In this document: positions 1 through 41,598 of the stretch, piece by piece
How positions within the stretch are numbered: position 1 is the first letter of the stretch
Layout: each line of letters begins with the position of its first letter
Origin: Eisenbergiella porci
GTDB taxonomy: Bacteria; Bacillota; Clostridia; Lachnospirales; Lachnospiraceae
Direction of reading: 5' to 3'
DNA length: 41,598 nucleotides
Assembly (NCBI RefSeq): GCF_009696275.1
Contig: NZ_VUMI01000049.1
Span: 1 to 41,598 of the forward strand
Made by a program: the position numbers and the translations under genes
The notes under the pieces: generated by a model
The model's input: the letters and a program-made list of their open reading frames with translations, nothing else
Told to the model about the DNA's origin: nothing
The model's database searches: none

Positions 1-1
1 G

Positions 2-145
2 TATATTCGTTTTCACTCTGGATCTGTCTACGAATATTATGATGTACCTTCATCCGTGTATAACGGACTTATGTCGGCATCTTCTAAAGGTACATACCAT
101 GCTGATTTTATCAAAAACAGATATAGGTACCGCAGAGTCGGCTAA
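2..145 (+). CDS. KTSC-domain protein, C-terminal part (5' end outside window)
   Basis: The frame is open from the left edge to TAA at 143-145, so only the last 47 residues are visible. They match the KTSC domain: SGSVYEYYDVP, then SKGTYHADFI and a terminal YRYRRV. KTSC domains are short modules found alone or fused to other domains in phages and bacteria; their function is not firmly established. The gene lies on the plus strand, opposite to the prophage late genes, and its last four bases overlap the end of the convergent small gene at 142-288. The start, promoter and full length cannot be seen. Family assignment is by pattern recognition. Confidence 0.7.
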   Translation, partial: YIRFHSGSVYEYYDVPSSVYNGLMSASSKGTYHADFIKNRYRYRRVG

Positions 146-288
146 TCGGTAATGATGAGAACAATGGCGGGGCCATTTACCAAAATTTCATTGTTTTGGT
201 AAGGCTCCGTACATTGGCAGGTAACTCCCTCTCTCTTCTTTATTTCTTCCACCAATTCATATGTTTTATATTTTTCTATGTCATTCAT
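142..288 (-). CDS. BC1881 family small phage protein
   Basis: A 48-residue reading frame with ATG at 286-288 and TAG at 142-144, preceded by a purine-rich stretch (GAGAGAAG) that can act as ribosome binding site. The pattern ELVEEIKKREGV near the N-terminus and NGPAIVLIITD at the C-terminus fits the BC1881 family, short proteins of unknown function common in Firmicutes phages. An imperfect inverted repeat (169-185 with 194-208) lies inside the coding region. The gene sits between the fibre cassette and the KTSC gene. The upstream side overlaps no other plausible gene, and a long plus-strand frame across it is only its antisense. Confidence 0.7.
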   Translation of the reverse strand: MNDIEKYKTYELVEEIKKREGVTCQCTEPYQNNEILVNGPAIVLIITD

Positions 289-321
289 ATCTTCTCTCTT
301 TCTCCGACACTCAGCAGTCGG

Positions 322-339
322 CAGCTAAATCAGAATTTA
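322..339 (+). repeat. inverted repeat, left copy (fibre cassette)
   Basis: CAGCTAAATCAGAATTTA on the plus strand; 16 of 18 bases match the minus-strand sequence of 1062-1079. Both copies are read in the same codon phase in the two fibre frames, as a crossover site for C-terminal exchange would need. Confidence 0.6.
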
Positions 340-681
340 GGGAGCCTACTATCCACATGGGATTATTTGACAGACAGCATTGCCGGAAAAGGAACAGCAA
401 CAACTGAATCAATTACTTTATCGCGCCCATTAAGTAGATATAAATTCTTATGCATTGAATTTGAAGTAGAAAAAAATCTACCTAATTACAGAGCTTATAT
501 GTACGGGAATTTAATTCCCGTATCCAAAATGACGCTCGGAAAAATTAAATGGGCTTTAGCCTATAATAATGCCTGGTCTTCAATAAGAATCGAAAAGTTA
601 TCCGATTCAAGTGTAAGTGTTACGCACGAATATAAGAATTATGAAGGTGGGATTGCTTACAGAATCATTGGCATATCGTAA
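322..681 (+). pseudogene. silent alternative C-terminal cassette of the tail fibre
   Basis: An open plus-strand frame ending with TAA at 679-681 encodes about 119 residues of fibre-like sequence (QLNQNL at its start, RAYMYGN and GGIAYRIIGIS further on). It has no start codon with a ribosome binding site and no promoter; the frame upstream of about 310 is antisense to the BC1881 gene. It converges on the expressed fibre gene (690-1361) with eight bases between the two stop codons. Its first six codons correspond in frame to the QLIQNL codons of the expressed gene. I read it as a stored 3' end that would be expressed after inversion of the segment between the repeats at 322-339 and 1062-1079. 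It could instead be a dead remnant. Confidence 0.6.
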
Positions 682-689
682 CGCCCGCA

Positions 690-1361
690 TTACCTAAGCG
701 CAAAATATCGGGCCTGTTCCCCTTTGTGAAGCGAACCACTCAGCGTTATTGTGAATCCGGTATCTGTTATAGTAAGCCATTTATTTTTGGTATATGACGA
801 TCCATCAAAACTATTATAGCTATATTGTTCCGTAAATCCACGAGTGGCTTCATAGCGCCATACAACGCTACTACTATAAGTTTCACTATTGCTCATTATG
901 CAGAGTTTCGATGGTCTGAAACCCAACTCATAGCTGACAGCTACATTTGCACTACTGGGAAGGATAATTTCTCCGAATAGAGCGCTACCCAACGGGACCC
1001 ACACTGAATCAGCACCTCTTACGTACTTAACGCCTTTTTCTTCCTTAAAGGCGAACCCGTTTAAATTCTGAATTAACTGTTTACCTGCCAGTGCCCCCAT
1101 CATGTAGCCGGCCTGCGTATTAGCCGCTATATCGTCAACATTATCTATAATCTTTGAAGCATCTGCAGCCGCATTAACCGCTGCATTGGTCTTATTTATA
1201 TCGGCGGCGCCGAAATTGCTCCCTACTTTTTCATACTGAGTTGCATCCTCCAGACACTTTGTGCCGTCACTGTTATCAGTAAAGGTATACCGTCTTTTCC
1301 CTCCCATTGTTGATTTCAGGACATCGTCCTGATAATTTGTCGGTAACGTTGCTTTCGCCAT
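690..1361 (-). CDS. prophage tail fibre / receptor-binding protein (expressed form)
   Basis: A 223-residue protein with ATG at 1361 overlapping the stop of the preceding gene (TAATG) and a GGTGG site upstream. The N-terminal half is hydrophilic and probably helical (repeated Asn/Ala-rich stretches such as NKTNAAVNAAAD), as in fibre shafts. From QLIQNL (codons at 1079-1062) onward it changes to a beta-rich C-terminus with many Ser, Tyr and Thr, as expected for a receptor-binding tip. It is the last late gene on this strand in the window and is followed tail to tail by an alternative C-terminus. No named domain is recognised; the role is inferred from position and composition. Confidence 0.6.
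   Translation of the reverse strand: MAKATLPTNYQDDVLKSTMGGKRRYTFTDNSDGTKCLEDATQYEKVGSNFGAADINKTNAAVNAAADASKIIDNVDDIAANTQAGYMMGALAGKQLIQNLNGFAFKEEKGVKYVRGADSVWVPLGSALFGEIILPSSANVAVSYELGFRPSKLCIMSNSETYSSSVVWRYEATRGFTEQYSYNSFDGSSYTKNKWLTITDTGFTITLSGSLHKGEQARYFALR
1062..1079 (-). repeat. inverted repeat, right copy (inside fibre gene)
   Basis: The minus strand reads CAGTTAATTCAGAATTTA, matching the plus-strand copy at 322-339 at 16 of 18 positions. It marks the point where the conserved N-terminus of the fibre protein gives way to the variable C-terminus. Confidence 0.6.
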
Positions 1362-1516
1362 TATTTTAATCCACCTTTCTTTGTGCCCAGCCGGTAAGGC
1401 AGGCGATACATATTCGGTTCCTGAACCGTTTCTTTTACGGTTACTTCCACTGTATATTTTTCGCCTACCTTTACTGGATTGGGGGTTATTTTGACTGCTG
1501 TTATTATTACTCCCAT
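1361..1516 (-). CDS. small phage tail-module protein (51 aa)
   Basis: ATG at 1516 preceded by AGAGGT, stop TAA at 1361-1363 overlapping the ATG of the fibre gene, which suggests translational coupling. The first half (TPNPVKVGEKYTVEV) resembles the edge of an Ig-like domain and is similar to the C-terminal stretch of the upstream 303-residue protein (SKNPVSTGEVFTIYV). The C-terminus is basic (GTKKGGLK). It may be a structural linker or a duplicated fragment of the Ig-like protein. No function can be named. Confidence 0.65.
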   Translation of the reverse strand: MGVIITAVKITPNPVKVGEKYTVEVTVKETVQEPNMYRLPYRLGTKKGGLK

Positions 1517-1532
1517 AGCAGTACCTCTATTC

Positions 1533-2444
1533 TTAATCTTCCACTTTTACGTAAATCGTAAATACTTCTCCGGTTGATACAGGATTCTTTGAATATGTAA
1601 CTTCTTTGATTACAGGTGCCTTTGTATCAAGCAGAATAGTCCTTGTTACACTTGAAACTTTACCAGCAGAATCTGTGGATGTAACTACAATCGTATTTGT
1701 CCCTTCTACCAGGGTTAATGTCGTGCTGAAAGCGCCATTGCTTCCCACCTCTACCGCTGCGGCCGTACCGGAATTCAGTTTTACAGTCACAGTACAAGGA
1801 GAAGAGGTCGCATCGTTTGTAGTTCCTGCCACGGTTACCGTTTTGTTATTGGTTGCCAGATTGTTCGTAGGACTGGTCACACTTAACTGAGGCGGTACAG
1901 TATCCACGGTAAATGATACTGCCCTTTGCGTAGCCTTATTCCCATCATAATCTGTGGCATCTACTTTTACTGTATGTGAACCATCTGCAAGTGCTGAAGG
2001 AATAGCATAGGAGCACTGATATCCACCTGTGATAGCTGTCTTAGTAATTCCTGCAGTTACCTTGCTGCCACTGTCAATTGTTATTGCAATCGTATCAGGA
2101 TTTACTCCGGAATCATTATCCGTTACTTTCCATGAGACTGTAGGTTTCGCATTGATTAATTTCTGCCCTGCCGTGGGGGAAGTAATTGTGGATACCGGTG
2201 ATGTTTTTTCATCAACATCCAGTTTCAATGAATTCCCTAAGGTTGCATGTGTATCATTTGCAGTAGCCATATTTCCGGCTGTATCCTCTGCTTTCGCAGT
2301 AACTGGATAATAATGTCCGCTGTTATTATTCCAGGAAGATTTTGAAGGCGCCGTTAACTCCTTAAAATATTTCCCGGATGCTGAATCATAAGAAAGTTCC
2401 GATTCCACTCCATTAACTATTACAACGACTCTTTTAACTGCCAT
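1533..2444 (-). CDS. phage protein with bacterial Ig-like domains
   Basis: A 303-residue, Thr/Ser/Val-rich protein starting MAVKRVVVIVNG. At least two Ig-like modules are visible: one around residues 80-180 (SPVSTITSPTAGQKL ... TVSWKVTDNDSGV ... SHTVKVDATD) and one at about 185-275 (PPQLSVTSPT ... TVTVAGTTND ... NTIVVTSTDSAG). These are extracellular-type beta-sandwich domains often added to phage tail or capsid proteins, where they are thought to bind carbohydrate or host surface weakly. There is no signal peptide, consistent with a virion part. It sits between the baseplate genes and the fibre gene in a tightly packed run (one base to the upstream stop). Confidence 0.75.
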   Translation of the reverse strand: MAVKRVVVIVNGVESELSYDSASGKYFKELTAPSKSSWNNNSGHYYPVTAKAEDTAGNMATANDTHATLGNSLKLDVDEKTSPVSTITSPTAGQKLINAKPTVSWKVTDNDSGVNPDTIAITIDSGSKVTAGITKTAITGGYQCSYAIPSALADGSHTVKVDATDYDGNKATQRAVSFTVDTVPPQLSVTSPTNNLATNNKTVTVAGTTNDATSSPCTVTVKLNSGTAAAVEVGSNGAFSTTLTLVEGTNTIVVTSTDSAGKVSSVTRTILLDTKAPVIKEVTYSKNPVSTGEVFTIYVKVED

Positions 2445-2445
2445 G

Positions 2446-3036
2446 CTATACTTTTACTCCTTTCCAGTCCCCTAAGCGGAAACTCAACCGTGCCAGACCG
2501 GCCTCCAGGTTATCTAATAATATGTTCATCTGCAGGATTGCCCCTTCAAGCCTATTCAATTCTTCCCAGTCAATAAATGGGCCGTTGTCAAAAAATCTGA
2601 CTGTCGGCCCATAATCCTGCGTAAATATATGTTTGTTTATAGTATCCAGGTTCTGCTCAAACAGGTTCCATTCATCAGCATGGTAATCCGTTCGATAGCC
2701 TATTTTATCAGCTCCCATGTCCTGCACCAGGAAGGCGGCATATAGCTCTGAAGCACGTTCGTTTAGGAATTCCAGATTATTTTTTATCCGATTGTAATCC
2801 TCAATATTCACCGGATCGGTCGGCTGCCAATTGGTCTTTGGCGCATGCCATTTTGTCACACCCACCGTTTTATCTGCAATAGCAACATTCCCGCCATCAT
2901 CATAAGCAGATACCCGCAGGTTGTATTCTCCGGCTTTTTCAGGCGCTTCATGGCTTCCGGTATACATTTCAGCGCCGATCCGCTCCAGGCCTTTCCTTAC
3001 ACCGTTAAACGCCGATTCAACCCGTTCTATTTCCAT
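2446..3036 (-). CDS. phage tail/baseplate protein, function unassigned
   Basis: A 196-residue protein whose start overlaps the end of the upstream baseplate gene by 20 bases. The N-terminus (to about residue 60) looks like an Ig/fibronectin-type strand set ending in GEYNLRVSAYDDGG. The rest carries a pattern seen in small Firmicutes phage tail proteins: TDPVNIEDYNRIKNNL, then DWEELNRLEG and a terminal helix. By position it belongs to the baseplate or fibre attachment apparatus. No enzymatic motif is seen. Confidence 0.6.
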   Translation of the reverse strand: MEIERVESAFNGVRKGLERIGAEMYTGSHEAPEKAGEYNLRVSAYDDGGNVAIADKTVGVTKWHAPKTNWQPTDPVNIEDYNRIKNNLEFLNERASELYAAFLVQDMGADKIGYRTDYHADEWNLFEQNLDTINKHIFTQDYGPTVRFFDNGPFIDWEELNRLEGAILQMNILLDNLEAGLARLSFRLGDWKGVKV

Positions 3037-5257
3037 TGTGCAGCACCACCTTTCTCGCCTTCATCTGCCCGTTCCATCCGCCGGAATACTTCAGCGTATT
3101 TTCATAACCGCGAATCATGGGCGCATCCCTCTCCTCATCCTGTTTAAGGTAAAATAAGTCATGAGCATCAATTCGGGGATCGCCGCGGGTTTTCAGCACA
3201 TACTCCACATCCCCCAGGTAATACTCCGTGAGCCATACCTGCAGGTCACTGGCCTGCTCCACGGTGCTTATCAGCGGATTCTTCCACTCAACCACCTTCC
3301 CTGATTGGTTATGCTGAACAGTATAATAATTCTCATCCGTCAGGTATTCACGGCCGGTAAGGCTGTACTTCACAACGGTCTCGGCAGATAATCCGCTGAA
3401 GCGCAGAACAGCATAATAATTACTGCTGTCCACAATCTGACAGTTTACGTTTTCATTATCCACCACGGTCGCCGCCAAGTCATAACTGGCCGCCGTAAAA
3501 TAGACTGTATATTCTGGATTCTCCGGTGATATACTTATTTCTTCTGACTTTAGTTCTTTGTTTTCCTCATTTTCCCGGTATACAGTCCGTTTCACAGAAA
3601 TTTTCTGAATCTTATCTGCTCTTTTCCCGGTTACTGATAACAGCATTCCGCCGCCATAGGTCAGCGTATAGTCCGTAATGTCGCCAATCAAGATATTGTC
3701 CACCGTTATCCGGCTGTTGGGATGTCCGCGGGTAAACACAATCTCCATCCGGTCAAAAAGTTGCATCTGTTCCTGCGTTTCATATACCAGTTCCGTGTCC
3801 GATACCGTCCATTCGGCCACTTTCACACCAGCATTATATGTCCGTATCTGGAATTCTTCCGGAGCTACATTGCGGAATCGGATTAAAAGGCCGTAAGCAA
3901 CAAATGCCGCCTCCAAATCTATCGTAATCTCTGGCGGTTCCTGAAACATGCCGTTTTCATCTGCTATTCCGCTACTGATAAATCCTGTGTTTAGGTAATT
4001 TCCGTCCCGCGGCATAAAATAAAGGCTGCCGTCGGCCACCGAGAAATCATTACTCTGCAGTGCATAGGCATCCTTCTTTTCATCTTTTAATATTTTGCTT
4101 ACGTGACTGTATTCTGTTTCCCCATTACTGGATGATGTCATATCTGGTATGAAGGAGCTACGAATCTGGATAGTCCCGTTCCGGCTCTGCATAAGGGAAC
4201 AGCGGCCGGCATTGGCAACCATTTGTAGCGCTTCCGTGTGCTTAACCACAGGTATGGGATTGTATGCCATAACCCTTTTCAGATATGGATCCAGGTAATA
4301 CTCTTCCACACCGGCATCCCGGAATACATCCTCCGCCAGGTCATATAGGCTGATACCCTGCGGCATGTACCTTCCTCGCCGGTATGTCCCATCCAGGTAG
4401 TCAAACACATCCGTCGCCGTGAACTTGGCTTTCTGCTCATCCGCAGACCATGATTTCAAGTAACTGTTCTGCGGCGGCAGCCACTCTATGCTTCCGTCAT
4501 CCAACTCATAACCAAACTTGACATTCACAGCCTGGCCTATCTCCATAAAAGCCAGGGCGCTGTCCGGGTTATCCGGATTGTAATATCCATCGTAATTATT
4601 AACCGTCAGGGATACGTCCCAGCTTGGCAGGCTGTCAGTGATTGGGGATACATGCTCTTTCATGCTGTAGGATATCACCTGAGAGTCAGTAAAGGCATTG
4701 GCTATGCCACACACAAACTGGTATATCCGCAGCCTTCCCTGCCCATTCACCATTTTTGAAGGCGTGATGCGGAAATAAGACGTCCCACGGAACACATCCT
4801 GTGTTGACCAACATGATTTTGTATTCTCATTGTAGGAATGCGCGCCCTGGTCGTTCTCAATCACAAAATCTGTGGGATAACACTCACCGAAATCTATTGT
4901 CAGCCCCTTGATATCCAGCCCCGTCACGCCGCCGAAGCTGATATACACCGTCCCCAGTAAATCCTCCGTTACAATTCCCTGCGAAAAAATCACTTTTGCC
5001 GGGTCACGGGGAAGGAAATATTTCTTGCCGTCAGCCAGTGTAAAGTCCTGTTCAGCCGTTGCGTAAATATGGTCTATAGCCGTTCCTGTAAATGGGGCAT
5101 CCGCATCTGAAAAGTATGTGAACCGGTTTCGGCTATCGGCAGCGCCAACATGCTTCTGCGCTTCGGAATTGATTACTCCAATATACACATTGATATGCCC
5201 GGGATTACGGAGGATGCTGTTCATGGACTGCTTATACTGCTTACTTACATTTTGCAT
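3017..5257 (-). CDS. phage baseplate / tail structural protein
   Basis: About 746 residues, read from the ATG at 5255-5257; an in-frame TTG 15 bases upstream is less likely because it lies before the stop of the preceding gene. The protein is rich in aromatic and acidic residues with beta-type patterns and shows no catalytic motif. The middle part (WDVSLTVNNYDGYYNPDNPDS, about residues 212-232) is typical of Firmicutes phage baseplate or tail-associated structural proteins encoded after the tape measure gene. In SPP1-like and TP901-like phages this slot holds Dit/Tal-type proteins forming the tail tip. Exact equivalence is not claimed. Confidence 0.6.
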   Translation of the reverse strand: MQNVSKQYKQSMNSILRNPGHINVYIGVINSEAQKHVGAADSRNRFTYFSDADAPFTGTAIDHIYATAEQDFTLADGKKYFLPRDPAKVIFSQGIVTEDLLGTVYISFGGVTGLDIKGLTIDFGECYPTDFVIENDQGAHSYNENTKSCWSTQDVFRGTSYFRITPSKMVNGQGRLRIYQFVCGIANAFTDSQVISYSMKEHVSPITDSLPSWDVSLTVNNYDGYYNPDNPDSALAFMEIGQAVNVKFGYELDDGSIEWLPPQNSYLKSWSADEQKAKFTATDVFDYLDGTYRRGRYMPQGISLYDLAEDVFRDAGVEEYYLDPYLKRVMAYNPIPVVKHTEALQMVANAGRCSLMQSRNGTIQIRSSFIPDMTSSSNGETEYSHVSKILKDEKKDAYALQSNDFSVADGSLYFMPRDGNYLNTGFISSGIADENGMFQEPPEITIDLEAAFVAYGLLIRFRNVAPEEFQIRTYNAGVKVAEWTVSDTELVYETQEQMQLFDRMEIVFTRGHPNSRITVDNILIGDITDYTLTYGGGMLLSVTGKRADKIQKISVKRTVYRENEENKELKSEEISISPENPEYTVYFTAASYDLAATVVDNENVNCQIVDSSNYYAVLRFSGLSAETVVKYSLTGREYLTDENYYTVQHNQSGKVVEWKNPLISTVEQASDLQVWLTEYYLGDVEYVLKTRGDPRIDAHDLFYLKQDEERDAPMIRGYENTLKYSGGWNGQMKARKVVLHNGNRTG

Positions 5258-5259
5258 CC

Positions 5260-5631
5260 CTATACCCCGCAATCTATAATGTTTACTTTACAATTCACAT
5301 AAGTGGTAGGCTTCCCATCCTTATCCACCCAGTAAGGCTCTGCTGACCGGTCCCCTGGATACATTTTGAGAGATATATACTCATCTGTCACCGGGTCAGG
5401 AAATGTCACCGTTGCGAAAAAATTAGAAAATGCCTGCAATATGAATTTCCACTGCTTGGCAGTCAGCATCGGCCAGACAAGCGCGTTAATTTTATACTGG
5501 TCACGGCCGATCCGCTGCGCAACCACCTCGGCCTTTGCGTTCCTTGTGCTGTCAACCGGTGTGGTAACGATTATATTGCATCCACGGGCCGGATACGGGA
5601 ACTCTACTCCATTCACGTAGATATACGCCAT
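5260..5631 (-). CDS. small tail protein (DUF6711-like)
   Basis: 123 residues from ATG at 5629-5631, preceded by GGAAGGAAG; an in-frame codon six residues upstream lacks a better site. The start MAYIYVNGVEFPYPARG and the motif KINALVWPMLTAKQW resemble the DUF6711 group of siphovirus proteins, which sit between tape measure and baseplate genes. A role in the distal tail is inferred from position only. The stop is two bases before the ATG of the next gene, so the pair is probably coupled. Confidence 0.6.
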   Translation of the reverse strand: MAYIYVNGVEFPYPARGCNIIVTTPVDSTRNAKAEVVAQRIGRDQYKINALVWPMLTAKQWKFILQAFSNFFATVTFPDPVTDEYISLKMYPGDRSAEPYWVDKDGKPTTYVNCKVNIIDCGV

Positions 5632-5680
5632 TTTCTCACTTCCTTCCAATAAATAGGGGACACCCGAAGGTGCCCCATCA

Positions 5681-8600
5681 TTACGTAAAAACTATTCCAT
5701 TTCTTTTGTTTCGTTCACTCAAAGCTTCAAGGCCTTCTCTGGTATCAAATACGACGATACCTTCTTTTTCAAGGATCGCCTGCAGTATTTTCATCATCTG
5801 GGTAAGCATAGAAATCACATCCTGGTTTGCTACCGATACACCTGATGCTATACCCTGTATAATCTGGTCATTATTGGCTACTGCTGTTCGCCTTCCCATC
5901 GTGCCTACAAGTTCAGGCCCTGCCTCGTTTGCAATAAACAAACTGCCTTCCGATGGGAATCCGCCGTTTGCATAAGCTGATACACTCCCTATGCTTACAG
6001 TATTCAGATTTGCCATTTTGCTGACACCAGCAGTCTGAGCCATAGTGTTATACCCGCTGATAAAGGTATTCGCGGCAGATATAACTTTATTCAATCCACT
6101 TTCAAATGCCGATAAAATGCCATTCAAAGTATCATTGATTTTTTCCGATATCCCTTTGAAACCAGTATACATGCCATCTTTCATATTGTTTCCAAATCCC
6201 TGCCACTTTTCAACAGTGAAAAACGGTATGATACTCTCATTCCACCACTTAGTAAAACCTGTTTTCCACAGGACGGAGAAATCATTCCAGCGTTTCATTA
6301 TACCATCACTCATTCCCTGAGATATTGTAAACCACTTTTCCTGAGTGAACCACGGCGTAACGCCTTCCTCCCACCACACAGGCAGTGCTTCTTCGCTCCA
6401 CCATGCAGATGTTATGTTCCACTGGTTCTGAATAGCCTCTGTCATAGGGATAAAGACTTCGCCCCACTTATCCTGTCCGAATAGTTCAAATACACTTTCA
6501 AACCATGTAGTTATGGCCTCATTGGTGGATTCCATATTATCCAGAATCCCATTGTTGAAGCCTTCTACCACATAGGCACCCTCCTGCCAGGAAACCTGCG
6601 AAGGGGAATTAATATCCCATGCCGCTTCTAAGCCTGCTTTCCCTTCACTCGTCCAATCGTTTATGGCCGTACTGTCTTTTGCCGCGTCTCGTATTCCCTT
6701 ATCGAACCCTTCCACTACAAAACGGCCATTGTCATTGCCAACCTGATATCCATCAGGCAATATAGCTTCCAAATCAATTAAATCTTTATCCGATAAGGTT
6801 GCCTGGAATTCTTTGGCCCCGTCCTTCATTCCCGTACCGTACCGAACCATAATACCGCTTCCAAGCTCATAAAAGCCATCATCATCCGGATTTAGGCCGT
6901 TCTGAATTTCGTTATAGATATCTAACGCATCCTGTCCAAGTATTTGTTTGCCATCATCCCCCCAAATACCATGCAATTCATTGATAGCATTCGATGCATC
7001 CAAGACTGATGAAGCATAATCAATGCTGCTCATGGCTGTCTGCATTCCTGTATAAGCTTCACTGACATATAAAATTGAATCTTCTATATCATCATAAGCC
7101 TTTTTCGCGTTTTCCACCGCAAGTTTAGCTTCATCGAAAGCATTTTTAGCTTCATATAAATCCGCGCTACGGCCATTATAATTGTTAAGCATGTCATTAT
7201 ACTTTGCCTGTGCTTCTGAAAGCTGGTCTGTGCTGTCCTTAAGATTCAATTTTGCATCCAGTTCATCTTTGTAAAGGTCAAGAAGTTTATCCTTTGCCGC
7301 CTGCAGCCGATAGTATTCTTCTGTTTTATTAATTAGCCCTTGGAGTGTGTCCTTTTGTATATTTAAGACCCCGGTTTCATCATCGATATAATTTTTCAGT
7401 TCCGGTATTAATTCCACCAGATCCTCAGAATACTGCTTCAATAATTGCTTTTCTGCTGCTGTTTTATTTGTTTTATTCGCAAGATCCACATAACGATCCG
7501 CAAGGTTGCGGGCCATTTCTATTTCTGCAAAACCGGCATTGTCCACATAGTCTTTTGCGATTTGTGCATTTTCGCTGATCCTTTGAGAATTGGCGTTTAT
7601 TTTTTCAGAAAGCTCATGCACCTTATCTGCATACTGTCCTATCGGTGTGTTATTTTGTGCTGCGTTTGATACCGCTATTAGCGCACCTGTTATAATCGCT
7701 AAGCTTCCTGCCATTGCAAGTATCGGATTAGTAGCCATCCATGTTGCCGCTGCTTTAAAAAAATCGTCTAACGCTACATATAGGCCTGTAATTCCTAAGC
7801 TAACTGCATCAATAACTGTTGTCACGGTCTTATACGTAATGAAAGTAACTAATACTCCCTCTATTGCCCCGGCTATACCAGCCAGGACGGTATCAGGTAT
7901 TTTATTTAAGGCACTGAATAATCCGTCAAGCGCTTTGGCAACGCCATTGATAATATCAGCTAAAACCGGGCTTAATACATCTACAAGTCCAAGAGAAAGC
8001 TCAATAAGCCCTCCACCTATGCCAACTACAAATTTTGATATGGCCTCAAAAAATGATTCAAGCGCAACGTTTATCCCGTTCCAGTCTATTTTTTTCCCAA
8101 AGTCAATCAGTACCTCCAGTAAGGAAGGCAGGCCTTTGTTCATCACCCACCTTCCAATAGGTACAAGTAAATCACGATAAAAGCTTAGCATTCCTTTGAA
8201 TACGAGTTTTGATATATCCAATAATACATCATAAAACTGTTTCATCAGGTTACGTAACCGAAGCCAATTGATACTATTTGCCAAATCTGAAGTGATATCA
8301 AGTAAATCAGGAAGCCCATTTTCCAATGTCCATTTTCCTAAAGGTAATAATACATAGATATAGAAGTCTTCCAGCGTCCCACTTATAGCGTCAATAGCAG
8401 GTTTTATAGACGCAGTAAATTTTTCGAATGATTTCATAAACGGCTTAAAATCTAATGTCTTCGTCCATTCTACAGTGGCATCTGCAGCGTTTCGGATATG
8501 CCTGATTACAATTGCAAAAATATCCCTGATATTCTCAAGAATTTTTAAGCCTGTTTCGTTTTCATTCCATGCCATCCGAAAGTTTTTTGCCAAATTTCCT

Positions 8601-10159
8601 GCTATCTGTCCTATATCGCCAATGATATGAAGCACATCAGAAAATATCTGAATGGTTTCTTCCTGGTTCCAAACTGTCAAGAAATCCCTTCCGATATCCT
8701 TTGCCAGTTTTTTTATTTCTCCAAGAGCGTATTTCCAGGAATCCATCACATACTGGACTTCCCGATCCCAGGCTTCCCTCAATGGTGCAAACAACTTTCC
8801 AGTGATGTCCTTAATCTTCTTCGCCAGGTCTTTGTACTTGCCTTCCACCTCCACGGTTTCAAACATGTCGGAAGGGGATACGCCTCCCGCTCCGCCGCCA
8901 GAGTCCTGCTGCTGCTGAATAAAATTCAGCTCATCAATGCCCAGCGTTGCATTTTTGATATCCTTTGCCGCCTTTTTGGCCGCGCTCCCGGTCTTGTCCA
9001 GGCTGGCCGCATAATCCTCATTGATGCCTACTGCCTGTATTACAGTTCCTTTTCCAGTTAAGGCTGCAAACAATTGTCCTATCGCATTGGCTGCCGTAAT
9101 GGCAAGCTGGATTATCTGATTCAGCGCCGGAGCAAATATGTTTAACACCGGTGCGGCCGCGACTGCAAATGCGTTCTGAAGCTGAATTAAACTGGAATGC
9201 AAAAGGGACAAAGACTGGTTTGTCGAATCACTGTACTGTGCCAGATTCTCAAAACCTTTCTTTGCCCCTTCTATTGTGCTGCGCATGATTTGCCTTATCA
9301 GCATCAGCTTAAACATATTCCCCAGACGGAAGATGCTCTTTGACAACTTGTCGGCGCTGAATCGGCAGCCATCCGCGGCGCTCTTATGCTTATGCAGGCC
9401 AGCCGTAACTCCTGCAATTTTCCCCTTCACCTTATCCATCACAGCTGCAGTGCCGCTCATGGCCTTCCGGAAGCGTTCCATACCGGACGCTCCGCCGCTG
9501 CCGGCTTTTTCAAGCCGTTCCTGCGTCTGGGCGGCTTCCCCGCGGAGACGGTCAAGTTTCTGCGTGGCAAGTTCCAGTTCCGCGGCAAGCTTCTTCACTT
9601 CCGCTGTGCTCTCCGGGTTCATCCGTGCCTCTTCCAGTTTCCGGTTCAGGTCAATTACCTTATTTTCAAGTTCATCATACTTCGGATTCAGCTCATCAAT
9701 CTTCCGTATAACTTCATCAAGGCCATGAGGCTTTAGCCCCTGCGCTTCCCAGGAGCGCATTTCAGACAACTTAGACAGCAGCGGCTGCATTTCCTTGTCA
9801 ACAGCGCCCAGCGCTCTCTCTGCCTTTTTCAGCTCCGTTTCAAGGAAGGAAACGGAACTATTCCTTGCCCCGCCGCTGTTCATGGCATCCAACTTATTCC
9901 TCAGATTTTCCACCTTTGCGGCCTGTGCATTGATTGCCTCTGTCTGCTTATTCAGTTTATTTGTAAGAGCGTCAACTTCCTTCCCCGCGGAACCGGTGGT
10001 CACCTTATTAACGGCATCATGGATACGTTCCGTACACTTATTAACTGCCGCAGTAACTTTCTCAGTTTTGGCTTTTACCGCATCGATTTCTTTCTTATAG
10101 GCTTCTGCCTTGGCTTCGATAACTACTTGCAGCCTTTCCAGCGTTGTACCTTCTGCCAT
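5681..10159 (-). CDS. tail tape measure protein
   Basis: The longest gene in the window (1492 residues), directly after the tail chaperone pair, whose stop it overlaps (TAATG). The first 240 or so residues are charged heptad-like coiled coil. Hydrophobic stretches follow near residues 755-835 (such as [17 protein letters not shown] and [18 protein letters not shown]). There are internal repeats: [15 protein letters not shown] is echoed by [15 protein letters not shown], and Trp-rich units ([26 protein letters not shown]) recur near 1270-1340. [19 protein letters not shown] is a common tape-measure motif. Known role: it sets tail length and reaches the host membrane during DNA entry. The length would predict a tail of roughly 200 nm by the usual rule. 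No lysozyme or peptidase motif is seen. Confidence 0.95.
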
Positions 10160-10464
10160 TATGGTTCACCTCCTTTGGCTTCCCGGATCCGGGCGTTATG
10201 TTCCGCCGCCGCTGCCCTTAAGCGGGCATTCCGTTCCTCAAGCTGCTTCTGATATTTCTTCTTTTCAGATTCTTCATTTTTAGGGAATAAGGAAGGATAA
10301 TAAACCTCAACCGTTCTAAGCGGATGCGCTTCATCGATACCGCCAAATGCCTGCCCTATCTGTAGCGCCTGAATCTGCAGAGCAACCGCCAGGTTCTTAA
10401 ACTCTTCCAGTTTTTCCTTCTGCCGGCGTTCTTCCCGCTTCCGATGGGCAGTCATTACATCCAT
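10159..10464 (-). CDS. tail assembly chaperone, downstream (T-type) frame
   Basis: The frame from ATG at 10464 gives 101 residues, but that ATG has no ribosome binding site. The same frame is open upstream to beyond 10593 and encodes a typical chaperone segment there (EGLYPGFLELGYSPEAFWGY, then SIAEIMDVM). This is what the second half of a G/GT tail chaperone pair looks like: it is normally made as a -1 frameshift extension of the upstream gene (10569-11024), and free initiation at 10464 is doubtful. The C-terminal part is very basic and coiled-coil-like. It precedes the tape measure gene, whose product such chaperones bind before tail assembly. Confidence 0.75.
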
Positions 10465-10568
10465 AATCTCAGCAATGCTGTAACCCCAGAAAGCTTCAGG
10501 GCTATATCCCAGCTCAAGAAATCCAGGATACAGCCCCTCTATGACGTCCGTAACTCTATCATCAGGTG

Positions 10569-11024
10569 TTACATCTCTTCCCTGGCCTTCCCCATCGTTT
10601 CCGACAGGTCCTCCGCCAGACTCTTGGAGAAAAAACCGCTTACCATAAAGATTTCCATATACACGCCAGCATAGAACTCCAACTGGGATCCACCGTTCTC
10701 CATGTAACGGTCAAATAATGCTTCCACATCTTTCATCTTGACACTGTGGTGCCAGGGCTTCATGGCAACGTGTGCGACATCCAACATTACGGTCAACGGC
10801 GGCATTGATTCACCGTCATGCGGCTGCATCAGGTTGATAACATTGGTCTTGTACCGGCTTTCCAGCTCTTTGATACCCGCAGTACTGAGTTTCAGCTGGT
10901 ATCCGGTGTCTCCTACATTCCATACAGCAAAACCTATACTTTTTTTCTTCTCAGCAGCTGCTTCCTCTTTTTTCTCTGCAGCTTCCTCGATTGATACCAC
11001 TTTTTCTTCCGGGAAATAATTCAT
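10569..11024 (-). CDS. tail assembly chaperone, upstream (G-type) frame
   Basis: 151 residues, starting MNYFPEEKVVSIEEAAEKK after a GGAGGT site. An acidic/basic helical N-terminus is followed by a globular part (GFAVWNVGDTGYQLKLSTAG, NLMQPHDGES) as in Firmicutes siphovirus tail chaperones. It lies between the tail tube gene and the tape measure gene, the canonical place. The frame ends with TAA at 10569-10571 while the -1 frame stays open through it, giving a longer fusion of about 288 residues if ribosomes slip near GGGGAAG at 10587-10593. Confidence 0.8.
   Translation of the reverse strand: MNYFPEEKVVSIEEAAEKKEEAAAEKKKSIGFAVWNVGDTGYQLKLSTAGIKELESRYKTNVINLMQPHDGESMPPLTVMLDVAHVAMKPWHHSVKMKDVEALFDRYMENGGSQLEFYAGVYMEIFMVSGFFSKSLAEDLSETMGKAREEM
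10587..10593 (-). other. candidate -1 ribosomal frameshift site
   Basis: The minus strand reads GGGGAAG, with zero-frame codons GGG AAG. Slipping back one base keeps GGG in the P site and gives GAA in the A site; this resembles, but is not identical to, the GGGAAAG site of lambda G-T. It lies seven codons before the zero-frame stop at 10569-10571, and the -1 frame is open across it into the 10159-10464 gene. Confidence 0.5.
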
Positions 11025-11041
11025 CTTTCATAACCTCCATC

Positions 11042-11452
11042 TTAAGCCGGGTCCACAATGGTAATCTCACTCTGCAAAGCCATCGTCACATCAAACTGGA
11101 TTACACCATTGACACCGCCACCGGTACGCTTCACGGATACTTTTGCGTCAAACTGTATTTTCGTACCGTCAGCGTCCGTTTCGCAAAAGGATCCGACTTT
11201 GCCGGCGGCTTCCATTGCACGCAGTGTACGGTAAGGACAATCTGCCTTTGAGTTATCATACAGGAACTTGTATACCAGTTCCCCGGCATCCCCAATTCCT
11301 ACATCGTACTTTTTCACCTTATCCTTCAGTACGGTGATAGCCACCTTCTCCGGGGTATTGCCCACCTCCGGGATTTCCTGCAGCCCAGGCAGATCCGTAT
11401 ATTCCGCAGATTCACCTTTTTTCACACCAAGTTCTGCTCCATTCGCTAACAT
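11042..11452 (-). CDS. major tail tube protein
   Basis: 136 residues, starting MLANGAELGVKKGESAEYTD. The sequence is beta-rich with the layout of TP901/SPP1-type tail tube proteins: an N-terminal arm, a central PEKVAITVLKDKVKKYDVG strand-turn region and a C-terminal VNGVIQFDVTMALQSEITIV. It follows the tail-completion gene and precedes the chaperones, as in most siphoviruses. The product is expected to polymerise into the tail tube. Confidence 0.8.
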   Translation of the reverse strand: MLANGAELGVKKGESAEYTDLPGLQEIPEVGNTPEKVAITVLKDKVKKYDVGIGDAGELVYKFLYDNSKADCPYRTLRAMEAAGKVGSFCETDADGTKIQFDAKVSVKRTGGGVNGVIQFDVTMALQSEITIVDPA

Positions 11453-11473
11453 GCTTTATTCCTCACTTTCTTC

Positions 11474-11833
11474 TTAATTGTTCCAATATACAAGCTCTGA
11501 GTTCATATCAATAATGCCCTCGTACCTCATCTTTTTATGTCGTAGCCCGGAAGGATCCGGAACATCCTGGCAGCCTGTCCTGACAAGCCCCAGCGCGGCC
11601 ACAGCCTCATCCACCTTCAGGGCAGCTTCCGAAGTACTCCCGCCGTTCCAGATATCAATGCGGTATCTGACACGGGATTTCTGCTCTCCCTGCTTCGTCC
11701 GTTCGTATACGCTGTTATCCTCCTCCGCATACTGGATTGTGGGCAGGTGTGCCCAGTCGCTGGGATAGATGTCCGATACATTCTCAAGCACCGTTTTCAG
11801 GGCTTCGTACACCTGGTCTTTTACATTTTTCAT
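11474..11833 (-). CDS. tail completion / minor capsid protein
   Basis: 119 residues. The sequence starts with an amphipathic helix (KDQVYEALKTVLENVSDIYPS), then short strands (RVRYRIDIWNG) and a repeat of helix and strand ending ELVYWNN. This fits the tail-terminator/tail-completion group (gp17 of SPP1, DUF3168-like), which caps the tail for joining to the head. It overlaps the upstream gp10-like gene by four bases (ATGA type), and the tail tube gene follows within 25 bases. The exact family is inferred from length and position. Confidence 0.6.
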   Translation of the reverse strand: MKNVKDQVYEALKTVLENVSDIYPSDWAHLPTIQYAEEDNSVYERTKQGEQKSRVRYRIDIWNGGSTSEAALKVDEAVAALGLVRTGCQDVPDPSGLRHKKMRYEGIIDMNSELVYWNN

Positions 11834-12366
11834 ATCTTCTTAAACTCCTTCTGTAGGTCGGCTGACAGATTCTTTATGATTTTATCCTCATTATTTTTCA
11901 AAGCCGGGTACATGAACGGGTGTGCTGGTTGCCCATTAGTATAGTAGTACAAGTATTTGAAACCATTACTGTCCTCATATACCCCTTCCTTAAAATGATA
12001 CTTTTCAACTGCATCATTGCGGTCAATAGCATATGCCGGTATTCCCCACCCATGCTGAACATAAGAAGGTTTTATTGCCGGAGATATCCCTTGATGATTT
12101 GCGTCCCCCACTGGCCCCGTTCCAAATTCCACATATGGAGCATAGTTCTTCGCGGTATAACAGATACCCCTTACACCGCCTTCTATGACTTCTGAATAGG
12201 AATGTATACTTTGTCGTAATTCTCCGCTATTTTCTTGGCATAGAATTTTCGCTTCGTCTGAAACCATATGCGTCTGCCTTGCTACACTTACCCGCAGTGC
12301 CCCGCCAGGGATATCTTCAAGTCTGTCTATCTTTTTTATAAGGGAATCAAGTCTATTAATGGACAA
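11830..12366 (-). CDS. HK97 gp10-like head-tail joining protein
   Basis: 178 residues when read from a TTG at 12364-12366, which is preceded by GGAGGTGGAGAGGA; the longer frame upstream overlaps the previous gene too far and has no site. Residues near 40-95 show the gp10 pattern: amphipathic helix with IPGGALRVSVARQT, then SGELRQSIHS and YAPYVEFGTGP, followed by QPAHPFMYPAL near the C-terminus. VEFGTGP and HPFMYPAL are hallmarks of the HK97-gp10 family, which forms part of the head-tail interface. The 11-base overlap with the upstream adaptor gene supports coupled translation. Confidence 0.8.
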   Translation of the reverse strand: MSINRLDSLIKKIDRLEDIPGGALRVSVARQTHMVSDEAKILCQENSGELRQSIHSYSEVIEGGVRGICYTAKNYAPYVEFGTGPVGDANHQGISPAIKPSYVQHGWGIPAYAIDRNDAVEKYHFKEGVYEDSNGFKYLYYYTNGQPAHPFMYPALKNNEDKIIKNLSADLQKEFKKI

Positions 12367-12730
12367 TCCTCTCCACCTCCATATACAGCGGTTGGTATGG
12401 CTTAACCGCAATGATACGATAATCCGGCGGGCTGTCCGGGGATGCATAGAGGCATATCCCGTCCTTTTCCCGCAGGTAGAAGCCCTCAAACTGGTACACC
12501 AGTCCGTCTTTGTCCACCACAGGACTATATTTGCCCTCTACCCGACAGTTTAAAATATAACTAACCCGGTCCCCATACTGCTCCGTCTGCACTTTCCCGC
12601 CCGCGGGCCAGACCTGCATCATTAACGGATCGGCTTCCCCAAAGCTTTCAATTGGCACCCCTTCCCGATCCCTCTCTACTTTACGGTTCCGCAGGTGGTA
12701 CTGTTTCAGCGTGCTTTGCTTCATTCTCAT
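12356..12730 (-). CDS. phage head closure / head-tail adaptor protein
   Basis: 124 residues from ATG at 12728-12730, seven bases after GGAGGT. The sequence is beta-rich with a conserved-looking centre (GDRVSYILNCRVEG, YQFEGFYLREKDGICLYA), consistent with the small barrel-like stoppers or head-closure proteins of siphoviruses (SPP1 gp16 group). It is sandwiched between the connector gene (overlap of 50 bases) and the gp10-like gene. Identification rests mainly on gene order. Confidence 0.6.
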   Translation of the reverse strand: MRMKQSTLKQYHLRNRKVERDREGVPIESFGEADPLMMQVWPAGGKVQTEQYGDRVSYILNCRVEGKYSPVVDKDGLVYQFEGFYLREKDGICLYASPDSPPDYRIIAVKPYQPLYMEVERIVH

Positions 12731-13028
12731 AGGTTCTACCTCCAACCCGTACCAGCCGGAACCGGTTCAGCACATCATATATTTGTTTAGGGGCAGACTC
12801 AAAGCTGTAGCTGCCGCCGCCCTCATTCCGACCAGTCTCTCCTTCGGTTCCCCTACGGTTATAGGCAATCAGAGCCAGGTCCCGGACAGGCTTTTCCAGT
12901 TGCGGAATGATATGAGTCCGGTTTGTATAAGCCAGTACATGTTCTTCGGCATCTGACAGCAAAAGGGAGAGCAATGCATCATCATTCTCCCCGGTCAGTA
13001 TCTTTAATTTTCCCAGATTGTCAGCCAT
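12681..13028 (-). CDS. phage head-tail connector (gp6/gp15-like)
   Basis: 115 residues, helical: DNLGKLKILTGENDDALLSLL, AEEHVLAYTNRT, KPVRDLALIAYNRRG, then SGSYSFESAP-like turn and a final helix. The TGENDDALLSLLLSDAE start and the RDLALIAYNRRG helix are typical for adaptor proteins that ring the portal (HK97 gp6, SPP1 gp15). Its ATG overlaps the stop of the upstream gene by one base. The first gene of the head-tail joining set. Confidence 0.75.
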   Translation of the reverse strand: MADNLGKLKILTGENDDALLSLLLSDAEEHVLAYTNRTHIIPQLEKPVRDLALIAYNRRGTEGETGRNEGGGSYSFESAPKQIYDVLNRFRLVRVGGRTYENEAKHAETVPPAEP

Positions 13029-13285
13029 CAGACCACATCCTTTAAGACAGCCAGCAGATCCTCTTTATTCAAGGCGGATACCCCTTCCAATCCCTTCTCT
13101 TTTGCCAGGGCCTTTAATTCTGCGACAGTCATACCTTCCAGGGGTTTATCCGCTTTATCAGGATTCTCCTTGTTATCCTTATTAAATGCATCCTCCCCAA
13201 TCGGTTCAAATCCCTGCCTCATGAGTTTCCGGATGGCAGTTTCTGTTTCTGCTATCCGTTCTACATTATCCTTTTTCAGTATCAT
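13028..13285 (-). CDS. small phage protein with HeH/LEM-like helix-extended-helix domain
   Basis: 85 residues. The C-terminal third (GMTVAELKALAKEKGLEGV, then NKEDLLAVLKDV) is a recognisable HeH/LEM or Rho-N type helix-extended-loop-helix. The N-terminal half is a charged helix (KKDNVERIAETETAIRKLM). Proteins of this build are often encoded right after the major capsid gene in Firmicutes phages, but their function is not settled; DNA or nucleic-acid contact is a guess from the fold. A 12-base gap separates it from the capsid gene. Confidence 0.7.
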   Translation of the reverse strand: MILKKDNVERIAETETAIRKLMRQGFEPIGEDAFNKDNKENPDKADKPLEGMTVAELKALAKEKGLEGVSALNKEDLLAVLKDVV

Positions 13286-13297
13286 AATCTACCTCCA

Positions 13298-14242
13298 TCA
13301 GCCCGCAGAAGGATCCGCATCTTTGATATTCAGATATATGCCATCCACTTTATTGTCCAGTACCCAGATATCGTGGAAGCGCCGGTAATCCATCTGCCAT
13401 GCGTTCAATTTCTGGTTGATACTCGGATCGAAAATACGCATAATATCCTGTTTGGTAATGGAGATAGGAGTCGTCCTGGGAGTAATCAGGAAGTTAATGT
13501 TGAGTGCAGAAGTACCCTTCACATAGCCGCCCTTCTCCTGCCCTTCTGTTTTTCCGTCATAGATAGTAATCGCTGTATACATGCGGTTTGCGGGTGTAGA
13601 TACAACAGGGACACCGTCAATGGCAGGAACTTGCGTGTCAATGCCTCCCTTAGAAAAGGTCACAGCGGAAATTTTTCCAGCCAGCTCTAACTCCAATTCC
13701 ATGATAAAATCCGGAGTTGCATGTATAACAAGGGAACCATTGTATCCGGATTCTCTTACCGCCTTAATCCCCTCTTTTACTTTACGTAAGGCGGATGTTC
13801 CTGTTGCTCCAGGAGTGTATCCATAAGATACCATTCCTGCCTTCTTGGCAGCGATTACCTCCGTAGCAATCTTGGAAATACGGTATGCGTCAATTTCCGG
13901 TATCACATACATGCGCTGGAACTCTCCCATTACAGCTGCTGCCGTAGTTACAAAGTTGTTTTCATTGATATCCATAGGATCCAGCTGGAATTTACGCCCT
14001 CTGTCCTGTGTCATTTTGCGGGTCTCATACTCCAGGGTTACGCCGCCCTGCTGGTATCCGTTATCACGGTCATAGTCTCCCAGACCCTGGACGGATAGCT
14101 TCGGTATTTTTACCTCTGCCCCGCCGTTATAAATTACCCGTCCGGCGTTTGCGTCCATCCATCCGGTTACGGCATCCTGCATAGCCACCTTATCAAGGGT
14201 ATCCCTGAAAAGTGTTGCTGTTGCTAAAGTATTAATAGGCAT
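13298..14242 (-). CDS. major capsid protein
   Basis: 314 residues, no Met ambiguity, preceded by GGAAGG. The N-terminus (MPINTLATATLFRDTLDKVAM) and the motif GRKFQLDPMDINENNF fit capsid proteins found in siphoviruses with SPP1-like portals and a separate scaffold, presumed HK97 fold. It lies directly after the scaffold gene. There is no long cleavable N-terminal delta region and no protease gene nearby, so assembly probably uses the separate scaffold without prohead proteolysis. Strong assignment from position and pattern. Confidence 0.9.
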   Translation of the reverse strand: MPINTLATATLFRDTLDKVAMQDAVTGWMDANAGRVIYNGGAEVKIPKLSVQGLGDYDRDNGYQQGGVTLEYETRKMTQDRGRKFQLDPMDINENNFVTTAAAVMGEFQRMYVIPEIDAYRISKIATEVIAAKKAGMVSYGYTPGATGTSALRKVKEGIKAVRESGYNGSLVIHATPDFIMELELELAGKISAVTFSKGGIDTQVPAIDGVPVVSTPANRMYTAITIYDGKTEGQEKGGYVKGTSALNINFLITPRTTPISITKQDIMRIFDPSINQKLNAWQMDYRRFHDIWVLDNKVDGIYLNIKDADPSAG

Positions 14243-14265
14243 TTATATACCTTCCTTTCCGGGGA

Positions 14266-14910
14266 TTATACTTCCCCTCTCATTAATTTTTCCACCTGCT
14301 TTGCCAGGTCTGTTTCATTGCTACCAGGCGCAGCCTTCGGAGGTTTTCCACCTTTTAGTTTCTCTTCCACGGCTGCCTGTACTGCCTCCTGAAAGGCTTT
14401 TTCCACAGCCGTAATGGATTTATTACAGGAATCTGCATCAGTGTAATTAAGCACTTCTGCAAGCCCTACAGGCAGCTTTTTTTCCGCCAGTGTATTTTTG
14501 GCTTCTGCCATCAGCTCACGGCGGGTAATGCCTGCTTCCCGTTCAGCCAGCTCCTTTTCATGCTTCTGGGCAAGGTACTGGGCTTTCTCTTCCTTTGTCA
14601 TCATAGCCAGTTTTTCAGCCTCTGTGGTTTTCTCACTGTAGAGTACTTCCAGTTTGTCTTTCTGCGTGTTGAGAGCCTTCTGTGTACGCCGGTCAAACTC
14701 CGCCTGATACTCTTTATTCGCTGCCAGCCAATCGTCAAATGATTTTGGCTGGTTACCTCCATTTCCTTCCCCTGTATTTCCGTCTCCGGTTCCGCCACCA
14801 TTGCTGCTTTCTCCTCCGGCCCCGGCACCGTCTCCGTCTCCTTCTGCAAAAAACTGAATGTTCATCGGGACTCTGCATCTTCCCAAATACCTTATTGTCT
14901 TATATTTCAT
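14266..14910 (-). CDS. capsid scaffolding protein (DUF4355-like)
   Basis: 214 residues from ATG at 14908-14910 (site GGAAAGGAAG); a shorter start at the MNIQFFAEG position is also possible and is where many homologues begin. After a Gly/Asn/Asp-rich linker, about residues 90-165 form a long charged coiled coil (EAEKLAMMTKEEKAQYLAQK, KELAEREAGITRREL), and the C-terminus ends KLMRGEV. This is the usual build of scaffolds that guide capsid assembly and then leave the prohead. It is directly upstream of the major capsid gene. Confidence 0.85.
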   Translation of the reverse strand: MKYKTIRYLGRCRVPMNIQFFAEGDGDGAGAGGESSNGGGTGDGNTGEGNGGNQPKSFDDWLAANKEYQAEFDRRTQKALNTQKDKLEVLYSEKTTEAEKLAMMTKEEKAQYLAQKHEKELAEREAGITRRELMAEAKNTLAEKKLPVGLAEVLNYTDADSCNKSITAVEKAFQEAVQAAVEEKLKGGKPPKAAPGSNETDLAKQVEKLMRGEV

Positions 14911-14963
14911 GATTCTTCCTTTCCGCCCCAGCCCGTTCAGCGCCCGGGCCATTGCCTTGTATG

Positions 14964-15128
14964 TTAATCATCCCAGGAAATTGCCTTTCCACAATACGGA
15001 CAATATAACCATAGTTTTTCAAGTTTCCTGCCACACTGACAGCTATACTCAGGTCTGTAATGTTTCCGGAAATATGGCTGGCAGGTGTTCTTAATAGGCC
15101 TGACAGTTTCGCTTTCAAATTCTTTCAC
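14964..15128 (-). CDS. small zinc-ribbon protein
   Basis: 54 residues when read from GTG at 15126-15128, which has GGAGGTGA at good spacing; the frame continues upstream without a better start. The C-terminus carries two Cys pairs, CQC near residue 30 and CPYCGKAISW, giving a four-Cys-like zinc ribbon. It is similar in layout to the protein at 22786-22974 (CKC ... CPFCGAQLNW), so the prophage carries two such mini-ribbons. Position between head genes does not explain the role; a small DNA- or protein-binding adaptor is possible. Confidence 0.55.
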   Translation of the reverse strand: MKEFESETVRPIKNTCQPYFRKHYRPEYSCQCGRKLEKLWLYCPYCGKAISWDD

Positions 15129-15222
15129 TTCGTCACCTCCAGGCACAAAAATAACGCCCGGTTTCTCGCGCGCCTGTCGCACTGTTTAACGGACAGCTCC
15201 GAGATATTGGATCACCGCCTTC

Positions 15223-15384
15223 CTACTTTGCCGGTTCCTTTGTCTGTTTTTCTTTTATGACGACAGCAACACCTTCGTTCACCAGATGCTGTGCCTTCTG
15301 TTCCGATACCTCAAGGATATCTCCTGCCTCTTTGATAACACCAAGCATCACATCACTATATCGTTTGATTACTTTTACCCGCAT
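15223..15384 (-). CDS. small head-cluster protein (53 aa), DUF7302-like
   Basis: ATG at 15382-15384 is preceded by a near-perfect GAAGGAGGTGA site, so the gene is real although short. The pattern RVKVIKRYSDVMLG, GDILEVSEQKAQHLV and NEGVAVVI is typical of small phage proteins in head gene clusters, where a strand-turn-helix fold is expected. It stands just after the terminator that ends the portal/MuF transcript, so it may begin a new transcription unit, though no clear promoter is visible between. Confidence 0.6.
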   Translation of the reverse strand: MRVKVIKRYSDVMLGVIKEAGDILEVSEQKAQHLVNEGVAVVIKEKQTKEPAK

Positions 15385-15407
15385 GTAACTCACCTCCTTC
15401 AGAGCAT

Positions 15408-15435
15408 AAGAAAACCACCGGTATTATCCGGTGGC
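15408..15435 (-). terminator. rho-independent terminator after the 57-aa gene
   Basis: On the minus strand CCACCGG pairs with CCGGTGG around a six-base loop (15415-15434), followed by TTTTCTTA. It lies immediately after the stop of the small gene at 15436. It may reduce late transcription between the morphogenesis gene and the scaffold/capsid genes. Confidence 0.75.
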
Positions 15436-15609
15436 TCATTCATCAATTATTGATTCTACATCCTCAATGGTTTTATCATACAGTGTTTCCCAGTCATCCG
15501 CTGAACTGCCTACATCAATAATAAGCGAACCGTCAGGGAACACTTCCATCACATCACCTTCTCTGCCATCTTTCAGCAGCACGCGGTCAAACTCTTTAAT
15601 CTTCCTCAT
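15436..15609 (-). CDS. 57-aa acidic protein, possible partner of the DUF6883-like domain
   Basis: ATG at 15607-15609 lies inside the end of the morphogenesis gene (14-base overlap), giving MRKIKEFDRVLLKDGREGDV and then EVFPDGSLIIDVG. The pattern FDRVLLKDGREGDVMEVF resembles small SH3-like barrels of the DUF4926 type, and the product is strongly acidic towards the C-terminus. Overlap with a gene ending in a DUF6883-like domain suggests the two products act together; in polymorphic toxin loci such small acidic neighbours are often immunity proteins. Family and role are inferred, not shown. A terminator follows directly. Confidence 0.6.
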   Translation of the reverse strand: MRKIKEFDRVLLKDGREGDVMEVFPDGSLIIDVGSSADDWETLYDKTIEDVESIIDE

Positions 15610-17185
15610 CCCACTTCACCTCTTTTATATACGCGCTTGCCATGCTTGCAGCACCCTCGTGGTTGACATTCCATCCGATAATCACATTGGCCGGCTTCCC
15701 AAGTTTGCCGTATAAAATCATCTTCTGTTCATACCGCGTGCCATACTGGTCTATCATCTTGGGAACTGCAGCATACTCTCCGGCTCTGGATTTGATTTCT
15801 GCCTGAAACTCTTTCCAATTCTCCGCATCGTATCCCAGCCTGCTTGTAATCGCTGCACCTTTTGCCAGCCCTCCCGGGTGGCTTCCACCGAACAAATAGT
15901 GCGTGAACTTTCTATCCGGTAACGCGGCCTTATCAACACCCGGCAGCTTTTTCTCCGAATGCTTAACCAGCTCATTCCGGCGCCGGTAATCCAGCTTCAT
16001 ATACTTCCACTTCTCAGCATCAGTATACTTTATCCGCTGGAAATCGTCCAGTCTTTCCTGTGCATCCTTCCCAAGTAACCGCACATAGGATTTGTGCAGA
16101 GTCCTGTCCTTGGAACGGTTCTTTGCCATCCGCTCCTGCAGTTCCGCCTCCGGGTTCCCTTCCACGTACTTCTTATGCCACTTTTCGTATGACATATCTG
16201 CCGGGACATACATCGTCTTGCCCGTCACGGGGTCCCTGGCCCATCGTTTCATCCGGGCTAAATCCTCCGCTTTGATGAAGGCTATCGTGGTGCATCTGCA
16301 CCAAGGATGCATTGGCGGGTAATTGACTGAGACTTTTCTCTCCGCAACCGGAAAGTCCTTTCCATCCAGCGGCGCACAATCTTCTTTACAGGTTCTTACA
16401 TCTAACGTTGCCACGTAAATGTAGCGTTCTATTCCGCATTCCTTGTAGCTTTCCGCCTCCATCTCATTCGCGAGGAAGGATGCTTCCGTCCTAACCAAGC
16501 GGCGGGCAATGCTTGCACCGATCGCAAACTTGTTTTGGATTATCTCAGCGGTTTCACGGTCTGTCCTTCCGGTCACCAGACTTAACAGCAGTTCTTCCTT
16601 CAACGTCTGTGCCAGGCCCGTGGTGTTCCTCCAGATGCGATCGGAATAGTTCATCCCTGACCATCTGCTGTTCAGTACCCTATCAATCTTTTCAGCAGTT
16701 ACTGTGGAGAAGGAAAAGCCATACCCTACACGCTGTTGGATATCAAACATTGACTTGTAAAAGCTTTCATTTGCCAAATCCACGTAAAAACTGGTGTTAC
16801 GCGCCTTTTCCTGCCCGTATACCTCCCGCATCACCATATCAATCTGGTTCTGCTTCTGCTGCAGGTGCTCCAAACGCGCTTGATACGCAGGAGCTTCCAG
16901 TTCTGCCAGCAATTCCGCCTTTACTGCATCGTCCTTCTCTTCGCTTAGGACACGCTTCAGTTCATCCAGAGACGCCTTGTTCTGCATCTTATTCAGCAAC
17001 CGGCGCGCTTCCGCTTCTGACAGATGGTGTTTGCGGCGAAACCTGCTGAATATCTTATCCAATTCATAGCTTAGATATCTGGATGATTTCAGATAGAGTT
17101 TTGAAATCTCATCGGCAACCTCTTCTGCCTCAGCCATGTACTCAAACATGCGCTGGGCCTGCCGGCGGGCCCAGTAATCACTCAT
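15596..17185 (-). CDS. phage head morphogenesis protein (SPP1 gp7/MuF type) with C-terminal DUF6883-like domain
   Basis: 529 residues, overlapping the portal gene by eight bases. Residues 1-200 are mostly helical. The MuF core is about 205-310, with ARRLVRTEASFLANEMEAES and the Cys/His pattern RTCKEDCAPLDGKDF and PPMHPWCRCTT. After a charged linker, about residues 410-520 form a separate domain (FTHYLFGGSHPGGLAKG, SRLGYDAENWKEF, RYEQKMILYGKLG, IIGWNVNHEG) that looks like DUF6883. The MuF part enters the head with the portal; C-terminal extras in this family are often toxin-like effectors delivered with the DNA. No catalytic residues can be assigned by eye. Confidence 0.8.
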   Translation of the reverse strand: MSDYWARRQAQRMFEYMAEAEEVADEISKLYLKSSRYLSYELDKIFSRFRRKHHLSEAEARRLLNKMQNKASLDELKRVLSEEKDDAVKAELLAELEAPAYQARLEHLQQKQNQIDMVMREVYGQEKARNTSFYVDLANESFYKSMFDIQQRVGYGFSFSTVTAEKIDRVLNSRWSGMNYSDRIWRNTTGLAQTLKEELLLSLVTGRTDRETAEIIQNKFAIGASIARRLVRTEASFLANEMEAESYKECGIERYIYVATLDVRTCKEDCAPLDGKDFPVAERKVSVNYPPMHPWCRCTTIAFIKAEDLARMKRWARDPVTGKTMYVPADMSYEKWHKKYVEGNPEAELQERMAKNRSKDRTLHKSYVRLLGKDAQERLDDFQRIKYTDAEKWKYMKLDYRRRNELVKHSEKKLPGVDKAALPDRKFTHYLFGGSHPGGLAKGAAITSRLGYDAENWKEFQAEIKSRAGEYAAVPKMIDQYGTRYEQKMILYGKLGKPANVIIGWNVNHEGAASMASAYIKEVKWDEED

Positions 17186-18626
17186 CTACATCACCGCGCT
17201 TCTTCTTTTCAGGCGGTTCATCCTCCTGTTTTTCATCCGGAGGAGTGTTGCTGCCAAGCCCGAAGGCCTCCTTCTGCTTCTCGAATGCCTCCGTCTCTTC
17301 CTTCTCTACTGCTTTCAGCTCCTCTTCCGGATCTTCTACGAAGGGAATCTGTGACAGTAATGTCTTGCGGCTTACCTTCCCCCATAGATTAACTGTTATC
17401 TGGCTGATTTCCAGCAGGTTTTTTGGCAATGCCCGAGTAAATGTCGGCTTTATCGCCTTGATATCAATGTTCACTCCGCTGCGCTTATTAAGGTAATTGG
17501 AAAAAATACGGAGCCGCCTGCGCAGCCCCTTTTTATAATACCTGGTCTTTATCTTTGTTATGTTTTCCATCCCGAGCAATTTAAATTCCATAGCCACGCC
17601 GCTGACATTCCCGCCAAAAGCTTCATCCGTCATACATGGAATGTGCGAAAACTTATGGATATCCTGTTCGATAGCCTTTTTCAAAATCTCAACGCCAGAT
17701 TCATCAAAGGTGCGGGTAAGGTATTCAGCTTTTGAGCCATCCGGTAGCTCCAGAAGCTTTTCTTTTTTTATCCGCTTCATTGCCGCCTGGGAATTTGTTT
17801 CCTCTCCCTCTTGTACCGTGGTTTCATCTTCATCTGCCAGCAGTGTACCATAGATTGCAAGAATGGCATCTATGAATTGCTCCTTGTCCGTAATACGGTC
17901 GCTCATCAGGGCGTTGTACGCATCAATCAAAGGTATCTGTAGCTCATAGTCCCCAATCTCCAGCTTGTTATTCTGATATTCAATAATAGGAACCTCTCCC
18001 ATGAAATGGGGCTCCGGAGTTTCGACAAGCGGTTGTATCTCCTCCGTGTCCTGAATGTTCAGAACGTACTTATAATTCTGCGTCACCACCGTAGCAGCAT
18101 ACCGGATATTGGTTTTATCGGTATCATCTATTTTTGGATAATAGTATACGCCGAATAACTCATTTTTCTCTATGGTATCATCACACACAATAAAAGTGTT
18201 CTGGGGAGGAAGATTCTTAATTCTAAGTTCAGCGGCCTCCCGCGCTGCATAGATATACTCATAGGCTCTACCATACACAGAAAGGTCGAGGCCAAGGTCT
18301 CCATCTGCCTCATCAGCACCAGCGCTTTCCAGTTCATCCGTTAGCGGCGTAATATCCTGATCACTTTTATATGCCACCGGGTTCCCGATGAAATAGGAAC
18401 TTGCGGTATCAGAAATATCCTTCGCATGGTTGCACACAAGTTTGTTTGCCCTGTTCTCTGACAGTATCTTATGCTGCCCGCCATAGTATTTCTCAAGCGT
18501 TTCAAGGCGCGGTATGCAGGCCCTATGCTTCTGTATCAGATGCAGGATATCACGTTTATTCAGATTGCGTTCATCATATGTCTCTGCAGGTATTGTGAAT
18601 TGTCTCAATTTATCACCTTCTTTCAA
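17178..18626 (-). CDS. portal protein (SPP1 gp6 type)
   Basis: 482 residues, starting MKEGDKLRQFTIPAETYDER after a GAAGGTGA site and overlapping the large terminase stop by four bases. The pattern LNKRDILHLIQKHRACIPR, YYGGQH, NRANKLVCNHAKDISDTASS and YFIGNPVAY is characteristic of SPP1-family portals. The C-terminus is highly charged (EKEETEAFEKQKEAF, then a Lys/Glu-rich tail). The protein forms the dodecameric ring through which DNA is pumped and to which terminase and connectors bind. Confidence 0.92.
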   Translation of the reverse strand: MKEGDKLRQFTIPAETYDERNLNKRDILHLIQKHRACIPRLETLEKYYGGQHKILSENRANKLVCNHAKDISDTASSYFIGNPVAYKSDQDITPLTDELESAGADEADGDLGLDLSVYGRAYEYIYAAREAAELRIKNLPPQNTFIVCDDTIEKNELFGVYYYPKIDDTDKTNIRYAATVVTQNYKYVLNIQDTEEIQPLVETPEPHFMGEVPIIEYQNNKLEIGDYELQIPLIDAYNALMSDRITDKEQFIDAILAIYGTLLADEDETTVQEGEETNSQAAMKRIKKEKLLELPDGSKAEYLTRTFDESGVEILKKAIEQDIHKFSHIPCMTDEAFGGNVSGVAMEFKLLGMENITKIKTRYYKKGLRRRLRIFSNYLNKRSGVNIDIKAIKPTFTRALPKNLLEISQITVNLWGKVSRKTLLSQIPFVEDPEEELKAVEKEETEAFEKQKEAFGLGSNTPPDEKQEDEPPEKKKRGDVDE

Positions 18627-19990
18627 TGCAGCCCCAACTTCTGTTTATTTTTAATCCTGGCTCTGTTCGTGCCAAGTATTGTAAATACAAAATATCTGAC
18701 GGCATCCATTCCGTGGTCATGCTGCTTCACTGGTTTATCTTCCCCACGTTCGGCCGCCTTCTCATCCCAGATATAGCTTCCGAATTCTTTTATCGTCCCC
18801 TGGCAGTTATCTGCAAACACAAGCTGCCCATTCTGGAGTAGGGAGGCCACCAGCCTGATACCGTCCAGCACATCATTTTTACCTTTTATGACGGTATACC
18901 CTCTCTTCCGCAGCTCCGCAATAAAGGAAGCTGCCGCCGGATCCACAATCACGGCCCTTATTGGGGTCCCCTCCAGCCATTTCTTCAAGTCATCTGCATA
19001 TTCGCTGTCTGTTTTTTGGCTGCCTTTATCGCGGCCGGAATAATAGTACTCACGAATGCAGTACCATTTCTTATCACAGCCCTTATTCCACAAGAGAAAA
19101 ACTGTAGCATTTTGCGTACCATAATCAATAGATACGTACCTGCTACCATCTGTAAGCAGCTGGAAAAATTCAGTTATCTTCTTAACATGCCTCTCTTCAG
19201 AAAACATGTCATAGATAATGCCTTCGGCCATAGCCCATAAGCCAAGTATGTAGCGTTTGAAGAATACGCCGCTGTAATTGCTCCGGTATCTGGCTTTAAT
19301 CTCTTCGGACAGGCTCAGGTTATCGTCCATTGTGAAATGGACATATAGGAGCTTTTTCAGGCCGGCTTCCTTGCCTTCCCTTGCGGCTGTCTCCTGAAGT
19401 TTCCTGACTTTCTCTTTACCGATATATCCGATAGCTTTATCAATCCAATCAACCTTGAACCAGTGATACGGCCCATCCGGATTGCAATTGAACCAGTACT
19501 TGCTTCCGTCCACGGAACAGCGGCCTGTTGCCTGGTTGACAAAGGATTCCGGCATCAGCGCAACCTCATCAAAAAAGACCCCTGCCAAAGTGATACCTTG
19601 GATGAGATCCTGCGAACGTTCATCTTTTCCCCCGAAGATATAAAAATAGTTCTCAACTCCATGCCTGGAGACTATCACCAGGTTATCCGCCCGATGGTCT
19701 GCCACCTTATAGCCGCGGCTCCGCAGCATCAGCTTAAGCCAGAACAATACATTCCGGCGAAAGCTGCCAATGGTCTTGCCACACATTCCAAAGTTCTGGC
19801 CGTTGAATCGCGTCATAGCCCACAACACATATGACAGCGACATACTTATTGTCTTGCCCGATCGGATTGCTCCATCGGCTATAATGCCGTCATAGTCCTT
19901 CACGGGGGATGCATCGCACCACCAGTTCAGAACTTTCCGCTGCTTCTGAGAGAATGGCTTGAAATGAAATATCTGGTTAACCTTCTTCAT
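18623..19990 (-). CDS. terminase large subunit
   Basis: 455 residues from ATG at 19988-19990 (GGAGGA upstream), overlapping the small subunit gene by 14 bases. Walker A GAIRSGKT at residues 40-47 and Walker B VFFDE with acidic pair at 141-142 mark the packaging ATPase. The nuclease half contains VSIDYGTQNATVF and AVIVDPAAASF, with the acidic residues expected of the RNase H-like fold. PBSX/SPP1-type family. It cuts concatemers and pumps DNA into proheads together with the small subunit and portal. Confidence 0.95.
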   Translation of the reverse strand: MKKVNQIFHFKPFSQKQRKVLNWWCDASPVKDYDGIIADGAIRSGKTISMSLSYVLWAMTRFNGQNFGMCGKTIGSFRRNVLFWLKLMLRSRGYKVADHRADNLVIVSRHGVENYFYIFGGKDERSQDLIQGITLAGVFFDEVALMPESFVNQATGRCSVDGSKYWFNCNPDGPYHWFKVDWIDKAIGYIGKEKVRKLQETAAREGKEAGLKKLLYVHFTMDDNLSLSEEIKARYRSNYSGVFFKRYILGLWAMAEGIIYDMFSEERHVKKITEFFQLLTDGSRYVSIDYGTQNATVFLLWNKGCDKKWYCIREYYYSGRDKGSQKTDSEYADDLKKWLEGTPIRAVIVDPAAASFIAELRKRGYTVIKGKNDVLDGIRLVASLLQNGQLVFADNCQGTIKEFGSYIWDEKAAERGEDKPVKQHDHGMDAVRYFVFTILGTNRARIKNKQKLGLH

Positions 19991-20630
19991 CCGCCCAGTC
20001 CTCCGCTGCCGTACCATTCAGGGCATCCAGGAATCCATCATCAGCGACTTCTTCCCCGCTGCCATCCAGATTTGCCTTAAGCTCTGCAATCTGAATCTGT
20101 TTTTTGGTTTTTATCAGCTTTCTGATTTCCGCCGTGACTTCCAGTATTCCCTTCTCCCTCTCTCCTTCCGTCAGCTCCCGCGTATGCGCCCCTCCAAACA
20201 TATCAAAAGTAGTAATTTCATTCCGGGCAATCAACCGGGAAAGTTTCAAGCGCAGCAGCCGGATTTCTCCGTCCAGTTCATCACTATCGGGAATTGCATT
20301 AAAAATGGCCCTTTCCTCCTCCGGAAGGGCCTCTAAATAGATTGTTTCATATGCTCCGTGTGTTACGGCGTTCTTATTGCCGGGAGGAGCGGCTCCGCCT
20401 CTGTTCCCCAGAGCATTCTGATTCCCAGGCTGTCCGCCTTTATGATTAGTAACGTTACTTTTCGTTTTTGGTAACGTTACTTTATCCCATTTATCTTGAT
20501 TCTTCCATTTCCGAACCTGCTCTTCTGATACTCCCAGCTTTTCGGCAATATCTTTGAGCTTTCGTTTTCTCCCGCTGTTCTCCCACAGCTGGAATGCTTT
20601 GTCCCGGTTCGGGCTTCTTGGCCTTGCCAC
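19977..20630 (-). CDS. terminase small subunit
   Basis: 217 residues from GTG at 20628-20630, with GAGAGGTGG upstream; a longer frame exists but lies in the terminator region of the preceding gene. ARPRSPNRDKAFQLWENS is followed by the helix-turn-helix AEKLGVSEEQVRKWKNQDKW typical of PBSX XtmA-type small terminases, then a Gly/Asn-rich linker (GGQPGNQNALGNRGG) and a helical C-terminus. It recognises the packaging site. The gene itself contains two identical palindromes at 20449-20458 and 20471-20480 that are good candidates for that site. Confidence 0.92.
   Translation of the reverse strand: MARPRSPNRDKAFQLWENSGRKRKLKDIAEKLGVSEEQVRKWKNQDKWDKVTLPKTKSNVTNHKGGQPGNQNALGNRGGAAPPGNKNAVTHGAYETIYLEALPEEERAIFNAIPDSDELDGEIRLLRLKLSRLIARNEITTFDMFGGAHTRELTEGEREKGILEVTAEIRKLIKTKKQIQIAELKANLDGSGEEVADDGFLDALNGTAAEDWADEEG
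20449..20483. repeat. paired GTAACGTTAC palindromes in the terminase gene (candidate packaging site)
   Basis: The perfect palindrome GTAACGTTAC occurs at 20449-20458 and 20471-20480, start to start 22 bp, about two helical turns. Both copies continue with TTT, giving exact 13-bp direct repeats. Packaging sites of several phages, including SPP1 and P22, lie within or near the small terminase gene, so binding by the small terminase is a reasonable guess. Confidence 0.55.
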
Positions 20631-20659
20631 ACACCACCACCTCTCAATCGTGTTTGTTT

Positions 20660-20696
20660 TGGGAAAGAAAAAAGAAGGCAATATCGCCCTCTCTTT
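20660..20696 (-). terminator. terminator after the HAD hydrolase gene
   Basis: Minus strand: AGAGAGGGC, six-base loop, GCCTTCTTT, then TTTCTTT. The stem has a bulge, so strength is moderate. It starts at the HAD stop codon. Confidence 0.6.
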
Positions 20697-21656
20697 TCAT
20701 CTCTCTTTTAATCTTGGTATCAAATGTCTAGGTGGAGTTTTTACTCGACTTTTAAGTTGCTCGTCGTGACTATTATAGATTCTATCCGCGATATCAAGCA
20801 CGCTTTGAGTTAGCCACATATAAGCCATTGTTCCTTCTGAATAATCAGCTTCAGCGAACATATCAATTCTCCCATCTCGCCTCAACCCATCTACTTGATT
20901 AAATGCTTCTATGTTTCCTTTTGGATAAACAGCAAAAGTCTTTCCGCCATACTGTTGTAATAATGAAAAAACAGGAACATCGCTAGGCCCATCAGCAATA
21001 TAAACCATATTTTCAAAAGGTACTCTTCTATCATCTTTGTCCATACGGCTATTAACATCTATGTATTCAAATTTATTTACACCCTTATTTATTTCAAATA
21101 TTGCTCTTGTTTTAGAAGTATTATCTATGATATACCCTGTTTGATGAATAACATCTTTTTTCCTCACTTCATCGACTCTAGTCTCCAAATTAGATCTAAA
21201 CGGAGTCTCGATGAACTCACATCCCCAAATACCGTCAACAAAATTATTTACTTTAGACCCTTTAATCATAGCTGTCAAGCCAGTGCTAACTATATAATGT
21301 TCTACATGTATACCAAATTTTGTATATTTATCATCATTTCTTATAATATCTTTTAATGCCTGAAAAATTTCAGGAACTCCTTCATAAAACTCAATATCTT
21401 TTCCTAATTTTTTCAGTAATTCATTATCTAGTTCTGGAAATATACCCTGATTAGCACAAGTAATCATATGATTTAGGTAGATCGTATCATTGTTTACCCT
21501 TATTCCTAACTCAGCATATCTCTGAGGTAAAGAATTTACCTCATTCCAAAAATCATTGGCATCTATTCCAAATTTACTAAATATTGGCTCCTGCATATAA
21601 CCTGGTATTAAAGTTTTATCAAAATCCCATATTACAGCAATTGTATTTTGTTCCAT
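20697..21656 (-). CDS. HAD-family hydrolase, independent prophage cargo (moron)
   Basis: 319 residues from ATG at 21654-21656 with GGGGG upstream; an ATG ten codons earlier sits inside the -10 box of the predicted promoter, so it is less likely. HAD motif I is DFDKTLI at residues 11-17 (nucleophile D11, acid D13), motif II STG near 124-126, a Lys near 182, and motif IV ADGPSDVPVF at 221-230 with D222 and D226: all catalytic residues are present. A phosphatase-like reaction is expected; the substrate is unknown. The gene has its own promoter and terminator, is AT-rich compared with the structural genes, and separates the early operon from the late genes. Such placement is typical of lysogenic conversion or anti-phage cargo. 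Confidence 0.85.
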   Translation of the reverse strand: MEQNTIAVIWDFDKTLIPGYMQEPIFSKFGIDANDFWNEVNSLPQRYAELGIRVNNDTIYLNHMITCANQGIFPELDNELLKKLGKDIEFYEGVPEIFQALKDIIRNDDKYTKFGIHVEHYIVSTGLTAMIKGSKVNNFVDGIWGCEFIETPFRSNLETRVDEVRKKDVIHQTGYIIDNTSKTRAIFEINKGVNKFEYIDVNSRMDKDDRRVPFENMVYIADGPSDVPVFSLLQQYGGKTFAVYPKGNIEAFNQVDGLRRDGRIDMFAEADYSEGTMAYMWLTQSVLDIADRIYNSHDEQLKSRVKTPPRHLIPRLKER

Positions 21657-21686
21657 ATCGCATAATCCCCCTACATTTATAGCCAT

Positions 21687-21715
21687 ATAATATCACCTTA
21701 TTTCTGATAGTTCAA
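21687..21715 (-). promoter_or_regulatory. promoter of the HAD hydrolase gene
   Basis: Minus strand TTGAAC (21710-21715), 17-base spacer, TATTAT (21687-21692). Transcription would begin just inside the longest reading frame, which supports the internal ATG at 21656 as start. Confidence 0.6.
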
Positions 21716-21757
21716 CTTTATTTTGAATATCTTTGTTATAATCTTGAACATTTTCCG

Positions 21758-21790
21758 ACAAAAAGAAACACCCTGCATTACACAGGATGC
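21758..21790 (-). terminator. terminator closing the early operon
   Basis: Minus strand CATCCTG pairs with CAGGGTG (one G-T pair) around a seven-base loop at 21769-21789, followed by TTTCTTTTT. It separates the long early operon from the HAD gene. Confidence 0.7.
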
Positions 21791-21853
21791 TTCTTTAAAA
21801 AAATGTATTGGGGTTATGGGGAGGTCAATGGCGTCTGTCATTTAACCTGCTTA

Positions 21854-21891
21854 CACTATATCATAGGTGTAGTGTGTACTTCCATGTACTT
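21854..21891. promoter_or_regulatory. repeat cluster after the late regulator gene, possible control site
   Basis: TGTACTT occurs at 21875-21881 and again at 21885-21891 (10-bp spacing), next to an inverted pair CACTA (21854-21858) and TAGTG (21870-21874). The cluster is just downstream of the ArpU/sigma-like gene and upstream of the HAD and late genes, where a late activator could bind. No convincing -35/-10 pair was found here. Confidence 0.35.
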
Positions 21892-22320
21892 TTACAAAAT
21901 GAAGTGCTCTAAAGCCCTGGCATGTATTTTATGTATCCATTTCCAGCTATAGTGCATCTCTACACAGATATCCTCCCACTTCATCAGTTTGATGTATCGA
22001 TAAAAAAGAACATCCTTTTCATCTTCGTCCACAAGGCGCTCTATCTTATCAGATATTTCCTGGCACCTTTTAATCCTTAGGTATCTGGCCTTCTGGTATT
22101 TTCGCTCTTCTTCATCCAGCCTCGCGGCATAACCAGATAAATCAGAACCGCCTGAAGCATGTGGCATCCCGTCAGCAATAACAGAAGGGCATATCCGGTT
22201 AATCCGCATTTCCCGGATCCGTTCCTCGCTTCGCTTCATATCCCGGATAGCCCGCTCATAGCCCCTGAGATACCACTTTTTTTCGTCATTTTCAGTAAAA
22301 TCTTTTATTTCATTGCTCAT
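21892..22320 (-). CDS. ArpU/sigma-70 region 4-like late transcription regulator
   Basis: 142 residues from ATG at 22318-22320 behind GGGAGGTGA. The N-terminus is a charged coiled coil (KDFTENDEKKWYLRGYERAI). The C-terminal 60 residues show a sigma region 4 / DUF1492-like helix-turn-helix (EKDVLFYRYIKLMKWEDI, then MHYSWKWIHKIHARALE). Proteins like this are encoded at the end of the early operon, just before the terminase genes, and are thought to switch on late transcription. The gene is last in the early operon; a terminator follows within about 100 bases. Confidence 0.75.
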   Translation of the reverse strand: MSNEIKDFTENDEKKWYLRGYERAIRDMKRSEERIREMRINRICPSVIADGMPHASGGSDLSGYAARLDEEERKYQKARYLRIKRCQEISDKIERLVDEDEKDVLFYRYIKLMKWEDICVEMHYSWKWIHKIHARALEHFIL

Positions 22321-22336
22321 CGGTATCACCTCCCTA

Positions 22337-22447
22337 TCAGTCAAGTAAACCGTCCTCGTGCCGCATCCTGATGCAAGCGGCCACGGCCAGTATGTACCCC
22401 GCTGCGATAATGCAGCAGACTATAATTGCAATCGTCTTAATAATCAT
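22337..22447 (-). CDS. 36-aa single-pass membrane peptide
   Basis: ATG at 22445-22447 follows AAGGAGCGTAGG, and the start overlaps the last codons of the upstream gene. The peptide begins with Lys, then one hydrophobic segment of about 22 residues (IAIIVCCIIAAGYILAVAA), then a short charged tail (RMRHEDG). A single transmembrane helix is clear. The very good ribosome site suggests it is translated. Function unknown; small membrane peptides in phage early operons can affect host envelope or superinfection, but nothing specific shows this here. Confidence 0.55.
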   Translation of the reverse strand: MIIKTIAIIVCCIIAAGYILAVAACIRMRHEDGLLD

Positions 22448-22742
22448 TCCTACGCTCCTTAATCCTTATCCCGACGGTGTCCCATCGCTGCCCGCAGGCC
22501 TTACACTGCCGGCGCCGAACTGGACTTTTCATGCTTTCCCAATACCGTGTTTCGATTATTTCGCTGTCAGCTCTGCAGTAAGGGCATTTCCCGCCTTCTG
22601 CATATTTCATTTTCACTGTACTGCTTATTCCGTATTCTTGTGAAATCCCATTAATTTTCTGAGGAAACACACCATCACTATTTCCGATTTCATCCATTAT
22701 TTCTGGGATTCCTTCACCTGCACCCATCACAGTTCTATGCAT
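22437..22742 (-). CDS. protein with NrdR-like zinc ribbon
   Basis: 101 residues from ATG at 22740-22742 (AGGAG upstream). The C-terminal half has CPYCRADSEIIETRYW, then SPVRRRQCKACGQRWDTVG: two Cys pairs with the RRR-x-C-xx-CG pattern of the NrdR N-terminal zinc ribbon. The NrdR ATP-cone domain is absent, so this is not a nucleotide-reductase repressor of normal length (about 150). Zinc-ribbon proteins of this kind occur in phage early operons as presumed DNA-binding regulators. The N-terminal 45 residues show no domain. Confidence 0.65.
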   Translation of the reverse strand: MHRTVMGAGEGIPEIMDEIGNSDGVFPQKINGISQEYGISSTVKMKYAEGGKCPYCRADSEIIETRYWESMKSPVRRRQCKACGQRWDTVGIRIKERRNDY

Positions 22743-22785
22743 TATACTTCTCCTCATTTACCTGATAGTTTCATAATATTTCTTT

Positions 22786-22974
22786 TTAGAATTCTTCGGA
22801 TATTTTTCTTATTCCCCTCCAGTTCAATTGAGCTCCGCAAAAAGGACAATAGTTATAGCTCTGCTCCACTCCCATATCACATTTACAGCGAAAATCAGCA
22901 AAATGCTCAGTTCCGTGTTTTATGTAACCAACCAATTCAGGCACTACTATTTCAATTAATTTAATTTTTCTCAT
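22786..22974 (-). CDS. small zinc-ribbon protein
   Basis: 62 residues from ATG at 22972-22974, preceded by GAAGGGAAAG; a longer frame upstream has a poorer site. The centre has CKCDMG and the C-terminal side YCPFCGAQLNW, two Cys pairs of a zinc ribbon. The layout parallels the protein at 14964-15128. It may bind nucleic acid or act as an adaptor. No further family recognised. Confidence 0.6.
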   Translation of the reverse strand: MRKIKLIEIVVPELVGYIKHGTEHFADFRCKCDMGVEQSYNYCPFCGAQLNWRGIRKISEEF

Positions 22975-23032
22975 AAACACTTTCCCTTCTATCGTTTTTT
23001 TCTGTTGCTTTATATACATTTAATGTCATTTA

Positions 23033-23257
23033 CTAATTTATTTCCTGCTGCCGCTTGTAATAATTCGTAACTGCCAGGAACATATCCCGGAAGAACATCC
23101 CGTCCATTTCAGTATCTGACTTCAAAATCTCTTCTGCCTTCCCTATAAGGGCTTCCCATTCTGAATCCGACAGTGTATGGAACCCGGTATTCTTCATCAG
23201 CCCCCATGCCTGCAGGAGGGCTTTATAACAGCATTTCTTTTCTTTTTCTTCTTCCAC
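23033..23257 (-). CDS. hypothetical early protein (74 aa)
   Basis: Read from GTG at 23255-23257, with GAGGTGG five bases upstream; a TTG five codons earlier would sit before that site. The sequence is helical and charged (EKEKKCCYKALLQAWGLM, SDSEWEALIGKAEEIL, RDMFLAVTNYYKRQ). The last stretch suggests an amphipathic helix bundle. It follows the primase-helicase gene within about 12 bases, so it probably shares its transcript. No family recognised. Confidence 0.6.
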   Translation of the reverse strand: MEEEKEKKCCYKALLQAWGLMKNTGFHTLSDSEWEALIGKAEEILKSDTEMDGMFFRDMFLAVTNYYKRQQEIN

Positions 23258-23268
23258 GTTTCCACCTC

Positions 23269-25116
23269 TCAATCAAAAGGAATATCATATTCATCACCCA
23301 AACTTATCTGCTCAAAATCGCCGGTATCATCTGAATTATCCGGTCTTTCCCAGCCATACTTCCGGTTTACATCATCGCCCATTCCAAAAATACGTTTTGA
23401 TTTTTCATCATAATCCAGAATAAAGCCCTCTGTATTCAGTTTCCCTATCAGTCGGTTCTTGGTTAAAATAAGCTTTCTCTGATTATTCTCCAGTTTGTCG
23501 TCTCTATTGTACCCAAGGATGACGCCGGCATAGTTGGTGATATCTCCGGAGCCCATTACTTCATCGTTCATGTCAGAGGAATAGCCGTTTTTCCTCCGAT
23601 GGGCAACCAGCAGAATCATCACATCAAATTTCAGGGCTATTCTTGTGAGTTTGTACACAAACCTGCTCTGCTGGTCATATTTATCGGAATACCTCTCTGA
23701 ATCTAAATCTATGGCCGTCATAAGGTTGTCCAGCAGGATTACCCTTACTCCATACTGCATGATGCTCTGCTCAATAATGTCAAGCAGATCTGCCGTTTCG
23801 CCTTTTTCAGAATCAATAATGCTCGTGTCATATAAAAATGCCCGGTCCCGGTACCAGTTATTAATCCTCTCCGAAGTGGAATTTGTTATGAAATAACTGG
23901 GGGCCCCGCTGATGCTGTCATTCTGCATCACATTTTTACCGCCGGCAATCTGCAGGTCTATCCATACTTTAAACAGATAGTTCGGAAGTTCCCCGCTGTA
24001 GGACAATACCCTCTGATTCTGTTCTATCGCATTTACCAGGAGCTGGCTTGCAAACGTACTTTTCCCGTCTCCGCGCTTTCCGCTTATGATATGCACCTGA
24101 CCATAGGGCAGCCCGCCGCACAAATACCGGTCTAGGGCCCTTATTCCTGTTGCCAGCTTGGGAATCTCATAAATATTTACTTTTTTCACATCGGCCAGCC
24201 GCATGACACGGTTTACCGGAACCTGTTCCGCATGGTTGACGGCTTCCGCCACGGCCTCCGCGCCGTATTTCTGTAAAATCTCGTTGGCATCCTTGCATCC
24301 TTTGTAATATTCCGGAGGGATATAACTGATTTTCTTTTTGAACCGCTGTTTGATATCATCCAGAAGTGTTACCCGGCCTTTTTCATAATCGCCAAACACC
24401 ACCAGCTCTTCAAACTTATTTACCCAGTCCCAGCAATACGGCACCCATGTGAAGCCTTTCGCCCCTGTAGGAACGGATACCGCATTGCTGAATCCTGCCT
24501 CCGCCACGGAAAGGCTGTCGATTTGCCCCTCCGTTATTATCAACCTTTTAAAGTCCCTGCACTGCTTCATACCAAACAGAACCGGTTTACAGTCCCTTTC
24601 GCACCATTCCTTATTGCTGTCCCTTTCCCTGTCATAATCCGTCTTGCGGTACTTGACGAACTGCAGCAGGCCTTTTTCATCAAAGAAGGGGAAAACCAGA
24701 ATATTTTCGTGGCCGTTCTGCACAGTTATCTCATACTCCCTCGCTACCCGTTCGGAGATACCGCGGCCTTTCAGATACTCAACAGCCTTATCCTTCGGGA
24801 CTATAGGTTCCTTCCTGGGCTTAAACCTTCGAAACTGCCTTTTTGGAGCTATGTATTCGTCAATCTCATTCCCCAAACTGAATCCAAAGTCTTTCGCCAG
24901 CGTAAGCATATTTCCTTCGGCGCCGCAGCTTGCCCTGAAACACTTAAACTGGCCGGAATTCAGATTAATCGAAAAGCTCTTGATATTCCCCTTTGTTGGT
25001 AATGGCCGGCAATAAGGGCATGTCTTAAAAAAAAGTTCGTCCCCTTTGGGTTTCGCCTCAATACCCGTAAATCTGGCAAAATCATAGGCATCTTCCTGCC
25101 TGAATTCATACTCCAT
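23269..25116 (-). CDS. bifunctional DNA primase-helicase
   Basis: 615 residues from ATG at 25114-25116 (GGAGGGACGAAG upstream); 20 extra in-frame codons further up lie in the preceding gene. Zinc finger C33/C36 with C59/C64; TOPRIM with IITEGQIDSLS (E196) and VVFGDYEKG (D243); then a RecA-type helicase with Walker A SGKRGDGKST at 345-354, E376 in the following YSGELP, and Walker B VILLDNL at 459-465. This is the T7 gp4/Twinkle-like order: zinc finger, TOPRIM, DnaB-like helicase. It would unwind and prime the phage replication fork. It follows the replisome organizer gene that holds the candidate origin. Confidence 0.92.
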   Translation of the reverse strand: MEYEFRQEDAYDFARFTGIEAKPKGDELFFKTCPYCRPLPTKGNIKSFSINLNSGQFKCFRASCGAEGNMLTLAKDFGFSLGNEIDEYIAPKRQFRRFKPRKEPIVPKDKAVEYLKGRGISERVAREYEITVQNGHENILVFPFFDEKGLLQFVKYRKTDYDRERDSNKEWCERDCKPVLFGMKQCRDFKRLIITEGQIDSLSVAEAGFSNAVSVPTGAKGFTWVPYCWDWVNKFEELVVFGDYEKGRVTLLDDIKQRFKKKISYIPPEYYKGCKDANEILQKYGAEAVAEAVNHAEQVPVNRVMRLADVKKVNIYEIPKLATGIRALDRYLCGGLPYGQVHIISGKRGDGKSTFASQLLVNAIEQNQRVLSYSGELPNYLFKVWIDLQIAGGKNVMQNDSISGAPSYFITNSTSERINNWYRDRAFLYDTSIIDSEKGETADLLDIIEQSIMQYGVRVILLDNLMTAIDLDSERYSDKYDQQSRFVYKLTRIALKFDVMILLVAHRRKNGYSSDMNDEVMGSGDITNYAGVILGYNRDDKLENNQRKLILTKNRLIGKLNTEGFILDYDEKSKRIFGMGDDVNRKYGWERPDNSDDTGDFEQISLGDEYDIPFD

Positions 25117-25288
25117 CTTCGTCCCTCCGGTAAATATCCAGGCTGCTTTCCAGCATATCCTGGTAGGCCAGGACAACTGGAAAGTAATCTTCCTCCAGAA
25201 TGGTCCTGGTCACACGCAACGTGTTCTCAATCTCTACTTTATTTTCTGGTATTTCAAAGTCTCCATATATTGGATGTTTCATTTTCAC
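25106..25288 (-). CDS. hypothetical early protein (60 aa)
   Basis: ATG at 25288 overlaps the stop of the replisome organizer by four bases, and its stop overlaps the start of the primase-helicase, so it is tightly coupled between two replication genes. The product is acidic and probably helical after a short strand (HPIYGDFEIPENKVEIENTL, TRTILEEDYFPVVLAYQDML). By position it could be a replication accessory factor, but no family is recognised. Confidence 0.6.
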   Translation of the reverse strand: MKMKHPIYGDFEIPENKVEIENTLRVTRTILEEDYFPVVLAYQDMLESSLDIYRRDEDGV

Positions 25289-26097
25289 CAGTCATCACCC
25301 ACCAGTTCCTCATCCGGAAGCGCTTCTTCCACTATCGCCTTTTTTGATTCCTGGCATCCATAATTACAGTCCAAATAATCTACATAGCCAGAATTAAAAA
25401 AAGTACTGCCATTTTGGGGCTTTCTCCAGGAATCTTTTTCCAGGTCTGCCAGATACCGATTTATGGCTCTCTCCATTTCATCACGGCCAATCTGAAGTAA
25501 CTTTTTCTTCTTGGCAGCGGATACCTGCCCTTTTCCTTTCTTTACTGGATATGATTTCCATAGTTGCTCAAACAGTGCATCGGCGTCAGCTGTGCACATA
25601 GTATTTATACTTATCTTATTTATACTATTCTGATCTAATCTAATCTCGGTATCCATCTGGTAGGCATTTGGTATGTCACATGTCATACCACTGGTAGACA
25701 CTTGGTTGTCATTTGGTATGACATCATTATTCTGAATACTATTATTCGGTTTTATATTTAAAGTATATGCTCCATTTTCCTTTATTTTTAGCCTGCTTTT
25801 TTCCTCCATATATTGAGTTTCATGATACCTGTCTCCCCTTATGTAATTATGGATTCTCCAGTGTTTGATAACTATCACACCGCTTTCAAAACACAAGATA
25901 AAACGCTTTTCAACAAGGACATTGAAATCTTCCTGGGATGCACCAATACACCTTATGATTTTCTTCGGATTATTCACAAAACCATCATCATCTGCCCGTA
26001 CCAGCAGATGGAGGTAAAGAGCCTGCGCAGATAATGGCATCTCCAGAAAGGGATCGCTATCTACTATTTTTTTAGACATCATTCTTTTTTCCGGCAT
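25285..26097 (-). CDS. phage replisome organizer / replication initiator
   Basis: 270 residues from ATG at 26095-26097 (GGAGGG upstream). The N-terminal domain (about 5-105) is a winged-helix type: SKKIVDSDPFLEMPLSAQAL, LHLLVRADDDGFVNNPKKII, and IVIKHWRIHNYIRGDRYHET. The C-terminal domain (about 180-250) has LFEQLWKSYPVKKGKGQVSA and STFFNSGYVDYLDCNY, seen in Firmicutes phage replisome organizers and helicase loaders. The low-complexity linker between them (Asn/Asp/Ser/Thr-rich) is encoded by a cluster of short iterons, like the origin inside lambda O. It probably melts the origin and loads the helicase encoded next. Confidence 0.85.
   Translation of the reverse strand: MPEKRMMSKKIVDSDPFLEMPLSAQALYLHLLVRADDDGFVNNPKKIIRCIGASQEDFNVLVEKRFILCFESGVIVIKHWRIHNYIRGDRYHETQYMEEKSRLKIKENGAYTLNIKPNNSIQNNDVIPNDNQVSTSGMTCDIPNAYQMDTEIRLDQNSINKISINTMCTADADALFEQLWKSYPVKKGKGQVSAAKKKKLLQIGRDEMERAINRYLADLEKDSWRKPQNGSTFFNSGYVDYLDCNYGCQESKKAIVEEALPDEELVGDDW
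25653..25724. repeat. iteron-like cluster, candidate prophage replication origin
   Basis: Within the linker region of the replisome organizer, CATTTGGTATG occurs exactly at 25665-25675 and 25710-25720, TGTCATACCA (25681-25690) is its inverted form (TGGTATGACA at 25714-25723), and degenerate copies CTGGTAG appear at 25657 and 25691. Both flanks are AT-rich (25605-25645 and 25735-25790). This arrangement matches origins nested in initiator genes. Confidence 0.6.
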
Positions 26098-26112
26098 TGG
26101 CAATCCCTCCTT

Positions 26113-27201
26113 TTAGATTGTATTTCCGGCCGATGCATGAAACCTTTCCATCTGCCTGAAATAATTCTCTACCGGGTCGCTAATCCCGCAATGAACATCA
26201 TAGTCACCCATACAGGAAAAATAGTTCACCCAGAAAAGAAAAACGTCCCTGTTGTAATACTCCTCCAGAAAACAGTTAATCCCATTGCCTATCGGTTTGC
26301 CTTCCGGGAAACGCTTTACAGCCTTCATAGTAGTAAAATAATCCTTCTCCATATATTTCTCCCCATTGTATTCCTTATCGGCCGGGAAAAGGCTCACAAA
26401 CTCTTCTGGGGTCAATCTGGATGCTGCCTTTACGATATCTGTCATGGCCTTAAAACTTTCTTCTATCTGGTAACAAATTTTAACCGGGCCACTGTTCTTG
26501 TTCCTGGTATAGTACCTGATTCCATAGTACACATGTTTTTTCCAGTCATCTGCAGTTCTCTTTCTTTCAGGGATATCACGATATTTTTCATAATTTCTCT
26601 TTATAAGAAAGGGCCTGTCTTTAGAAGTGGGCTTTGTCCCTGGGATTTCCCGAAGTATTTCCTTAACAAGCATTATTCTGGAGAAATGCTTTATCCGAAA
26701 AAACATTTCTCTGGCCGCTTCCCGAATCCACCTGTAACCCCGGTTAATCAGATTTCTGCTTTGAAACTCACATCGGATATATTCCATCAGTTCCTCTTTC
26801 CCAATGAAAGAATTACTTACGTTCGTATATTCCATCAAACGATTTTTATCCCAGCTGCGGAGCATCCAGAGAATATTATTCCGATTTACCGCCATATCAT
26901 CTAAGGACGAAGCATAATCCAGAATCTGTTCCATCTGCTCGTCATTCAGGTATGCCTCAAATACCCTCCGACTTTTCCTAAGGCCATAATAATTAAACAG
27001 AATGTCAATATTCACAAAATCGCAGATAATATCTTTCCCATCCAGTCCCACCTCGTCAAGAATCCGGGATTCACATAGTTTACAATAAGAACCCATCTGA
27101 AAAGCATTCATAATAGACCGTAAGCTACAGTATGGACTTTCGAAATATGCCCTTTCCTGTATGGCTTTATGCATACTCTGGCCTAATCCTATATATCTCA
27201 T
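26113..27201 (-). CDS. hypothetical early protein (362 aa)
   Basis: ATG at 27199-27201 follows AAAGGAGAG. The protein is basic and rich in Arg, Tyr, Phe and Asn; no transmembrane segment or signal peptide is seen. The N-terminal part has CKLCESRIL (a Cys pair) and FVNIDILFNYYGLRKSRR; the middle is Arg/Lys-rich (EAAREMFFRIKHFSR, RKRTADDWKKHVYYGIRYY). A predominantly helical, nucleic-acid-contacting protein is plausible. It sits directly before the replisome organizer in the early operon. I do not recognise the family and name no function. Confidence 0.75.
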   Translation of the reverse strand: MRYIGLGQSMHKAIQERAYFESPYCSLRSIMNAFQMGSYCKLCESRILDEVGLDGKDIICDFVNIDILFNYYGLRKSRRVFEAYLNDEQMEQILDYASSLDDMAVNRNNILWMLRSWDKNRLMEYTNVSNSFIGKEELMEYIRCEFQSRNLINRGYRWIREAAREMFFRIKHFSRIMLVKEILREIPGTKPTSKDRPFLIKRNYEKYRDIPERKRTADDWKKHVYYGIRYYTRNKNSGPVKICYQIEESFKAMTDIVKAASRLTPEEFVSLFPADKEYNGEKYMEKDYFTTMKAVKRFPEGKPIGNGINCFLEEYYNRDVFLFWVNYFSCMGDYDVHCGISDPVENYFRQMERFHASAGNTI

Positions 27202-27288
27202 TTTTTCTCTCCTTTTTATTCTTTGGTTTATGCCGCCGGGTTCCGGTGTGGGGACACCATTCCCCGGAAGGCATACCTGTTACTCTTC

Positions 27289-27540
27289 TTATGATGCATC
27301 AAAAAGTGTATTGAAAAGTTTCCTTGCCTTTGCCAGATTATCCTCAATTCTGTCCACATAATCATAGGTAATGCGGGACATAATCCGACAATCATCATAA
27401 CTGCACAATTTCTGGGCATCTGATTTCTCTGCTGCCAGTTTATCCCACAATTGATAACTCTGGTATCTGCCCTTCTCTGCATCATCTTCCATAACTGCCA
27501 GCAGTTCATCCAGTTCGGTAAGCAATTTATTATTCTTCAT
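27289..27540 (-). CDS. hypothetical early protein (83 aa)
   Basis: ATG at 27540 with GAGG nine bases upstream. The product is charged and helical: KNNKLLTELDELLAVMEDDA at the N-terminus, then RIMSRITYDYVDRIEDNLAK. Coiled-coil propensity is likely. It is part of the early operon between a 51-residue gene and the 362-residue gene. No family recognised. Confidence 0.65.
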   Translation of the reverse strand: MKNNKLLTELDELLAVMEDDAEKGRYQSYQLWDKLAAEKSDAQKLCSYDDCRIMSRITYDYVDRIEDNLAKARKLFNTLFDAS

Positions 27541-27553
27541 AGTTCCATCCTCT

Positions 27554-27709
27554 TTAACCCGCCGCCGTTGCCTTCCTCAGTCCCAGTGTTTCCCTCATGC
27601 AAGCCTTGGCCCCTTCACTCCATTCAGGTTCCTTCAGCATTTCCTGAAGCTCCTCATCCGTAGAAGGCTCCAGCAATAACATAATGATTTCTTTCATTTT
27701 TCCATCCAT
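27554..27709 (-). CDS. hypothetical early protein (51 aa)
   Basis: ATG at 27707-27709, TAA at 27554-27556, with GGGGTAGCAGG upstream. The product is an acidic helical peptide: MKEIIMLLLEPSTDEELQEM, then SEGAKACMRETLG. Thirteen bases separate it from the next gene and eighteen from the ImmA-like gene, fitting the tight spacing of the operon. A second in-frame ATG at codon 5 is possible. No function can be named. Confidence 0.55.
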   Translation of the reverse strand: MDGKMKEIIMLLLEPSTDEELQEMLKEPEWSEGAKACMRETLGLRKATAAG

Positions 27710-27727
27710 ACCTGCTACCCCTTTCCC

Positions 27728-28102
27728 TCATACTGCTGCCAGGCATAACGCTCTCAGCAGAATCCCTGCTGCGAAGTCAGCCTGCCGCTCACATTTATCA
27801 GCATCACTGTGATTTTCCAAGTGCCCTAAATGTATGTGGGACAGCTCATGTGCCAGCGAAAACACCTTCTCTTCTGCCGAATCGGTTTTCTCTATCCCAA
27901 TCACTTTCTTTCCCGCAATGGTGGCGACAGCTGCCGAACACAGGCCTTCCATGTCAATTTCCATCACACGGATTCCCTGGGCCTGTGCATTCCCTGACAG
28001 AAAGTGGTATAAATGCTTTGCCCTTCCCCTTTCAGAAATACGCTGATTGAGGATTACCGGAATCTGGCTTTCCGGCTCCGCACTGTATATGTATTTACTC
28101 AT
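27728..28102 (-). CDS. ImmA/IrrE-like zinc metallopeptidase
   Basis: 124 residues. The motif HELSHIHLGH (H85, E86, H89) is the HExxH zinc site, followed by ERQADFAAG with the third ligand region typical of ImmA/IrrE (COG2856). In ICEBs1 and related elements ImmA cleaves the XRE repressor to allow induction. The local CI-like repressor has no autoproteolysis domain, so cleavage by this enzyme is an attractive route. It differs from ICEBs1 in lying inside the lytic operon, 2.7 kb from the repressor. The start overlaps the previous gene by eight bases. The family is sure; the target is inferred. Confidence 0.85.
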   Translation of the reverse strand: MSKYIYSAEPESQIPVILNQRISERGRAKHLYHFLSGNAQAQGIRVMEIDMEGLCSAAVATIAGKKVIGIEKTDSAEEKVFSLAHELSHIHLGHLENHSDADKCERQADFAAGILLRALCLAAV

Positions 28103-28340
28103 AAATTACTCCTTCCAGCATCTTCTCTCTTTTTATATCACAAACGGCCTCGATTAACTTTTTACACCAAACTATTACACTCTGCGGCATTTTCATTTCT
28201 TCCATCTGGGAAGTCCAGATTTTCCCCAATTCCTCCGTTTCAGAAACAGACCAGTCATATACTTCTTCATAAAATTCTCTGATAAGCGCCTTGTATGACT
28301 CTTCGCGTTTTTCCTCATTCTGAAAACCATGTTTTTTCAT
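28095..28340 (-). CDS. hypothetical early protein (81 aa)
   Basis: ATG at 28340 with AAGGGG upstream. Helical and charged: EEKREESYKALIREFYEEVY, SETEELGKIWTSQMEEMKM, CKKLIEAVCDIKRE. It overlaps the ImmA-like gene by eight bases, so the two may be translated together and could act together. The ATG directly follows a run of hairpins in the leader (28365-28451). No family recognised. Confidence 0.6.
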   Translation of the reverse strand: MKKHGFQNEEKREESYKALIREFYEEVYDWSVSETEELGKIWTSQMEEMKMPQSVIVWCKKLIEAVCDIKREKMLEGVIYE

Positions 28341-28364
28341 AAAAACCCCTTTCTTTTTCTTAGG

Positions 28365-28406
28365 GGATATGCTATCGTTAGGTTGTGTTTATTGGATAGC
28401 ATATCC
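28365..28406. repeat. perfect 12-bp inverted repeat in the early-operon spacer
   Basis: GGATATGCTATC (28365-28376) and GATAGCATATCC (28395-28406) are exact reverse complements separated by 18 bases. It lies between the small HTH gene and the 81-residue gene, and either strand could form a stem-loop. It could be an operator or an RNA structure. Confidence 0.65.
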
Positions 28407-28414
28407 TTGATACT

Positions 28415-28451
28415 GCCTTTGTCAAAGCGCCAACTTTGCAAAGGCTTTTTT
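28415..28451 (+). terminator. plus-strand rho-independent terminator in the early operon
   Basis: GCCTTTGTCAAAG pairs with CTTTGCAAAGGC (one bulge), loop of six bases, then TTTTTT at 28446-28451 on the plus strand. The orientation is opposite to all neighbouring genes, so it either ends an unseen plus-strand RNA or functions as a hairpin in the minus-strand mRNA. Confidence 0.6.
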
Positions 28452-28460
28452 ATGTAACAA

Positions 28461-28715
28461 TTACTCATCTATTTTTCCCCAGAGGATTAATCCACGATCC
28501 TCCTTGCTGATTTTTAGAGCTTCACACAGGCACCAGAGCTCATCCAACGTAAAAGTTTCTGGCCGTTTCCTTTTATTCTGAAGAGTTCGTTTGACTACAT
28601 CCATTTTTTGTGCCACATGCTCCTCATCCTCTCCACGCAGATCCATATATTTAGAAATAATTGATTGCGCTACTCTTCTCCGTTCCATTCCCGGTGTTAG
28701 CCTTGTTTTAGGCAT
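28461..28715 (-). CDS. small helix-turn-helix protein (84 aa)
   Basis: A basic N-terminus (MPKTRLTPGMERRRVAQSI) is followed by an XRE-like pattern, DEEHVAQKMDVVKRTLQNKR, then TFTDELW-like LDELWCLCEALKISKEDRG. The order of helices resembles phage HTH regulators of Cro size. It lies in the early operon downstream of two antirepressor genes. It could bind one of the palindromes in the region; this is not shown. The gene is 11 bases from the preceding antirepressor gene. Confidence 0.65.
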   Translation of the reverse strand: MPKTRLTPGMERRRVAQSIISKYMDLRGEDEEHVAQKMDVVKRTLQNKRKRPETFTLDELWCLCEALKISKEDRGLILWGKIDE

Positions 28716-28726
28716 CCTTCCCCCTC

Positions 28727-29572
28727 CTATCCCTGGTCGAACTCAAACTGATAAACTACCATACATGTTTTCAGACTACCTTTTGAGTTCTCATAGATAA
28801 TCTTTACCGGATAATTGTTCACTTCCAACCAGCCCTTTACCTTATTAAGTACAGACGGTGTATACTGGGTTGTCACATCATCGTGACCGTTCCGAGTGAA
28901 GGCAGTTGTAACAATCTCGTTTTCTTCGATATCCATCTGCTTTATAATGGCACTGACTGCCAGACAATGCGGATTCCCTGTTTTCGACATAATGCCCAGT
29001 TCTCGTGCCATTTCCGTACAGTCATAAAGTTTCGGCATAGCCTCCTTATCAGTAAGCAATGGAGCTTTAACCTCATATCCTGCATCTGTATAAATCCGTT
29101 TTATTTCGGCGGCAATGAAAATTTTATCTACTCCAGCCTTTTCCAGCGAACTTTGCACATTCTTTACCATCATGTTTACGGAAGACAATGGAGTTTTCTT
29201 GACGGAAGATTTCTCTATTTTCTTCTTTTCTTTTTCTTCATTGTATTTCGCTTCCACCCTAATAAAATACCGGCGCACCCGCTTGCCCTGCTCATTACGT
29301 TCCAACATTGCCATTTCCTTGGCCGTATCCAGCTTGATGATGTATTCCTGCTTTGGACGGCCTCCTGAGGGTTTTTCACAATTTTGTGAAAAACTCTGAT
29401 AATCCACATTTTCCGCGGCATCGCATTCCACAAAACGGCCTTTTATCCAATCTGTATACTGACGCTTACTGCCAAGATTATCGTATAACTCTGTACCATA
29501 TACGACCTTCTCACCTGTGCTGGTCACATATACCGGAACCAATTCGTTTTCAAGTAATTTTAATTCGTTCAT
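28727..29572 (-). CDS. AntA-type antirepressor (second copy)
   Basis: 281 residues, ATG at 29572 behind AAGGAGAA. The N-terminal domain (about 15-110) has the AntA pattern: VYGTELYDNLGSKRQYTDWI, then CEKPSGGRPKQEYIIKLDTA and EMAMLERNEQGKRVRRYF. A charged linker leads to a C-terminal domain (about 185-275) with LYDCTEMARELGIMSKTG and TQYTPSVLNKVKGWLEVNNY, a winged-helix-like anti-repressor/KilA-type arrangement. Known antirepressors bind or displace phage repressors. It shares the first four residues (MNEL) with the copy upstream but has a different C-terminal domain. Confidence 0.8.
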   Translation of the reverse strand: MNELKLLENELVPVYVTSTGEKVVYGTELYDNLGSKRQYTDWIKGRFVECDAAENVDYQSFSQNCEKPSGGRPKQEYIIKLDTAKEMAMLERNEQGKRVRRYFIRVEAKYNEEKEKKKIEKSSVKKTPLSSVNMMVKNVQSSLEKAGVDKIFIAAEIKRIYTDAGYEVKAPLLTDKEAMPKLYDCTEMARELGIMSKTGNPHCLAVSAIIKQMDIEENEIVTTAFTRNGHDDVTTQYTPSVLNKVKGWLEVNNYPVKIIYENSKGSLKTCMVVYQFEFDQG

Positions 29573-29612
29573 GTGTTCTCCTTTTCTATTTCAGTTCTCT
29601 TCAATTTAGACA

Positions 29613-30461
29613 TTATTCAGACGAGCACACATTATAAACCGCCAGCATTTCACGGATTACCGATTCATAAACAGGCTTCAAGTCCTTGTCCCCTTCTATA
29701 ATAGAAAGCTTGTTTATTTCCTCTATTTGCCGTTTTGTCGCCCCCGCCGTAGCAGCATCACCCCTTGCACGCGCAACCCTCTGGCTGAGCCTGCAGGAGC
29801 GCTTCTGGTTAAGTCGTTCGTAGCTTTCGTTCCATACTGCCTGATACCGCTCTTTTGTGCTTCCAATGAAGGGATAATTCTCACTTCCTGCAACCGCGGA
29901 TATATTGTTTTTCACCCATGTACGGAAGTCCATCTCTACCGGCTTTGCCAGGGCCTGAGTAATCACTTTCTGATTCTCCTGAACCTTCAGCAGTTCTTCC
30001 GCCTGACGTTCCTGTTCTGCCTTCTGTCGTTTTTGCTCCATTTCCATATTGATCATGAACTGCAGCTGCGGTGACATCTCCTGCATCCGAAGCACCATTT
30101 CCTTGGCACCATCCTCTACCTTTGTAAAATAGTCTCTGGCATCTTCGCCCTTCTGGTTCTTCTGAGTCATGGAAAGTTTCTTTGCGAAATGGGCAGTAAG
30201 CTTAAAATCTTCACGCTGAATTTTCCCACCGGTGGGCGTCTCCGCATCAAAGAGGAATCGCACATAATCCTCGTTTTCCGTGGCAAATTCATTTTCTGTA
30301 ATATTTGTTTTACACCACCTTGCAAAGTCAGCTTTCCTTAACTCCAAGAATCCATAAAGCTTTCTTGCAGTGGTCATCCCGTTCTCATCAATCCCCAAGG
30401 CAATCTCAATCGGGGTTAATTTTGATGTGTCTGTCTCTTTCTGACTAAATAATTCGTTCAT
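29613..30461 (-). CDS. AntA-type antirepressor with ORF6C-like C-terminus
   Basis: 282 residues, ATG at 30461 overlapping the Cro-like stop by four bases, with AAGGAGGA upstream. N-terminal AntA domain (about 20-110): TARKLYGFLELRKADFARWC, TGGKIQREDFKLTAHFAKKL. A coiled coil follows near 130-165, and the C-terminus (about 190-282) shows the ORF6C layout ending KPVYESVIREMLAVYNVC. The product is expected to interfere with the prophage repressor. The operator-like palindrome at 30478-30494 lies about 20 bases upstream, inside the end of the Cro-like gene. Confidence 0.85.
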   Translation of the reverse strand: MNELFSQKETDTSKLTPIEIALGIDENGMTTARKLYGFLELRKADFARWCKTNITENEFATENEDYVRFLFDAETPTGGKIQREDFKLTAHFAKKLSMTQKNQKGEDARDYFTKVEDGAKEMVLRMQEMSPQLQFMINMEMEQKRQKAEQERQAEELLKVQENQKVITQALAKPVEMDFRTWVKNNISAVAGSENYPFIGSTKERYQAVWNESYERLNQKRSCRLSQRVARARGDAATAGATKRQIEEINKLSIIEGDKDLKPVYESVIREMLAVYNVCSSE

Positions 30462-30685
30462 GAGTCCTCCTTACTTATTCTACATTTTGTAGAAGTATTA
30501 CCAAAAAAAATTGTATCAACACTTTCTCCTAAAGCATGTGCAATAATTTTAGCATTACCAATTGACACATTATCCGGATTTTCTTCCCACGCCGCATAAG
30601 TATTTCTATGCACATTACATTTTGACGCCATTTCTTCCTGAGATAATTCTTTCGCCAATCTCCATTGTTTCATTGTAAGTCCCAT
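30458..30685 (-). CDS. Cro-like XRE family regulator
   Basis: 75 residues from ATG at 30685 with GGGAGGTGA upstream. The XRE helix-turn-helix is clear: TMKQWRLAKELSQEEMASKC, then VHRNTYAAWEENPDNVSIGN and AKIIAHALGE. It is the first gene of the rightward-to-left early operon, divergent from the CI-like repressor, hence the Cro position. The promoter is at 30723-30751 with an operator in its spacer. The 3' end of the gene contains another perfect operator-like palindrome. Confidence 0.88.
   Translation of the reverse strand: MGLTMKQWRLAKELSQEEMASKCNVHRNTYAAWEENPDNVSIGNAKIIAHALGESVDTIFFGNTSTKCRISKEDS
30478..30494. promoter_or_regulatory. operator-like palindrome inside the Cro-like gene
   Basis: TTCTACATTTTGTAGAA is a perfect palindrome with the core CTACATTTTGTAG identical to the operator at 30731-30743. 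It sits in the last codons of the Cro-like gene, just before the antirepressor start at 30461. Confidence 0.6.
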
Positions 30686-30700
30686 AATTTATTCACCTCC

Positions 30701-30713
30701 CTACGTTTTGTGG
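30701..30713. promoter_or_regulatory. operator O1 (degenerate)
   Basis: CTACGTTTTGTGG, a degenerate copy of the CTACA-N3-TGTAG operator, between the Cro promoter and the Cro start codon. Confidence 0.45.
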
Positions 30714-30722
30714 ACTAGTGTT

Positions 30723-30751
30723 ATAATATACTACATTTTGTAGAATGTCAA
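30723..30751 (-). promoter_or_regulatory. early (Cro/lytic) promoter
   Basis: Minus strand TTGACA (30746-30751), 17-base spacer, TATTAT (30723-30728). The perfect operator CTACATTTTGTAG occupies the spacer. Confidence 0.88.
30731..30743. promoter_or_regulatory. operator O2 (perfect palindrome)
   Basis: CTACATTTTGTAG lies between the -35 and -10 boxes of the lytic promoter; repressor bound here would block RNA polymerase. Confidence 0.8.
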
Positions 30752-30760
30752 CAGTTTTCT

Positions 30761-30773
30761 CTACAAAATGCAT
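30761..30773. promoter_or_regulatory. operator O3
   Basis: CTACAAAATGCAT, left half site intact and right half degenerate, between the two -35 boxes. Confidence 0.6.
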
Positions 30774-30780
30774 ATTTCAA

Positions 30781-30809
30781 TTGACATACCTCTACAAATT
30801 GCATATAAT
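30781..30809 (+). promoter_or_regulatory. repressor maintenance promoter
   Basis: TTGACA (30781-30786), 17-base spacer, TATAAT (30804-30809): both boxes are consensus. The spacer holds an operator half site. Confidence 0.88.
30792..30804. promoter_or_regulatory. operator O4
   Basis: CTACAAATTGCAT, in the spacer of the repressor promoter. It suits negative autoregulation of the repressor or its shut-off by the Cro-like protein. Confidence 0.6.
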
Positions 30810-30832
30810 TCTAAGTAGAAAGGCGGTGTACT

Positions 30833-31195
30833 ATGAGTATAGGTGATAATATTAAAAAAATAAGAGAACAGAGGAATTTAAGACAATCTGAACTTGCTGA
30901 AATATTAGGTGTAAGCGATAAAACTATTTCTTCGTGGGAAATAAACAGAACAGAGCCGAAAATGGGAATGGTAGAAAAAATATGTGATGCTCTAAAATGT
31001 AGAAAAACAGATATTATAGGGAATGAACAAGACAGTATAGATGAAAAAGCTACTGCAATTGGGCAAGAAATTTTAAATAATGAGGAATTACGCAAACTGT
31101 TCGATGCTTCCAGAGATGTGACACAGGAAGACCTTCGAACCATAAACGCTTTGCTGTTATCACTCAAAAAAGCTGCAGAAAGAAAAGAAAAATAG
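30833..31195 (+). CDS. CI-like XRE family repressor
   Basis: 120 residues from ATG at 30833, site AAAGGCGG. XRE domain at about 5-60: IKKIREQRNLRQSELAEILG, VSDKTISSWEINRTEPKMGM. The C-terminal half is a helical dimerisation-type segment (EEKATAIGQEILNN-like, then LRKLFDASRDVTQEDLRTIN) with no LexA/S24 peptidase motif, so it cannot self-cleave. Relief of repression must come from another factor; the ImmA-like peptidase (27728-28102) or the two antirepressors are candidates. It is divergent from the Cro-like gene and probably maintains lysogeny. Confidence 0.88.
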   Translation: MSIGDNIKKIREQRNLRQSELAEILGVSDKTISSWEINRTEPKMGMVEKICDALKCRKTDIIGNEQDSIDEKATAIGQEILNNEELRKLFDASRDVTQEDLRTINALLLSLKKAAERKEK

Positions 31196-31203
31196 GTTTT
31201 GTC

Positions 31204-31241
31204 AAATCTTTGCTCAACGAAATTCGTTGAGCGAAAGATTT
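31204..31241. repeat. long imperfect hairpin after the repressor gene
   Basis: AAATCTTTGCTCAACGAA faces TTCGTTGAGCGAAAGATTT with one bulge. No U-run follows on either strand, so it is a weak or unconventional terminator, or a processing signal. Confidence 0.5.
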
Positions 31242-31396
31242 CCTGAATAACCATTTAGCTATGAGCTACTACTTACAATTTAGAATCCATTCGTCCAGCA
31301 AACAATATTGACTTTTGACAACCTAATATACTTACCCGGGCAGCCGGGAGGGCGTGCGTGCCATCCGTTCTGAGTCTTGCAGAAAGGATGATGCTT

Positions 31397-31477
31397 ATGA
31401 GTACATATGAAGAACTCATGATAATCATAGCAGTTGCTGGATTAATCATTGCGATTCTGAATTTAAAAAATAAGTAA
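31397..31477 (+). CDS. small hydrophobic toxin (Hol_Tox-like type I toxin)
   Basis: A 26-residue peptide: MSTYEELMIIIAVAG and then LIIAILNLKNK. AGAAAGGA stands at good distance from ATG 31397-31399; an in-frame ATG three codons upstream is closer to that site and less likely. One hydrophobic helix with a short basic tail and the MSTYE start are hallmarks of the putative holin-like toxin family, which includes TxpA-like type I toxins that insert into the membrane. The stop codon lies in the stem of the terminator, and an antisense RNA promoter faces it from the right. Confidence 0.75.
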   Translation: MSTYEELMIIIAVAGLIIAILNLKNK

Positions 31478-31570
31478 GCCGCCCTGCTCCTTGGCCGGAT
31501 GGGCGGCTTACTAAAAAAGTTATACTCCGCCGGGACGGATAGGCTTAATCTATCTTCCGGCTGTCTTGTT
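31465..31570 (-). ncRNA. predicted antisense antitoxin RNA (type I system)
   Basis: A minus-strand promoter at 31577-31604 would start an RNA near 31570 with no reading frame of note. It runs into the shared terminator hairpin 31474-31511, and on this strand the hairpin is followed by TTATTTTTT. The RNA would therefore overlap the 3' end of the toxin mRNA, the arrangement of txpA/RatA-like systems. Boundaries are estimates from promoter and terminator. Confidence 0.6.
31474..31511. terminator. bidirectional terminator shared by toxin mRNA and antisense RNA
   Basis: GTAAGCCGCCC (31474-31484) pairs perfectly with GGGCGGCTTAC (31501-31511). TAAAAAAGTT follows on the plus strand, and a U-rich run follows on the minus strand, where termination looks strongest. 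Confidence 0.8.
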
Positions 31571-31576
31571 AAGTAT

Positions 31577-31604
31577 ATTATAGCAAATATACTCAAAAAG
31601 TCAA
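31577..31604 (-). promoter_or_regulatory. promoter of the antisense RNA
   Basis: Minus strand TTGACT (31599-31604), 16-base spacer, TATAAT (31577-31582). Near-consensus, stronger than anything visible before the toxin. Confidence 0.75.
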
Positions 31605-31642
31605 TTTAAAAACCGCTCCGATGTTCCCCAACACCAGAGCGG
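31605..31642 (-). terminator. minus-strand terminator upstream of the antisense promoter
   Basis: Minus strand CCGCTC, 18-base loop, GAGCGG (31612-31642 region), then TTTTTAAA. It would stop transcription arriving from the integrase side before the antitoxin promoter. Confidence 0.55.
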
Positions 31643-31659
31643 CCGCGCAAATACCAGCG

Positions 31660-31762
31660 AACTGATATAAGCCCTCAACAAGCATATTGTATCAGTTCCC
31701 GGTATATTTTACAAGCTTACCGGGCATTTTTATGCCCAATTTTAAAGAAAGGACTGATACAA
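31660..31762 (+). promoter_or_regulatory. structured leader of the integrase mRNA
   Basis: Several mutually exclusive stems: AACTGATA (31660-31667) with TATCAGTT (31690-31697); TTGTATCAGT (31687-31696) with ACTGATACAA (31753-31762), which covers the bases just before and into the start codon; CCCGGTA (31698-31704) with TACCGGG (31719-31725); and GGGCAT-TTTT-ATGCCC (31723-31738). The second pairing would hide the integrase start, the others would free it. Confidence 0.5.
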
Positions 31763-33051
31763 TGGCACGAATAAGAAAAGGCGAACTGCCCAGCGGCAAC
31801 ATTCGAAAACAAGTATTTGATCACTTTGAACCTCTGTTTGATGATACCGGACGCCCTATCATCGATCCCAAAACAGGCAAACAGAAGAAAAAACGGGTAT
31901 ACATCTCCATAACCAGAAGTTCAGTAGATGAAGTCAATCTTGCTAAAGCTGAAGTAAAAATAAATAAGGCTTCCAAAAAACAACCAGCAAATATCACCTT
32001 ACGTGAGGTAATTGAGAAATATATCTCTTCTTCCGATGCAGTACTATCTCCTACAACAGTAAGAGGATATAATACCATTTTAAATAATGCCTTCGTCTCT
32101 ATTATGGATATGAAAATTTCTAAATTGAGTACTGAGACTTTAAAGGAAGCAGTTAACCAGGAAGCCAAGCGGATGACCAGAGGGAAAAAACCGCATCGTA
32201 TATCAGCCAAAACTGTCAGCAATGAATACGGCTTGATTGCTGCCGTCTTAAATATATATGCCCCCAGTCTCGATACCTCCGTAAAGCTGCCGGCCAGAAA
32301 TCCTAAAAAACACGAATTATCTCCGCCAGATATAATTTTCAATATGGTAAAAGGAACAGAGATAGAGCTCCCGGTACTACTTGCTATGTGGCTTTCTTTT
32401 TCCATCTCAGAAATTAAGGGTCTGTATAAATCAAAATCCATATCCAGCAATGGTGATTATATCTCTATTGTTCAGGTAACTGTTAAAGTTGGGAAAAAAG
32501 AAATAACAAAGGATAATGCAAAACAGATAACACGTCACAGAACGCACCGTATCCCTGCATACATCAAAGATTTGATTGCCAAGGTAGAAACAGACCAGTT
32601 GGTAACATTAAGCGCTTCTGCAGTCTCTAATCGTTTTAAACGCCTGGTCCTGAAATATAAAATTCCGTATATGACTTTTCATGATTTACGACACGTAAAT
32701 GCCTCTGTTATGACTCTCCTGAATATTCCGGATAAATATGCCCAGGAACGTGGTGGTTGGAAAACGGATGCTGTAATGAAGGGTACATATATGCAAACCT
32801 TCACCCGGGCCAGGGTTGAAGTAGATGATACCATAGATAACTACTTTGAATCCCTACTCTTCGGCACTCCGGAAAGCATAGACCAAAAGTATAAAGCATG
32901 GCTGCTACTGTTTGATATGGAAGATAATTCAGAAAATAAAATACTTTACAATTCCTTTATGGCTCAAAAAGAACGCATAATTCTTCTTCTCTCAGATACA
33001 GAATCTCAAAAAGTGCAACACGAAATGCAACACGAAAAGAAAAACCCCTGA
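31762..33051 (+). CDS. prophage tyrosine integrase
   Basis: 429 residues from ATG at 31762 with GAAAGGA upstream; the frame runs 25 codons further up, but through leader structures. N-terminal AP2-like/arm-binding region, then a SAM-like core-binding domain (about 85-180), then the catalytic domain: HDLRH (H307, R310), GGWKTDAVM with W for the usual His, and Y343 in GTYMQTF. At the box I position the sequence is SFSISEIKGL, with S214 where Arg is normal. The C-terminus has a QHEMQHE repeat. It ends 20 bases before the tRNA-Leu 3' end, consistent with integration into that tRNA. Confidence 0.92.
   Translation: MARIRKGELPSGNIRKQVFDHFEPLFDDTGRPIIDPKTGKQKKKRVYISITRSSVDEVNLAKAEVKINKASKKQPANITLREVIEKYISSSDAVLSPTTVRGYNTILNNAFVSIMDMKISKLSTETLKEAVNQEAKRMTRGKKPHRISAKTVSNEYGLIAAVLNIYAPSLDTSVKLPARNPKKHELSPPDIIFNMVKGTEIELPVLLAMWLSFSISEIKGLYKSKSISSNGDYISIVQVTVKVGKKEITKDNAKQITRHRTHRIPAYIKDLIAKVETDQLVTLSASAVSNRFKRLVLKYKIPYMTFHDLRHVNASVMTLLNIPDKYAQERGGWKTDAVMKGTYMQTFTRARVEVDDTIDNYFESLLFGTPESIDQKYKAWLLLFDMEDNSENKILYNSFMAQKERIILLLSDTESQKVQHEMQHEKKNP
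33014..33037 (+). repeat. tandem 12-bp repeat in the end of the integrase gene
   Basis: TGCAACACGAAA at 33014-33025 is repeated exactly at 33026-33037, encoding a QHEMQHE tail. It lies within 35-60 bp of the tRNA 3' end, where integrase arm sites could be. Confidence 0.6.
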
Positions 33052-33067
33052 TAAACTCAGGGGTTTT
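33041..33067. terminator. bidirectional terminator between integrase and tRNA-Leu
   Basis: AAAACCCCTGA, five-base loop, TCAGGGGTTTT: a perfect stem with A and U runs on both sides. The integrase stop codon is inside the left arm. It serves the integrase from the left and the tRNA from the right. Confidence 0.85.
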
Positions 33068-33100
33068 GCACTGCCGGCGGCGGGACTTGAACCCGCACGT
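33052..33100. other. inferred right attachment site of the prophage (att)
   Basis: The integrase gene ends next to the 3' end of tRNA-Leu, and gene content changes from phage to host metabolism exactly here. The core is therefore expected in the 3' part of the tRNA (from 33072 upward). The matching copy at the other prophage end lies outside the window, so core limits cannot be set. Confidence 0.45.
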
Positions 33101-33154
33101 GGTTGCCCACAACAGATTTTGAGTCTGCCTCGTCTGCCATTCCGACACGCCGGC
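33072..33154 (-). tRNA. tRNA-Leu (anticodon CAA)
   Basis: 83 bases. Acceptor stem GCCGGCG/CGCCGGC with discriminator A; anticodon stem GCAGA/TCTGT around loop CTCAAAA, so anticodon CAA (reads UUG). A long variable arm (class II) with TGGGCAACCA is present, and the T arm carries GGTTCAAGTCC. CCA is not encoded: the bases after the discriminator are GTG. Promoter at 33192-33220 and terminator at 33041-33067. Confidence 0.95.
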
Positions 33155-33158
33155 GCAT

Positions 33159-33185
33159 CGGCTGATTGGAATTCCAATTCAGCCG
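33159..33185 (-). repeat. hairpin in the tRNA leader
   Basis: A nearly perfect palindrome CGGCTGATTGG-AATT-CCAATTCAGCCG (one extra base) ends four bases before the 5' end of tRNA-Leu. In the precursor RNA it would form a stem immediately ahead of the RNase P site. Confidence 0.6.
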
Positions 33186-33191
33186 AAATTT

Positions 33192-33220
33192 ATAATACCA
33201 TATCTGACCATTTATGACAA
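33192..33220 (-). promoter_or_regulatory. tRNA-Leu promoter
   Basis: Minus strand TTGTCA (33215-33220), 17-base spacer, TATTAT (33192-33197). Located six bases after the lysA stop codon. Confidence 0.75.
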
Positions 33221-33225
33221 GAGTT

Positions 33226-34503
33226 TTATTCCTGAAAATCAAATTTCTTATAAATATCAAAACAGTCAAAGGTAGCAAAATAATCCTTTGGCGTCTCCGC
33301 TCTCCGTATCAGCTGCACCTCTCCGTTTTCCTTCAGAAGCAGCTCCGCGGATTTCAGCTTGCCGTTATAATTATATCCCATGGCAAAGCCATGGGCCCCC
33401 GTATCATGAATTACAAGGTAATCTCCCATATCAATCCTGGGAAGCATTCTGTCTATGGCAAATTTATCATTATTTTCACAAAGCGACCCCGTCACATCAT
33501 ATTTGCAGTCACAGGGAAGGTCTTCTTTTCCAAGCACCGTAATATGGTGATATGCGCCGTACATGGCAGGGCGCATGAGATTTACGGCACAGGCGTCACA
33601 GCCGATATATTCCTTGTGTGTATGCTTTTCATGGATCGCCTGCGTTACCAGATGTCCGTAAGGCGCCATCATAAATCTTCCCAGCTCCGTATAAATAGCC
33701 ACATCTCCCATCCCGGCAGGCACAAGAACCTCTTCAAATACCTTTCTCACACCTTCTCCAATGGCCAGAATATCATTTTCAGCCTGATCCGGAAGATAAG
33801 GGACCCCTATCCCTCCGGACAGATTAATAAAACGAATATCCGCGCCGGTTTCCTTCTCCAGCCTGACTGCCAGCTCAAACATTTCCTTTGCCAGCATGGG
33901 ATAATATTCATTCGTCACCGTATTGCTTGCAAGAAAAGCATGGATTCCGAAATGCTTCACGCCTTTTTCCTTCAGCATACGGAAGCCTTCAAACATCTGC
34001 TCCGTAGTAAAACCGTATTTCGCATCTCCCGGATTATCCATGATACTGTTGCTTATTTTAAAAACACCGCCCGGGTTATAACGGCAGCTCATCGTTTCCG
34101 GAAGTCTGCCCAGGATATCCTCCAGAAATTCTATATGCGTAATATCATCCAGATTGATGGTAGCGCCCAGCTTAGCGGCATAGGCGAACTCCTCCGCAGG
34201 CGTATCATTGGAGGAAAACATGATATTTTCTCCGGTCACCCCCATCGCTTCGCTCAGCATCAGCTCCGTCAGGGAAGAACAGTCACAGCCGCAGCCATAA
34301 TCTCTTAAAATATCTATCAGAAACGGATTGGGCGTGGCTTTTACCGCGAAAAATTCTTTATATCCTTTGTTCCATGAGAATGCCTCTTTCAGCCTTGCGG
34401 CATTTTCACGGATTCCTTTCTCATCGTATATATGAAAGGGGGTGGGATAAGTTTTTGCAATCTCCTCCACCTGTGCTTTCGTTACGAATGGTACTTTGCT
34501 CAT
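33226..34503 (-). CDS. lysA: diaminopimelate decarboxylase
   Basis: 425 residues from ATG at 34501-34503 with AAAGGAGAAG upstream. It converts meso-diaminopimelate to L-lysine with PLP; the PLP lysine is K55 in FFAVKATPNP. The alanine racemase-like barrel shows NLSGGIGVPY (phosphate-binding Gly loop) and the C-terminal beta domain has GSLCENNDKF and HDTGAHGFAMGYNYNG, corresponding to the active-site Cys and Tyr regions of fold-III decarboxylases. Length and motifs fit LysA; a related PLP decarboxylase such as carboxynorspermidine decarboxylase is less likely. It follows a TrmB-type regulator by one base, so the two form an operon. Confidence 0.85.
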   Translation of the reverse strand: MSKVPFVTKAQVEEIAKTYPTPFHIYDEKGIRENAARLKEAFSWNKGYKEFFAVKATPNPFLIDILRDYGCGCDCSSLTELMLSEAMGVTGENIMFSSNDTPAEEFAYAAKLGATINLDDITHIEFLEDILGRLPETMSCRYNPGGVFKISNSIMDNPGDAKYGFTTEQMFEGFRMLKEKGVKHFGIHAFLASNTVTNEYYPMLAKEMFELAVRLEKETGADIRFINLSGGIGVPYLPDQAENDILAIGEGVRKVFEEVLVPAGMGDVAIYTELGRFMMAPYGHLVTQAIHEKHTHKEYIGCDACAVNLMRPAMYGAYHHITVLGKEDLPCDCKYDVTGSLCENNDKFAIDRMLPRIDMGDYLVIHDTGAHGFAMGYNYNGKLKSAELLLKENGEVQLIRRAETPKDYFATFDCFDIYKKFDFQE

Positions 34504-34504
34504 T

Positions 34505-35233
34505 TTATGCTTCTCCTTTTGCTTTCTTTTTCTTTCCGGTAAGTTCAATCAGCTTTATCTCATTGCGCATCGCTTCCTTCAGCGCATCCACAAATACCCT
34601 CTGCCCGGAATAGAGGCAGATATCCCTGGGGCTGCCGGTCAGTTCCCCCGTCAGCACATACCTGGAATCGGAAATCAGGCGCACCTGTTCTTCCTTTCCC
34701 TCTGTTTTATAGCTGACCGCGCCCTTCAGCTTCTCAGGCACCTTATCCGTGAGCAGGACCACCTTAATCCTGCGCTGCAGCAACGCTGCAATATCGCTTT
34801 CCATCCCGGAAAGCCTGGCCCCGGATGCCGAAAGGTAAATTCTTTTTTCCGCCTGCTCCATCATATGATGCATTTTGTCCAGGATCTGCTGCTCTCCCAC
34901 AATAGTGATGTAGCCGTCGCTTGGCTCATCGGCCGCAGGCATATTCTCCTTCAGCCATTTCTTAGTATTTTCCATCATACGCAGTTTATTATCGCAGAAT
35001 TCTTCCACCGGCACAGCCATGTATTTACTGCTGTTTCCTTCCAGAAGATAAGCGGCGCCCTTTTCAGCCAGCCCGGCCAGCGCATTATAGACATTGGAAC
35101 GGGAAATCCCGGTGAGCTTCGCCGCCTCATAGCCTGTCAATATACCATTTCTGTACAGACACAGATAAATAGAAGCCTCCTGCCTTGTCAGACCGAATAC
35201 CATCAGCTTTTCGATAAAACTCATCTCATCCAT
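34505..35233 (-). CDS. TrmB-family transcriptional regulator
   Basis: 242 residues, ATG at 35233 with GAGG upstream. The winged helix is at about 10-75: LTRQEASIYLCLYRNGILTG, YEAAKLTGISRSNVYNAL, then LEGNSSKYMAV. A PLD-like C-terminal sensor domain (about 105-235) is typical of TrmB proteins (KRIYLSASGARLSGMESDI, RRIKVVLLTDKVPEK). In bacteria such proteins are sugar- or metabolite-responsive. The promoter carries the palindrome GTTCCTTACAGGAAC, probably its own operator; the downstream lysA suggests a link to lysine or cell-wall precursor supply, which is inference. Confidence 0.8.
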   Translation of the reverse strand: MDEMSFIEKLMVFGLTRQEASIYLCLYRNGILTGYEAAKLTGISRSNVYNALAGLAEKGAAYLLEGNSSKYMAVPVEEFCDNKLRMMENTKKWLKENMPAADEPSDGYITIVGEQQILDKMHHMMEQAEKRIYLSASGARLSGMESDIAALLQRRIKVVLLTDKVPEKLKGAVSYKTEGKEEQVRLISDSRYVLTGELTGSPRDICLYSGQRVFVDALKEAMRNEIKLIELTGKKKKAKGEA

Positions 35234-35264
35234 AAGTTTCCTCTTTCCCGCCCCTTCTTTAGTA

Positions 35265-35279
35265 GTTCCTTACAGGAAC
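35265..35279. promoter_or_regulatory. palindromic operator at the TrmB-lysA promoter
   Basis: GTTCCT-TAC-AGGAAC, perfect six-base arms, directly downstream of the -10 box, over the expected transcription start. Confidence 0.6.
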
Positions 35280-35308
35280 ACTATAAACTGTCATATTCTT
35301 TTTGTCAA
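35280..35308 (-). promoter_or_regulatory. promoter of the TrmB-lysA operon
   Basis: Minus strand TTGACA (35303-35308), 17-base spacer, TATAGT (35280-35285). It overlaps the end of the DUF2264 remnant. Confidence 0.8.
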
Positions 35309-36754
35309 GGCCTTCCAATAATCCAGACGGTTCCATTGTGCCCTTACGCAGGTTTCTATTACCGTTACCCCTTCCATAATCCTGTATTTTACTGCAGGAA
35401 TCACTGCCTTGGGATAAAGCAGATTGGTATTGGGATCCGCGTCAATAACAACGCCCGGCTCCAAAAGCCATTCCCCTGCATCATCCATATACTCTCCCGT
35501 CACCTCACAGGATGCATAACGGTTTTTGGTCATGCGGCCCCTTCCTCCGTCCCGGCTTCATAACCGTCGTCCGGATCTGACGCAATGCCGAAGCCGCAGT
35601 CATAGGCTTCACATTCCACATTACTAACAATCCTGTGGATTCTCCGGTGTCCCCAGCTTTCCGGAAGCACCGTGTTTTTCTACCTGGATATCCGGATACG
35701 GGGACCAACTGGAAAGCTTTGCACTCCAGAAGATATGATCATCCGGCAGCATCAAAAAAGCAAAGGTTTTCAAACTCCAATAAGGCGATCCCGGACCATT
35801 ATAACGCTCTCCCATCACCAAATCCGGATATGCATATCCAATCGTTAAAATATGATCTCTGTCAAAAACAGGCTTTTTCAGCCAATCCTGCATATGACGC
35901 ACAATAAGCCCCTTAATGACCTCCACAGGATACGGATACACCCCCGCCATCAGGCAGGCAGACCAGAAGCTCACCTGGGCAAAACGATAGGTAAGGGATC
36001 TGCCGAAGGGCAGCGCCGCACCGTCTTCATCAAACCAGTAAATGAAGGTTTTTCCAAAAAGCATAGCGCGTTCCTTGTAAATCCGGCATCTTTCCGGATC
36101 CTCTTCTCCCATGACCCGCGCATAAAAAAGGCAAAAATGTATAGCAAAAGAAACATAATAATCCTTCTGCCCGGAATCCCCATCCTGATACCATCCGTCT
36201 CCCAGATAAAATTCCTCCACACCCTGCAGATACTTTTCAAGCTTCCCAGCATCATATTTTCTTTCCAGCTTCATCAGCGCAACATTCACAAGCACAGCAA
36301 AAAGGATCCAGTTGCAGACCGGAAGCTCATATTGATTGATGCCGTACAGCCAGTCCGCAAGCCGATCCTTTTCCCTGTCGGAAAGAGGATCCCACAGCTT
36401 CCCGTGCGTTAGTATCAGACCATAGGAAATAGCCGCCATCTCCACGAATTTCTGGTCAAAAGCATGAAAACCACCCCAAAATTCGTCTCCTGTAGGATCG
36501 GTTCCGGCCACCAGCCCTAATCTGTAGATTTCTTCAAACCCAGCTTCCGTACCTCCTCCTGCCCAAAAAGGCACCAGTCCCCACAATGGTCTGGAAAAGG
36601 CCTCCATAGTCTCCGCTTTCCTGTCGTAGTTCGTTGCCGTAACGCCAAGCACCAACCGGGCTTTTTCCTCACTGTAATAAAGTTTCAGCGGCTCCACAAT
36701 GGATAACAGAAGCTCCTGAAAATCCTTTTTGGAACTCCATATTTTATCAGACAT
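35291..36754 (-). pseudogene. DUF2264 family protein, disrupted
   Basis: The N-terminal 350 residues are a clear DUF2264 protein (GLVPFWAGGGTEAGFEEIY, DEFWGGFHAFDQKFVEMAAI, GDSGQKDYYVSFAIHF, GPGSPYWSLKTFAFLMLPDD), a predicted all-alpha glycoside-processing family of about 600 residues. After FWSAKL the frame jumps to a segment (SSWSPYPDIQVE) that belongs much later in the family, ends at TAG 35624, and continues in two further frames: DCGFGIASDPDDGYEAG to TGA at 35530, then PNTNLLYPKAVIPAVKY to 35291. So an internal deletion and at least two frameshifts are present. The start with GGGAGGAAAG is intact. Likely non-functional, unless the first 376 residues are stable. Confidence 0.85.
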
Positions 36755-36804
36755 CTTTCCTCCCTGTTCGCATCTGCTTATATCAGATATTCGCAGCAGT
36801 TTTA

Positions 36805-37482
36805 TCAGATATTTTCAATTTGCCAGTCTATTGGTTCCACGCCATGGCTCTTCAGGAAATCATTGGCCTGGCTGAAATGCCTGCATCCGAAAAAGCCCCT
36901 GAAGGCCGACAGCGGACTGGGGTGGGATGCCTTTAGTATCAAATGATTCGGGTTGGTCAGCATCGGAATTTTACTCTGCGCAGGACGCCCCCAAAGCATA
37001 TATACCACAGGCCTGTCCTGCCGGTTTACCGCTTCGATCACAGCATCCGTAAACTGCTCCCAGCCTCTTCCCTGATGAGAATTTGCCTGATGTGCCCTGA
37101 CCGTAAGCACCGTATTGAGCATCAGCACACCCTGGTCCGCCCATTTTTTCAAATACCCATTGTTTGGTATGTAGCAGCCCAAATCCTCATGCAGCTCCTG
37201 ATATATGTTCACCAATGACGGCGGAATCTCCTTTTGATCCGGTTTTACGGAAAAACTGAGTCCATGTGCCTGATTCACATTATGATAGGGATCCTGCCCC
37301 AGAATAACCACCTTCACCTTGCTCAGGGGGGTAAAATGAAATGCATTAAAAATATCTTCCGCAGGCGGATAGACCACATACGTGGAATACTCCTTTTTCA
37401 CAAACTGGAACAGCTGCGCATAATATGGCTTCCTGAACTCATCGCTGATTTCCTCCAGCCAGTCATTCTGTATCATTCCCAT
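36805..37482 (-). CDS. ung: uracil-DNA glycosylase
   Basis: 225 residues, normal family length, ATG at 37482 with GGGAG upstream. The catalytic water-activating loop is GQDPYH at 62-67 (D64, Y66, H67), the DNA intercalation/leucine loop is HPSPLSAFRGF with H187, and the uracil pocket strand is GVLMLNTVLTVRA. Family 1 Ung, excising uracil from DNA in base excision repair. It is the third gene of a hisH-hisF-ung run (36 bases after hisF), an unusual partner for histidine genes; co-transcription is likely but not shown. Confidence 0.97.
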   Translation of the reverse strand: MGMIQNDWLEEISDEFRKPYYAQLFQFVKKEYSTYVVYPPAEDIFNAFHFTPLSKVKVVILGQDPYHNVNQAHGLSFSVKPDQKEIPPSLVNIYQELHEDLGCYIPNNGYLKKWADQGVLMLNTVLTVRAHQANSHQGRGWEQFTDAVIEAVNRQDRPVVYMLWGRPAQSKIPMLTNPNHLILKASHPSPLSAFRGFFGCRHFSQANDFLKSHGVEPIDWQIENI

Positions 37483-37518
37483 TCTTTTATCTCCCGTCTT
37501 CCGCGCATCCGCCTGACT

Positions 37519-38280
37519 TTACAGCCGTACAGATACGCCTTTCTCATTTAAGTATTCTTTTACTTCCCTGATTTCCAGTTCCTTATAATGAAATAAGGAC
37601 GCCGCCAGAACCGCCTCTGCGCCTCCGTCTGTCAGTGCGTCGAAAAAATGCTCCAGCCTTCCCGCGCCGCCGGATGCGATAACCGGAACCGGAACCAGAT
37701 CCGCAACGCGCTTGGTCAGTTCAATGTCATATCCCGCCTTCGTACCGTCGCAGTCCATGCTTGTAAGCAGAATCTCTCCCGCACCCATCCTTGTTACCTT
37801 TTCCGCCCAGGCAAGCGCATCAATACCCATATCAATTCTGCCGCCGTTTTTATAAATATTCCAGCCGCTTCCATCGGCCCTGCGCTTAGCGTCAATAGCC
37901 ACTACAACACACTGGCTTCCAAACTTATCCGCAGCCTCGCTTATCAGCTCCGGCCTGTTGATAGCGGAGGAATTGATTGATATTTTATCCGCACCTTCAC
38001 GGAGCAGCACCCTGAAGTCCTCCACGGTACGGATGCCTCCTCCTACCGTAAAAGGAATAAAAACCTTCTCAGCCACCCTGCGCACCATATCCACAACGGT
38101 TTTTCTGTCATCCGAAGAGGCTGTTATATCCAGAAATACAAGTTCGTCTGCACCGGCCTTATCATAGGCCTCTCCTATCTCCACAGGATCACCCGCATCC
38201 TGAAGGTTTACAAAATTAACTCCCTTAACCACCCTGCCGTTTTTTACATCCAGGCAGGGGATAATTCTTTTCGTATGCAT
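37519..38280 (-). CDS. hisF: imidazole glycerol phosphate synthase, cyclase subunit
   Basis: 253 residues, complete. Canonical start [20 protein letters not shown] with catalytic D11, second catalytic D130 in VVVAIDAKR, and the phosphate-binding loops [12 protein letters not shown] and [14 protein letters not shown] of the (beta/alpha)8 barrel. It uses ammonia from HisH to convert PRFAR to imidazole glycerol phosphate and AICAR, the branch between histidine and purine synthesis. It follows hisH by 15 bases. No other his genes are seen in the window. Confidence 0.97.
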
Positions 38281-38295
38281 CCGCCTATCTCCTTA

Positions 38296-38904
38296 TCATG
38301 TGAGAGAAATAAAATTCTTCAGAATTGAAAGCCCGACAGAGGAACTTTTTTCCGGATGGAACTGACATGCAAATACATTATCCTTCTCCACGGATGCATG
38401 TATCAAAGTTCCGTATTCCGTCTCCGCAGTTACAATAGAAGGCTCCGTCGCTTTCAGATAATAGGAATGGACAAAATACACATAGGGATTTTCCTCTATT
38501 CCTTCAAAAAGCCTGCCCGGATTGGGAAACGTCAGCGAATTCCAGCCGATATGCGGTATTTTAAGGACATCTTTCTCCGGAATACGCAGGATTTCCCCTT
38601 TTAAAATCCCAAGGCCCTCCACTCCCGGGCTCTCTTCGCTTCTTTCAAACAAAAGCTGCAGCCCCAGGCAGATTCCCAGAAAAGGGGTTTTGCGGCGGAT
38701 TGTCTCCTTTATCACATCCACAAGCTGGAAAGAATGAAGCTTACCCATGGCATCGCCAAAAGAACCTACCCCGGGAAGAATCACCCTGTCGGCTGCCAGG
38801 ATGCGCTCTGCGTCCCTGGTGACCTCCGTTTCTTCTCCCAAAGCCGCAAGTGCTTTCTCCACACTTCTGATGTTTCCCGCATCATAATCTATTAACGCTA
38901 TCAT
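38296..38904 (-). CDS. hisH: imidazole glycerol phosphate synthase, glutamine amidotransferase subunit
   Basis: 202 residues, ATG at 38904 with GGGAGGAAAG upstream. Class I glutamine amidotransferase with the triad C79 in GICLGLQ, H183 and E185 in FHPEKSS. The N-terminus IALIDYDAGNIRSVEKAL and oxyanion strand VILPGVGSFGDAM are typical. It supplies ammonia to HisF, encoded next. It is the first gene of the operon and is preceded by seven 16-bp tandem repeats; no clear promoter was identified within them. Confidence 0.97.
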   Translation of the reverse strand: MIALIDYDAGNIRSVEKALAALGEETEVTRDAERILAADRVILPGVGSFGDAMGKLHSFQLVDVIKETIRRKTPFLGICLGLQLLFERSEESPGVEGLGILKGEILRIPEKDVLKIPHIGWNSLTFPNPGRLFEGIEENPYVYFVHSYYLKATEPSIVTAETEYGTLIHASVEKDNVFACQFHPEKSSSVGLSILKNFISLT

Positions 38905-38914
38905 GCTTTCCTCC

Positions 38915-39026
38915 CTGCACTATCATTTTTCTGCACTATCATTTTTCTGCAATTTCATTGTCCTGCACTTTTATTTTCCAGCAAATTCATTTTTCGGTAC
39001 TTACAATTTCAGTACATTCATTTTTC
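38915..39026. repeat. seven degenerate 16-bp tandem repeats upstream of hisH
   Basis: Units start at 38915, 38931, 38947, 38963, 38979, 38995 and 39011, each 16 bases. The first two are identical (CTGCACTATCATTTTT); later units keep the CTGCA...TCATTTTT frame with increasing substitutions away from hisH. There is no spacer sequence, so it is not a CRISPR array. The run abuts the hisH ribosome binding site. Confidence 0.8.
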
Positions 39027-39088
39027 AACGCTTTATCTCATTACCGTAGTGTAGCATACTTATTCTGAACCTGCAATCCTCAGTCCAT

Positions 39089-39874
39089 TCAATTTTTCAA
39101 AAACTCCTCCGGATTTGCCTGGATGGAAACACCCTTTTCCTTCAGTTCCGCAGTCATCTGATATAACCTACTGTGCACTCTGTAAAAGCGGGCTTTCTGA
39201 TTGAAATAGGCAACTTTTTCAAAAGGGAAACGGATTACCGTAGGATATTCCATACCGGCGCCCAGCTCCAATATACAAAGCTTTCTGTTTAAGGTTCCCT
39301 GAAGCCACTTCGTATATTTTTCCCATTGAGGAAGATACCCCTCTTCTTTATAACCAGGTGTATCTATTCTGTTGAAATACATTATGGAACAGCATTCCGC
39401 ACATACAGGGAAATCTACCTTTGAAAGCTGTCCTTCGCACTGCCTTATTTCCTCCATGACCTGAGCTGTCACCTGTTTATCCCAGACAAGCGGCTCCTGA
39501 TCCGTACTGCATTCCGAATGGCACTGAAGCGCCCGGAAACCACCGCAGGGGGTAACAATACGGCCGACATCCAGCTTTGACGAATAAATATAATCATCCG
39601 TACAAAGAGACACCACAAAATAATTTTTTCCTTCCAGCAAGTCTGCCAGCCTGTTGTAAGCATCTATTTTTCCGGAATCCGGGTTCTTTTCTCTATAATA
39701 ACATTGCAGATACTGCAATATTGCAGCTGCGTCCTCCTCTTTCTCCGCCTGGGCCATCAAAGATGAATAAAAACTGTCATTTTCCATTTCCTTATACGTT
39801 TCTTCCATCTCTTTTCCAATACCCACCAGAACCATCTGGGCATCCGCTATCTCAGCGAGCAATTCTTTCGTCAT
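39089..39874 (-). CDS. divergent sirtuin (SirTM-like), function uncertain
   Basis: 261 residues, ATG at 39874. The layout parallels class M sirtuins: an N-terminal Rossmann strand (ADAQMVLVGIGKEM), YFVVSLCTDDYIYSSKLDVG where TTNVDxxF is usual, TPCGGFRALQCHSEC for the QG and first Cys pair, FPVCAECCSIMYFNRID for the second Cys pair and R/D segment, and LELGAGMEYPTVIRFPFEK for the GxGxNTP phosphate region. The NAD-binding Asn-Asp pair and the active-site Gln/His position are altered, so catalysis may be lost or changed. No macrodomain or GcvH-like partner is beside it. Promoter at 39964-39992. Confidence 0.6.
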   Translation of the reverse strand: MTKELLAEIADAQMVLVGIGKEMEETYKEMENDSFYSSLMAQAEKEEDAAAILQYLQCYYREKNPDSGKIDAYNRLADLLEGKNYFVVSLCTDDYIYSSKLDVGRIVTPCGGFRALQCHSECSTDQEPLVWDKQVTAQVMEEIRQCEGQLSKVDFPVCAECCSIMYFNRIDTPGYKEEGYLPQWEKYTKWLQGTLNRKLCILELGAGMEYPTVIRFPFEKVAYFNQKARFYRVHSRLYQMTAELKEKGVSIQANPEEFLKN

Positions 39875-39963
39875 AATCCGCTTCCTCTTTTCAAACTTTT
39901 CACCGCATTTCTACTTATGCAGGATAACTCCTTATTGTAAAACTGCAACACTTATTCCTGTTA

Positions 39964-39992
39964 ATAGTATCATAATGTTTACATCGCATCAA
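39964..39992 (-). promoter_or_regulatory. promoter of the sirtuin-like gene
   Basis: Minus strand TTGATG (39987-39992), 17-base spacer, TACTAT (39964-39969), 90 bases upstream of the start. The 313-base gap 39875-40188 otherwise contains only the terminator at 40124-40165; no further gene is seen. Confidence 0.6.
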
Positions 39993-40123
39993 GTAATGAA
40001 AATCTATCTCTTTCTTCCTATAAAAATCTATTCCTTTTCCTCTTCCTGGCGGCCTCCTTCCGGGAAGCCCCATCTGGAATGGATCCACAAAGCGCAATGT
40101 GATTTCCTTTTTTGCTTTTATGC

Positions 40124-40165
40124 CAATAAAAAGGCAGCATCCTGTGAAAACAACAGAACACTGCC
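40124..40165 (-). terminator. terminator after the four-repeat secreted protein
   Basis: Minus strand GGCAGTGTTCTG and CAGGATGCTGCC form a 12-base stem with several G-T pairs (40133-40165), followed by TTTTTATT. Confidence 0.75.
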
Positions 40166-40188
40166 GGGAAATACTCTTTATATATTTT

Positions 40189-41208
40189 TTACTCTGCAGC
40201 AATATTAATTGCATGCATATAAGCATCCGAACCTCGTACACAGGTAACTGCAACCTTTTTCCCGCTGACCAGTGCCTTACAATTGCTGAGCGTGAACAGC
40301 ACATCCAGTTTCAGTTCCATTTTACCCTGCGCAGTACTCAGATAAAGCAGATTCTCATTCGATTCACGTTCCACAGTACCTTTTACGGTTACAATAGACG
40401 AGGTATCAAGCTGGACTGCCGAGGGATTGTTCTTTGAAGCCACAATGGCGGAGGCATGAAGATAGGCATCCGAGCCGCGGTAAAAAGAAACCGTCACCGT
40501 ATTGCCGGGTGTAAGAATCATACCTTTGCTGGTATCCGTATCATTGTCGATTACAAACTGCATTTCACCTTCTTTGGTAGACAGATACAGAAGATTATCC
40601 TTTGTGCTGTCACCTACCGTACCGGTAACTCCTGGAGCTGTATTGCCTTTCGCTCCTCCTGCGGTATCTGAAATACTGATGGCATGCATATAAGCATCAG
40701 AACCTCTGGCACAGGAAATAAAATAAGTATTTCCCGCCACAAGATAAGAGCATCCGCTCATACCCGTATTCGAATCCAGCTTAATCTGCATTTCGCCGGC
40801 GCTTGTATTCAGATACAGAATATCATCCTTGGTTTTATCACTCAATGTCCCCTTTACCGTAACGGTAGTGGATGCGTCAAGTGTGGTTGACGAAGTCTGC
40901 GTTTCGCTGGTAATCTTAACAGCATGAAGATAGCTGTCCGAACCACGGGATACGGAAACGCTTATTTTCTTGCCGGGCAGCAATATCTTGCAGGCACTGG
41001 CATCCGTATCGCTGTCGAGCTTTATTTCCATATTGCCCTGCGGTGTGGAGAGCCTGAGCAAATCAGAGGTTGTCCCCGATGAAATAGTTCCCTGCACTGT
41101 TGCAATAATCTCATTCGCCTTAACCTCAAGCTGATTTATCGGCATTACGGATATTCCAAGTATCAGGCAGATAGTCATACATAGCTTAATTATTCTGTCC
41201 TTCTTCAT
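40189..41208 (-). CDS. secreted protein with four tandem approximately 75-residue repeats
   Basis: 339 residues from ATG at 41206-41208, GGAGGG upstream (an ATG two codons earlier is too close to that site). A signal peptide is clear: KKDRIIKLCMTICLILGISV with likely cleavage after VKA near residue 32. Four repeats follow, each running from a VxGT strand through LLYLST.xGEM and xLD to an ending RGSDAYxHA (RGSDSYLHAV, RGSDAYMHAI, RGSDAYLHAS, RGSDAYMHAI). The pattern suggests small beta barrels of OB type. No cell-wall anchor motif is seen. I do not recognise a named family; an extracellular binding role is a guess. Confidence 0.75.
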   Translation of the reverse strand: MKKDRIIKLCMTICLILGISVMPINQLEVKANEIIATVQGTISSGTTSDLLRLSTPQGNMEIKLDSDTDASACKILLPGKKISVSVSRGSDSYLHAVKITSETQTSSTTLDASTTVTVKGTLSDKTKDDILYLNTSAGEMQIKLDSNTGMSGCSYLVAGNTYFISCARGSDAYMHAISISDTAGGAKGNTAPGVTGTVGDSTKDNLLYLSTKEGEMQFVIDNDTDTSKGMILTPGNTVTVSFYRGSDAYLHASAIVASKNNPSAVQLDTSSIVTVKGTVERESNENLLYLSTAQGKMELKLDVLFTLSNCKALVSGKKVAVTCVRGSDAYMHAINIAAE

Positions 41209-41380
41209 AACCATCCCTCCATAGATATCATCATTAATCTACATAAAGCAACAATAATATAAATTTATCATATAATATTTAGCCGGGAAACGCAATATAC
41301 TTTCCCTAATTGCTTTTTTATTAAGAATTTCTTTCGTAACAATTCATATATCTTAACCTTTGATATCTGCAAATATCAAC

Positions 41381-41410
41381 AAAAAAACCTTATCTGAATT
41401 TCAGATAAGG
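41381..41410 (-). terminator. terminator of the rRNA operon
   Basis: Minus strand CCTTATCTGA, three-base loop, TCAGATAAGG, then TTTTTTT (41381-41387): a perfect ten-base stem. It lies about 90 bases after the 23S 3' end. Confidence 0.9.
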
Positions 41411-41496
41411 CAATTATTTCTATCATATAAAATCCATACCCTCAAAACCGAACATTGAATCTAATCTCTTTTCTCTCCAAAACCTGCTTCTTTCAG

Positions 41497-41598
41497 GATA
41501 AGCCCTCGACCGATTAGTACTGGTCAGCTGCATACATTGCTGCACTTCCACCTCCAGCCTATCTACCTCATACTCTCTAAGGGGTCTTACTTACTGGG
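41497..41598 (-). rRNA. 23S rRNA, 3' end (rest outside window)
   Basis: The minus strand from the right edge reads CCAGTAAGTAAGACCCCTTA, continues with the conserved GTAGATAGGCTGGAGGTGGA segment and ends with GTACTAATCGGTCGAGGGCT, the typical Firmicutes 23S 3' terminus. The mature end near 41497 is an estimate. The trailer (41411-41496) has no 5S rRNA or tRNA before the terminator. Confidence 0.93.

Follow-up and report, generated by a model that had tools for sequence, protein, structure and literature searches.

Does the tail-fibre gene near the left end of this Eisenbergiella porci contig carry a tip that can be exchanged by DNA inversion and, if so, which recombinase would carry out the exchange? 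The window, by which we mean the whole of contig C94 (41,598 nucleotides) from a 6.1-Mb genome in 149 contigs, holds a prophage in which, judged by gene order, a minus-strand tail-type operon ends at the fibre gene. An initial annotation had proposed a candidate invertible fibre-tip switch at this place. From our comparisons we consider it very probable that a temperate phage carries an invertible cassette of receptor tips at 322-1079, most likely inverted by a recombinase of the type encoded on contig C108 of the same genome. The proposal gained support from the presence of the same site in three prophage cassettes, from tips that change exactly at the site, and from silent tips that resemble tips expressed elsewhere.

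Anatomy of the cassette

The inverted repeat measures 18 nt, of which 16 are matched, and consists of a left site at 322-339 (plus strand, CAGCTAAATCAGAATTTA), with the core TAAATCAGAATTTA at 326-339, and an inverted right site at 1062-1079 (minus strand, CAGTTAATTCAGAATTTA), found by repeat and motif searches, with 722 nt between the two. The core TAAATnnnnATTTA is exact in the left arm (326-339) and one base off in the right arm (TAATTCAGAATTTA). The site is a short dyad, TAAAT-CAGA-ATTTA, and its codons give L-(N/I)-Q-N-L. The fibre gene (690-1361, minus strand, 223 aa) is composed of a constant N-terminal part of 94 aa (1080-1361, minus strand) and an expressed C-terminal tip module of 129 aa starting with QLIQNL (690-1079, minus strand). 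It is faced by a convergent plus-strand open frame that ends at 681 and constitutes a silent alternative tip module of 119 aa, starting with QLNQNL (322-681, plus strand); the two arms share a codon phase, and 8 bp separate the two convergent stop codons (682-689). The two modules show no similarity to each other in BLASTP at E ≤ 0.01. On the repeat, the two frames, the gap between them and their common phase, coordinates included, the initial annotation proved accurate.

This arrangement suggests the following mechanism. The constant 94-residue N-terminus would lie outside the invertible segment and the last 129 residues inside it, with the alternative 119-residue tip stored in inverted orientation behind them. 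Recombination between the two sites would join the silent module in frame to the constant N-terminus, and the asymmetric centre of the dyad would set the direction of exchange. Lysogens would then be expected to release virions with differing tail tips. In a search of its own genome, the assembly shows one orientation only of the C94 cassette.

An Ig-like protein of the tail-type operon, identified by search, is encoded next to the fibre gene (1533-2444, minus strand). On the other side, a small ORF of 48 aa lies directly outside the silent site (142-288, minus strand), followed by the 3' end of a KTSC-domain gene (2-145, plus strand; PF13619, E 8.7e-17) that is cut by the contig end. As C94 stops at position 1 inside this gene, the prophage is incomplete on that side.

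Recurrence of the site and chance expectation

The repeat alone is unremarkable: among 60 simulated windows, generated as first-order Markov copies of the window, 26 held at least one pair as good, that is, with at least 16 matches and at least 88% identity. The full configuration, in which a repeat encloses two convergent in-phase frames that fill its inside, was rarer and, with the cut-off relaxed to at least 13 matches, appeared in one of the 60 simulations. At this same lax cut-off, control viral loci gave a match in 9 of 51 cases, one of which, L044, looks genuine on inspection; the controls were those 51 loci (870 kb) of the 62 from a portal scan that measure 9 kb or more, the 11 shorter ones having been left out. 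Because the repeat alone is not significant, the case rests on comparison.

With at most one mismatch, the motif YTRAATYAGAATTTARR has seven matches in the 6.1-Mb genome, and its backwards control has one. Six of the seven form three inverted pairs that bound fibre cassettes on C94, C108 and C110; the seventh lies in an array of tips on C107. Exact matches to YTAAWTCAGAATTTA number six in this genome and exactly one in each of 31 of the 396 other family genomes, none of which contains a pair. The backwards control of the YTAAWTCAGAATTTA scan matched eight genomes, once each except for G433 with eight matches, so that such letter clusters can arise otherwise; the G433 matches probably reflect a repeated element. 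Perfect TAAATnnnnATTTA cores occur 26 times in 1.06 Mb of background, a count that includes 15 loci fetched for the motif.

The first 1400 bases of the window matched three further contigs of the genome. On C108, a fibre gene (501-1133, minus strand) faces a spare tip ending at 492, and a fibre gene on C110 likewise faces a spare tip. A detector that does not use the motif recovered the cassettes of C94, C108, C110 and the phage record G463 at these sites, with stop-to-stop gaps of 8, 8, 7 and 8; it placed the sites of C108 at 113-127/899-913 (gap 8) and those of C110 at 30809-30823/31494-31508 (gap 7). The first part of the expressed tip of C94 is 54.5% identical to the expressed tip of C110 over 33 aa. 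In the last 2.2 kb of C107 (L004/L008), tip-like frames, five in all, occupy both strands, with variants of CCACCTAAATTAGAAT between them. This multi-tip array is cut by the contig end and, by eye, adjoins an apparent lysin gene.

Matches elsewhere were sparse. Window positions 1-1400, searched against 145 genomes, matched nothing outside the own genome but two short stretches, one of 23 and one of 36 bases. The fibre protein matched no viral contig and one phage record, over 56 residues; the tail protein encoded at 3017-5272 had no match among the genome contigs, and the silent tip had none among phage records at E ≤ 0.01.

Candidate recombinase

The initial annotation saw no recombinase in the window, thereby overlooking the prophage integrase, a tyrosine recombinase of 454 aa at 31687-33051 (plus strand; PF00589, 30.5 bits); besides this integrase, indeed none is assembled there. 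Neither the assembled C94 contig nor that of C110 contains a candidate for the inverting enzyme, and the C94 integrase has no match at E ≤ 1e-3 to the recombinase of G463 or that of C108. The C108 gene (19723-20907, minus strand) encodes a tyrosine recombinase of 394 aa and, by eye, adjoins a terminase-like gene (17691-19316). Since it is the sole PF00589 match on its contig, it could be the integrase of the C108 prophage, which makes the proposed role slightly less likely. In G463, a recombinase of 340 aa (18418-19440) stands before the terminase genes, and a separate 396-aa integrase is found at the end of the record (gene order read by eye). The C108 and G463 recombinases share no more than 31% identity, even though the two prophages have the same site.

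The columns R, K, H, R, H and Y, which we take to be the catalytic residues, are invariant in 9 of 9 aligned recombinase rows; in a three-row alignment, the tyrosine is not among the invariant columns. All six members scanned against PHROGs were called integrase, and Xer-like models of NCBIfam match the group, below the cut-off for four of the five members scanned, with L205 passing one. A profile search at E ≤ 1e-40 found relatives in 64 of the 397 genomes of the family, this genome among them. In the own assembly it found one member, that of C108, whose score is not independent as the profile was built with its sequence. The same gene is 37% identical over 340 aa to the enzyme of L205, which places a member of the hsdS-type Xer-like recombinase family in this genome.

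We fetched 15 regions around recombinase genes found at E ≤ 1e-40. Three of them contain a fibre cassette (G389, G257 and G058) and two contain hsdS-type repeats (G440 and G016), with nothing convincing in the other ten; detector matches in G050 (one) and G025 (two) were judged to be chance, and the detector missed G058. The repeat is AACTAAATAGAAAATTG in G389 (17/17), ACTAAATAGCAA and AATGATAATGAATAT in G257, and CAGCTAAATAGTGATTTAG in G058, where two spare tips follow the fibre gene and enclose the recombinase gene. No perfect TAAATnnnnATTTA core is present in G389 or G257. In L212 (MT839831.1), a 17/17 repeat, TAAATAATAATTTGCAC, adjoins the recombinase gene and is accompanied by a spare frame. 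By inspection, relatives of the recombinase also occur in phages with fibre cassettes in G180, G204 and G447, where the gene lies beside the cassette as in G058, and L245, L247 and L244 have a layout like that of G058. The Ig-like protein encoded next to the C94 fibre gene is 61% identical to its counterpart in G058 and 50% identical to that in G257, both of which bear cassettes.

Other members of the group are associated with hsdS. Among 30 four-kb loci, nine show hsdS or hsdM similarity, one of them weakly, and homologues beside hsdS (L205, L236 and L237) have repeats such as TAAATGATAATTTAG. In L205 (MT835621.1), the recombinase gene lies inside the hsdS locus and a 24/24 repeat begins with TAAATGATAATTTAG. 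Fibre and hsdS genes are both cut at N-x-N-L (LNQNL in C94, INDNL in L205), because the core codes for it. In a tree of 43 recombinase rows, 25 of them without a context label and two (C108 and L220) being the same gene, one fully supported branch parts 11 hsdS rows, including L213 and L214 labelled by reading their frames, from 7 fibre rows. With an assumed midpoint root, the fibre rows fall into three groups (G463, L212, G389 and G257; C108; G058); of the unlabelled fibre-like loci, L245 groups with G058, and L247 and L244 stand next to hsdS rows. Positions 4026-8988 of L205, a record labelled Bacteriophage sp., look like a type I restriction-modification locus subject to phase variation, having a recombinase and inverted hsdS, and the record may be bacterial DNA.

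Two other loci, which weigh against the proposed explanation, have similar cassettes. L274 has a fibre-type cassette of the same layout at 10496-11173, with an 18/18 repeat (AATAAAGGTTATGCGAAT), a gap of 6 and an unrelated site; its 16.9-kb locus contains no member of the recombinase family. The cassette of L044 (8046-8782), a metagenomic contig with a portal relative, has the site AAATAGCAATTTA (LNSNL) and a gap of 7, and no family member was found in its 12 kb.

Because C108 encodes one such recombinase, and because relatives accompany fibre cassettes and hsdS loci with similar repeat cores, the enzyme of the switch is likely a Xer-like tyrosine recombinase of the C108 kind and not a Gin-type serine invertase. 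By this association, the product of C108:19723-20907 would catalyse the flip. As the assembled C94 prophage encodes no recombinase but its integrase, action in trans is possible, if hypothetical: the enzyme would have to act from C108 on the cassettes of both C94 and C110, unless unassembled sequence contains a further copy. It is conceivable, though on balance unlikely, that the cassette is instead inverted by an enzyme of the same prophage, whose gene would lie to the left of position 1 in sequence missing from the assembly. C94 does end inside a gene there, and the recombinase gene is found on that side of the cassette, between the fibre gene and downstream phage genes, in G058 and, by inspection, in G180, G204 and G447; however, the flank seen here is the pair of small ORF and KTSC gene, which is met in two viral contigs among regulator-type genes, and the C108 gene is the one family member that the profile search returned from the assembly.

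Exchange of tips between prophages

The motif scan of viral contigs yielded 15 stretches, two of which (L155 and L154) were examined for fibre genes. In L155, which belongs to the record G463 (45,844 bp), an inverted pair at 40245/41031 bounds a cassette, and L154 has one site within a fibre gene. Before the site, C110 and G463 agree in 398 of 400 bases; after it, in 11/50, 20/100 and 28/100. Farther upstream the two resemble each other less (87/100). Over the 100 bp that precede its site, C94 matches G463 in 78 of 96 aligned bases and C110 in 76 of 94. On the silent side, C94 and C108 are identical in 100 of 100 bases before the site and in 24 of 100 after it. The reverse pattern is found when silent tips are compared with expressed ones: the silent tip of C108 and the expressed tip of L154 agree in 25/100 bases before the site and 78/100 after it, and the expressed tip of C108 and the silent tip of G463 in 21/100 and 74/100. 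These breaks in identity, together with the likeness of silent and expressed tips, indicate that tips have been exchanged at the site and occur in both states. Comparison with related prophages, which the initial annotation had put forward as a check, thus speaks for the switch, as tip identity breaks at the site and the silent tips are open and in phase.

Exchange between prophages at the site, which is what these comparisons directly show, would also be expected if the site were a modular junction, a linker for evolutionary tip swaps between phages, with the inverted tip a left-over and no programmed inversion; the lack of a candidate recombinase on the assembled C94 prophage and the single assembled orientation agree with this. 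We nevertheless consider it improbable, since the second tips in C94, C108, C110 and G463 are open, inverted and in phase, with 7-8 bp from stop to stop, which a left-over would hardly keep, and since several relatives have a recombinase gene beside or between such cassettes.

Relation to known inversion systems

Phage tip shufflons of the tyrosine type are already known, and the proposed C94 switch is a variant of these. The Rin shufflon of Bifidobacterium prophages (PMC6109161), which has a counterpart in Eggerthella lenta (PMC8778435), shares with C94 a prophage receptor-binding gene with a constant N-terminus and C-terminal tips exchangeable at short inverted sites, as well as an enzyme of the tyrosine family, to which the candidate here also belongs. 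A second bifidophage locus is reported to lack a recombinase gene at its side and may depend on one that acts in trans (PMC6109161). In C94, too, we find a constant N-terminus and exchangeable in-frame C-terminal modules at inverted sites. The Rin site, rix, is given as 11 bp (TTCCCTAACCC), or 8 bp in E. lenta, whereas C94 has CAGCTAAATCAGAATTTA with the core TAAATCAGAATTTA. Rin is described as having several tips beside a recombinase gene, while the C94 prophage, as assembled, lacks such a gene and has two tips, and Rin inversions were seen in sequence reads, while the C94 cassette is known from the assembly alone.

The initial annotation had named the gin system of Mu as the precedent, which applies to the function and not to the enzyme, as serine matches are absent from the cassette contigs and our candidate is a Xer-like tyrosine recombinase. 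Gin, Cin and Min are serine recombinases that act on longer (26-bp) crossover sites with the help of a Fis-bound recombination enhancer. The 36 matches to the serine recombinase domain PF00239 in the genome include none on C94, C108, C110 or C107 as assembled; 31 of the 36 lie in frames of more than 300 aa and five in frames of 100-182 aa, four of the latter beside further matches. In Mu, P1 and p15B (PMC6109161), inversion replaces fibre C-termini, and a constant gene, a spare tip and inverted sites are arranged as in C94. With none of the PF00239 matches on these four contigs as assembled, and with a repeat of 18 nt, a small serine invertase flipping the cassette at its own kind of site is highly improbable. 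Clusters of large serine recombinase genes are present on C59, C66, C72, C81 and C90.

The hsdS inverters PsrA/CreX of S. pneumoniae (PMC7096588, PMC4948785, PMC6620402) use a tyrosine recombinase that flips coding 3' ends in frame. The repeat of the hsdS locus L205, TAAATGATAATTTAG, is of the same layout as the C94 site. The hsdS systems target hsdS, whereas the target in C94 stands last in a phage tail-type operon, behind the gene for the Ig-like protein. The pneumococcal conserved core, ATTATGGGAA, differs from the C94 site, and on this ground, which concerns the site and not the PsrA sequence, PsrA was dropped as a model for the site. Inversions in prophage regions, notably of tail fibres, are reported for four species of Proteobacteria (PMC5903667). 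Among the titles and abstract openings listed, none reports a site of the C94 type or this enzyme group on fibre genes of Firmicutes. The work of Milman et al. 2023 on gene-altering inversions is a likely place for a prior mention.

Tip structure and implications

The silent tip was modelled by AF2 with moderate confidence (pLDDT 69.6), and the PDB chains that match the model best are from the baseplate of S. aureus phage phi812 (9euf, E 2.9e-3 and 1.7e-2) and gp144 of phage K (5m9f, E 1.3e-2), with rmsd values of 6.2-6.7, other proteins close behind and none at E ≤ 0.001. The matched chains are presumably receptor-binding proteins, and the model hints weakly at such a role for the tips. The model of the expressed fibre (pLDDT 37.6) was unusable.

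A broader reading, which we regard as doubtful, is that the one C108 recombinase might flip the tail switches of no fewer than three prophages in the same cell (C94, C108 and C110), whose common site would also let them trade tips and flanks, so that virion tips would be drawn from a common pool, with sister enzymes flipping hsdS in related bacteria. If this were true, the attack range of phages and the defence range of hosts would be switched by sister enzymes acting on sites of one design. If the cassette works as proposed, tyrosine-type receptor-tip switching would extend from actinobacterial prophages to those of a Lachnospiraceae-type family (several fibre relatives bear the name Lachnospiraceae), an enzyme group known to PHROGs and NCBIfam only as integrase or Xer-like would become tied to the inversion of tips and of hsdS, and three prophages in one cell may depend on a single invertase. 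Host range could then not be predicted reliably from a single prophage sequence.

Sequences flanking the cassette

Positions 214-340 match the start of C108, a second prophage, in 127 of 127 bases, and the two sequences diverge immediately beyond the site. The overlap of C94 with C29 at the other contig end is also 127 bases, and these equal lengths suggest an assembly graph with 127-base words. The C94/C108 overlap may represent two prophages with a common flank; as proof of inversion it was rejected, since a shared flank explains it equally well. A second inverted repeat (212-224/1081-1093), considered as part of the site, was dropped as a likely chance match. By eye, an inverted stem, CCGAC-ACTCAGCA-GTCGG, at 304-321 abuts the left site, and the same ACTCAGCA loop is seen outside the silent site of G463 with a paired change in the stem (CCGGC/GCCGG). 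The small ORF, ending in GPAIVLIITD, and the KTSC-like gene occur tail to tail at 2-288 of the window, at 9962-10356 of L281 and at 4422-4771 of L282, and are perhaps a travelling gene pair.
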